A stretch of DNA of 64,000 nucleotides. Origin: Liolophura sinensis (Eukaryota; Mollusca; Polyplacophora; Chitonida; Chitonidae). Of this stretch, positions 1-64,000 are shown piece after piece (position 1 is the first letter of the stretch; each line of letters begins with the position of its first letter). The translations under genes and the position numbers were made by a program. The notes under the pieces are model-generated. The model made no database searches. It was given only the letters and a program-made list of their open reading frames with translations, and had not been told where the DNA came from. The stretch covers positions 5,952,001 through 6,016,000 of the forward strand of contig NC_088304.1 in NCBI RefSeq assembly GCF_032854445.1, read 5' to 3'.

Positions 1-206
1 GAATCTCACAGTATTTACCTTAAAAATTAAACCGAAAAAAAACATGTTACACGCTAATAAAGGTCACAAAATATTACTTTTGGTATTGAAAATTTTTCCA
101 GTTGCATGTCATCTATCTTTCCAGAACGTCCTAAAAATACCTTGTCATAATCTGGCAATGTGGATAATTTAGCCATGGACAAAATTTTAGGTCAAAGAGT
201 ACTCAC

Positions 207-3200
207 TTATCCAAACCTGTAGCTCTCAGTCGTTTCAGAGGATTGGAGGAGTTGAGTTCACTGTTCAGCGAGGAGAGAGATGAAGTGGAATTCCCACCCA
301 TATTAGACCTGAAACAATCATGACACTCAAACACTATTCACCTTAAAGGGGTCCAGATTGTCTACGAAATGTCAACAGACCGAGATCTTCTGCTTCTTTC
401 TAATAGATGAATGGCTGTTTATAAATATAGGTACAGTGACTTGTAACTGAATTAAATGTTGATAAATTACAAGCCAATCAGACCTAAGTTGGCTTAATTC
501 TACTGGTGCAACCATAATTTCAGTTGCAGCAGTCCAATGTTAAATTTCTATCTCTAACTTTAATACAAACATCAGGGGGAAAAAAACATATCATGTTCGG
601 TAGAAATTAGGATTTAGCTCCAGGCTTTGAAATTAAGATGTCTCATTTACTTTTCCCTTTTTGTTCACATCCTGTCCAAGTTAAAATATGAACAGAACAG
701 TTAAATGTACTCATGTAAGACGGTTCCCGACATTGGACTTACCTTAGGGCTCTTGTTACATGGGTTTTCTTTGCTTGACTAGAACTGTTAGAGGAAGCTG
801 TGCACATCTGAAATCAGACACCCAAAGCATGTCCAGGAACATTTAACCTTATCAATAATCAGATTCACTCACTTTTACTAATCCCAAACGGTTGAGTTTC
901 ACAAGTTTACCTTTATAAGTAGTACAAAGAATAATGCTCTCATAAACCTGAATGTCTTAAATAATTAGATTATCATTAAAACTGTGTGAAAACGGCCCTC
1001 CTCTTAAAGATTTTGACAGTAGTTTCTTTTCTTTTTTCCTGTCAATGAATGAATAAATTTTTAACAATTAACAATTTTTAAGTCATATGACGAAGAGAAA
1101 TTATTAAGTGTGTGTACATATACTGTGTCTTCTTGTGGTATGGCGAGTCCATGCTGCCAAAGTGCTGACACCACTGATGTATCACGCCGATGACACCACA
1201 CCTGACACCCCACCCAGTCCAGTTTTCTTAGTCTAACCTCTCAGTGCTGAGCACGAGGCAGTAACAAGAACCATTTTTAAAGTCTTTGGTATGATCCACC
1301 CAGGTATGATCCCAGGTCTCCTTTCTTTGAGGTGGGTGCTCTCAACTTTAAGGCTTTAAGAAGATTTATCTTCTTCTTCGACGAGGACACTCCAACCGTT
1401 GGGCCATCGAATTTCCTGTCAATGTTAATTTCTTCACATTCACTATCATTTTTATTACCTAGAATAAAAGGTAAGTTCAACCATGGATTTTTTAAGCAGG
1501 GCCTTACACTGATGAGAAAGCCCCTTACCTGAGCATTTTTGTCTCTGAGGGGTGTCCTAATAAGACGTGATACAGGGGTGAGAGACGGGCTGCCCTCTGG
1601 GAGGCAGGGAGGGGGAGGAGGGGGTGGGGGTGGGACAGGCTGCTGAGTGTTGGTCGGGAAAATGTGAGCTACAGGAATAGGACAATTCTCATCCTGCTGA
1701 ACTCCAGCATGGCCTCGCTTCTCTGCCAGCCGCTTTGATGTCCGACGACCTTTTGTTTCTGAAGTAATAAGGTGATTTCTGACTTAAGGAAAGATTCAGT
1801 GAAAAAAAGTCCATTGATTTTCATTTCATAGATTTTCATGTGGACAGACACAATAATTATTAATATTTATTTGATCGGTGTTTTACGCCATACTCAAGAA
1901 TGTTTCACTTATACGACAGCAGCCAGCATTATGGTGGGAGGAAACTGGGCAAAGCTCAGGGAAACCCATGACCATCTGCAATATGCTGACAGACATTCCC
2001 ACATACCACCGGAGAAGAAGCAAGCATGAACTGGACTTGAACTCACAGCGACCGCGTTGGTGAGGGGCTCCTGGGTCATAGCGCCATGCAGGCATGCACA
2101 CCCCCAAGGCTACGAATTATTATTTTTAACAAACGTTTTGAAACCAGTGGGTATTCATGCTTAGAACTACACAGTATAAAATCAAAACAGCAGCATCACA
2201 GCCTGCTTTTTAGTTTTTCTTTCAGGTCTATTCCCGGAATGTTACCTGATGAAAAGAAAATGGCTTCATGTCTACATGCAACCTTCATGTAAGATTCATG
2301 TGATTCCTCATCCATGATACACTTAAATAGCCAGTGAAATATTTACTTTCTTTGCAACCTCAACGAGAGGAGTCAGGGAACTTTTTTTTAAACTCCGTGA
2401 TCTCTGTGAAACTACACACATCATTTGGTACACACCAAATACATTCCACACTAAGCCACATTTTTGGAACGTGCCACAAGGACTTTTCAAAGGAATTGAT
2501 TCATCATAATGTTCCACCTGGCTTGCTGACACTATGCCGACCCAAACTTGGGTGATCAGGCCATAATCTTAGCGTGGAAGGGGAGGTATGCCTTTTTTTG
2601 TTTCCAAAGGGCACATTAAATGGCTCCACTGGCTGTCATTTTTTGCCTGAGCACCAAAAGAGCAAGTACGATTATCACCTGTAAATTCTTACACTGTCAC
2701 ATGACCTAACTGAAGAAAGCCCCCCAGGTGGCAAGAAAAATGCTCTAAATTCCTGACAACCAGTGTGACTCCAGGATTTAAAGTAAAGGCAGGTGAATAA
2801 AATAATGACTTACCTTGAGAATAGTTGAAGACTTTTGTCATGGATGTTTTGAGCTTGGCGACCTTATGGTTAAGTTCCTCGGAGGTTACCTCACTGCCTG
2901 GGTACACACCCCCAGTAAACATGGACACCATCTTCACCTGAGTAAAGTCAAACCATACCAATCAACTAAGGCCAACCATGAACACTTGATACCAGACTCA
3001 ATCATCCATCATAAAATGAGAACTGCTAACACTTTCAATACAGCGCTTTCAAGTCATGACATTCCGATAGCGTGGCGATGTCCTTTTGTGATCTGATGTT
3101 GTTGCATTTTAACATAGGCGGGTGAATAAAATAATTAATGATTTCCATAACCAATGAATTTTATTACCTGAAATTTTTTTTAGAGAATTTGCAAGGTAAG

Positions 3201-4552
3201 TCAGATTATTAAAGACATCACATGGCTTTCAGTTTTGGCTTACTACATTTAAAAAGAGGATGTACCATTTCATTATACATGTGCTGATGCCTAAGTAAGA
3301 CAGCAGGCCGCACAGTTCTGACCCATGTCCTGAACTCTGAAACAAACCTTAGACACTTTTTGATAGTAGACCTGAAGCAGAATGTGTTTGTTAAGAATCT
3401 CCCTGACCTTCAAATAAGACAGAACTCCTGCCTCCTCCTGCTCATCTTGCTTGCGTTTTTGTAGAACTTTGCCATAAGCTTCAGGATTTCTCTCAATGTA
3501 TGCCATTAATTCCTGCAACAAGAACAATGCATATAAATGCTCAGGTATTTTTCCTCATTTTCTCACATGTAAATGGAATCTTCGAAATAAAATTAATACT
3601 GTTTGTATGTCTGATAACAATTAATCTGATAATCCAAATCAGTAGAACTGTGATGTGAAATGTTTCAATTTGGCTATGTGTTAAGCTGTAAAGCCATCCT
3701 TAAAAAAATGTTTTTTTCACCTAGCGTGATCCTATATGGAAAATAAAGGTAGGTCAACTGGGAGTTACTTCTTTTCCTTTTAAATTTTTCAATTCATTCA
3801 GTTTTTAGAGGCAAACTACACCATGGATTCCATCTAAGTTACACATTTTGCCTGACCCTGAAAAATCTATGGCTTGCTTGAAAGGTTGAGTGATATTCTA
3901 CTGAAAAAATCTAGCTTTTGGCACATAAAAAACATTTTTAGATCTCTATCTGCCTCTAAAAAGTGATCAAAAAGAGTACTTATAAAGTAAGGCTCAATAT
4001 TAATACTAATCCGGGCCAATGGAGTTTTGGCAGGGTCAGTAGAGTTAACCAAGTACAGGTCAGAGTTAGACTGGCCTGTGAGATATCAATATTTAATTCA
4101 GTTACGAGTTATCATCAGGCCTACAGTTATAAACTAACAAGCATCTATACATGAATGATGTACAGTCTTAAAACAGCTTAATCATGATTTCCTTCATTTA
4201 TCTAACAGACCATGATGATGCAATATATGGGAGAACCAATAGATCTTACAGCCCACCATTCTGTAAACACTGACTCTCGTCTATAGTGTACACTGTGCAT
4301 GAAGTTTAAATTACGGATAGGGTATTTGTGAATAGAGTGTAAACTGTTAATGGAGTGTAAATTGTGAGTGACAAGTAAATTGTGAATTCATGGTGTGTAC
4401 TTTTCTGATTTTTATACCTCAAGTGCTTTCTCCGTTTCTGTGGCTGTTTGCTCTTCATATTCCTCCTCTGATAGTTTGGCACAGAAAGTCTGAGTGAGTT
4501 GGGCAGGCTCATCAAACTCATCAATACTGATTATTGAATGGTTTTCTGACAT
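207..4552 (-). CDS. Proline-rich protein, possibly PRR11-like (partial, runs off left edge)
   Basis: Read on the minus strand. Exons: 4552-4418 (start ATG 4552-4550), 3512-3348, 2937-2814 and 1758-1529. These four join in consistent phase and give about 218 residues. The order is an acidic N-terminus (MSENHSIISIDEFDEP), a predicted helical region ending VTSEELNHKVAKLKTSMTKV, a basic stretch (TKGRRTSKRLAEKRG), then a run of nine prolines. Likely further exons are 1458-about 1310 (INLLKALKLRAPTSKK frame), 807-743 and 308-207 (the last two join in phase and read ALRSNMGG). The 1529 to 1458 join is out of phase for the conserved-looking frame, so the 3' model is unresolved. The helix with a YPGS motif, the polyproline block and a late ALR motif resemble vertebrate PRR11, but weakly. 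The likely 5' UTR acceptor sits just before the ATG, so an upstream noncoding exon is expected. It is divergently paired with RNF10. Confidence 0.5.
1095..1310 (-). repeat. SINE family B remnant
   Basis: On the minus strand this reads ACCAAAGACTTTAAAAATGG, then TGCCTCGTGCTCAGCACTGAGAGG-like sequence, then CATGGACTCGCCATACCACA. The same blocks occur in the same order at 7660-7965 and 29935-30300. It lacks the tRNA-like head. Its 5' side abuts the end of the open frame of the left-hand gene near 1310, so the last 10-15 codons of that frame are probably SINE-derived. Confidence 0.7.
1855..2095 (-). repeat. SINE family A copy (tRNA-derived)
   Basis: Minus orientation. Plus-strand reading begins TATTTATTTGATCGGTGTTT (the reversed tail) and contains TTCACTTATACGACAGCAGC, a CCATAATGCTGG-type block and GAACTCACAGCGACCGCGTT near the head. 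It lies in the intron upstream of the polyproline exon of the left gene. It shows the full family order of head, body and AAATA tail but is diverged. Confidence 0.8.
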
Positions 4553-5571
4553 GATGCTGTTAAACACACACAAAAACACCCAGATTAAGTAACTAGAATT
4601 TGAAAGGAAATCATAATCAGTTTTCATATGTGGAAATTTTGTTGGATATCAATGAGGCCAAAACGGCCATTATATACAGGTTCCTCTAGGGGAACTGTAA
4701 GCCTTTTTCAAGTGGTACTAGATTGATGAAACTAGTCCTATACCATTATGTGTGTTTCACTGACCTGGAATACCCAGCTCTAGCTTACTCAGTTTCAAAT
4801 GGGTATATTCATCAGCTATTATTTGAAGTTGGGAGGTAAATCATCCATCTTCCTGCCAGATGTGTCTACTGAGGTATTTTCACGGTGGAATTCCCTTCCC
4901 AGTCCTGACATACATAGTATAAATAAACATTCACGAGAATTGGATCCTGGGTGATGTATTATAAGTTCATGAACCACAGGAACAAAAAGCTCAACTATTT
5001 CTCAGTCAACAGGCCAGGGAACACAACACAATCATCTGTATATTCAGTTAATTAGGTAGCTGTAAGCAGTTTTGACACCAATGGAATAAAAGTATAACCT
5101 GGACAACTACAGGGGCCCAAAATCCAAACAAAGTTTTCGATCCAAAACTTTTTCAAATTTCGCTGTTCTCGCGATCTCTCGACAAATCACGCATCACCCT
5201 GACATCCGGGGAACTCGTGAACGGTATCGCCATATTGAGCAATTTCTCAGGGAAGTGTCCCTGGGTGCTACTTGGCGACTTTTAAAAAGTGATATTCAGG
5301 GCGCTTGGGGGAAGAAACCCCCCGAACGCTATTGCTTTCCAAGCATCAAAACTTTCTGAACTTTGCCATAGGCGTAAAAAAAGTCTGTTGTTTAGTAATA
5401 TTTTTTATTTGGTCGTGTGAAATCATGGAGTGCTGAAAATGTCGGTGAAGACGTGTGATTGTTGCTTTTCTACTTGCGGGTCGACCGTTTTGGTTGGTGC
5501 ACACGACAATTTTGAGGCCGGGGGACGGTTGAGGGTGGTGGTGGATGATAGAGGAAGAGACATCTGCAGAA
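4553..5571. promoter_or_regulatory. Shared (bidirectional) promoter region of the left gene and RNF10
   Basis: The two start codons (4552 minus and 5572 plus) face away from each other and are only about 1 kb apart, leaving no room for another gene. The middle is locally richer in CpG than its flanks (about 5150-5570). It contains TCTCGCGA at 5167-5174, the core of a known CpG-island promoter element, and a GCCAT YY1-like core near 5228. No TATA box is obvious. Transcription start sites were not determined; the promoter role is inferred from the head-to-head layout. Confidence 0.5.
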
Positions 5572-8500
5572 ATGGACAGGAAAAACTCGAGTCGAACATC
5601 ATCAGTTCCGCCCAAATCCAATGGGTGTCAAGAACCTAAAAAATCAGGTATAAAAACGTCATGTGAAATATAAAACGCTAGTCTGAAAATATGCAGTTAG
5701 CCGAAATTAAGAAAAATAAGACTAACAATTTGATTAGAACCTGTGAACAAAAACATTTATTACAATAGTTGCAGACATTGCCACTGTCAGTCTGTTAATG
5801 GTCAAATTCTAACCCAAGACAAGGTGTAACGGTGGCTTATGTATACTGAAATGCGGGGATCGCAGACCGCATACTTAGCCTGAGAGTCGTGGACCCAATT
5901 GTGGTATGATGCTTACAAAGAGCTAGCCCCTCGTTCAGTTCTGATGCATGCATGTTAGATTTGTCCAGAGTACACATGTAGCACAGCAATTCTGAAAACT
6001 AAAGTATTTACGCACATTTTGTCACAAAATCACTACTTGCTTTTACATCACCATTCTCCTGTACATCATAGCCTAAGTCAAAAATAGGCTTGTATGTAGC
6101 AGATCATCGCGCACTGCCATATGGTTAAAATCTGGGTCATCGAAGCGCACATGGACAGCAGCAGTTTATCTTTCCATGAAATTTAGAATGGAACAGTTTC
6201 CGAAGAGAATCCCCCCCCCCCACTTTTTTTGTTGCAAACTTAATTTGACATTTCGCACAAATTGTAGGGTCCGTCATTTTGCTCCTTGGCTTTCAGACAA
6301 TTGCAAATTTGTTCCTCTGTAGTAACATGGCTTTCTGCCTGTCAGAACTGACAGCCAGCTGATCAAAACAGAGAGACGCGGTGAAAGGTCAAGCGTGGTG
6401 AGCAACAACCTGATTTATTAGCTCATGATTTAGACACGACATGTGAGAATAAGTCATAACTGTGGATTATCTTGGATTTACTGGCCTTAAAGGCTACAAA
6501 ATGTGGCAGACATTGGTAGAGGAACAGAGAATGCCTTGGTGAACATAATTTATTGGAGTTTTGCCTGGTAAATGCATGTTTTGATTCATTTTGCTCGGAT
6601 TTTTGTGGCGTGGAGTTTCTATGCACTAAGCCGTTTTCAAATACCGCTGTTTTAACCCGGAAGTCTCCTCGGCTGTGATGTATGCCTAACCTCATATTAA
6701 AAGATCACAGCCGAGATCCTTGGCTAGTCAGATATGTGAAGCTTTAGGAAAAACAAAACAAAGCAAAAAAAAAATGCGTGGTGACAGCTAGGTTTGATGA
6801 AAACTGAGGACTCTGCTGGTCCAGAGACCCATGTCTCGATCTCCTCTGTTTTCTATGCCAGGCTTGATCACACTGAGAAACAACATGGCTCCTGAAGAGA
6901 GCAATTGCTGTCGCCTAGCATCATGGCAATGAATTTACATACCAAATGTGAGTGGGACCGCAAGCTGGCAAATCTGCCGCTTGACCAAGACTTTGTCAAG
7001 GATCAAATCTCATCTCGTCAGGCACAAACTGTTGCCTGACAAACTTCACATGTAAATTACATAGGGAATCTTCAGAGCAAACAAAAAAATCTGGTTGGAT
7101 TGAATAGGATTTGAAATTTGACATACAAGTTTCACAAGTAATGTGTAGACCTTGGGACAGCCAACAGTCTTACAGAGCTTGCCGTTTCCCTCTTGAAATG
7201 GTGGAGGTTTGTGACAGTTGTACCGATTGTTCACTTAACAACAATAAAGCCTGCATGGAAGCATCACCCTTTAAAAAATGTACATTCACCCTTCTGAATG
7301 CCTACGTGGCAACCAGATTTAAGTGCTCAGATGATCATTCAAGCTAGCATCCTGTTAATGGGACATATCACTGAAAGAAATTCAGAATTTTTGAGGTGGT
7401 TCAGATAAAAACAAAATATGAGTGGCATTTGACTCCTAACTAAACCTTAATTAAGACAATTAAAAGGGGAAATCCGTAACTGGTCTAAACTGTCCACCCG
7501 ACAAGATTACTTGCAAGTAAGGCAGCACAAAGATTCCCACAATGCAATGTTCGATTGTGGATCACACATGTAAACTTTACAATGGATTGAAAGCAAATTA
7601 GAAGTCTAGTAAATCAGATACGATCTTTGCAAATCACAAATGTACCATTATTCTCAAATTGTTTGCGGGAATGAACCCGGGTTGGGTCATACCAAAGACT
7701 TTAAAAATGGTACTTGTTTACTGCCTCGCTTGGCACTCAGCACTGAGAGGTTGGAGCAAGTAAACAGGAATGGCTTGTCTGGTGTCAGTATAATGTGACA
7801 GGGTGGAGTGTCATGTCTGGTATCTTTGGCGTGATACTTCATTGGCGAGGACACTTTGGGCAGAATGGACTCGCCCAGCCATGAGAAGACACAGTATATG
7901 TACACACACCTAATGACTCCTCGTCATATGACTGAAAAATTGCGACCTAAATTCCCAATCATCCATTCATTCAAAGTGTTTATACTGGTACTCCTGATGG
8001 CAAACATAGCTTGGTGAATATACAAGCCTAGTCACTTGTGCTGTCCATGGAAACCTGGTAAGTATATGACTTTTCTGTACACCTTCATGTATCGAGGAAG
8101 GTACGATATCATAGCAGCCCATAACGCGAGTGTTTTTCTCTCTTGTTTCAGAGAATGGCAATGGTGGCCGGTTTACTCGCCACAAGAAGCGAGAGCCCAC
8201 GGTGGCACGTCCCAGACAAGACAATGGGGTGGTACGCAAGCCGACTCCGCAAAAGAGTCGAGCCTCGACTGATAAGAGACCTAGATCTAGAGGGCTTTTC
8301 GGTGATAGGCAAAGGGAAGAGGTGAGCATTTTAGTTATATATTTAGTTGTGTGCAAGTACAGAACAGAAAGGACTGTTTGGTGTGGATGTTGTTCCTGCC
8401 CAGAAGTGCTCAACCAATTGTAGTTCATGGCTGCTCATTTGTGTTTTGCGGTAAATTCTTATTCGGGTTTACATAAGGTGCAACAGTTTCTTACAGGATA

Positions 8501-11500
8501 TGCCAGTTTCCTTTATTATACTGAGTGCCTTGTTTTAATTTATTAAATGGAAGTTGGTATACAATACTTGTATTTTTCCCCCCACAATTTTGACAGGTGT
8601 CGTTGACTTTGGCTTATTCTGGAGAGATGTACAGAACACCGATCAAATAAAGAAAAAATATAACATGACAGCTGTTTTCATTGTAAAGATCTGAGAATTG
8701 AAGTGTTTGTCTTTCAGTTTTTTATCATTAGTGCTGAAAGGGCTTTATCCCCTGCTAACCTTGGGTTCAAATTTGTATTAGTATGTGTAAGTTGAAGGTC
8801 AGTGGCAGTCACTGAAAAGGGAATTCCCCCAATGAATCAGAACGCCTAAAATATATTTTGTTGGTCCATACAATATGTAAAGGGTTGTCTCCCCTTGTGT
8901 CACTGAGTGGTGCAATATATGAGTAGGCTTTAACATTGAATGTTAGGTTTCCGTAACAGTCCAGTTTAGGACTAGGGCTTGTAACTGTTCTTGTTCAAGA
9001 GTTTGTCAGGATGTTGACGTACAGGTACACCTGTTGTAGATGCCTTTGTACATACCTTAGTTCTCCCATTAGAATATGGGATCCTTGTGTGGTTATGATG
9101 AAGACTGTCTTTGTGGTGAACACCTGTTCAATTCCCTCATGTATCAGGTGAGTCCAGGTGAGGAAAGGGTTGAGTACGGCACAGCCCTGCAGAAAGGATC
9201 CCGAAAAGGAAACCTCAACCACCTACTGAACTTCACGTACGCCCCTCGCGATACCGGTGATGGTGTGAGCGGGCAGGGACGAAGCTCCCATGGAAGATGG
9301 CCACGTAGGGGTCACTACAAAACCAAGTACAACAAGGAACAGTTCCTTCAGGCAAAGTAAGTTCTGATTTACAGAATTACCAGAACTTGATGCAGCTGAA
9401 CAGTTTCGGCACCCTTTTGATTGGCCAGGCTGGCAGTTTCCACCATTTTTTTTTTTATATATACAGAGAATAGAAAATATTATTACAAAATATTAACCCA
9501 AATTTTGACCCGCCAAACTCTTTTCACAGGTTTGAAATTGCCCTGGATCAGACCCTGATGACAGTTTGAAGTTTGCATTCAGAATAAAGTAAAGTTTTCA
9601 TCTGCCCTTCATATTGTTTATTCAACACTTAAACCACATATTTTTTCAGTGCATTCAAAATGTGTGGTATCGGGCATGTTGTATGTAATTAGTGCAGAAG
9701 ACTAGTACTGGTGATCTGTTTGGTGATGTATGTATATCACTGTTTCAGCTGTCAGTTTATTGTGAGGGAAGGGGAAGACTACTCTGTACATAGTGCTGAC
9801 CCAGACAAACTAGTAGACTGGGACCTTGTCGAGCAAGTGGTGAGACTTTTGCTCTAGTTTATCCTCGTGGCGTAAGATAATCAGATTTACCATAAATAGC
9901 ACTCTCATTGATGGATTAGTAAAGGCAACAGTGAAAGCACAAATCTTTGACTTGGTCTAATTCTGTATGCAACAGCAGTAATCCTAACCATCTTGTTTTT
10001 TCTTGCTTCCAGAGAGTGTGCAGCTCAGAGTTGCCATCCTGCCCAATCTGTTTGTATCCACCTGTGGCAGGTACGTTAGAGTTTAGTGAGAGTATGATTG
10101 TGTTGAATCTGTTCCAGAGAAAGGAAAGCCTAGACCAATATGATTCAGGATTTAAGATGCTGGTTGCCGTTGTATATGAGGAACCTAACCTAAGAAGAAA
10201 ATGTTCTTATTGCCATTTTATATCATAAAGAAGTCTTCCAACTTAAAAACTTTGGTGGCATTCCTGGTGAGGTGTGTAAACATTTAACTCTTGTTAAAAA
10301 AGATGATGGGTGATAAACTGAATTTTTGTAGCAGTATCATCTGTTGTATTTTTTCATAGTTACCCTATTTCTTCAGCCTTTGGCATATTTTTAATTTGAT
10401 TTTGGATACAAAACGGCATTGGTTGGGTTGGCCAATGTCAGGGGTTTATAAATATGATATCAGTGTACACAGAATAATGCCTGCGGACTATGCTTGAATG
10501 CCTTGCAAACATGCCACAAGGTTGCAGGATTAGAGTTTAACAGTAATCAGCTTTCATAATCTGCTCATGATGATATTGTAAGTTTTGCTACATTCTTGGC
10601 TCTAACTTGTGTTATTTGGTCTGACAGCTAAGATAACGCGCTGTGGTCACATCTACTGCTCAGCCTGTATGCTGCACTACTTGGCCCTGGGAGAGAAGAA
10701 CTGGAGAAAGTGCCCCATCTGTTACGAGGCTATCCACAAGGGGCATCTGAAAAGGTGAGGCTGTGTGATTATAGGTAGGAAACTTAGGACAAGAATAGTT
10801 CTCAATGACATCACCACAATTTTTGGTAACTAGTTATGTGAAATCCAGTAAGCTTATGGTGTATTGTGCTAGCACAGCGCAGCAATGCGATCGCTGTGAA
10901 TTTCAGTCCAGTTCATTCTGGCTTCCACTCCAGTCATACATGGAAAGGTCTTCCAGTAACTTCCTGATGGTCATGGGTTTCTCCAGCTTTGATTCCTCCT
11001 AACATGATGCAGACTGCTGTTGTATAACATGACAAGTTTTGTATATGTTAAAAAAAAAAAAAAAATGTTGTGAGTAGGGCATTATCAATTAGAGAAATAA
11101 AAGACAATTTCTAATAGGGCCATGATGTGACTAACTTCACTGTTATTTGGTTTACAGTGTGCAGACCAAATGTGCCCACAGCTATAAAGTGGGTGAAGAG
11201 ATCACGTTTCAGCTGATGAAGAAGGAAAAGGGTAGCACCATGGCTTTGCCAAAGTCCTACTGGACACAAAGGGGTGGTAAACCTCTCTCACTTAATGGTA
11301 ACTTTGACTTGCTTTCACTGTATCAGTTTTTGGGCAGTTTACAACTTCATCTTCCCCTTTTCAAGAAATTTGCTAGTCTCAATTACGTGTAATGCCTTTC
11401 TTAAATATTTGTGAGAAATTTGAGTGAACTTACATACTCGAAATTTGTAGGCTGGTATCTAGGAATCATTATGAGAAGGGCTAAATGTACACTCCCTAAA

Positions 11501-14500
11501 AAAAAAAAGAAAGATGGACAGGGTGGCAATTTACAATTTGATCTTTAAAAAAAAAAAAAACTCTTTCATCTGGTCGTGATTTTCATTCATCCTGAGGTGT
11601 TGACTCAGAATTGCCAGTGTTTGATATGTGGTTTTGGTGATATAGCTTAGAAATTGTGAAATGTTTGTGAAACTGCCCAGAGGCTATTTTTCAGCAGGTT
11701 TCCTGATTCCGTATGCGTGGTATTTCTGAAGTAGCAGAGTTGTGCTGTGTGCTAAGTTTTATGACCATGGCAGAAAATAGGAAGCAGATAAAGGATTTCA
11801 CACCTCTGTGTGTGTGTTTGTCAGATGAGCTGGTGAGCCTGACGACAAGCCTGGTAGTGGCCACTGAGGAGGAAGTGAGACAGCTGATCATAGAGCCAGA
11901 GAGACGGGCCCTGGAGAAGCAGCTATCAGCAGACACTGAGGTGAGGCTCAAGTTGTCTTATAAATCAAGATAACACAAACTGTGATCTCTTTACAAAGTT
12001 AGCAGAAAGACTATCCTACTATTATTAGTGTACTGGTACTGATGAGTACTCTGAAGTTTACCAGTCACCAGTTATTCTGCCATTAAACAGTTTCATAACA
12101 TTATTTCACAACAATTTATTGTACTAAACTGAAACTTGGTAAATAATTGCACCATGATGAGTTACAGGTCAAGGTGAAGTTTTGGGTCGTTTTGTCCATT
12201 TTCCACAAACTTGTGTTAGTTTTCGCCCTGTTTTGGAATTTAACAGTGTTCTGGACTTTTTATCAAAGCTGTGCCTATCATATTGAATGTGAAACCTTGT
12301 GCATGACTACACTGGGTTCCAGCATATTTCATTCATGTGTGACAAAATTATATTGAATTTGTGATATTCTTTTTGTTCTGCTGTGTGATATAGCTATTAC
12401 TCTGGCGGCCCAAACCAGTACAGGGCTTGTATTGCAGAGTGCCTCTTACATGTAATGTTGCTTCATTGCATATGATACTATAGGAAAGCATGATATGGTT
12501 TGGCTTTCTTCATTAGATGTATTAAGCTACTACAAAGCTTTTGTTGCTTTCTTGATCTTTTGACAGGAATCAGAGACCTGCTTTATTGAATCAGCCTTGG
12601 CTTTACTGAAGGTAAGGTAGCATTCTTGTGTCTCACCTGTCGCCTGATGAAGTGTTCATTGTGGAATTCTAGGACATTTTGATACCCTTTAGAGATGCCC
12701 AAATTACAGCAAAGCATAAAAAAACCTTTTAAAACAAAAAGCCTATAATCATGGGCACTAACAGGACAAAGATGTAAAAGTAATTCTGCCTCTGTAATTT
12801 GGTATATAAAAGCTATTTGCCCAGGTTTCTAATATCTGAAAATATTTTGTACCAAATTAAGCTGCTAAACGGATGTCTGAATTAAGAATCTGTATTTAGC
12901 ATTGATGTTACAAGCATGGTTTACAGAAGTATACGTAGCAATTGTAAGAAAGCCTTCTTATAGCTGAAACAGGGGGCTCTGTGGCTCAGTTGGTTAGCGC
13001 CCTAGCGCAGCGTAATGACCCAGGAATCTATCACCAATGCAGCCTCTGTGCGTTCAACTCCAGTTTATGCTGGCTTTCTCTCTGGGCGTACGTGGGAAGG
13101 TCTAGCAGTAACCTGTGGATGGTTGTGGTTTTCCCCCGGGCTCTGCCTGGTTTCCACCCACCATAATGCTGGCCGCCATCGTATAAGTGAAATAGTCTTG
13201 AGTACGGGGTAGAAAACCCATCAAGTAAGTAAATAAATAAATATAGCTGAAACATAAAAGCATCCATTTCTCAGGGAAAGTTGTGATTACCAGAAGTTAA
13301 TTTGTGAAACCCTTATTTGTTCTTGGCTAGGAAAGAGTTGATGAGCTGAAGGGAAATAGAATGATCAAGGAGGAAGTAAAGAAGACTTTACAGCCCGTCT
13401 TGGAGTTCAAAGATTCTGATGAGGCTACCCCAGTCACTTCACCAAAGAAGGGGATACTCAATGAGGTAAATATGACCTGTTGTAGGAAGTTTGTGTGATT
13501 ATGCATCAATTCAGTAATGGGTAATGGCTATCAATACTGATTGCTGGAGTAGGCCTTGGCCTAGTGGTTACAGGTGCTGGCTGGTGCATGGCTAAAACAT
13601 TCAGAGTTCAGACCCAGTCTCGGACAAGGAATTTGTAGATTCCCTGGCTCTCTGATAATGATAAATGGTCTATTTTCCCAGTTTTAATGTCTCTTGGGGA
13701 ATACTTGATACGTGGCAATGTTTTGCCAGATACAAAGTTGGGTGGTATGTTACACAGGACGCTCCACTTTCCCATAAAACTGTTGGTCATTGTATTGGTT
13801 AAAAATTCTTGAGAGTGGCATTGAGTAATAATCATAATAAAACTTATTACCTGTAAGTGGTTTAATTTTGTGAAGTTCTACCAGTCTGCTTAAGTCTGAT
13901 CTGCTGTCTGATTTTGATTGTGTTATACACATCAATATTTCCCTCATGCGATGCCAGTCAGATAATCAACAAGGTAAGGGATCTAGAGTTGATTAATCTG
14001 ATATACTTCAGTCGCCGTTTTAAGGCAGTTTCCTCTGCCCACTCAAGCCTGGAAATAAGCTACAGGACAAGGACAAGACCCTGTACACAACTGTTTGGTA
14101 GAGAGCAAAACTGCCATGAGAATAAGGTCAACTTTTTTAAGAACATGGCTGGCTGGTTTGTCATGTGCCAACTAAAATTATTTCCAGTGTTGCCAAAGTA
14201 TCAGTGAAAAGCTTCTTGAGTATGGCATTATAATAAAGCTACTATGGGTCATTATGTGGTGACAGGAAAATTGAATATGTTACCCTGATTTCTTTTCTAG
14301 AGCATTGTGCAGTATTCCGATGCATTCCTTGATGAGGAAGCTGTAAAGCAAGAGGCAGAAGTGACAGGAGAGCTTCATCAAGGGGAGGAAACCAGCGGAT
14401 CTGAGACAGTTGTACAGGAGACTGAGGAGAATGGGAACAATGATGAGACACCAGGGACGAGCCCTAATTTAGTTGCTGAAGGATCCCCAGAGGTCACAAT

Positions 14501-17500
14501 GCTGAGTGGGGAGCAGTCATTACCTGTAGAGGAGGCCCTAGAATACCTAGCTGTAGAGGAAGAGGCCAAGCCAGAAGAGCGTCGCTCGGGGAATACATTC
14601 TATTATTTCTATCAGGGTGAGTACAAATGCGTTTTTAGCTTGCCTGTACAGACCCCGAGCGTCGGTATAGGCGTCCAGTAACAGAGAAAGCAATGTCAGA
14701 CAAAATATTAAGGGTGGTATCTTTAAAAAGTACTGGATGTATTGAGCTCAGGTTTTGTACAGATGTAGAGAAAGTACACCTGCTGTGTTTGGGTTAGGCC
14801 CTTCGTGTATGTGAAGTGTGAGAGAAAGTTATTAAAAATCAATATGCTAATGATGTTAATTTGATTTTGTCATCTTAAGACAAATCCGTCCTTTAGAAGC
14901 AGTCACATTATTAGTTCCCTCGAGCAGAAATCTCATAGAATTAAATGGAAGAAGATAATATCTGTGTATCCAGAAATCTCTATACCTGACTGCTATCGTG
15001 AAGAATTCTGGATGACAGCATTTATCACCAGTGAAATAAATTGGTCAATTTGTGTTATAGCCAAGGATGGACAGCATATCTACATCCATGCTGTGAATGC
15101 AAGGTGTCTGGTAAGGGAATACGGGAGCCTGGAGAACTGCCCGGAAACTCTGACAGCCACTGTGGTGGAGATAGAGAGCGTGTTTATGACAGAGGTGAGC
15201 ATAGCACCGTTAGGAGTTCAAACCCAGACCTTGTCAATTTGCTGAAAACTAAAATGCTGTTAGTTAAAAAGGAATTTTATTGGGTGAATATTGTTTGTTG
15301 TGCAGGAGCTGAGAAGACGGTTACGTTACCTGTGTCACCTACCCCTCACCTGTGAGTTCCAGGTGGCCGAGGTTCTCCTGAAGCCTCCTGTCGTCTCCAG
15401 AGACACGCTTAACTGCTTTGCAGGTGAGTATATTGTACTTATACTTCAATAAGGTGATAAATAATGAAGAAAACCTTTCATTGACTATGGATGTTTACAT
15501 CCAATTTTACAAACATTTCAATTGGCCTGAATCTGAGATCCATGGCTTTTTGTGCAGTTTGTTCTCATATCCCAATGGTTTATCTTTCAGGTGAAATTGA
15601 GAGGAGGCAACGATTGAGACAAAAGAAGACCCGAGATGAAAGAAAACATACGAAGAAAATTGAAGCACAAGAAAAGCTAAAGCATGGCTTTTGTAAGTTT
15701 TTCACATGTGTTGATATACAAAGTGAGATATACAGATAAGAAATCAAGACAAATGTGCAAAGTATCTTAAATGACCTGAAATTTTGTCCACAGAAGTGCA
15801 TTTTTAGAGGCAAATGTTACAAGATATTAGTTTAGAAGTTGAAACTTACAATTTTCCAGTGGAAAATCATCCCATGTACCTAGCAAACCTCAAAACACCT
15901 TTCTAAAATCAACAGATCTCTCAGAATAAGGAAAAATGAGCAAGTTAGTCGTGGACAAAATTTATGGTCATGTAGGGTAATTGAAAGGGCAGCCAGGAAA
16001 TGGTAATTTTTAACAGACTCACCACCATGTGTAGTAAGTGTTGACAGATTTAATCAAGGATTTGCACTGAATAGTTATGTACATGATACAGCTTATGATA
16101 CAGTAAATAACCCAACATTTTTAAGGACAAATAAATGTCATAAATTTTTACTTTTAGTGCTGAATTCACAGTTAGCCAGTAGGATATCCAACCTTCGCAA
16201 CAAACCTGAAAACAGTTAAGATTAACAAAACTCTCTAAATGGGACAAATGTGTCGAGTTATCAGGGGATAAATTTTAGGTCATTTACCATATATCCCCAC
16301 ATATTGCTAGATTTGCTCCCCTGTGTAGCGCTCCTTTTTCTTTACGTCCAAACTAGGAGAGTCCTGCGATATTCTTTTCATAGTGTTATGCCTAGAAAAA
16401 ATCAGGTAAATCTGTTTCTGGTAACAGACCAGGCAAAGATATAAAGTACTGCTATAGTGTTGAGGATGGATGTGTCCATCACTATATTATACCATAAGAG
16501 TTTGTGTTCATGCCTCCGTGGCCGAGGGGGTTAACATGCCAGTGCGCTGCGATGACATAGGAGCCTCTCATCAAAGTGGCTGCTGTGAGTTCAAGTCCAG
16601 CTCATGCTGGCTTCCTCTCCGGCATTACGTGGGAAGGTCTGTCAGCAACATGCGGATGGTCGTGGGTTTTCCCCGGGCTCTGCCCACCATAATGCTGGCC
16701 GCTGTCGTATAAGTGAAATATTCTTGAGTACGGCGTAAAACACCAATTACATAAATAAATAAAATAGTTACGTTGAACTGATCAATGTCTGTGTTTTGTT
16801 CGTAGATCCAGAGTTGCGTATCCCACTGAACAGCTCTGCACAGTTTCCTACCACCACAGGAGAGCGTGAGCTGGGATCTAGCTCCCCCTCTTCTACATCT
16901 TCACACTCCACACCGGTCACAAGTCCTACGAGTGCTAAAGGTGAGCACAGACAGTGTGCACCAAGCGTTTGGTCAGATTGGTTTTAATATGTAACCCTTT
17001 CGGCAGGGGAAAGAAGTAACGGTTTTTTAAGTTGGTGTCCAGTGATGCTTTCCATATTTGAGATTTTTTCAAAATTTCTGCTGTGTTTATATGTTTTTGT
17101 TCTGAAAAGTGTTTTTGATGGTTACTTCTTGCCACTAGAAATCAGGGTGTTTCATTTGCAGTTTTTTTTCTCTTATTTGCCCCTATCTCACCCATGTTAA
17201 TTTCAGCAAAATAGGGCGTCTCAGTCTCTCCTACGTTGGTTTAGATTTATTTATCTTTTTAAGGACTGTCCCCATAAATGGTTTGCATTTATTTTGTTTT
17301 TTTCTCCAAAAAACCAAATCCAAACTACACCCTTTGTTTGCCCATTCTGTTTAAACGATTTAAAGGAATCAAACGAATCTCCGTATTGGTTGGCCACTGC
17401 TTAGTGATGCGTTTAAACATCGTTGTGTAAGCCGACTGTTAGTGCGAGTCTACACTGGATAACAAATCCAAAGAAAAAACAGTGGTTCCACAAGCCATGG

Positions 17501-20277
17501 GTAAATGCGAGACATACAGGGTAAAGCGTTCCGAGTAAATCATACCACTTTACAATTGACTCTTACGATACATACCAGCTTCTTGAACCAAGGAAGTGAA
17601 AGGTGAGAAAGCTAAAATAAAAAGTGATTCGTAATTTTAATTTAATTTACTGCGTTGTGCAGTGTCATTTAGGAAAGATAAACAAGCTGAAGCATGCAGT
17701 TGTCATGGTAAACACTCCCAACTGTGCTAGTGGGAGTACTTTCATCAGACCTGCTCTCTCTGCAGCTCTTTCTAATAATTGGCTGCAAGGGAAAAAAAAC
17801 GAACGAACTCGACTCACATTGTTTGAGCCTTTGTTCGTTTCATTCATTTTAACCGAGTCCGAACAAACGATTTGTGGGGATGATCCCTTAATTCATTGGA
17901 GTTTTACGCCATACTTAAGAATATTTCACTTCTACGACTGGTGGGAGGAAACCAGGCGGAGCTAGGGGGAAACCCACGGCCATCTGTAGGTTGCTGGCAG
18001 ACCTTCCCTCATATGACTGAAGAGTAAGCCAGCATTAGCTGGAATTGAACTCGCAGCTACTGTGTTGGTGAGAGGCTCTTGGGTCTCAATGGTTAAGAGC
18101 TGTTGTGTATTTTTTCACATTACAGGGTTGAATGTATTTGCTAGTGAGTTTGTACCAGTGGGAGGAGGAACCAGCTCCTCTAGCCCTGCCAGCTGGGGAA
18201 GAGACTCAGGCACCAGGTCCTTTGCTACGGTAAGCTACTTACAGTGTTCTCTAACACTTCAACAACTTCTCTGTGAAGAATGGTGGAAAAAAGCCCTAAA
18301 ACATAATTTACTTAATTGTTTATCACAAGGCATTTTTGGTGAAGGTTGCATTCACACCTCATTACTGAGCTATCAGGCATCAGCTCTCCAAGTGTCTGCT
18401 GGATTAAGAGTTTAAAATTGTACCTACCTGATCTTTGCGCAGACTAAAATTTCCATGATTAGCTGTCATGTGGCATGTGAACAGTGAATTTAAGGAGCCC
18501 CTGAAAACCACATGTATAAAGCAGAACAACAGCGAAAGTTTTTAAAGGAAAGCAGATAACTTTTCTTTTGTTTAAGAAGTAGAATAATCGATCTAGAGAT
18601 GTTTTACAACTTGATTCATATTCTTCAGGACCTCTTATTTGTAGTAATATTGATTTTTCAAAATGGTTTATCCAATAATTAGGTTTTGCACCAGGTGATG
18701 AAAACTGGACCCCATATGGTACATGTAGCTTAGACATACAGAACAGAAGTCTGATTTTTAGCACCCCTGAATAAAGTACAGGCGTAGCTTCAGTCATACC
18801 CTGAGCATCAGCTTCAAGTAATAGAGAAAGCAATATTAAACAGAATGTTAGAGGTGATATCTTAAAAATATGAAGTTTTGCAGTCATGTCCCTCGTGCAG
18901 AGGAGCTCTTTGGTAGCCTTGTCGTAAGTGTTTTAGTGCTTTTCCATCCTTTGTGTTCTGTTCCCAGATGCTGAAGGAAGGGAAGGCCATGCCTAAAGTC
19001 TGGCCTAAGTCCAACACCTCGGCTGACTCTACAGTCAGACCTGGGGTTGAGAAACCTATCCAGCGTCGTCTAGACAGCGATGAGAGTGACCCTGAGGACA
19101 AGGTTCCCGTCCCAGAGTTCCACTCGGCTTTTGAAGATGCCATCCAGCAGGCATTTGATAACCTGTCCAAGTCAAAAGGTATGCAAAGTATAAGTGACGA
19201 TAGGCAATTTCACAAAGCCTGTTTTAATTGAAGTCAATAATCAGTTTGGTATCATCCTTGGTGTTTAAATTTTGTTCGCTTCACACCTATTGAAGACAGA
19301 TGTACATGTGTGTATCCAAATCTAACCTTTTTGTTCAGACTTAAACTATACACCGTAAATCGCTGTTACAGATTTTAACAGTGGTTTCGGCCCATGTTAT
19401 CAAAATTCAAGTCTTCAGAAGAGTAGTCAGTAATCTTTTACATACTGGGATATCATGATATCCCAGTATGTCAGATTTTCGTGTGTTTCAATGTTATGTA
19501 CGTGTGTCATTTGGAGATATTCTCTCGGCAGACATAATGTAAATGTAAATCTTCAACCTTTTCGACTTTGAAAGGACACTTTTCTGTGGAATCTGTGGTT
19601 ACAGTTATTATGAAAATGACACAAAAATAATTTGCTTGTGTCACAGAAGATGCAAGCTTCATAAAATGGTGCAGATTATTTCTGTATGCACTGTTGCTCT
19701 ATCAGAATGTTACAAAATGTTGGTTGTTTATATGGTTGAACAGGTTGAAGAATTAGGGTAGTTTATGATTCTATAAAATTTAGGAGAATACATTGCAGGC
19801 ACAGTTGTTTTGATGGGATGCACAAAAAGATCCAAATTGCAGTAGGTACACATACTTTGCTGGCGTAACATTAGAGTACTTGTGTACTAATTAAGTGTTT
19901 TGTGAACACACATTAACCAAAATTTTGGCATTCTGAGGGAAAGAACAAAAGAGTGCTTACCTGTGGACCTCTTTGTTAAGGGCAGGAAGGGATTTAGGAT
20001 GGTAATATATCTGATGATCCATGGGTACCAGGATAAAAGTATGTAATATTTTCGTTACCCAGTGCATTGTTTCTTTGCGTGACCCCATCTTTTCACTGGA
20101 TCTGATAACACAATTGTTCTTGCAAATTTAATTAAGTTTGATTTCTGAGCCAGAAATTTTTGTTCTCTTTTAGGGGTGTTAACTGAGACAGAAAAAGCCA
20201 TAGATAATGGGCCAGGACGGAAAAAGAAAAAGCAGAAGAAGTTATTGTTTACAACAACCATGACAAGAGGAAAATAG
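5572..20277 (+). CDS. RNF10: RING finger protein 10
   Basis: Predicted E3 ubiquitin ligase; RNF10 is known for ubiquitylating small-subunit ribosomal proteins on stalled ribosomes and as a synapse-to-nucleus factor in vertebrates. Exons: 5572-5647, 8152-8321, 9148-9356, 9749-9839, 10013-10070, 10628-10754, 11158-11297, 11825-11940, 12567-12611, 13331-13465, 14301-14616, 15061-15194, 15306-15423, 15591-15692, 16806-16940, 18126-18229, 18968-19178, 20174-20277. They sum to 2391 nt (796 aa plus stop), close to the human length of about 811. Key parts: NLNHLLNF at residues 104-111; a C3HC4 RING with C192, C195, C207, H209, C212, C215, C230 and C233; the conserved [13 protein letters not shown] block near residue 505; a basic [10 protein letters not shown] stretch from about 580; a Lys-rich tail [10 protein letters not shown]. 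The start ATG opens a Ser/Lys-rich N-terminus like that of known RNF10. All exon joins are in phase. Introns carry several SINEs. Confidence 0.97.
7660..7965 (+). repeat. SINE family B copy
   Basis: Lies in RNF10 intron 1. Contains GAACCCGGGTTGGGTCATACC, ACTTTAAAAATGGTACTTG, TGGCACTCAGCACTGAGAGG, ATGGACTCGCC and the tail block CATATGACTGAAAAATTG followed by an ATTC-type tail. The order matches 29935-30300 and 49210-49485. The tRNA-like head appears truncated. Confidence 0.8.
10862..11032 (+). repeat. Degraded SINE family A copy
   Basis: RNF10 intron 6. GCGATCGCTGTGAATTTCAG, CTGGCTTCCACTCCAG and GATGGTCATGGGTTTCTCC align in order with the family A body. The canonical AAATA tail is missing and mutations are frequent, so this is an old copy. 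A 17-base A run follows near 11050. Confidence 0.65.
12959..13254 (+). repeat. SINE family A, full-length with target-site duplication
   Basis: RNF10 intron 9. The body (12972-13241) starts with a tRNA-like head (GTGGCTCAGTTGGTTAGCGC, box A type) and ends AGTACGGGG...AAATAAATAAATA. It is flanked by a perfect 13-bp target-site duplication, TATAGCTGAAACA, at 12959-12971 and 13242-13254. This marks a comparatively recent retrotransposition and fixes the borders of the family at about 270 bp. Confidence 0.93.
13548..13650 (+). repeat. tRNA-like head of another SINE (tentative)
   Basis: RNF10 intron 10. CTTGGCCTAGTGGTTACAGG resembles a tRNA box A and AGAGTTCAGACCCAGTCTC resembles a box B at tRNA spacing. 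The sequence downstream does not match families A or B over its body. It is most simply a third tRNA-derived SINE or a tRNA pseudogene; no cloverleaf acceptor pairing is evident, so it is not called as a tRNA gene. Confidence 0.4.
14645..14745 (+). repeat. Diverged repeat shared with 18770-18872
   Basis: The block CAGTAACAGAGAAAGCAATGTCAGACAAAATATTAAGGGTGGTATCTTTAAAAA (14676 onwards) matches AAGTAATAGAGAAAGCAATATTAAACAGAATGTTAGAGGTGATATCTTAAAAA near 18815 with scattered substitutions. Both sit in RNF10 introns (11 and 16). This looks like a dispersed repeat of unknown class, or an old internal duplication. Confidence 0.5.
16503..16765 (+). repeat. SINE family A copy
   Basis: RNF10 intron 14, ending about 40 bp before exon 15. 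The head is GCCTCCGTGGCCGAGGGGGT, the body contains GAGTTCAAGTCCAGCTCATG and GGATGGTCGTGGGTTTTCCC, and the tail is CTTGAGTACGGCGTAAAACA followed by AAATAAATAAA. It is near full length. I found no clear target-site duplication. Confidence 0.88.
17885..18105 (-). repeat. SINE family A copy, inverted
   Basis: RNF10 intron 15, minus orientation, ending about 20 bp before the exon 16 acceptor. Plus-strand landmarks are GGAGTTTTACGCCATACTTA, GAATATTTCACTTCTACGAC, GGGGGAAACCCACGGCCATC and GAACTCGCAGCTACTGTGTT. The tRNA-like end therefore lies next to the branch-point region of exon 16. Confidence 0.8.
19440..19471. repeat. Perfect 32-bp palindrome
   Basis: The half-site ACATACTGGGATATCA (19440-19455) is followed immediately by its exact reverse complement (19456-19471), with no spacer. 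It lies in RNF10 intron 17. It could extrude as a cruciform or be the core of a short inverted-repeat element. No flanking duplication was seen. Confidence 0.9.
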
Positions 20278-21770
20278 TCTGTCTCTGTGACTGTGTCACT
20301 TGAGGATAGCTTACAGTGTCGGGGTCATGTGATTTGTGGCGCTTCCCTAGCAATAATTCGCTTTCTTGCAGACGTTTTTCAGAAACTGTTTTGTTTGCTT
20401 GTGTCATTGTTTGTGTGCATGCCCAAGGAGACGAGATGAGATACAAATCATCCCTTGTCAGTGGAAGATATGGTCTTCTAGCAGCAGAACTACCCAGATG
20501 TATCATGGCATTTCCAGCAAGCATGCGCTTTCTTGCAGACATTTATCTAAAGATGTTTTCTGTGGTTTCATCATTATTTGCGTGCATGCTCTTTCTAAGT
20601 GATGATACAAGAGCTTATGTATATTAAGGAGTGCCACTTGATTTCTTGTCAAATGGTGACTTGTGTACTTTCTCATTGTGTTGTTGATAAAAAAAAAACT
20701 GATTTTTCCGTTGATTTTATATTGGCTTGGTTGTTAGGGCAAAAAGGCTTTGTTGTTATGCTTCATTAGAACTTTACGTTTTTGAACTTTACAAGTACAT
20801 CAATGTTAGCCCTTTTTGACCAGTGATATTTTGTTTGTGTTGGGTATTAATTTGCACTGAAAAACTTTCCAATTACATTACCTGCCTAGACCTCTGCTTA
20901 GTACCAAGAACATGTGGTGGTTGTGCTGATTTACATTTGCATGTGACACTTCAGTGTAGTATAGACTGACACGCGCATGCCAGCATTTGAATTAATTCTA
21001 CCTTACATTACCAGGCGTGCAGGTATTTCATGAGAGTGAATTTTTTTCAAAGTATTTCTAATTCTAGAAAAATAAGTGTTATGAATAGGAGCAAAGGATA
21101 TGACAGGACCGTGTCCAACATATTTGTCACATTGTGGCATATAGCACATTTACTGTGTTGATGTATGTCATCATTAATTTCAAATGTTTTGGAAAGTAAA
21201 CCAGGTGCAAAATGGGCCCCAGAAATCTTACGGGTGATTTTTGTACTAATAACCTTATATGACTGTTTTGGTCTTGAAAGAAACCATTGACCAGTTTGAT
21301 TTGTATATTGACAAACCTGCGGTTACCATAGTTATGAAGGCTTGAGCCTAGCGTCAATAACAGTCGAGTATCAGACAAAATATCGACTGAAGAATAATGG
21401 GGTAAGGATTGTGAGAGATATATCCAGGTGAAGCAGCGATATTATGTGCTGTTTATTCTGATCACGGTGATACTTTGTGCATCCTCAGAAATTTGACCAA
21501 ATATCCTTAGATCACAAGTACGTGATAGTTGTTTTCGTTACTATTTCAAAGATTTGGTAGGTTCAGAGGATGACTGGTTTACTCGGCAAGGTATTAGCGC
21601 AGTGATTCAGAGAGGTATTGCCTGACCTTTCTTTACCTCGCCTTTAATGTGTCTGTTTAGAGGGTATTGCCTCTATGGGTTTGTTAACTGGCAGTGAGAG
21701 TGATTAGTCCTCTGAAGTTCATTTCTTAGCCATTAGATTTTGTTCACTAGCAAAGCATTTTATTTGTTTG

Positions 21771-22130
21771 GCCACTGTTGGTTTAATTGGGCTTTAGATT
21801 CAATTCACTGGTCAGGTGTATTATATATAGACCTGCATATGGCCATGGCGTCATTTAAGGCCCTTGATAGTTTATTGGCCAAGACAATTCGTGAACTGCC
21901 GTAGTCTTATATATTGCACAGTTTCTGCTTTGGCCACTGTTGGTTTAATTGGGCGTTAGATTCAATTCACTGGTCAGGTGTATTATATATAGACCTGCAT
22001 TTGGTCATGTTGTCATTTAAGGCCCTTGTTAGTTTATTTATTGGTCTAGACGATTCGTGAACTGCCATAGTGTTATATATTGCGCAGTTTCTTCTTTGGC
22101 CACTGTTGGTTTAATTGGGCTTAATAAATG
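21771..22130. repeat. Tandem repeat, unit about 162-166 bp, 2.2 copies
   Basis: GCCACTGTTGGTTTAATTGG starts at 21771, 21933 and 22099. Copies share GATTCAATTCACTGGTCAGG, ATATATAGACCTGCAT and CATTTAAGGCCCTTG, and differ by scattered substitutions and small indels. The third copy is truncated after about 30 bp. Confidence 0.9.
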
Positions 22131-23180
22131 GTTTATTGATTGGAATTAATCGCCTTAGCGGTTGACTGTTCCTTTGTATTGGCGTTTGCAGTTATTTGGC
22201 TGTGACATTTGGTGTTATAACGTTGACACCTGGTTAACAAGCTTCGCAGACATCCAGCTTTGTCGGCGCTTATGTGAAATTCAACCCGGAACCAGGACGG
22301 TTATTCGTATCAGGCATTTATAAAGCCATACTGGTTCATTGTGATTGAAGTTCAGTATGATATCCAGGGATGACGATTTGTAAATTCTAGGGTGCCGCCC
22401 TGTTACAGTCGGAAAACGTACAGTCGTGTGTCCGTAATTTGTTGCATTACAAATTAGTGATGTTGAAGGTATGTTACATGTATTTTACCATGACGATTTT
22501 TTTATCCAGAATCCTGCAATTGTTGACCTGGTTAACACAAGTACCATTCTTCAGCGCTAATGCAAAGAGTTATATATACAACGTTGTTTGTAAGCTGAAA
22601 TCTTGGGAGATTTGTAATTCTAAAAATCCATGTGGGCGGTAATGGTATATTCAATCTTGTCACACCAGGATCGAATCTATTGTCACTTGTCACTACTATC
22701 TCCTTCTGCTATTTCCCTCAAAATCCTCTTGCATGAACTAAGGCATCTGCACAGCGTGCTTGGTGGCACTATTGTTGGGCTGCATTTCTGCAATTATTAT
22801 TTATGTTACTTGGACACGCAATTATTACTTCAGTTTTTAGTTTTAACACCGGTAACTTCAGTTATCAGCTAAGACTGTGATTAATACATAGGTGAAGATC
22901 ACTTGATTGAAGGCATATTTAAGATGTTGGATATTTGATTTTGTACATGTGTAAATGCGGCTTATTTTGAAGAGTAAACCTGCTTTCTTCCAGACCTTAA
23001 GCATTTGTTTGCGTTTTGGTGATACTTAAAGTATAGACAGCGAACGTTGCCTGAAAGATGAATCGCTATTATGGTATTTTGGGCCAACCCTTAAGGTCGT
23101 CTAAGCTGATCTGCTGTATTACAGCTAAAGTTTAACATGTTTCAGGGAGGACGCTTGACATTTGATTTATTCGTCAGCCT

Positions 23181-23368
23181 TATATGGCCACTAAAGGGGC
23201 CTCCGTGGCTCAGTTGGTTCGCGCGCTAGCGCAGCGTAATAACCCAGGAGCCTCTCACCAATGCGGTCCTTGTGAGTTAAAGTGCAGCTTATGCTGGCTT
23301 TTTCTTCGGCCGAAATATTCTTGAGTATGGCGTAAAACACCATTCAAATAAATAAATATATGGCCACT
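23181..23368 (+). repeat. SINE family A copy with internal deletion and target-site duplication
   Basis: The intact head GGCCTCCGTGGCTCAGTTGG runs into the body and jumps from GCTGGCTTTTTCTTCGGCC directly to GAAATATTCTTGAGTATGGC, losing about 105 bp of the family A body. It is flanked by the 12-bp duplication TATATGGCCACT at 23181-23192 and 23357-23368. The deletion may have occurred before or after insertion. Confidence 0.92.
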
Positions 23369-24027
23369 TAAGATAGTTTTGTGATGGTTGATTAATTTCT
23401 TATAGATGACTGAAATGTTGGCCTTTTTGTGCGTCTGAAAGGGCATTTTTATATACCAAACATAAACTGAAATACAATAGGCTAGACTCCGTGTTTTGAA
23501 ATTTCACCCCTACAGACCTGGCTATAGCTTACGTTAGGAGGTTTCCCAAATTCTTGTGCGGTGGTTTCATGTGTGCCATGAAATGGTTTCCCTGCACATA
23601 AGCCTGTCTTTCAAGTGAAATGCTCCGCGTGACATAATGCATCAATACTGAAAGACCGTGTCTATGTCAATTTTGTGGATTGTTACCAAATGTGACAGAA
23701 CAGTTGCTCGGCCTACTCCACAAAGCCACTTCTGTCAAAAGTTAAAACCTTGTTTCATTTATAGTGCTGGGAGATGAAAAGATTACATATAGATGTGGTA
23801 AAAATTTGCATTTCTACGATCCCAAAAAGTGGGCTCTTAAAAATCCTTTTACGAATTTTGACTTTAGTCATAAATGGCTTTGTGGAATCGGCCCCAAGAT
23901 ATCTAATTCGTGGCGGTGTTTAATCCAAACGTTGTTTCCCACCAAATCCGACGCTCTATGGACTTGGGTCCAGTAACTTTGTCTTCAAGTTTCGTCCACC
24001 AGTATTTAAACATGACTGTTGTAGACA

Positions 24028-24275
24028 CTGCTGGGCCTCCATGGCCGAGGAGGTTAGCAGGCCAGCGCGAAGAAATGACACAGGAACATCTCCAATGCCG
24101 TCGCTGTGAGTTAAGTCCAGTACATGCTGGCTTCCTCTCCAACCGTGTGTGGGAAGGTCTGCTAGCAATTTGCAGATGGTCGTGGGTTCCTCCAGGTGCT
24201 TCCCGGTTTTCTCCCACCATAACACTGGCCACGGTCGTACAAGTGAAATATTCTTGAGCACGTAATAAATATATA
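24028..24275 (+). repeat. SINE family A copy
   Basis: The head is GGGCCTCCATGGCCGAGGAG, the body contains GTCGCTGTGAGTTAAGTCCA and GATGGTCGTGGGTTCCTCC, and the tail AAGTGAAATATTCTTGAGCA then runs into a short ATAAATATATA. It is near full length. Flanking duplication is not clear. Confidence 0.85.
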
Positions 24276-25286
24276 TGTGCCATCACAAAGCTGTGTTGAA
24301 AAAGAAAATGTTCATGCTGTAAAGAAACACTGTTATAGATGTACAGCCTGGATGACCTGTTGGTCGACCCTATTTGGCTGAGATATTGCTGAGATGGAGT
24401 TGCTGAGAAGTCATAATAACTCATTCATGACTTGCTTCTTTATTTCGCTTAGCCCATCATGGTGCTAATGCTATATTCACTGCCATGCAATTCATTCCGG
24501 CATTACACTTCAGTATGCATGCACCAAATATTTATGCAACACGACTTCACTTGTATGAAGGTGGTAAGCCACGATAATTTATTCACTAGTATGATCGGCA
24601 CTCAGGTTAACACATGGGGAGAGCATGCCGCACGTCACAAAATTCCTGATGTAAAGCCAGTTAGAACACGTGACTTAATTGCTCAAGGTACGTGATAGGT
24701 CTTGCGGTCTTAATACAGAAGTATGCACCGTCATGATTTGGCCGATTTTCAGCAGCTGACACGCTCAGCTCTGGAATCAGTTGAATTGGTTACTATGGAT
24801 ACGTATTTTCTTACGCGGGTTGCCATGCATGACGGATGTTACGTCACCTATTGGTGCCGAAGGGTCGGCCAGGCCCTTTGATCTTTACTGCCGCAATTCT
24901 GTGTCGACTATAATTTAATTAATTAGCGCCGATGTATTGGAACGCCAGAGAGAATGGTAGCACATGCAGTAGTGATTCTCTAACCGATGCCGATCGATCT
25001 ACATTACCGAAATTACCAACATACCTAGCCATTCGTTGTGCCAGCGATTCAAATCATAGTTAATGATGTCATCCACCGTTTGACATCGTTCTTTTGATTT
25101 ACTCAGTCCACCACGTTATCAGTATTATAATTATTGGAGTTAGTATACATATTCCTTTCTCTACGTATTGACACAAGGTCTAGGTGTTCAGTTTGGCCCT
25201 GGGTATACCTGTGTACAGAAACGATTTATAAACTACTTAGCCACTGTCAACTGAAGGTCGGACGAACGCGAAGGCGAGATAGGACG

Positions 25287-28200
25287 ATGCCCTCTCTGCG
25301 ACGTAAAGCGACGGTAGGGGCAGCGTTCGGCTGTGTGCTGGTTGCGAGTGTATACTTGACTGTGTACCACGGGTCGTCACGTTATCATGTCCGACCCCTG
25401 AACCATATACGTGCCTGCAGGCAGTCACGAGCAAGCAGTAAGTACCCAGATATAATAATATATAAACCCTGTGTCCGGCATGAGTCGAACTGACTATTTA
25501 AAATGACCGAAGAGCTGTACTATGTACGTATCATACTTGTATGTTGCAGCTACATGTATAAAAATGTTTTCCTATTTTTTTTAGTATTCTTACTGAAATC
25601 CGTAGGTGCGAAGGTCTGTCAGCAACCTCAGTGCGATGGTCGTGGGTTTTGTCCGGTTTCCTCCCACTGAAATGCAGGTCGCCGTCGTATAAATGAAGAT
25701 TTTTTTTCTTTTATGTACGGTGTAAATTTCCAATCAAATTAATAGATATTGAAATAATATGCCAAGAGAGCAGAATCTTCAAAAATCAATTTTTTTAACT
25801 GAACTGACTTTTCCTCAGTTAAACGCTTTCTTAGGTGGATGTTCCTCAAGGTGGACTTTTCCTCATGTATACATCCTACCATGTGGATATTCCTCTAGGT
25901 AGACTTTCCTTCATGTGTATAGTCTACCATGTGGCAATTCCTCATTGTGGACTTTTCCTCATGCGTACATCCTACCATGTGGATATTCCTCAAGGTGGAC
26001 TTTTCTTCATGTATACATTCTACCATGTGGATATTCCTCAAGGTGGACTTTTCCTCATGTATACATTCTACCATGTGGATATTCCTCAATGTGGACTTTT
26101 CCTCATGTGTACATCCTACCATGTGGCCATTCCTCAAGGCAGACTTTTCCTCATGTACACATCCTACATTTGGATATTACACGAGGTGGACTTTTCCTCA
26201 TGTGTACATCCTATCATGTGGATATTCCTCTGGGTGGACTTTTCCTCATGTACACATCCTACCATGTGGATATTCCTCAAGGTGGACTTTTCTTCATGTG
26301 TACAGTCTACCATGCGGCAATTCCTCAAGGTGGACTTGTCCTCATGCGTACATCCTACCATGTGGATATTCCTCAAGGTGGACTTTTCCTCGTGTACATT
26401 CTATCATGTGGATATTACTCATGGTGGAATTTTCTTCATGTATACATCCTACCATGTGGATATTCCTCCAGGTGGACTTTCCCTCATGTACCCATCCTAC
26501 CATGTGGCTATTCCTCAAGGTGGACTTTCCCTCATGTACCCATCCTACATGTGGATATTACACAAGGTGGACTTTTCCTCATGTGTACATCCTACCATGT
26601 GGATATTCCTCTGGGTGGACTTTTCCTCATGTACCCATCCTACCATGTGGCTTTTCCTCAAGGCAGACTTTTCCTCATGTACACATTCTACCATGTGGAT
26701 ATTCCTCAAGGTGGACTTTTCCTCATGTATACATTCTACTAAGTGGATATTCCTCAAGGTGGACTTTTCCTCGTGTATACATTCTACTAAGTGGATATTT
26801 CTCAAGGTGGACTTTTCATCATGTATACATCCTACCATGTGGATATTCCTCTAGGTGGACTTTTCCTCATGTGTACATCCTACCATGTGGATATTCCTCT
26901 GGGTGGACTTTTCCTCATGTGTACATCCTACCATGTGGCTTTTCCTCAAGGCAGACTTTTCCTCATGTACACATTCTACTAAGTGGATATTTCTCAAGGT
27001 GGACTTTTCCTCATGCATACATCCTACCATGTGAATATTCCTCAAGGTGGACTTTTCCTCATGTATACATTCTACTAAGTGGATATTTCTCAAGGTGGAC
27101 TTTTCATCATGTATACATCCTACCATGTGGATATTCCTCTAGGTGGACTTTTCCTCATGTGTACATCCTACCATGTGGCTTTTCCTCAAGGCAGACTTTT
27201 CCTCATGTACACATTCTACCATGTGGATATTCCTCAAGGTGGACTTTTCCTCATGTATACATCCTACCATGTGGATATTCCTCTAGGTGGACTTTTCTTC
27301 ATGTGTACAGTCTAACATGTGGCAATTCCTCAATGTGGACTTTTCCTCATGCGTACATCCTACCATGTGAATATTCCTCAAGGTGGACTTTTCCTCATGT
27401 ATACATTCTACTAAGTGGATATTTCTCAAGGTGGACTTTTCATCATGTATACATCCTACCATGTGGCTATTGCTCAGGGTGAACTTTTCTTCATGCGTAC
27501 ATCCTACCATGTGGCCATTCCTCAAGGTGGGCTTTTCCTCATGTATACATCCTACCATGTGGATATTCCTTAAGCCGAATTTTTCCTCATGTGGATATTC
27601 CTCAAGGTGGACTTTTCCTCATGTGTACATCCTACCATGTGGATATTCCTCCAGGTGGACTTTTCCTCGTGTGTACACCATACCATGTGGATATTACTCA
27701 AGGTTTACTTTTCTTCATGTGTACATTCCTCAAGGTGGACTTTTCCTGTGCCGTTATTTTCTCAGTTTAACATAGGCTTCTTCCATTGCAGATAGTTTTC
27801 TAGTTGACATTTGTTAAGGCTGACTTATTTCACAATCAAAAAGTTTCCAAGGCGTCTATACATTTTATGCATTACACTTTCACTTATTTGATGGTGGTCG
27901 GTCTTTAGGGCGGAAAAACTCGCTTTATTGCGGGCTGCGCCAACAAATTTGTATCTCTTCCCTTATCGACGGCACTATAAAAAGTAGTGTTTTTTTTTTA
28001 AAGAAAGTACTCTTGTGCCTTTGCAACAGTTCAGGCGTCAACTGTACGTGGTTTCTTTAAAATTCCCAAAACTCACTGAAGAACTAGACGCTCAAGTACA
28101 CGTACCGTATGACATCTTCACTTGGATTTCTTTACTCTCTATACTGCAGTAACTATATTTCTCTTTTTTTTTCAGATAAGCTTAACTTTACTGTGGTGAC

Positions 28201-28957
28201 GGCCCTGTTTGACATTGGCCGCGGTCAATGGCGGAGACAGACCCGGCCATTCTCGCAATATCTCGACTTTTCTCTTCAGTTGCTCAGTTTGGATGTGAAC
28301 ATGGTTGTGTTCGTCGACCCGAAAGCTTTGGATTTCGTTCGGAAACATCGCGTGGCCTGTCAAGACAGGACAGTGATAATCCCAACAAAACTTGGGCAGT
28401 TGGAATATTACAAATATCGTTCTCGGATGAAGATGATTATGTCGTCTGACGAGTTTCAAAAAGACAATCAGCTATTGAATAATGCTGAGGGGTTTTCTCC
28501 AGACTACGATATCGTCATGAATTCAAAGTTTTATCTCTTGAACAATGTCACGTACTCGAATCCGTTTAACTCTTCTCACTTTATGTGGGTCGACTCCGGT
28601 TACGGCCATGGACAAGATATTGGCTTTCCCGAAAATGGCGTTTGGATTCCAAAGAGGTTCCTGGCGACCAAAAACACAGTGACCGTTATACAGATGAACA
28701 ATCCCAAAGATTTTCAAAATGTTCCTCAGCTTTATAAACTCGACACGGAGCCGGCGTTTGTCGGGGGATGTTTTGGTGGGGATAAAAATGCCGTAAGGCG
28801 GTTACATGTCATTCATAACTACTTGTTCAAAAAGGCCATGAATAATGGCTGGGTGGACGATGACCAGACGTTTTTATTACTCAGTTACTATAACAGTCCG
28901 GAGCTCTTCAATCCCGTCAAAGGAGGTTACTGGTCTGTTTTTGATGTACTGGCATAA
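25287..28957 (+). CDS. HtrL/YibB-family protein, predicted type II membrane glycosyltransferase-like
   Basis: Two exons, 25287-25437 and 28176-28957, join in phase to 933 nt (310 aa plus stop). The N-terminus MPSLRRK is followed by a hydrophobic segment at residues 8-27, a typical signal anchor facing the secretory lumen. From residue 54 the protein shows the HtrL/YibB pattern: FTVVTALFDIGRG, FVDPK (96-100), a central FMWVDSGYG (187-194) and WVDDDQTF (276-283). The family is named after an E. coli gene beside the LPS core genes; its activity is unproven, but the fold is thought to be glycosyltransferase-like. NVT and NSS sequons (174 and 182) fit a luminal location. The ATG was chosen because it begins the signal anchor and the splice phase fits. 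The 2738-bp intron contains a SINE fragment and the 48-bp minisatellite. A polyadenylation signal follows at 29027. Confidence 0.85.
25605..25745 (+). repeat. SINE family A 3' fragment
   Basis: In the intron of the HtrL/YibB-like gene. AGGTCTGTCAGCAACCT, GGTCGTGGGTTTTGTCC and GCCGTCGTATAAATGAAG follow the family A order, ending TACGGTGTAAATTTCCAATC. The tRNA-like head is missing. It lies about 90 bp before the minisatellite starts. Confidence 0.75.
25832..27749. repeat. Minisatellite, 48-bp unit, about 40 copies
   Basis: The unit runs CATGTGGATATTCCTCAAGG, TGGACTTTTCCTCATGTATA, CATCCTAC (48 bp in all). It fills most of the intron of the HtrL/YibB-like gene. Some units are shortened by 3 bp (near 26165 and 26545) or replaced by variants such as CTAAGTGGATATTTCTC. 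Variants recur at 288-bp (six-unit) and 336-bp spacing, so blocks of several units have themselves been duplicated. Because 48 is divisible by three, every frame stays open or closed as a whole, which creates long artefactual open frames on both strands. Confidence 0.97.
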
Positions 28958-29026
28958 CCATAATAACCGTGACGTTGTCGCTACAGACCACATTATGAAT
29001 AGCTCTCTATCATCGCTGAGAGGTCG

Positions 29027-29032
29027 AATAAA
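29027..29032 (+). terminator. Polyadenylation signal AATAAA
   Basis: AATAAA lies 70 bp after the stop codon of the HtrL/YibB-like gene and is followed by a GT/T-rich stretch. It is the first canonical hexamer downstream. Confidence 0.6.
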
Positions 29033-29934
29033 GGTGACTCGATTCGTTTCTGTTAGGCATTTGGCATCGTGCTGTAGTTTCTAATTGTCCGAAAGCAAAA
29101 AATTAATTATGGCTGGATTTCACTGGTGTTTCATCCTTGGAAGAAACCATAGGAAACCAAATTAAACCACTGCCCTTCGCAAAGTACGTGACAAATGACC
29201 GGACCTAAACCCGCATCAGAAGTGCAAGGACGGCTGGATCAGAGTCTACCACCGCTGATGTGGTTCCGATCTGGTGCGGTACGACACCAAGGTTTTAAAC
29301 GGATGAAACACGGATTTCTGATAAATTAGGCCTACCTATAATATAGAATGACCAACAAAGTATTTGAAAATCAACAAAACTGTAGAAATTCTCCTGTTAG
29401 CTACTTTTAGCGGCAAATTTAGAAGTTGAAGGGCTAATAGATCAACAAGTTTTATAGATTTGTTGCAGGTTTGAATCCACCTCTCGCTCTTTCGACTACA
29501 GCTCCAAGTCAGTCGGTTTGTGAGGTATAGGTACCTGAAGAAGGGCGATTGTTTACTCGCAAAACCGACCGTCATCGTAGAAGTGAAAAATTCTTGAGCA
29601 CGGTGTTCAATATCAGTAATTCAGCTTGTACTATTTGTATGGCCTTCTTGTTCAACGAAATAAAGAACTGGTATAAGTAATACCTGTGGGCCAATATCAT
29701 TTAACTAGGTCAATTAATTTTAAACTATCACTTTTGCAAAAGAATCAGTCTCTTTGGAGCAGACGACAGTTATGATCTAGGGTCACGTGATGACCCTTAG
29801 AGATAGTCTGTACACGACGCTGAATGTTCGACGCTGATTGACTGACAGGGAAGATAGGAGACCTTGGGCTAAATTGTTCATCTTTGGGCACGTCATGGAA
29901 TAGGTATATGGTAGACTTGCCTTAAACTGAGGAC

Positions 29935-30300
29935 CGCTTCGGTGGCCTAATGGTTATAACGTCTCGAAGTCTGGAAACTCAGGATCAGACCCGGGTCGGA
30001 TCAAACCTAAGACTTCAAAAATGGTGCCTGTTGCTGCCTGGCGTGGCGCTCAGCACTGAGAGATTAGAGCTAGGAATCAGGCCTGGTTAGCCCGGTGTCT
30101 GATAATGTGACTGGGTGGGGTGTCATGTCAGGTGTCAGTATGATGTGACTGGGTGTGGTGTCATGTTTAGAATGTTCGGCATGATACATTAGTAGCGGGA
30201 ACACTTTGGCGACATGGACTCGCCCTGCCACAAGAACACACCGTATGAAAGAAAAATTGTTAAGTACGACGTTAAACCCCAAGCAAACACACAAACTTAC
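29935..30300 (+). repeat. SINE family B, near full length
   Basis: Has a tRNA-like head (GCTTCGGTGGCCTAATGGTT with box B-like GATCAGACCCGGGTCGGATC), then AAGACTTCAAAAATGGTGCC, GGCGCTCAGCACTGAGAG, the doubled motif GACTGGGTGGGGTGTCATG, CATGGACTCGCCCTGCCACA, and the tail GAAAAATTGTTAAGTACGAC followed by GTTAAACCCCAAGC. It is a good reference copy for family B. Confidence 0.9.
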
Positions 30301-31079
30301 ATACAAACATACATACTTTATAATGAGCAATAACCTATCTCGCAGTCCAGCCAATCAAATGAAATTCTATATATTCTTTCACCGATGTGATGCATGTCTA
30401 CTACACACGCTGTTCAAGAACTAAAAATATGTCCGCTAAAATAATGTTCAGCGCAGCACATCTTCTTATGCCGAATTACAACTGAACCGATTTTCAGTGA
30501 CCTTGTCGCTGTTGGACTTTGTCTTCTCAATTGCGCGGAAGTCGCTCCACACTTGGCCAAGGAAGTCGAGAGCTCGAATCCAGCTGCAATTTCCTTTTTT
30601 TAACGTTGCAAGTTTCGGTACAAACTTGGATATAGCCATATTGTTGTCTTTTCGTGTAAGGCAAAATTGTATAGGCCTACATACGTGTCAATAATACAGA
30701 CTAACGTATATTATAACGGGATGCGGTCTATAGGTGCACAGATGTGTAAATGTCTCTAATTGAATGGTGAACTCTAAAACGAGACTCAACAAACAAAAAA
30801 AACATGGAACATTTTCAAATTCATCCTTGGAGAAGATTGGACAATCCAACCCATGGGCTCGGTAAAGTCATTTTGGAGATTAACATTTTGAAATGATAAT
30901 ATGAAAATCTGTATCATTCATGATAAGATCATGTTTTTATTTTTCTAGAAAAACAAAATACCGGTACTGGTAACGTTTGTGCATAAAAGAAACTGTGTGC
31001 AATGTATTTTGATATAAACTTGTATACGTTTAACATTATTTACAAACGTTGTGTAAGACAGAAACAAAGAATAGAGCCT

Positions 31080-31370
31080 ATTCCGGATCAAATGTCATGA
31101 GGGATTAGTGTCACTTGCATGATTCAATTTAACGGGATTTATATGATTCAGTCAATTAACAGCCCAGGAACCCGGATGTAGATGAAGACTTTAATTGTTC
31201 TTCCAGCTATATATTTGAACTATTTGTCTCATAATTGCCTCTAATCCCTTCTAATCCGTAAATCTACAGAATTTAATGGAAGATGTAATGTACATACACA
31301 ACGGGTATGCGGAAACATATCCCATGAAGATATCCTTAAGGTGAAAACTTTAAAAAGGCAGGAATATATT
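31080..31370. repeat. Intergenic repeat block, copy 1 (oldest)
   Basis: GAGGGATTAGTGTCACTTG, TTTAACGGGATTTATATGA, CAGTCAATTAACAGCCCAGG and AACCCGGATGTAG match blocks at 32435 and 38300 in the same order, as does CTCATAATTGCCTCTAATCC further on. It is more diverged than the other two and has no gene copy attached. It may be the trace of an older duplication round or a member of a dispersed family. Confidence 0.65.
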
Positions 31371-31754
31371 CCGAGGAAATATGTATATATAGAAAATGAC
31401 AAATAGCCCTCACCCCTGGCACAAATCGATCGTAGGCTAAGTTGATTGTAACTACCATGGCGATGTATGTTGTTAACATGTTCCGCCATGGTTGTTAGGC
31501 GTGAAATGTTCGTGCGGGAGCCTTGGTGGAGCCTTACATGGCGACATCACTTATATGATCGTTTTAACAGTATAATTGTGGCTTAAGACCACTGTATACA
31601 ATTGAAAACTTCCTAAGTATGTTCTTTTTGATTCCTACACAAGTCACAATGTCATAAAATGCTGTTGTAACCTGTTGTATGGTGAGAGAAATCAGCGGTG
31701 AAGATTGAAGATAGGTTAACCTCTCTGATGCAGACGGCAGCTATATGAAATGGT

Positions 31755-31920
31755 CGAGTATTTGTTTATTTCATAGGTGTTTTATGCCTTACTCAAGAAT
31801 ATTTCTCTTATACGACGGCAGCCAGCATTGTGGAAGAGAAACCCACGACATTCCGTAGGTTGCTGAAAGACCTTCTCACTTACGGAATAAAAGCCAGCAG
31901 GAGGTTGACTTGAAGAAAGG
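31755..31920 (-). repeat. SINE family A copy, inverted and truncated
   Basis: The plus strand reads TATTTGTTTATTTCATAGGTG, GCCTTACTCAAGAATATTTC, TCTTATACGACGGCAGCCAG, then GTAGGTTGCTGAAAGACC. The head is missing or degraded after GTTGACTTGAA. Confidence 0.75.
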
Positions 31921-34026
31921 ACCACGTAATAACCTTAAACCAGTTCGAAATACACTATGATTAAAGATAACATAAAGTCTGCCACTGTATATACATAGAA
32001 AAAGGGATATAGGACAGAGTTATCACAGAAGATATGTAAAACATTCTATAGAGTTTTAAAAGCGTCACATGATAACTGGTTGTCACGTCAAAAAAGCAAT
32101 GGCCTATATCGATATAGTGTGGTTTCCAAAATTGGATAGCTCCTAGGTTTTGTGACGTCACTCTAGATAGCTATAACATGGCAAAATGGCGTCATCAATG
32201 AATGGCGAGGTACTGACGATTGTTTGCTATTTATTTTGTTGATAAGCTCTGTAGAATTTTGAGAATATTTTTGGAACATTTCTGGAATACTACTTTATTA
32301 TTTAATTCAGATTTAATGGCTGACATTATGTTCACTTTCAAGAGTTTATCTTTACAATCGTCTTCTTGCCAATTGCTTTTCTAAGTGTAAATAATTTTCA
32401 TGTAGGATGAAATTAAAAGAAAACAAAAACTGAAACACAAAAGTCTTTTCCGGAACAAACGTCAAGAGGGATTACCGTCACGTGGTTCGATTTAACGGGA
32501 TTTAAACGAACCAATCAATTAACAGCACAGCAACCCGGATGTACAACAAGGCTTGTTGCTTCAGCTATACATCATAATCTGACAACTGCCTCTTAAAAGG
32601 ATTAGCCTTTCAAGACGTTAATCTGGTTTGTTCAGGTATGTTCATTTGAACTATAACTCTCATAATTGCTACTAATCCCTCATAATCCGTATATGACTAT
32701 GTAGAGTGACCCATGTCCGTCCAGAACTGGATTTTGATGTCCATCCAAAGAATTTCAGGTTGCATGTCATGCAAGCTACAATGTTATTTTTTTTGGATGC
32801 GGGGAAAGTATCCCACGAAGCGGTTCTTGAGGTGAAAATTATTTTGTATAGCATTTTATGATATTGCCTTAAGAAAAAGTGGTAAATATTTTTATGTAAG
32901 GTCAGAGATGAAACAATCGGAACGCAGGTCACGTTTACCTGTCATGTTTATTACTGTATACCTTTAACTGTCTATTGTTGATACAGACTATATCCGGTAC
33001 ATTTTGGAAATACATTGCGCTTTATACATTACATGAAGGTTTCTTGAAAACGGTACGGATATTTTGAGGCAATATAATAATACAAATTATTTATACCAAA
33101 TTTATCTCACTTTTCATTGATTTCTATCTGGAAAATAACATAATCTGCTCTCTAAAAATAATCGAAAGATTAAAATGTTTTTCGGAAGTGTTCATCTCTA
33201 ACTAGGATATAGGCCTACACTTGAACTTGAACCAACAAATATATATATACATGAACAGACTTGCGCTTGAAAGTTTGTACTATATACACATGGTTTTTAA
33301 TCTCGTGTGTAAACATGTAGCCAAGGAGCGCCCCACAGCGCAGCCGAAGTTGATAGCAGGGTGGACAAGATAATCTGACGATCATAAACCGTAACCGAAT
33401 ATCACTAACTGGCTTACTTTCTGTGTAAAAGAGGCTGGAGTCATACAGGGCTTTCATCACACATGAAAGGGCTATAGGGCTTTCATCACTACGGCATCAT
33501 GCGCAATGCTGTCTGGCTTGAATTTCGCACCCTTTAAACTTTTTGCTGTGCCGATTTTAACAAAATTTAGCTCTTAGAGTATTGATGATTGGTTGATCGG
33601 AAGCCATCGAAAATTTGGTAACGTTTCTGGCTGCCTTGAACTAGGTTTCGTCCATGTCGAATTACACGGTGGTTTACAAAAGTCTGTGCCTACTATTGCT
33701 AGATGAGCAGTGCCTTGTAGAAGAGTAATAAAGTGAAGACATCAATCATGTAAAATGTGAAACACAATCCGTTAAAGTACGGGTTAACAATGGGCCTGGT
33801 AAAACACGTGTAAACGCTCAAGTTTGTTACCAAGTTCATTGTCAAATTATGCTCTAACATTTTGCATATAATGACGTCGAATAGAGTTGATGAAATAAGA
33901 TATAAAATGTTGGATTGGTTTGTCGGTCGTCTATGAATTTCATAAGAATACATACTGTTTATACACATTAGTTTTATTTACTAATGTAAACTTTGAGACA
34001 ACAAAGCAAACGTCTTACTCATTCTA

Positions 34027-34092
34027 TATACAAGTCTGTATAGATTTGTTGAGAATACAAGTCTGTATAGATTTGTTGAGAATACAAGTCCC
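34027..34092. repeat. 27-bp tandem repeat, 2.4 copies
   Basis: ATACAAGTCTGTATAGATTT with GTTGAGA repeats twice in full and a third time in part, ending ATACAAGTCCC. In the paralogous segment (near 40560) only one GTCTGTATAGATTTGTTGA is present, so this expansion is specific to copy 1. Confidence 0.85.
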
Positions 34093-34234
34093 TAGTGATA
34101 AACATAAACACTTAAACAGTTGTGTATACTAACCATGTTATTCACTGGACGAAGAAATGGTGTGGCCAGTGAAGTCAAGGAAAACGGTTTAGATAAGTGT
34201 GTAAGGAGAGGCGTGCAATATTAACTGACCAGTC

Positions 34235-34605
34235 ACAGGTATTAACTGACAGTGACACAAATGTGTTCACGGTATGGGGGAAATCCCTTTATGATTATTA
34301 CATACACAAGATAAAGGGGCCAGAGAATTGTCCCATATGTGGCCTGTTAAAGGGTAAGCCCAAGGGAGAGGGAATCAATACTCCGCAGGGTGGTGGGTTG
34401 GTTTGATGGGACGGCCCCATCGGGTGAGGGCTTCACTCCATGGGAACAGACAAGCTAATCAGCATTAGGAATCAGCGTGGCAGATATCGGTGTATATAAT
34501 CTCCCCGTCATAAAACAGGAGTCATAACAACTCAGACATTAGACCAGAGAAGATACACAGTTAACCTGCTAATACATGTAAACGTGAAAGCTCGAGACCA
34601 CAGAC
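34235..34605 (+). promoter_or_regulatory. TATA-containing promoter and 5' UTR of transglutaminase-like copy 1
   Basis: GTATATAAT at 34492-34500 is a strong TATA-box candidate about 105 bp before the start codon, which places the transcription start near 34525-34530. The flanking sequence from CGTGGCAGATATCGG to the ATG is almost identical in copy 2. A second conserved block, ACTGACAGTGACACAAATG to AAATCCCTTTATGATTATTA (about 34245-34305), lies about 190 bp upstream and is separated from the TATA block by poorly conserved sequence. That pattern suggests a proximal regulatory element. Confidence 0.6.
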
Positions 34606-37582
34606 ATGTTGGACAAGATCACGGATACCTACGAACACTCAAAGACGAAGAACTTCTGTCGATCGGCGTCCCTTCGGATGAAACGGAAGATGAAGGACAT
34701 GAGTCGCGCTCTGACCTTTAAGAAAAGGTCATGGGATTTGTCGCAAAATTCCCATACTTCAAAGGTAAGGTTTACACTCAATCGTCTACAAAACGAAAAC
34801 GCTAAGCATTAAACTAGCTATTTGCTTTCTAGTCCAGGGACACATTTTTATAAATCTGTACGAAATTGGTCAGGAATAGGATTTATGCATTATGCACGCA
34901 GACGCGCAGGCTTTAAAGATAGCCAGATGACCTCCTGGATTTAATGAGAAATATACAGAGAACGAGTGTTTCATTGTCAATATACCAAGAGATAGACTAC
35001 TTAATAACCCCATTAATGGTTTCTCATTAACAATTTATTGATTTATTTTCAGGACAATTCCACCGGTGACGTCCGCAAAAATAAAAGCTGCATGGGCGAA
35101 GGGCAGAGCGACGTCACGTTGACGCTTCTGGCTAGCTTTGACGAAGTCTATCAGAGAGTGATGGAAACCTCACGAGATCTCTCATGTGCTATTGACAAGC
35201 TGGACGAGAACTCCCGCCTCCTTGCTCCATTGATATCGACACCTGAGGAGACAACAGCACATACCAAACCCAAAACCGATCAGGTCAGTTGTCACATTAT
35301 CTTTCTGCTCTTTATGAAAACCCTCTAATGTATCTCGGTAAATTCAGTTGTTTTAAATGCAATGTCTTAAAACCCTGTTGGACTAAGGATTGTACGTGAA
35401 GCTACTTCCGTTCCATCAATAGTTATATTCAAACGTTAATATTACTCATCAGCTACAATTAACTTTTTTTATTAAAGGAAACACCGTTGGATAAAGAAAA
35501 GAGTGTCAAGAAAGATCATTCAGCTTCAGAGGCTGTTGCCTATTTGGATGACATTTTCACACAACTGGACCAGCATGCACTGCGGCAGTCATCACGTGAT
35601 TATACCAACTTGAATGACGTGGTTCAGGACCTTACAGCGATTTGCCAAAACGAAAAGGATCTAGCTAGGTAAGGATATTAAACACAAAAAGAAAAATTCA
35701 CACAATCATCCCTTTCTAACTCGGCAAGTGTATAACACTTTTTTTTTACCCTGTTTCACTATTCCATACACTTTTTATTATGCTCTTCTGAAGGTTTTGA
35801 AAGATCCCTCTGAATCGTGCCGCAATCGTAAAAAGTTATGGGACTATTGCCCTGCTTGAGACATGTGGGAACAAGAATGTTAACACCTCCCAACTCAGCT
35901 GGAAAACAACATCTCAAAACAAATGCTAGATGCTAATTCCTCTTTGCTCTGTCTTCAGGGTCCTGTTCCGCTGGGTTGTAGCTGTGTCAGGGAATATCAC
36001 CTCCTCCGATCTTCTCCAGGTTTACAGGACTGGACACGACTCTTATCATCGTCTCTACCGGGAACTTTGCAGGTAAATAATCCGAAGCCTTTTATGTCTT
36101 AAAGTTAAAATTGCACAGAAATAGGTTTAATAAAAAGACACTCCACTAGTCTACTTTTTCTCGAAGATTGTAGATTTTAGGACTTCCATATTATCTATAG
36201 CTGACTATTTGACTCTCCATACTTTTTGTTTTTACAGAATTGCCGGGCTCAGTTGTCGCATCATCGTGGGTTGGTCGAAAGGCGTCGGATACAAACCAAA
36301 CATGGCACTGACCGACATTTTCCGGAACTGCTGGACGGCTGTTTCCATAGACGGTGCGTGGAGATTTGTCAACTGCGTGTGGGCGGCCCGCCATGTGACG
36401 TCAGATGACGAGAATGACGTCACTGTTGAGCGATATGATGACTTCTACTTTCTGACAGAAGCTGAGGACCACATTTCCCAGCATTATCCCGACGATCCGG
36501 AATGGCAGCTTCTTGACACACCCCTTTCCATGGACGACTTTCTTCATCTTCCTGTACTGAAGTCGGCGTTTTTCCATCACGACCTGTCGTTTCCGACCCC
36601 TGTCTTCAGTCGGATGACGACAGACACGGGGGTGATAGACATTCGCCTGAACACTCCAGAGATTTTCGCTTTTGGATCCGTCCTGGAAACCTGTGAAGCG
36701 GGCCCGATGAATCGAATCGAGAACTGCGTTCTTCAGACGGTCGTGGATAGCAACACAGTGGTCTTCCGTGTGAGTCTGCCTTATCCAGGGCGTTATTACT
36801 TCTCTGTGTATGTGGGAGACTACTGGCAACCGCAGTCCCTGGAGACTGCTTGTTCTGTGCAGCTAGACTTTACGGGAGCGGGTCACCCAACCAATCCCTT
36901 CCCAGTACCACACCCACCTGTTCCCTTCTACGGCCCAACCCCGGTCAGCGGTACGCTGGGAGTGTCGTGTTCAACATCTGACCCTTTGATTGTGGTCGCT
37001 GATGACAGTGACCTTGAATTGACCTTTAACATCCCTGACGACGTCTCCGTTACTCAGACCTTTCAGTATCATCACAGCCAATCAGGAGCTCTGATAGATA
37101 TGGACCGACTGGCCCTTGCAACGTCCAGGACTAACCAGAGACTTCGTTATTCGTTCCGTTGCAGCAACCAGGGTTACTACGTTTTCTCGATGTACGGTAC
37201 GAAGGACGTCACGGTACCACTAGACTGTGTTTACCGATGCCTGATCTTTGCCCAGCACGACTCCCCCAGGGCTTGCCCCTTTCCGGTGCTTCATTCCAAA
37301 TGGACGGACTGTACGCTCCATTCTCCACTGAATGGCGAACTGACCCCAAACAGCGTTCAAACATTCAAACTGGACGTCCCTAAAGCCGAGAGACTTTCCG
37401 TTTCCGTATCTGGTAAGACTTTCTCACTGGGACGGGCGTCTGACGGTTCTTGGGAAGGAGACATTTTCATTGGTGAATCTGGTTCCGTCGTCAAGGTGAT
37501 GGGTGAATTCAGAGACAGTAATGGAGTCTCTACTTCCTGTTTGTTGAATTATATCCTGGAACCAAGGGAGACAACTGTTTGA
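34606..37582 (+). CDS. Transglutaminase-like (KY/hillarin family) protein, predicted catalytically inactive, copy 1
   Basis: Five exons, 34606-34764, 35053-35283, 35478-35668, 35959-36072 and 36238-37582, sum to 2040 nt (679 aa plus stop). Residues 1-193 are charged and unrecognised, with helical stretches. Residues 194-330 follow the KY/hillarin transglutaminase-like core: VLFRWVVAVSGNI, YHRLYRELCR, IAGLSCRIIVGWSKGVGY, WRFVNCVWAARHV, FYFLTEAEDHISQHYP, EWQLL. Residues from about 340 to the end look like two beta-sandwich domains, as in KY relatives. The usual catalytic Cys (in GVCxGY) falls at GHDSY (219-223) with no Cys, the His of NHxW is replaced (N262-C263-W264), and the Asp of VDxTW is N277. 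I therefore infer a structural or binding pseudoenzyme. No signal peptide is seen. KY relatives act at muscle and cytoskeletal sites, but the role here is unknown. Confidence 0.88.
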
Positions 37583-37624
37583 CGCGACAAAACTGACATA
37601 CAAATTGTGCTTCATAGTGTGCTA

Positions 37625-37630
37625 AATAAA
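37625..37630 (+). terminator. Polyadenylation signal AATAAA, copy 1 gene
   Basis: AATAAA lies 43 bp after the stop codon at 37582. The equivalent place in copy 2 (near 44165) reads GTGCTTTAAACTTTAC, so the hexamer is lost there and copy 2 must use another site downstream. Confidence 0.6.
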
Positions 37631-37867
37631 CTTGACAAAGTTCCTCAGTGCTTGTTTCTAATATTTCAGATGTTTTATTGTTTCCTTGAAAATCTATTTA
37701 TCTAAGGTTTCGGATAAAATCAGTGTGGTTTCATACTGATCAGATATATCTGTTGTAATATCAACGTGTGTTATCTTTGTAGACTTCAAAATTATATTTT
37801 ATTAAACAGTTCTACATTTACTCTTATTCAATGTGTCTTGATTTTCGTCTCTCTCTGTAATATCATA

Positions 37868-38025
37868 TTATTGATTTTATTAATTTGATTGGTGTTTTTT
37901 TTACGCCCGTGCTCAGGAATATTTAACCTTCTGCCAGCATTATGAAAGTGAAACCCAAGACCGTCCTCAGGTTGCTGCATACCTTCACACTTACGCCCGG
38001 TGTAGAAGGCGGCATGATTTGGAGA
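37868..38025 (-). repeat. SINE family A copy, inverted and truncated
   Basis: The plus strand reads TTTATTAATTTGATTGGTGT, TTTACGCCCGTGCTCAGGAA, CCAGCATTATGAAAGTGAAA, CCTCAGGTTGCTGCATACCTTC. It has the family A tail and body order without the tRNA-like head. Confidence 0.75.
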
Positions 38026-38776
38026 AGAAAGGGCCAAGTAATAATGTATAGGGATAACCAATCCCCTGATTGGCTGACAGTGAAGATAGCACATATAGCT
38101 GCCATTACGTACAGGCATATACTGTTAAATCGATTCTTTAATCGGTACAATAATTAAAAAAATTATCTTTTCAATCGTTTCCTTTACCAGTTGTTGTGAG
38201 GCCATTCAACACGGAATACAATCTCTGGCTAAAACATGTTAGTTTTGTGTAAATTAATTTTTTTACAAGATATGATGAGAAAGGATTGAAACATTGAGAC
38301 ACCAAAGTGTTTTCCGGAACAAACGCCAAGAGGGATTAGTGTCACGTGATTCAATTTAAGGGGGTTTAAGCGGACAAGTAAATTAACAGCCCAGCAACTC
38401 GGATGTACTTCAAGGCTTGTTGTTTGAGCTATATATCACAATCAGACAACTACGTCTTAAGAGGATTAGTCCAATCAAGCTGTTAATCTGGTCTGGCTAG
38501 GTATCTTCATTTCATCTTAACTCTCATAATTGCTTTTAATCCCTCATAATCCGTATATGACTATAGAGTGACCGATGTCCGCCCAGAACTGGATTAATGT
38601 TTATCCAAAAAAATTCTGGTAAAATGTAATATAAGCTATAATGTTATTTCTTGGATGCGAAAAAATATGGTATAAGATGTCATTCAGATAAAAGTTATTT
38701 TGTATCTAATTTTATGATAGTACTTGAAGAAAAAAAAAAGACTTTTAGATTAAGTTAGTTCAGTTCGCGATCTCTT

Positions 38777-39011
38777 CATGACAAGTGGCCTCTCACCAGT
38801 GCGATCGCTGTGAGTTCAAGCTCAGCTCATGCTGGCTCCCTCTCTGGCCGTATGCAGGAAGGTCTTGCAGCAAACTGCAGATGGTCGTGGGTCCTGTGTC
38901 GTGGCTCTGCACGGTTTCCTCCCACCATAATACTGGCCGTCGTCTTATAAGTGAAATATTCTTTAGTACGGCATCAAACACCAATCAAATCAAACCAAAT
39001 CTCCATGACAA
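38777..39011 (+). repeat. SINE family A copy, 5'-truncated, inside copy 2 upstream region
   Basis: The body runs GGCCTCTCACCAGTGCGATC to CTTTAGTACGGCATCAAACA and the tail is CAATCAAATCAAACC. CATGACAA occurs at 38777-38784 and 39004-39011, extendable with one mismatch, as a probable target-site duplication. It is absent from the matching part of copy 1, so it inserted after the segmental duplication. Confidence 0.85.
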
Positions 39012-39387
39012 TACTGGAATTGGAAAAGACTTCATATTTCTGCGAAAGAGAAAGTTCGTATAAGTGATACGTTCTTCAATAAATAAATAGATTTACAGCT
39101 ATACCAGTCATAAATTTACAGTCATATCAAAGGTCTTAACAATTTCCTCTACAATAACTGATATCCACATTTTTCAAAGGTATCCCACACGGAAATGCAC
39201 ATGATATGGGTAAGTGCTTGGAAGTCACACACTTAGCAGACGACCATTTTATAACATCAGTGTATATACCACCAGAAACCCGCATCAGCCATACATTCAC
39301 TCCGCCATCCACATAAGGCCACATAATCTCGTAATCTAGTACCAATCTATAACATTCATCCAAATTTCTAAGCCAGGCACAATTAAT

Positions 39388-39418
39388 ACTTTAGATTTAA
39401 GTGTATTAAATCTAAAGT
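39388..39418. repeat. Inverted repeat (12-bp arms, 7-nt loop)
   Basis: ACTTTAGATTTA (39388-39399) and TAAATCTAAAGT (39407-39418) are perfect reverse complements around AGTGTAT. It is within the ~790 bp absent from copy 1, so it could belong to an inserted element, but no terminal structure was resolved. Confidence 0.8.
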
Positions 39419-40754
39419 TATATCAAAAAAATGTATAGTTATTCATTGCAGGAGATGCGATAATGCAAACCATGGCTTTGAGATGGAAACTACATCCGGT
39501 AAATTTGTATGTATAGCCAGAAACAATCAAATCAAATGAATCAGACGGAACGCAGGTCATGTTCACCTGTCATGTTTATCACTGTATACATTTAACTGTC
39601 TTTTATTAATAAAGCTATATCCGGCACACTTTACAAATATTCAGTACCAGTTAATTCGTGCATTTTATTCGCTATACATTGCGCTTTTTAGGTGAAAGTT
39701 TCTTGAAAACAGTAGGTATATTTTCAGGTAATATAATAATAGAAATTATTTGTACCAACTTATCTGAGGTTTCCTTGATTTCCAACTGGAAAATAACATA
39801 ACCTGCTCTCTGAAAATATGCTAAAATATAAACTTATTATCCGGAAGCGTCCATCACTATCCAAGATATATACCTGAACTAACAAAGATGTATATTCATG
39901 AACAGACCTGCGGTTGAAGTTTTGTTGCACTTCCTACACATGGTTTTAAAGCTCTTTTGTAAACAACCGGAATTTCTGGTAGGGTGGATAAGAAGATCTA
40001 TCGATCGTAAACTTCAACCACAATTGGCTTACTTCCTGTGTAGACGAAGCGGGCGTCATAGGGCTTTCGCCCCACATGCGCATTACTGCATCATGCGAAA
40101 TCTAAATTGGCTTGAATTTTTCACCCTTGGACTTTTGCTGTGCCCATTGTAAGCAGAGGTAGCGTTTAAAGGGATAATGTACGGTTGAGTGGAAGTCATC
40201 GTAAATTCGACAAGGTTTCTGGCTATCTTGAAAAAGTGATGGTCCATGCCGAATTACGCTGTGGTTTACCAAGGTCCATATCTACTATTGCTAGATGAGC
40301 ACAGCCTTGCAGAAGAGTAACAAATCCAAGTTATAAATTGGTGAAAATGTCAGTATACAAATATGTTAAAATATATGTTAAAATACGGGTTGACAGTGTG
40401 CCTGATAACAGACGTGAACGCTTAAGTTTCTTGCCAAGTTCATTGTGAAATTATGCTTTAACAGTTTGCATACAATGACATCGAATAGAATGTTGACATT
40501 CTTTAATACATAAACTGTTGGATTGGATTGCCGGTCGTCTTTAAATTTGCAATCTGTTTATGTCTGTATAGATTTGTTGACAAAAAAAGTGTCGCGTGCT
40601 TTTGTTTACTGAAAGTGTTGTGCATGGAAACCAAGTTTTTCAGTGAAAAAAAAAACTAAAGAAAATAAAACGGTGTGGTGCGTAAACTTACGGAACACTC
40701 TTTAGACAAATGTGCTTGGACAGGCTTGCAATATTAACTTATCAGTCACAGGTG

Positions 40755-41125
40755 TTAACTGACAGTGACACAAATGTGTTCACGGTATGGGGGAAATCCC
40801 TTTATGATCATTACATATACATGATAAAGTGGACAGAAAGTCCCCCCATTGGTGCCCTGTTAAAGGGTAAGCCCAAACACACACGACAAAGGGAATCAGT
40901 GCTCCACAGGGGATGGGTGGGTTTGACGGAACAGCCCTACCAGTGGAGGGCTTCACCCCACGGGAACGGCCAAGCCAATCAGCATTAGGAATCCGCGTGG
41001 CAGATTTTGGTGTATATAATCTCCCCGTCATAAAACAGGAGTCATAACAACTCAGACATTCGACGAGAGAAGATACACAGTTAACCTGCTAATACATGTA
41101 AACGTGAAAGCTCGAGACCACAGAC
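40755..41125 (+). promoter_or_regulatory. TATA-containing promoter and 5' UTR of transglutaminase-like copy 2
   Basis: GTATATAAT at 41012-41020 sits at the same distance from the ATG as in copy 1. Both conserved blocks of the copy 1 promoter are present (ACTGACAGTGACACAAATG near 40758 and the TATA-to-ATG stretch). The DNA between them is diverged and carries a few indels. Confidence 0.6.
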
Positions 41126-44118
41126 ATGTTGGACAAGATCACGGATACCTACGAACACTCAAAGACGAAGAACTTCTGTCGATCGGCGTCCCTTCGGATG
41201 AAACGGAAGATGAAGGACATGAGTCGCGCTCTGACCTTTAAGAAAAGGTCATGGGATTTGTCGCAAAATTCCCATACTTCAAAGGTAAGGTTTACACTCA
41301 ATCGTCTACAAAACGAAAACGCTAAGCATTAAACTAGCTATTTGCTTTCTAGTCCAGGGACACATTTTTATAAATCTGTACGAAATTGGTCAGGAATAGG
41401 ATTTATGCATTATGCACGCAGACGCGCAGGCTTTAAAGATAGCCAGATGACCTCCTGGTTTTAATGAGAAATATACAGAGAACGAGTGTTTCATTGTCAA
41501 TATACCAAGAGATAGACTACTTAATAACCCCATTAATGGTTTCTCATTAACAATTTATTGATTTATTTTCAGGACAATTCTACCGGTGATGTCAGCAAAA
41601 ATAAAAGCTGCATTGGCGAAGAGCAGAGCGACGTCACGTTGATGCTTCTGGCTAGCTTTGACGAAGTCTATCAGAGAGTGATGGAAACCTCACGAGATCT
41701 CTCATGTGCTATTGACAAGCTGGACGAGAACTCCCGCCTCCTTGCTCCATTGATATCGACACCTGAGGAGACAACAGCACATACCAAACCCAAAACCGAT
41801 CAGGTCAGTTGTCACATTATCTTTCTGCTCTTTATGAAAACCCTCTTACGTATCTCAGTAAATTCAGTTGTTTTAAATGCAATGTCTTAAAACCCTGTTG
41901 GACTAAGGATTGTACGTGAAGCTACTTCCGTTCCATTCATTGTTATATTCAAACGTTAATATTACTCATCAGCTACAATTAACTTTTTTTATTAAAGGAA
42001 ACACCGTTGGAAAAAGAACAGAGTGTCAAGAAAGATCATTCAGCTTCAGAGGCTGTTGCCTATTTGGATGACATTTTCACACAACTGGACCAGCATGCAC
42101 TGCGGCAGTCATCACGTGATTATACCAACTTGAATGACGTGGTTCAGGACCTTACAGCGATTTGCCAAAACGAAAAGGATCTAGCTAGGTAAGGATATTA
42201 AACACAAAAAGAAAAATTCACACAATCATCCCTTTCTAACTCGGCAAGTGTATAACACTTTTTTTTTTTACCCTGTTTCACTATTTCATACACTTTTTAT
42301 TATGCTCTTCTGAAGGTTTTGAAAGATCCCTCTGAATCGTGCCGCAATCGTTAAAAGTTATGGGACTATTGCCCTGCCTGAGACATGCGGGAACCAGAAT
42401 GTTGATCTTGGTATAACATCTCCCATCTCAGCTGAAAAACAATATCTCAAGACAAATGCTAGATGCTAATTCCTCTTTGTTCTGTCTTCAGGGTCCTGTT
42501 CCGCTGGGTTGTAGCTGTGTCAGGGAATATCACCTCCTCCGATCTTCTCCAGGTTTACAGGACTGGACACGACTCTTATCATCGTCTCTACCGGGAACTT
42601 TGCAGGTAAATAATTTGAATTTTATGTCTAAAAGTTAAAATTGCACAAAATTAGGTTTGATAAAAAGACACTCCACTAGTCTACTTTTTCTCGAAGATTG
42701 CAGATTTTAGGAACGCGATATTATCTATAGCTGACTATTTGACTCTCCATACTTTATGTTTTTACAGAATTGCCGGGCTCAGTTGTCGCATCATCGTGGG
42801 TTGGTCGAAAGGTGTCGGATACAAACCAAACATGGCACTGACCGACATTTTCCGGAACTGCTGGACGGCTGTTTCCATAGACGGTACGTGGAGATTTGTC
42901 AACTGCGTGTGGGCGGCCCGCCATGTGACGTCAGATGACGAGAATGACGTCACTGTTGAGCGATATGATGACTTCTACTTTCTGACAGAAGCTGAGGACC
43001 ACATTTCCCAGCATTATCCCGACGATCCGGAATGGCAGCTTCTTGACACACCCCTTTCCATGGACGACTTTCTTCATCTTCCTGTACTGAAGTCGGCGTT
43101 TTTCCACCACGACCTGTCGTTTCCGACCCCTGTCTTTTCTCGGATGACGACAGACACGGGGGTGGTAGAGATTCGCCTGAACACTCCAGAGATTTTCGCT
43201 TTTGGATCCGTCCTGGAAACCTGTGAAGCGGGCCCGATGAATCGAATCGAGAACTGCGTTCTTCAGACGGTCGTGGATAGCAACACAGTCGTCTTCCGTG
43301 TGAGTCTGCCTTATCCAGGGCGTTATTACTTCTCTGTGTATGTGGGAGACTACTGGCAACCGCGGTCCCTGGAGACTGCTTGCTCTGTGCAGCTAGACTT
43401 TACGGGAGGGGGTCACCCAAACAATCCCTTCCCAGTACCACACCCACCTGTTCCCTTCTACGGCCCAACCCCGGTCAGCGGTACGCTGGGAGTGTCGTGT
43501 TCAACATCTGACCCTTTGATTGTGCTCGCTGATGACAGTGACCTTGAAGTGACCTTTAACATCCCTGACGACGTCTTCGTTACTCAGACCTTTCAGTATC
43601 ATCACAGCCAATCAGGAGCTCTGATAGATGTGGACCGACTGGCCCTTGCGACGTCCAGGACCAACAAGAGACTTCGTTATTCGTTCCGTTGCCGCAACCA
43701 GGGTTACTACGTTTTCTCGTTGTACGGTACAAAAGATGTCACGGTACCGCTAGACTGTGTTTACCGATGTCTGATCTTTGCCCAGCACGACTCCCCCAGG
43801 GCTTGCCCCTTTCCGGTGCCTCATTCCAAATGGACGGACTGTACGCTCCATTCTCCACTGAATGGCGAACTGACCCCAAACAGCGTTCAAACATTCAAAC
43901 TGGACGTCCCTAAAGCCGCGAGACTTTCCGTTTCCGTATCTGGCAAGACTTTCCCACTAAGCCAGATGGCTGACGGTTCGTGGCAAAGAGACATTTTCAT
44001 TGGTGTATCTGGCTCCGTCGTCAAGGTGATAGATGAATTCAGAGACAGTAATGGCGTCGCTTATACTTCATGCCTGCTGAGCTTTGACGTTCTGGAGGAA
44101 AGGGAGACAACTGTTTGA
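41126..44118 (+). CDS. Transglutaminase-like (KY/hillarin family) protein, predicted catalytically inactive, copy 2
   Basis: Five exons, 41126-41284, 41573-41803, 41998-42188, 42492-42605 and 42768-44118, total 2046 nt (681 aa plus stop). Exon 1 is identical to copy 1. Exons 2-5 differ at scattered positions (for example VRKNKSCMGEG versus VSKNKSCIGEE, and GAWRF versus GTWRF). Divergence is concentrated in the last 55 residues, where copy 2 has SFDVLEERETTV against NYILEPRETTV. The same three catalytic replacements are present (GHDSY 219-223, N262-C263-W264, N277), so the loss predates the duplication. The open frame and all splice sites are intact, which argues that both copies are functional genes rather than one being a pseudogene. 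Confidence 0.88.
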
Positions 44119-45361
44119 AGCGACAAAACTGACAAAGAACATACAAATTGTGCTTCATAGTGTGCTTTAAACTTTACAAAGTGCTTGTTTTTAATCTTTC
44201 AGATATTCTATTATTTTCTCCTATACAAAGATCTTTTTTTGTGAAAAAAAAAATGCAATGTGATTTCCTATGCTGTTCAGATATTTATATGTTTATCGTA
44301 TCACTGTTTGCTATATCTTTGTAGAGTGTGTTTTATTAAAAGCTTCTATATACATTCTTTCTCATTGCATGTGTTTTTGGCTGATGCTTTTACATGGATT
44401 GCTTTCTTCCGCTGCAGGGATGTTTCTGCATATATGTAGAGCTTGTGAAATTCACCTTGTCTAATAAGAAGGACTACAGGCTATATGGCTTGCAGTCTAA
44501 AAGATTACATCATTTCGAGAACATCCAAAGCAGCCATGATAGTGCATATAGGCAAATTGGAAATCTGATAGTTAATTTTTTGTTTTATTCTGATTGATCA
44601 TATAAATGCTTATGTCGAGCCACTAAAGCGGCCTGTATATTACCATGGTTTTAGCAGAATTTGGTAAAAAGAAAGTGGAGTTATGTGGTGATATATGTGA
44701 GATTTGTTAAACGTCTCTGGGCTAGAACTGATCTTATAAATGCTTATATGCCGAAGCCCTTAAAGCAGCAGCTATATCAGCATCTCTTAAGCAGAATTAG
44801 ATAGAAAGAACATTTAGTGGTATGATTACCTAAGTTAAATTGTTGTGATATATATCACACGTCAGTCAATCTGGTGTGCTGTTATCACATTTTATAAACC
44901 TGGTTTACATAGCTTTACAGTTAATCTTATAAGATGTCCCGGTAGATCTTAGTTAATCCCACCCTCCTGTATGTGTATTTGCGCTCATGCAAGATTTCAA
45001 GTCAACTTTAGGACGAATAATCAGACAGATGTTACGTCTAAGTGCGTTTGTACTAGCTCATGATTTGGACGACCTGTGATTTAGTGTGCTAAAATGTATT
45101 AGAGTTATTAATAAGAAGTCAGTTGTATCGTAATTAACAAGATATGCAGTTACGCTGACACCGTACACAACTGCATGCTATGTCAGCCTGGGGATGGTTA
45201 CACGGCCACCCAAATCATAGTCCACATCATCGGTATGTTCTTTCAAAGAACAAACACGCCAAAGGAAAAGAAAAAAGAAGAGAGTAGGGATATCTGTGAT
45301 AAAATCTGAAATACGCCTTACAGTGATAACGACCAAAACACTATTATCGATGATTTTTCAA

Positions 45362-45561
45362 ATATTACGTTACATTAATTTATTTATTTATTTGATTGGC
45401 GTTTTACGCTGTACTCTAGAATATTTCACTTATACGACGACGGCCAGCAATGTGGTGTGAGGAAACTGGGCAGAGCCTGGGGGAATCCCGCGACCATCTG
45501 GAGGTTGCTGGTAGACCTTCTCACGTACGGCTGGAGAGGAAGCCAACATGGATATTACGTT
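45362..45561 (-). repeat. SINE family A, inverted, 5'-truncated, with target-site duplication
   Basis: The 10-bp direct repeat ATATTACGTT flanks the insert (45362-45371 and 45552-45561). Inside, the plus strand reads TTTATTTATTTATTTGATTG, GGCGTTTTACGCTGTACTCT, TATACGACGACGGCCAGCAA and GGAGGTTGCTGGTAGACCTT. The head is missing, as expected for incomplete reverse transcription. Confidence 0.9.
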
Positions 45562-46964
45562 TTAAATCTTTATTAACCCTGTAAAATTCCTTACATTCTT
45601 ATGAACAACTGGCTGTTTTTGGGTGTCGAGACATGCTTATTTTTTAAGTTCGTAAAGAACTTGGTACGGTAAGTTGGAGAATCGGTCCCAGAGAGAACAA
45701 TAACCGTCCAAAAATGCACTCTCGATCAAATTCACCAGTTTTTCGTTCAAACGAGGCAATGGCCTTTTTGAGTTACAGTATGGAGATCAAAGTTAACCAG
45801 AAAAATATCTTTATCTTTGTAGTTCTACGTGCTTTCAAAGTTTCCTTTTGGTTAACGTTTGTCTTCATATGTAAAGCATGAACTTTACAATGCGATGCGT
45901 TTTTTCATATTTTAGCAAAGGTTAAAGTCTGTATTTCTGCCTTAGTCTATCAGGCATCCTCCTCAGTACAGTGCACTAACAGATGTCTGTCACTCACAGC
46001 TATTGTCACTTTCGCTTCTCGGGATCCAGTTTCTTCCCCCGCCTTACCATACCAGGTCCTCTAATAACCTCAATTAAACTTTGTAAAAGCAATTTTATAA
46101 AGTCAAACAAAAATGAATTTATATATAAGAGAGCGCATGATCAGAGCAACAATATGCACGCTCCTAGGACGCCTTCAGTTAATGTCAACTTAGACCTATA
46201 TTTTATAGACGATTAATTATAGTCTTTTGGATAATTAGTATTAAATGCTACGTGTGTACTTCCTGACTGACAACAGTTTTTCCATGGTGACATATCTCTT
46301 CCTTTATTTCAAAATTTATCCATCACACGTTTCACAACACTGAATTCACTCGACACCAGAGAAAATAGCCCAGCCACGCACTCGATAGAGAATCGAACTC
46401 ACGACTGGTCCCAATTCAATTTAGTATTAAGTCATATAGTTTATATATTTCCTGACGATGAAAAAAAATCATATATTCATGTGTAATAACTGTCAAAAAG
46501 TAATTTTCACACCATATTTTTTATTATGAAAGGCATGGTTTTCGATTTCTGAAAATATCTGAAAATAATGTAGTCCAAATAAGACTACTAGAAGATTTCC
46601 CAGACAAGAAAGCTGTATTTGGCCACGGAGACACGAGGCTTGTTTTTATTTTATTGTTTTCGATTTTATTTATTTATTTTTAAAAATTATTTTATACATG
46701 TTTTTAAGAAATTTTAAGAAACTTTAAGAAAAGCTTACCATATTCAGTTTGGGAATATCGTGTTATTTATATCTGATATCCTCTGGTTCTGTTATAAGCA
46801 TACGATTTCCACACCTCAATTCCCCCAACCACGCCTCAGTGTTGTGGGAGTCAACATAGTTAAACTTCTGTAAAACATATTCCGTGAAATCAAGTGTATA
46901 AACCCACTATCAGAGGTGTAAGAAGGCGAGTAAGTAACAAAGCATCTATTAGTATGTATACCGA

Positions 46965-47215
46965 AACCTCGCCATGAAGGGGATAGTGCAACGACTGGTT
47001 GACCCGTATCAGTATAAAGGCTCGGGCGGGGCCACTTACTTGCCTTCGGTAAGTCGTCTCAGTGAAGCAGCACAAGATAAAGGAGCGGTGGAAATCCGTC
47101 CTGCAACAAGGAGGCACATACACCATAAGGATTTCTTCGGCGTCATATGACTGGAAAAACTGTTGAGTACGGCGTTAAACCCCAAGCACTCACTCACTCA
47201 CTCACCCGAAACGTC
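46965..47215 (+). repeat. SINE family B variant, 3' part
   Basis: GTGCAACGACTGGTTGACCC, GAAGCAGCACAAGATAAAGG, GGTGGAAATCCGTCCTGCAA and the tail GTCATATGACTGGAAAAACT with TTAAACCCCAAGC and (ACTC)n match 50965-51196 in order. This variant shares the family B tail but a different body from 29935-30300. Confidence 0.85.
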
Positions 47216-47676
47216 GCTCATAGTATAGACAGAAGTTGTAATCTATACATGTCTTATGTTATCCAACCCAGCTTCTATGTGCGACTGAAACAAATTAGAT
47301 AATGCGACGACTTCCACAAACTTCAGCGACAACATTGACAAAATTCAACCCGAATGTAGTCTGGGTGTTGTATAAGGTATTCTGCTGTACAGGTTAAATG
47401 CATTCAGGTTCACAAGAACAATTACGAAAGTATTAAATATTGTAAAACCATCTGACAGCAACATATCACATCATATCACATCAAACAAGACAGTCGTTCC
47501 CGCCGAATAAAATACGTCGATGTTCATTGGATCATTAATCAAGACACTAGTACCTTTTTTCCACCCTTTATGTAACTACTTTTAGAAATGTACGAGTTTC
47601 AACCGACCAATGAAATTTGCTTTCTCAATGTTCGATGTCAGGTGCCGTTGTTGTTGTTAGAAGTAGGAAAGCAATC

Positions 47677-50600
47677 ATGGTGAGTAATTTTGGGTTATTT
47701 TGGACCGATATTAAGCTTTGAGGAAGCCCAAGCCGAATGAAAAAAGCGAAACTGTCTTTGACGTAAAGTAGAATTAGCTTGAAACACGACCTGGACGAAG
47801 TACTTACACTAAGACACAAATTACATGTTCCGTTTGTGGCCAGATGATGATGGTGGGGGCGGGGTCTGCTTGTTACGTGATTTGACTTCTACAGATTTCC
47901 TACACCGGTAACATTGTTATCCATCTGTAGGTTTTACACCTCGTCCAACACAGGGGAGTTGGCATTCTGATTGTGTCTGTGACAATTTACTTTAGACTTG
48001 CAGCTCGAGCATGTTGACAGGTCCAGGCTGACGATTAAAGCAGACAGGGGAATAGTAACCCTCTGTACCGACAAACACCATGTTTTGGGAGAGTTACGGG
48101 GTATAATTGCTTCAAATCTATGTTTTACAGTAACCCTCATTTAGCTCATCTTTACATGCGCATTAAATCCTCTCTAGCGTGGCTTACTGTTGATCAGAAA
48201 CATTAGAAGCAGTTATTCCTCATAACTCAGGGGAACTTTCCAGTTTACTCAGGGTAACTCAGAGAGTTACATTCCGCAGCTAGGCTGGGGGTGCACCCAG
48301 GTGTACATAAGTGAAAATTACAGGAAAACTACCTTTCTAGTAGGGTTTTAGGGTGTGTCTGGAAGGAGTTTTATGAATTTCCCATTCGTAGAGGTACAAA
48401 TTTAGTATGAACAGTTACAGGTAGTAGGCATTACAGCAAAATATTTAAGTCTTCCTAGATTCAATTCCTACCATTTCTTCCTTAATTGGAACATGTAGTG
48501 TAGTCCGTGTATGGTCCATAAACTCAAAAACTTATGCAGTGAACACTATAGAAACACTATTCACACATTGACGTCCAAGGGTGTTGAACTGATGAACCCT
48601 TTCCTTAGAAAATACCAAGAAAATGTCAAAATATAGTGTTAAGTGACACCTTTTTCCCGATTTGTAGAGAAAACAAAGGGGCATAATCAAAATAGAAAAA
48701 TCTATGGAGGGACCATGCATATTTCACCAAAATAGAATAATCTCCATTACACTTATAGCTGTAAAATAAAGACAAATAGCGGTAAGAATAAATGACCCCT
48801 AGAATAGTGTGCTATCTTTGATTCTGGCACACTCTTATCCATATTTCGAAACCAAGGGGTGGAGAAGACAAGATGGGGTAAGACAGCTCTTCTAAATGTC
48901 CAGTTTCATTCTATTTTGACATATCCTTATTACTGTAAAAAATGCATATAAAATATAAAAGCCTGTCACATGAAAGTTCGTATCTATATTGCACGGGTAG
49001 ACTCTCCCGATTTTCAATTTGATATGGTTGGAAGTGCCATAAGCATTCATTCTGACTATCGACAATGCACGGTAAGGATCTGTAATGCCTACAGGTAGCT
49101 AAAAATCTGTTGCTTCCAAAGCCATTGAGCTTACTACAATTAAGGCAGTAGTAATTGTCATTTATATTTTGCTGGGTGACCATTTCAGTTGCCAAATGTT
49201 TAAAGTGTTCACCTCAAAGGAGACCTAGGATCAAACCCTTGTTGGGTCATATCAACAACTTTTAAAATGGTATTTGTTGCTGCCTCGTTTGTTTCTCAAC
49301 ACTGACAGGATGGGTTGGTCCAGTGTTGTGTGGCTGGGTGGAATGTCTTGTCGGGTATCTTCGGTATAACACGTGGAAATGGACTTTCCCTGCCACAAGA
49401 AAACAGTTATACACACAACTAATGACTCCTCGCCATATGACTGAAAAATTGCTAAGTACGACGTAAATTCCCAAGCGTACATACATGCACATCTGGATAC
49501 CCTCCTAAGGTACCAGTCTGAGACTCAAATCAAAACTCCTCTGCGTGGAGGCTGCATGTGCATTTATGGCATCATAAGAAGTAAAAAATTGTTGACATTG
49601 GCCTTGCATAGTTCAAGGAGTTAAACGCTTATGTCTCAGACTAAAACATTGTACTTAGTAATTCTATGCATAAATACTAAAATCTGAAGATGATTTTTCC
49701 ATAAAATATTGCTTGTTATGTCAATATTTGTGAGAATTTCAAAGGGCAGCTTTTAAATAACAATGTCATGCTGTTTAATTTTTTTAGGAAAAAAAAATAA
49801 TAAATTGGAGTGAAAATCGGAGTCAGACTTTGTTTGACTCAAATACATTATGGTGTTGAACTTAAGCCTGCGGTAAAGCCTGCATTGTGAAAGTCCACAG
49901 CATAAACTTTTGATTGTGTACACAACATAAATGCAATCTTGATAATAAACCCCACAATATGTTCTGTAAGTTGTAACCGTTAAAGCTTTAAAAACCTACA
50001 AAGAGATTCATATTTTCTAATGTGATGGTGAATTCTTGTTATGTTTTATTGAGTGAAATCTCAATGATTCTGTTTCAGGTGTAACATGATATATAGTATG
50101 GTACATTGATATGTTATCTGTTTATATGTTTCAGTTGGTCTTAGTATTAGGCGACCTTCACATTCCTCACAGGTGTAACAGCTTACCTGGGCGTTTCAAA
50201 AAGCTGCTGGTGCCAGGTAAAATACAACACATCTTATGTACGGGCAACTTGTGCACCAAGGAATCATTTGACTATCTGAAGACGTTAGCCAGTGATGTGC
50301 ATGTCGTACGAGGGGATTTTGATGAGGTAAATACTCGAGCCACTCCATGGCCATTTTTAGAACAGAATGAACCCAATGGTTCAAAAAGGTTTGCTGTACA
50401 TAAGAATAACATCACTGGTACTAACAGGGCCATATCTGGAAAAACATTCTGATCACAAACTTTAATGGTGATATTGTGACTGTGCCAAAAAGAAAATTAA
50501 AAAAAGGAACTCCAAAAGATAATTAATGCTTTCTAAGAGCTTTTTGTGAATGAAAGAAATTCATATGATTTTATTGGTGAACCATCATATTTTTGTATTA

Positions 50601-52603
50601 TTTACTTGTTAGTTTTAATGCAGCTTGTTTGCATGTTGTTTGGGCAGCCAGTGGTTTGGGATGCCAAATGTTTTCCAGAACCATAGTGACTCTTGATATG
50701 ACCTTGACGAACAATTTCTTTGGAACTAATAATGCACTTGATATGGCGTTATATAGAACCATGTAGAAATGATGTCAAGTGCGGCAGTTTTTGGAGAATG
50801 ACATCAGATATGTGTGTGTGAAAGGACAATGTCGTTTACATCTAGCGGTCTGATGGCTCAGTTGGTACAGCATCCGTTTCGGGGCTTGTAGATCCAGGGT
50901 CAATCCTGCGTTTCGTCACACTTAAGACCTTAAAAGAGGAAGAGGTAGCTTCCTTGCTTAGCATTCAGTATTAAGGGGGTAGTGCAACGACTGGTTGACC
51001 CCTATCATTATAATGGCTTAGGTGGAGCGGCTTTCTTGCTTTTGGTCAAGCAGCACCAAATAAAAAGATCTGTGGAAATCCGTCTTGCAACAAGAAGGCA
51101 CAACACATGCACTGTGAGGACTCCTTTGTCGTCATATGACTGAAAAATTGTTAAGTACGACGTTAAACCCTAAGCATTCATTCATTCATTCACTCAGTCG
51201 TTTACATCTATATATGTATGTGTGACAGGCAATATTTCATATTCTGAGGCAAAGTGACAAAACATTTTGTTACTGTGTGACTCTGTAAAATTTCAAATTG
51301 AAATGCACTTACTGAGTCAAAGGCTGGATGTAAATTGTTTATGATTATGGGAAGCAAATCAGAATATCGGGGTCTTAATCATTTACCCCTTGGAAACTCA
51401 TAAACTTTGTTAATGGGATTTCCCTTTAAATTGGTGTAATATTTGAGGTGAATGCACATTCCAGGCCGGCAGATTAATGACAGACCTTCTTGTACAAATA
51501 AACATCTTTCATACATAATTTGAATTTAGAAACAAATAATCATTGGTTTACTAGCTTCCAGACAATTTTAGGTAAATGTGACCTAGTGTAGGCTGAATTG
51601 TTAAAAGGTAAGTTAGTGTCATCACCCAGTTTCCAGTCAGTGGGATTAAGACATCAAGTGAACCTTCTGTGGTCAGCATAATAAAAGTTGGATTTTTGTG
51701 TTTTAAAATAATTAATTTAAAGTGGTAAATAAGCTGGCGTATTGTTGTTTATCGTTATTGTGAATCATCAGATCAGTGTAACTGAGAAACTGCCATTCTG
51801 ATTATTATTTTCAGAATTTAAACTACCCCGAGCAGAAGGTAGTGACAGTAGGTCAGTTTCGTATTGGCCTCTGCCACGGTCACCAGATTGTGCCCTGGGG
51901 GGACACAGAGAGTTTAGCCATGACTCAACGACAGCTGGATGTGGATATCTTAATATCTGGACACACCCACAAATTTGAAGCCTTTGAACATGAGGGGAAG
52001 TTCTACATCAATCCTGGCTCAGCCACAGGAGCATACAATGCCCTGGACAGGTCAGTTTCCATCTTCATATATTAAGGCTTCACATTTTAGTTTTCAATAA
52101 GGTTCTTTATTTTTGGAAATGAAAAGAATAAATTTAGATATTGGAAAAAATTGTTTTAACTTCACCACTGGTAAAATAATAATAATAGAGTAATAATCCA
52201 AGCAATAGCAATAGACTGCCACATTTCAACTGGAAAAGCTAATGAGAATAGCTGTTTTTCAGTCAACTGTGGCATAGAATGTTTTAATTAAAATCACCTT
52301 CATGTTAAAATTTCTGTTTTGGGGACCCTTTCCAAATTAAAAAAAAACAAAGTGTTTTGGAAGGTATGATACATACATGACTTAAGATAAATTCAGACCA
52401 ATAGTACCGAAACTTAATACTAGACTTGAATAAAATTTGCCGTCGGATGCTGATATGGCTAATCAACTGTTTTTTTGAATTTCAGCAGTGTTGTTCCATC
52501 ATTTGTCATCTTGGATATCCAACAGTCAACGGTTGTAGCCTATGTGTACAAGCTGATCCAGGACGACGTCAAAGTGGAAAGAATAGAATACAAGAAGGCG
52601 TAG
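47677..52603 (+). CDS. VPS29: Vacuolar protein sorting-associated protein 29 (retromer subunit)
   Basis: Retromer core subunit that binds VPS35 on endosomes and helps recycle cargo to the Golgi or plasma membrane. Exons: 47677-47679 (only the ATG, followed by GTGAGT), 50135-50326, 51815-52050 and 52486-52603. They total 549 nt, 182 aa plus stop, the same length as human VPS29. The metallophosphoesterase-like fold is evident: GDLH (D8, H10), TGN (N39, where active enzymes have Asp), GDFDE (D62), CHGHQ and [10 protein letters not shown]. It ends VERIEYKKA as in animals generally. A first coding exon holding just the start codon matches the vertebrate gene arrangement, which supports the choice of 47677 despite the 2455-bp intron. 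The last acceptor is CAGCAG; the first CAG keeps the standard length. Confidence 0.94.
49210..49485 (+). repeat. SINE family B copy, head truncated
   Basis: VPS29 intron 1. GATCAAACCCTTGTTGGGTC, ACTTTTAAAATGGTATTTG, CTCAACACTGACAGG, GGACTTTCCCTGCCACAAG and the tail CATATGACTGAAAAATTGCT with AAGTACGACGTAAATTCCC follow the family B order. Confidence 0.85.
50831..51210 (+). repeat. SINE family B variant, full length with 14-bp target-site duplication
   Basis: VPS29 intron 2. The body (50845-51196, 352 bp) begins GCGGTCTGATGGCTCAGTTG, a tRNA-like box A, and ends AAGTACGACGTTAAACCC with an (ATTC)n tail. The perfect duplication GTCGTTTACATCTA lies at 50831-50844 and 51197-51210. It defines the ends of the variant also seen at 46965-47215. 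Confidence 0.95.
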
Positions 52604-53132
52604 AAAAGACGTTTTATGTTGTGGCCATGCTTGTGCAGATCATCCCAATGGACATTGATGTTTTCACTCAGAAAGTTCCACTTATATACATGAATAATTA
52701 TGAATATGATGTTTTTTTTTTTATTTTCTTTTTTTTTTTGATTGTAGAAGGACTCCTACTCATTTACTAACTGTATCCGTGTTTAAAGGAAAGACTGCCT
52801 AAACTTGTATGTTTATATACTACAATGTATATCTGAAGAAGTCATTCACTTTTATTTTAATTTTTTATGTTTACTGAATTCAATCCTTGCAAATGTATAA
52901 AACCTGAAGGACTTGATGTACCACAGTTTGTTGACAAGGGGAAGCAATTTGACCTATATTCACCTACTGATGGAATCATGATCAAGTTTATCTGTGTGAT
53001 GTACAGTCTGGCCTACAATTGGTATACAGGGCTATAATGGAAGGAAACAGGATGTGAGGTCATCATATTGGATGTTAGTGGGATTATTCATGAAGCCCAA
53101 TGAGTAATCCCAAGGCTTCATGCTGGTGGTGA

Positions 53133-53138
53133 AATAAA
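53133..53138 (+). terminator. Candidate polyadenylation signal for VPS29
   Basis: AATAAA about 530 bp after the stop codon. It is the first canonical hexamer I noticed in the downstream region, but alternatives further on (for example 54332) are possible. Confidence 0.35.
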
Positions 53139-54555
53139 AAGGCATGGCTGTTGCTGGGCATTCTGATGATGGCTGCATCAATTTTGAATGCTTTTTACGT
53201 GTAATAAGGTTATTTCTATACTCTTATAAAGTTATATGTAAGGTTGAATAGCATACACTTGATTAGTGCTTTCATTGCTTTTGTTTCTGTGTTCACAACC
53301 TTTATGGTGATGCCAGCAAATAACCAGTTTTGATTTAGAGATGTTCATGTAGCCAGCAGAATAGCCTCCACCTACATGTAGGTAACCAGTGTGATACATG
53401 GTGGCTTTTACTGAAATAAGGCAACTTTTCCTGCGTAATGACGATTCGGGTCCAGGCCAGACTGTCCATTGTCTTCCGTAATACTGGAGTACTATGTTAC
53501 CAGTTAGCTGACCAGATGTCATCGCAAAAGGCAGAAAGGAGCAACAGACTACACAGTTTAGGCCCGAGTCACTTTATGTGGGAAAATTTTCTCTGTTGTT
53601 TCACGGAATACATGTATGTTTGGAACTAAAAGGGGTACAGAATCCTTTCTGATTGGCTGGTGTTAGAGATAGGCAAGTCCAGGCTATACCTAACCTAGAC
53701 TGTCAGCCAGTTAGCATCGATTGTTTATCCCTTCAATACTAATTCAGATATTGCTACATTATATGGAGTAGATAAAACACTACAGCATATTGTACAGTCA
53801 CACATTGCAGTCTGAAATTTTTTTTTTTTTTTTTTTTTAAAGTTAAATGTTATAATTAAATGAGCATATGTACATTAAATGTCAGTTAGCTTGTGACCAC
53901 TGCATGGAGCATGTTTAATGTAGTCCATTTTCATTAAATTAATTTTGTCATCTTAATACAAGGAGCTATCTTACACATGTTTGTATATATATATATATTA
54001 TAAGTGTACAGCCTGTAATGGAATAATGTCACCATGGAAATGTGTTATATAGATATGTGGTTGTGGGCTGTTTCACTGTAGTTGTGAAGTCATGTGCATG
54101 TGTGTGGTACTATTGTGAATGTTGATGTACAACAATATACAATATACAGTGTGCCTAACAGTCTTCGCATTCGCTTTGTAATGCTAGGATCTGAGGGTCG
54201 TTTATCTGGTCTGAAGGTCAGTTATCTGGTCTGGTCTGAAGGTCAGTTACCTGTTCTGAAGGTCAGTTATCTGTTCTCAAGGTCAACCCATCTAAAATTT
54301 CATATGTGATATATATGCATGTTTAGGGGTTAAATAAATACCTAATATCTGCTCTGTTTAGACGCGTCTGTAAGAAGTCAGTTTTTCAAGACAATGAATG
54401 AACCTTCCTGTTTAAGTTTTCAGTTTTGTTGCATTGGTTCCTCAGGACATGAAGAAACCTGTTTCGAGTGGACATGAGACATCCACATCTTAAAGGGATA
54501 AGTAGAAATGAACCCTTTAAGTTACTGGATATGTTGCCTGCCAGAAAGGTTGACC

Positions 54556-54866
54556 CACAGTGGAAGCGGTTCAGTGGTGTCACATGGTTCTAGTTGGCCC
54601 TCAGTGGAAGCGGTTCAGTGGTGTCACATGGTTCAAGTTGGCCCACAGTGGAAGCGGTTCAGTGGTGTCACATGGTTCTAGTTGGCCCACAGTGGAAGCG
54701 GTTCAAAGGTGTCACATGGTTCTAGTTGGCCCACAGTGGAAGCGGTTCAGTGGTGTCACATGGTTCAAGTTGGCCCACAGTGGAAGCGGTTCAGTGGTGT
54801 CACATGGTTCTAGTTGGCCCACAGTGGAAGTGGTTCAGTGGTGTCACATGGTTCTAGGTTTCCCAT
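54556..54866. repeat. Tandem repeat, 44-bp unit, 7 copies
   Basis: The unit is CACAGTGGAAGCGGTTCAGT then GGTGTCACATGGTTCTAGTTGGCC. TGGAAGCGG starts at 54561 and recurs every 44 bp; the seventh copy reads TGGAAGTGG. Units differ mainly at TTCTAG versus TTCAAG and AGTGG versus AAAGG. The 111-aa open frame across it is a by-product of the array. Confidence 0.95.
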
Positions 54867-55087
54867 ATAAAAAAAAAAAAACCCTCATATGTTAGAAGGG
54901 AAAATGCGCCTATTGTTTGAACCTGGATGAAATAATGCTCAGGAAAATATTTAGAAATAATTTTTGCCAGAGACAGTTCAAAAATTGCAGTAGGGCCTTC
55001 ATTTCTTTTTTTTTTTCATGCCCATGCAGATTTAATTTTCGACACTAAATGAACTATTTTAAGTTCTACGAAAATAATTACTGGAGT

Positions 55088-55165
55088 GAGACTTCAACGG
55101 ATGACTTGGGTATCTAGTTCAACCACTCTACCAACTGAGCTAACTGGTTGAATCAAGATGTCTCA
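55088..55165 (-). repeat. tRNA-like sequence (tRNA pseudogene or SINE head)
   Basis: On the minus strand AACCAGTTAGCTCAGTTGGT has a good box A and GTTGAAGTCTCACTCCAG is a weak box B at suitable spacing. The 3' acceptor stem does not pair convincingly, so it is not called as a functional tRNA gene. Confidence 0.4.
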
Positions 55166-56489
55166 CTTGATAGAATCTGGGATCAGATATATCCCAGTTT
55201 GAATCCTTTTGGTGTGAGAAAGTAAATCTGTATGAATTGAAAAGAAACGAAAGCTTGCAGGTAAGTGATACGGAGCATAATCACCGAGTGATAATTCACA
55301 GCAGAAAACTGGATTATCTTCAAGGGTTTGACCAGTGTTTCATGTATATCTAAAACCTCATTATTACCCCAGTCTTGGTTAAATGAAGCATCATACATTG
55401 TAGTATAGTCATGTTGCCGACAACTTTGTTTATATCCTCTTGTATTACCAATAGTGTCATGTCTGTAATATATTAACATATATGTATACTCAAACCATGA
55501 ATTATGTTACTTTCTTTATGGGTCCCTACCGGTGCCAGAAGGGACTATAGGTTTACACCTCGTCTTGTCAGACCGTCTGTCTGTCTGTCCATCAAGCATC
55601 AGTTTTCTAGATCTTATTTCAAGAACAGTTTATGATATTGAATGGAAGCGTGGCACATGGCTTTACAATTAAAACAGCAAGAGCTTGATTTGAACTTTCA
55701 TCCTTTTTTTTTTACAGCACTTTGACCAGTTGAGCCAGTAGGAGCAGAATTGTAGATGAAAACCATTTTCAGAAAGTTTTGTGGATTAATAACTTGATTT
55801 ATTCCTAAAGCACATTTTGCGTGGCATTTTAATACGTGTATGATTCAGATGAAATCAAGTGGAAAAACTGAAAGAAATTGGTAAGCTAAGCTGGACAATA
55901 TTTCAAGAACTAATAAGACAAAGAAGTTTGATTCTTGAAGCTTTATATTATGGGTTTTAAATGTTTTAAAAACTCACTAGCATGAAGTGCATGTCAATTG
56001 AAACACCATTAAATATTGTTGGGGAAAATGATTTGGTCTATATTTTTCGATCTAGTAAAATGAATTTAAAATGTTTGATTCTACTGTGGCCTTTTCTGAC
56101 TTTGTAATGACCTTGTTATGGTATGAACAGTAGTACATTACATTTTAATAGACTATTCACATCAGTAACTTGATGTCACTTCTGCTTTTCGCCACTTGAC
56201 ACACATACACTGCTATATTTCATCATTCAAAATGCATCTTCATTTAAAGCTATGAATGCACTGTTTCAAGCTAAAATTATTCCTGTGAGATCGCTGATAC
56301 CCTCTGGATCACAACGGGCCACCCTAGAATCCTGTATTTTAGTTGGTTAGAAAAATACTAAAACATAAATCAGACTATTTCCCTGGACAGTGTTTAATGA
56401 TCTTTATATGATAAATACTTTATTTTAGTGTTTTCTTTGCCTTTAAGAAAATCAGCTTTGTTAGCCTGTCCATTCATCTGTACATGTAG

Positions 56490-56765
56490 TTTTATTTATT
56501 TATGTATTTGATTGGTGTTTTATTCCATATTAAGAATATTTCACTTATACAATGGTGGCCATCATTATGGTGGGTGGAAACTGGGCAGAGCCTCGAGGAA
56601 ACCCACAACCATCCGCAGGTTGCTGACAGGCCTTCCAAAGTACGTCTATAGAGGAAGTCAGCATGATTTGTACTTGAACTCACAGCGACCGCATTGGTGA
56701 GGGGCTCCTGGGTCATTACGCTGCACTAGCGTGCTAACCAAATGAGCCATGTATTGGCCACATGT
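56490..56765 (-). repeat. SINE family A copy, inverted, near full length
   Basis: The plus strand runs TTTATTTATTTATGTATTTG, GGTGTTTTATTCCATATTAA, TTCACTTATACAATGGTGGC, GAACTCACAGCGACCGCATT, ATTACGCTGCACTAGCGTGC to CAAATGAGCCA, the complement of the tRNA-like head. ACATGTAG occurs on both flanks (56481 and 56760) and may be the target-site duplication. Confidence 0.9.
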
Positions 56766-57199
56766 AGCGGGCAACAGCTGTGCTATGTCTCCATAATAGA
56801 TGGGCCAGTCTGGTTTCCAGCCTAATGTCCCTAAGAATTGGTTAAGATTTAGCATTTGTATTTAATCATTGTAGCAGACAATAACACTGACAGTGTGATA
56901 TCTCTAGACCTAATGGGCTGAATTGAATCAAATTTGGCACTGAAGTCAATTGTAGGAATATGTCAAATTCTGGGGATTTTCCAGGTACTTGTTGATCCAT
57001 TCGTCTGTATTTTGACATGGTAACTGGCAATAACTTGTTTTTTCGTATTGTCTGGTGTGGGAAGAAAGTATTTAACATATTTATCTGCTTGGGGTTAAAC
57101 AATATTCCACAAGAATACTTAACTGGTAGCCTACAGCAGCTAACAGGTTCATGGATGTACGGAGAAAAACAGGAGTAAACCACCAACCTTAGGCAGATA

Positions 57200-57545
57200 C
57201 CTGACAAACCTCTTGATTTCAAACCAGGAATAAGCTTTCGCCCTTTGTTACATGTATTACAACCTCCTGACTTTCAGCCAGGCAGAAACTTTCGCCCTTT
57301 GTCACATGTATGACAAACCTCCAGACTTCCAACCAAGCAAAAGATTTCACCCTCTGTCACATGCATGACAAACCGCCTGACTGACACCCAGGCAGAAATT
57401 TCACCCTTTGTCACATGCATGACAAACCTCCTGACTTCAAACCAGGCAGAAACTTTCGCCCTCTGTCACATGCATGACAAACCTCCTGACCTCCACCCAG
57501 GCAGAAATTTCGCCCTTTGTCACACACACGACAAACCTCCTGACT
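57200..57545. repeat. Tandem repeat, about 55-bp unit, 6 copies
   Basis: The unit is TGACAAACCTCCTGACTTCA then AACCAGGCAGAAACTTTCGC then CCTCTGTCACATGCA. Well-spaced copies start at 57366, 57420 and 57475. The first units are more diverged (GATACCTGACAAACCTCTTG near 57197). Confidence 0.9.
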
Positions 57546-58245
57546 TAAAGCCACAACTTAAGAATGAACTGGATTAAAGCATATGGTCTTGCTGATCAGG
57601 TGCCAATTGGCTGACGAGAGCTAAGGGTATGAATAAAAACCAACGGTGGGGAAGTAAGCAGAACAAAGGTATTTCCATATTGGTTTCCTTATTAGATTTG
57701 TCATAGTTCACAACCTCTACTGACACTGAACAAACAAGTACCGAAAAGATGAAAAAAAAAAAACCAAAAAACAAAAATTGATCAAACAATTTGATTTTGT
57801 AAATAGTAAAAGCACAAAAATGAATGGCAATTAATATATTCAAAAGTTTTCCCAGCAAAGCGTGACAAAAAGTTTCTTCTATGATATTCACAGCATGTTC
57901 AAACCTTAAAAGAATTATCTAATGCATGAATCCTTCACCATAACGCATTTAATTACAAAATATCAATAACAAGTGAAGCCTTTACACCTGTCCTGTATTA
58001 AAACCACAGCAGACTGAACAAAGCATTGCAATGGATGATAATGGGATAATGGGACTTCAATGCTAAAATTGCATGAGCTGAAACTGATGACAAAATTACA
58101 CATTCGTCAATGTAATTTTCTTTCATTGTGATGTACAAGTATTTCATATATTCTTGTTGCAAGGTATTACTTGCATATCTGTAATGAAAAACTCAGGCAC
58201 ATCAACAAAAAATACCTGTGATAGAGAAACATTATATATTTAAGC

Positions 58246-58267
58246 TATATATATATATATATATATA
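58246..58267. repeat. (AT)n microsatellite
   Basis: Eleven uninterrupted TA dinucleotides. Confidence 0.9.
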
Positions 58268-58303
58268 AATCAAACCAATTAATACTACATATGTATTAAT
58301 ATG

Positions 58304-58425
58304 TATGTAAGCAAACAATTGTAGTCACTAAACATGCCTGAACGTATGTAAGCAAACAATTGTAGTCACTAAACATGCCTGAACATATGTAAGCAAACAA
58401 TTGTAGTCACTAAACATGCTTGAAC
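58304..58425. repeat. Tandem repeat, 41-bp unit, 3 copies
   Basis: TATGTAAGCAAACAATTGTA then GTCACTAAACATGCCTGAAC recurs at 58304, 58345 and 58386 with one or two substitutions. It contributes the end of a 148-aa minus-strand open frame that I do not regard as a gene. Confidence 0.92.
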
Positions 58426-58884
58426 ACAATTCAAAATCAGTTTTTGATCCAGACGAGAGCTTTGGTATTATTTTGCTTAGACACACACATATCCTGGGAT
58501 AAATTGTAATAAACCATACAAGTATTGCTGTATAAAAAATAAATACAAAACAAATGAAAAACAAAATTAAACAAACATGAAACACCCCATTCCTCTCTGT
58601 ATGCCTCTCAAATAAGATTGCTAACAAACCAAATATATTGTAAATTAAAGTAAATATAATTTCCTCTACTGACAGATCAAGATCAGTGAAATTCATAACT
58701 CGACCTGGATTTGACCCTACAGTTCTCGCCACTGATGATCCAGCCATATGGGAGCGGCTTGCTTTACAATCCACTTACATGCAGAGAAGGATTTTTCACA
58801 AATGAAACATTTAACACAATGCAGTATGACGATTCAGTGTTTCTACAATTCAGTGTTTCAAAAGCAAATTGCAATCACCAACCC

Positions 58885-59020
58885 TTCGTTTATTTTTTTA
58901 TTTATTTGATGGGTATTTTACACTGTTCTCAAGAATATTTTACTTATACGACAGCATTATGGTGGGAGGAAACCCACGAACATCCGCACATTGCAGCAGA
59001 CATTCTCACTTATGCCAGCC
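58885..59020 (-). repeat. SINE family A copy, inverted, truncated and internally deleted
   Basis: The plus strand reads TATTTTTTTATTTATTTGAT, GGGTATTTTACACTGTTCTC, ATTTTACTTATACGACAGCA, TTATGGTGGGAGGAAACCCA, then ACATCCGCACATTGCAG. It lacks the CCGGGCAGAGC block and the head. Confidence 0.8.
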
Positions 59021-59717
59021 TTTCAGGAACAATTATTCTCTTACACTTTACATTAGTAAAGGTTTTCTTTGACATAAATCAAATATTGACGATATGACAA
59101 TGACTACTGAGTGATTATTAATTTGATAATACTGTAAGCGGCACAATGGACTAGGCTCAGGCATTACCAGACCCAGACATTACAATCTGTACTCTGTTTT
59201 CCTTCCTCACACCATTTTCACAAAACTTGGTGAATAAAATCTCTTTCTTACACAACCTGGTCGAGATTGTAACACCATCATTATGAGAAAAGTTATGAAA
59301 ACATGAGTTACGAAAGGTTTTGCGAAAATGAGTCTCAAGCTCTATATTTTACTGTCATTGTCAACATTCCTATTACAACATATTGCAGACATTTATACGG
59401 CCTTATCAAGTGGATGAATCGATCAGAATCAAGCAAAATGCTTCACTCAGAAAATACTAAACTTTAGGTGAAATACAGTACATCACAATGACATCGCAGA
59501 TCCTGTAATAGTTTGTTATATATATGTATATACCATATACATGCATCTAGTTATGTATCTCGTGCTAATCCAGGACCTAACTGGTTTACTGCACTTATAC
59601 AGTGGCCTACAGGCAACAATTTGAAAATGGTAACCCACAAGTGAACTTGCACGATATGTGACTTGGAAAAAATGGTTGTTAATATAAAGAGGCTTTGAAA
59701 CGTGATATTTTTCATCT

Positions 59718-62700
59718 TCAGTATTCCAAGAGTTCAGGGTCAACAGGTTCAAGGTCATCGCTGCCAATGGAGGGTATGGGTGAAACTCTCCCAATCAGGG
59801 GATCCCAGGTTTCTTTATAACCAAGAACAACTTCCTTTTCAGTGTCTTTCTTTGAGGATTCTGTTAAAGCAGTTTCTGCTACTTTTGAATTGTAATCTTG
59901 GTCATTTTCATTAACATTAACAATCATCTCATTACTGAGAGTGCTCTCAGTTTGGGGTTTCTCAGGATGATCTTGCGTTGTTGAACTTCTTGAATTTTGA
60001 TAATTTCCCTCCTCACCAGAACTGAAGTCATTGTCTATTTTCTTTTCAGTCTTTACCAAAGTTTCTTTATCATTACTGCTTTCAGAAAGAATCAAAATTT
60101 CTTTCTTGGAGTCAGCTTCAGGGATTTTCTCTTTCTCTATGGCTTCTTGGTTTTCTTTGTTACCCAGAAGAGACTGACTTGCAGATGTTCTGTTGAGAAC
60201 GTCACTAGATTCATTCCTGGAAATGACTGATGTTTGACTGCTGTTGGAAGAAGCAACAATGGAACTTCTATTAGATGGAATTGTTGTGTCTTTGTTCCAG
60301 TTGACACTTTCTTTCTCAGTGGCTGATCCTACCCTGACTTTCGTCACTTTGGGTTTGCTTTCCTTCCCCAGATTGCTAGAGCTTGTGCTAAGGCTCTCAA
60401 TATCTTTGCTATATTCTTTTGATGACAAAGGTTCAGCTTCAATGGAGTCCTTGCTACAATGGGAAACAATGCTGGTTTTGTTACCGTGGTTACTGGAGTC
60501 AGTAAAAAGATCTGTTGAAGACTTGGATGATTTCCTGCTGCTGACTTGATCTTTTCTACTTTTGGCAACCACATCGGTTTCTTCAGTGTAAGTTTCAGTT
60601 TCCAACATTGTTTTCCCTTCAGCACTTCTGACTGGCTTAGCATCAAAATTGCTTTCCTTTTGTGGAGAAGAATCTTTATCGTTCTTCTCTGCACCATCCA
60701 AGCCTGGTGTTTCTGTATCAGTTTTAAAGGTCTCTGTTTCAATATGTTGCTTTAACTGATCCGTCTTTTCTGATTTCTTTTTGGAAGCATCTTCCTGTGT
60801 TAAAGGTGCTTGTTTTTGGGACAAACTTTTCTTTGATGCTACAAGAAAGACGTAAAACATTAGAGCATCATAGTGTAATGACATTTGGACGTAACTTCAA
60901 TGATAGTGAGATAAACATTCTTCAAACTTATTTACTGTAATAATGGTGGATCTACCAGGGGATGCAGGCCTGTCCAAGCAATGCTCCATTAATTTGTTCA
61001 TTAATCATTTAACAATTTTACCACTGTGTTACCCAGTGGCAAGGAGAATTTAAAACACACAAGGGTTGCCCTGGCTTATAATAAAACCCTTTGGAACACA
61101 ATATTACAATCTAGGCCTGGCTCTGGTGATTAGGCTTAATGCCCAGATTAATCCCTGTCAGGAAATCAGGAAAATAACAAAGGACTTCAAAAGGTGCCAT
61201 GTTTTGCGCAAAGTCACAAAAAATTGCAAATTAGTTGCAAATTATTGTTAAAGTGAGCCCTCAATAGTATTGTCAATAATGTCTTTTATGTATAACAAAT
61301 AAAGATGTAGAGTATGAAATGTTGTGGAGCATGAAATGTTGTGGAGCATGAAATGCTGTGGAGCATGAAATGTTGTGGAGTATGAAATGTTGTGGAGTAT
61401 GAAATGTTGTGGAGCATGAAATGTTGTGGAGCATGAAATGTTGTGGAGCATGAAATGTTGTGGAGCATGAAATGTGGTGGAACTTGAAATGCTGTGGAGT
61501 ATGAAATGCTGTGAAGTATGAACTGTGGTGGAACATGAAATGCTGTGGAGCATGAAATGTGGTGGAGTACGAAATGTTGTGGAGCATGAGTATGAAATGC
61601 TGTGGAGCATGAAATGTTAAGAAGCATGAAATGTTGTGGAGCATGAAATGCTGTGGAGCATCAGTATGAAATATTGTGGAGCATGAAATGTGGAGTATGA
61701 AATGTTGTGGAGCATGAAATGCTGTGGAGCATGAAATGATGTGGAGCATGAAATCTTGTGGAGTATGAAATGCTGTGAAGCATGAACTGTGGTGGAACAT
61801 GAAATGCTGTGGAGCATGAAATGTTGTGGAGCATGAAATGTTGTGGAGGATGAAATGCTGTGGAGCATGAGTACAAAAGGTTGTGAGGCATAAAATACTG
61901 TGGAGCATAAGTATGAAATGTTGTGGAGCACGAAATGCTGTGAAGTATGAATTGTGGTGGAACATGAAATGTTGTTGAGTATGAAATGTTGTGGAGTATG
62001 AAATGTTGTTGAGTATGAAATTTTTAATACTATACTCAGCAATTTTCAGTTATATGACTATGGTCAGTTTTATGCCTAGGGAAAACTATGCCTTTCATAA
62101 CTTTTTGACCTTTCTCACATCTTGTGAGGTACAGATATGCTGTGCCATAGTGGTGGAAGATGAACAATCTTCAAGGAACGTTAGAGACTGTGCAAATGGC
62201 CATGCGAGCATCAACTTCTCTTTGTCACTGTCTATGGCCCACAAACACTGACAGCAAGGGAATTTATGAACTCCCTGTTCAACGCCGGTTTTGTGTGTTC
62301 TAGTCATTGAAAAACGAGTACCTCTAACCGCTAAACCATGGCTTGCTCATAACTGAATTATGTGGAGGTGCAGATACATGGCTCTGATTACACTGACTGT
62401 CCATCTGTTCTGTGATGCAAATTCTGTACAGCATCTGTTACCTGATTGGTTAGATGTGTCTACTCACAACTGATTTATGAGGAGGTGCAGTTACATGGTT
62501 CTGCTTACATTGACTGTCCCTCTGTTCTGTGATACAAATTCTGTGCAGCATCTGTTACCTGATTGGTTAAATGTGTCTGATCACAACTGATTTACGAGGA
62601 GATGCAGATACATGGTTCTGCTTACATTGACTGTCGATCTGTTCTGTGATGCAAATTCTGTGCAGCATCTGTTACCTGATTGGTTAGATGTGTCTACTCA

Positions 62701-63226
62701 CAACTGATTTATGAGGAGGTGCAAATACATGGTTCTGCTTACATTGACTGTCGATCTGTTCTGTGATGCAAATTCTGTACACCATCTGTTACCTGATTGG
62801 TTAAATGTGTCTACTCACAACTGATTTATGAGGAGGTGCAGATACATGGTTCTGCTTACATTGACTGTCCCTCTGTTCTGTGATACAAATTCTGTGCAGC
62901 ATCTGTTACCTGATTGGTTAAATGTGTCTGATCACAACTGATTTACGAGGAGATGCAGATACATGGTTCTTCTTACATTGACTGTTGATCTGTTCTGTGA
63001 TGCAAATTCTGTGCAGCATCTGTTACCTGATTGGTTAGATGTGCGTCCTATCCGCGACTTAGGTCTCACAGTTCCCTCCCTTGGTCTGTAACTGCCCGTG
63101 TCAATTGTCAGGGATGAACCAGACTGATCGGATGATATGTCAGATGACTCGTCACAATGTTTTGATTGGCTGGATTTTGTTTTCCGTTTTGAGTAGATCC
63201 TTTTCACATCATGGTCTTGGGGTGTT
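59718..63226 (-). CDS. Unidentified Ser/Glu/Lys-rich protein, C-terminal exons (partial)
   Basis: Minus strand. Two exons join in phase: 63226-63027 and 60838-59718 (stop TGA at 59720-59718). The first gives about 66 residues, TPQDHDVKRIYSKRKTKSSQ onwards, with Ser/Asp clusters and a basic RPKSRIGRTSNQ end. The second gives about 372 low-complexity residues rich in S, E, K, T and N, predicted disordered, ending with a proline/acidic motif WDPLIGRVSPIPSIGSDDLE and a final PVDPELLEY. The first exon needs two bases from an upstream exon, so the gene extends right, at least past 63226. I do not recognise the family. The conserved-looking C-terminal motif may be a short binding peptide. The 2188-bp intron contains two tandem arrays, one of which repeats the upstream exon's 3' edge. 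Confidence 0.6.
61303..62022. repeat. Minisatellite, 17-bp unit, about 42 copies
   Basis: The unit is ATGAAATGTTGTGGAGC with variants GCTGTGG, GTGGTGGAAC and GCTGTGAAGT, and occasional 9-10-bp partial units (ATGAGT, CATCAGT). Because 17 is not a multiple of three, each frame cycles through the same 17-residue pattern, so overlapping long open frames arise in all three minus-strand frames. It lies inside the intron of the right-hand gene. Confidence 0.96.
62347..63045. repeat. Tandem repeat, 117-bp unit, six copies, overlapping an exon edge
   Basis: ACCTGATTGG recurs at exactly 117-bp spacing (CCT at 62441, 62558, 62675, 62792, 62909, 63026). Units also share GTGTCTACTCACAACTGATT, GAGGAGGTGCAGATACATGG and TTACATTGACTGT. 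Variants of units 1-2 recur in units 4-5, giving a 351-bp higher-order period. The rightmost copy ends inside the coding exon 63226-63027, so the repeat includes the last bases of that exon and its splice donor. Confidence 0.96.
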
Positions 63227-64000
63227 CTGAAATTTAATTATTTAAACAGTAAACAAATTGAATAGATGCAAAATATTTCAAAACTTTACTTCAGCCTTTG
63301 AGCCTGCAGACTCATACATGTATGTCATGAAACAGCGAGAGGACAATGCAAGTCGAGTCAGTGAAGGCCCGGTCGGACTCACTAGTAACTGACCAGTTTA
63401 CAGTTAGGCCTCCTGATTTATATCTAGTCAATCAGGAAGTGCACTAAAAATGCCTCAGTGAGCACAGACACCATGCGATAATCAGTGATTGACAGCTAGT
63501 TCAATTTTAGTTACAGCTAGCACAGGGAGTTATCTAAGAAAACAGAGAAAACCGTTCATAGATGTATCTACAAAAACCTTTTACAAAAAGAAAAATACAT
63601 AGTGTAGTTGGATTTTGGAGATTTTTCTGATAATTTACATACCAAGTTGTTGCATTTCTCATAATAAAGGAAAAGTTATGATTGGGTTTATCTATAATCT
63701 GGACCTGAATGCCATTGGTTTTATCGTAGAAATGTGGTACCCTTTGTACCAAGTTTGGCTCAGTCATTTGTGTGAATTACACTGGTGAAGTCAATCAGTC
63801 TCCAGGGTGTTTAGTCCATGGTGTAGCAGCTATCCCAGAACTGGGCGGTAGTATGGGAAGCTGCAGAAAATGAATCTTGTCAGTAAATCCTGTGATTTGT
63901 ATCCATTTGTGTGTACATGTGAATGTGTCAGAGTAATTGGTTTTGACTGAATGGCAGGTAAAACTGAAAGTATCACCTATGAAGCTACATACATAAATGG
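63227..64000. other. Right edge, probably intron or 5' part of the right-hand minus-strand gene
   Basis: Minus-strand sequence upstream of the exon starting at 63226. A 41-codon open stretch from an ATG at 63767 (TEPNLVQRVPHFYDKTNGI) ends at a GTATGT donor at 63643, but joining it to the 63226 exon creates a stop codon. If it is coding, another exon must lie between. No repeat family was recognised here. Confidence 0.35.

Follow-up and report, generated by a model that had tools for sequence, protein, structure and literature searches.

A tandem pair of probable KY/hillarin-branch pseudoenzymes within a chiton gene family lacking the catalytic cysteine at every locus read

Introduction

What keeps two neighboring genes intact when the proteins they encode carry a transglutaminase-like (TGL) core but none of its catalytic residues? 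The question is raised by a 64,000-nucleotide stretch of the genome of the chiton Liolophura sinensis (hereafter, the window). An earlier note, made from its letters, had proposed that a tandem pair of KY/hillarin-type paralogues in it has lost the catalytic Cys, His and Asp, and that the intactness of both copies argues for selection on a non-enzymatic role. Mollusc studies report proteins of this family as 'kyphoscoliosis peptidase', a name implying an enzyme. Here, we examine the gene models of the pair, its place in the family, the state of the triad across the genome and the selection acting on the core.

Results

Two intact five-exon genes

The pair consists of two intact genes of five exons each, copy 1 at 34606-37582 (679 aa) and copy 2 at 41126-44118 (681 aa). 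Translation and a splice-site check of both copies revealed no stop codon within either gene model and GT-AG borders at every intron, as had been read from the letters. The exons are:

34606..34764, + strand: copy 1 exon 1, basic N-terminal module (RALTFKKRSWDLS), with a GT donor and an open frame
35053..35283, + strand: copy 1 exon 2, unmatched, predicted with low confidence to be a helical linker (secondary structure from a model at a pLDDT of about 30 only), with AG/GT borders and an open frame
35478..35668, + strand: copy 1 exon 3, linker, the 3' half encoding the helix that precedes the TGL core
35959..36072, + strand: copy 1 exon 4, the Cys-site exon, from RVLFRW to GHDSYHRLYRELCR, with His220 in place of Cys
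36238..37582, + strand: copy 1 exon 5, the remaining TGL core with Asn262 (His position) and Asn277 (Asp position), KY-type Ig-like repeats and the stop codon
41126..41284, + strand: copy 2 exon 1, same sequence as copy 1 exon 1
41573..41803, + strand: copy 2 exon 2
41998..42188, + strand: copy 2 exon 3
42492..42605, + strand: copy 2 exon 4, the Cys-site exon, same sequence as copy 1 exon 4
42768..44118, + strand: copy 2 exon 5, the remaining TGL core, Ig-like repeats and the stop codon

The first 193 residues had been described as matching nothing recognizable. This holds for residues about 54-164, for which no match was found, but not for the two ends of the segment. Residues ~165-194 form the helix before the TGL core and align with paralogues, and exon 1 has homologues upstream of the cores of L006 and L012, two loci of the same clade, where the counterparts stop at similar donor sites; identity to the L006 counterpart is 43.6% over 39 residues.

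Elsewhere in the window, a 289-aa open frame at 28088-28954 (+) gives a strong match to HtrL_YibB (Pfam PF09612, 4e-52), whose name derives from bacterial proteins that have no known function. A long tandem-repeat tract at 25806-27750, with copies 82-86% alike, is open in three overlapping frames (279-519 aa), and two adjoining tandem-repeat arrays (about 81% and 92-96% alike) lie at 61301-63043. The 392-aa open frame at 59721-60896 (-) had no match in Pfam and PDB searches.

Family and fold

The relationship to KY and hillarin was confirmed by Pfam Ig-like_KY (PF23265), which matches the window protein over two stretches and above the gathering score (E 3.5e-26), and by the KY-style continuation after the TGL core (FYFLTDPE...WQLL...) in the family alignments, where G, K, W, AV, W and W form invariant columns. 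The genome scan likewise gave two Ig-like_KY matches per copy, the second one in copy 2 below the cutoff, and the domain order of core followed by Ig-like repeats is that of KY and hillarin. Transglut_core (PF01841) scored 17.6 bits on the window protein (E 0.0047), under the Pfam cutoff of 23, whereas it passed the cutoff on the relative L026 on C6 (34.1 bits, E 3.5e-08), so that membership of the pair in the TGL superfamily rests on transitive homology. Matches in the PDB, to the ciliary protein FAP246 and weakly to 9crn (E 0.061), also tie the family to the TGL fold. An AlphaFold model computed from the two near-identical window sequences was too poor for fold use (pLDDT 30.5); the order of its elements (helix 220-233 and strands 238-246, 261-269 and 272-279) fits the TGL fold. 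An NCBIfam search returned nothing meaningful, and a Transglut_core search of the chiton genome, run exon by exon and hence too insensitive, yielded one match only, a PNGase-like gene.

The triad is replaced in both copies

When 22 family sequences were aligned, both copies had H220 in the Cys column, N262 in the His column and N277 in the Asp column; these residues are, in the same order, the His of G-H-D-S-Y, the Asn of N-C-W and the first Asn of V-N-C-V-W. L026 serves as the anchor for these columns: it retains both His and Asp and can be aligned, albeit weakly, to the TGL-domain protein 9crn with both residues in place; FAP246, a stronger match than 9crn, likewise has His and Asp there. 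Neither copy thus has the Cys-His-Asp triad of an active transglutaminase or peptidase, and the proposed loss of all three residues stands. Judged by these columns, the pair is presumably without enzymatic activity. An exchange of places between His and Cys was considered and rejected, as the Cys of N-C-W sits one residue beyond the His position. We also searched for a missed exon that could supply the Cys, and found none with the motif C-x-[GASNTED]-[YFWH] in the introns scanned (1-4 of copy 1, 3-4 of copy 2); such an exon is unlikely because the paralogues have the same Cys-site exon.

The loss is older than the pair

Cys was absent at all 24 family loci with a readable Cys-site exon (a few loci are decayed), in a search that covers one genome and gives lower bounds. 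Lys is common among the replacements (L005, L025, L026, L029, L030, L041 and L044), the other states being His, Gly, Arg, Thr, Glu, Leu and Gln. Among the loci read, His is kept only at L026, L044 and L072, and Asp at L025, L026, L029, L044 and L047 (L072 left out of this count). The clade on chromosome 10 to which the pair belongs has Asn-Asn throughout at the His and Asp positions (tree support 100/99); the C7 gene L035, with Thr-Asn-Gln, branches closest to it. Since Lys is spread over deep branches, it was probably the ancestral state of the Cys site in this genome. A synthetic consensus of an active KY core, used as a query for a Cys-bearing member, recovered the same family; the extras, a gene at C7:42.53 Mb and a Cys-site exon assigned to L044, are both without Cys. 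A candidate Cys-site exon at L063 (KKKGGYS) was rejected, as it lacks the LFxxLCR continuation.

The residues are thus gone from both copies, as the earlier note had it, but they were not lost in the pair: the loss predates it. As far as the aligned loci indicate, interest centers on an old KY family without the Cys, together with its Asn-Asn clade on chromosome 10, rather than on the pair.

Could activity have been kept by another arrangement, for instance through Cys278 beside the old Asp site, or through His220 as a nucleophile or ligand? Cys278 (V-N-C-[VT]-W) is retained in nearly all of the chromosome-10 clade, and the block surrounding it is highly conserved. However, a Cys in the same place also occurs in L025 and L047, which keep Asp, and L011 has Ser, so that Cys278 looks structural; residue 220 differs within the clade (H, K, G, R, T), and no His or Asp partner remains. 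We therefore regard such an arrangement as improbable. The Lys at the Cys site of other members may be another candidate for different chemistry.

Several relatives are pseudogenes (L028, L022 and probably L044), which indicates that the family turns over. The KY-like gene at G000:C6:71.33-71.34 Mb (L044, L071) retains His and Asp and has Lys in place of Cys; several frame changes lie in its later exons, and it is probably a decayed copy, with the intact gene L026 nearby. Several frames at G000:C6:68.82-68.85 Mb have KY-type Ig-like domains and no TGL match, and are possible KY relatives minus the TGL core.

An old duplication, probably followed by gene conversion

Two tracts record the relationship between the copies:

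34441..37430, + strand: homogenized tract of copy 1, 94-100% identical to copy 2 at about 40960-43970 (identity profile)
32385..33940, + strand: upstream part of an old tandem duplication, 70-79% identical to 38247-40548 (self-BLAST)

Over the gene bodies, introns are as alike as exons (intron 1 has a single difference in 288 sites and is 99.7% identical), while the upstream flanks of the copies are 70-80% identical. The longest identical run, 393 bp at 34546-34938, was reached in none of 2000 shuffles of the differences, and dS between the copies is 0.016 in the N-terminal part and climbs to 0.185 at the C-terminal end. Indels between them keep the frame. This identity pattern is best explained by an old duplication that was followed by gene conversion.

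A gene body that is 94-100% identical between neighbors could also come from an assembly that set two haplotypes in tandem, and the published assembly has a heterozygosity of 1.24% at a HiFi depth of only 14x (PMC11068029). But over >1.5 kb of upstream flank the copies are 20-30% different, and at the 3' end dS reaches 0.18; both values are far above that heterozygosity and make an artefact of this kind highly improbable.

Because the copies look gene-converted, the intactness of two of them does not amount to two independent pieces of evidence. The argument from intact copies to selection is accordingly weak, and the constraint on the core makes the better case for a retained role.

The dead core is the slowest-evolving part of the protein

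The TGL core is under purifying selection and is the slowest-evolving part of the protein. Comparison of the window protein win1 with L005, L006, L011, L012 and L013 gave 56-63% identity in the TGL core versus 24-40% in Ig1, Ig2 and the C-terminal parts, and mean pairwise identity was 0.73 in the block around the dead His-Asp sites and 0.33 in Ig1. Synonymous sites are saturated in most paralogue comparisons; where core dS could be estimated it exceeded 2, with dN of about 0.33-0.37. These core figures are pairwise counts rather than a codon-model test. Constraint on the TGL core across such old paralogues argues for selection for a non-catalytic role, and this part of the original proposal is probably right.

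Between the two copies, dN/dS was 0.45 (26.5 synonymous and 40.5 nonsynonymous differences), with nonsynonymous changes below the neutral expectation (binomial p about 0.001), a ratio that rests on 67 differences and is biased by conversion. The N-terminal 193 residues alone gave a copy-versus-copy dN/dS of 0.82, on 8 changes.

These data also bear on whether the genes were inactivated recently and are drifting, their frames being intact through shortness of time or through copying by conversion. The pseudogenes among the paralogues (L028, L022 and probably L044) and the homogenization of the two copies speak for such a history. Against it, the loss of the triad is older than the saturated divergence from L005, L006 and L011, over which frames, splice sites and the 56-63% core have persisted, and the indels between the copies are in frame. 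We consider recent inactivation unlikely.

Discussion

Both genes, in our assessment, probably encode pseudoenzymes of the KY/hillarin branch, and the most likely role of the protein is that of an intracellular cytoskeletal adaptor or scaffold. Under this interpretation, the common ancestor of the chiton KY-like genes would already have been without the catalytic Cys, probably replaced by Lys; the chromosome-10 branch would then have fixed Asn in place of both His and Asp and multiplied through tandem duplication, the pair being the product of one such duplication that is undergoing homogenization by gene conversion. The constrained TGL core and the KY-type Ig-like repeats would bind cytoskeletal partners, possibly clients of the filamin or septin type, and the basic module encoded by exon 1 may contribute to localizing the protein. 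The binding function as an adaptor is suggested by the relatives, namely KY with filamin C, hillarin with septins, and Cyk3.

More speculatively, the Asn-Asn pocket of the chromosome-10 clade might be a repurposed binding site that selection kept while the clade grew in chitons and the Cys position and the Ig-like repeats diversified. Such a history would have given the lineage its own set of pseudoenzyme adaptors, in cells of the foot, muscle or radula, for example.

Hillarin and D-Hillarin, the W180-domain proteins, we take to be the invertebrate branch of the pair's family. The vertebrate member, KY (kyphoscoliosis peptidase), after which Ig-like_KY is named, has a TGL core and KY-type Ig-like repeats as in the pair, but it retains its putative catalytic residues whereas all three are replaced in the chiton proteins. 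KY binds filamin C at the Z-disc, and no enzymatic activity has been demonstrated for it despite the conserved residues (PMC6078408). Hillarin acts by way of septins (PMC3081291 and references therein), and the radular-tooth cusp proteins of the chiton Cryptochiton stelleri include a hillarin, membership in the present clade not being implied (PMC6351634).

The fungal protein Cyk3 resembles the pair in having a TGL domain without the catalytic Cys, and this domain is still required for the stimulation of Chs2 in cytokinesis (PMC4758748, PMC7773586). Cyk3 differs in retaining His and Asp and in having an SH3 domain, where the chiton pair has Asn-Asn and Ig-like repeats. Among proteins of solved structure, FAP246 of the ciliary central apparatus (PDB 7n6g) matches best by sequence, and the match takes in the WQLL motif that follows the core; the Cys is absent there as in the pair, Ser standing at its position in the pairwise alignment, but FAP246 keeps His and Asp and is an axonemal protein with other domains (PMC9113940). 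EPB42, XPC/Rad4 and CC2D2A are further catalytically dead precedents with the TGL fold, several of them with scaffold or binding roles (PMC10318531), and belong to other branches of the superfamily than the pair. Dead TGL proteins such as Cyk3, EPB42 and XPC are therefore already known, and the chiton family adds a variant to them: the Cys is missing from every member read, and still the dead core is conserved more than any other part. Should this be general, the job of the family would be binding rather than catalysis, which bears on whether vertebrate KY is an enzyme.
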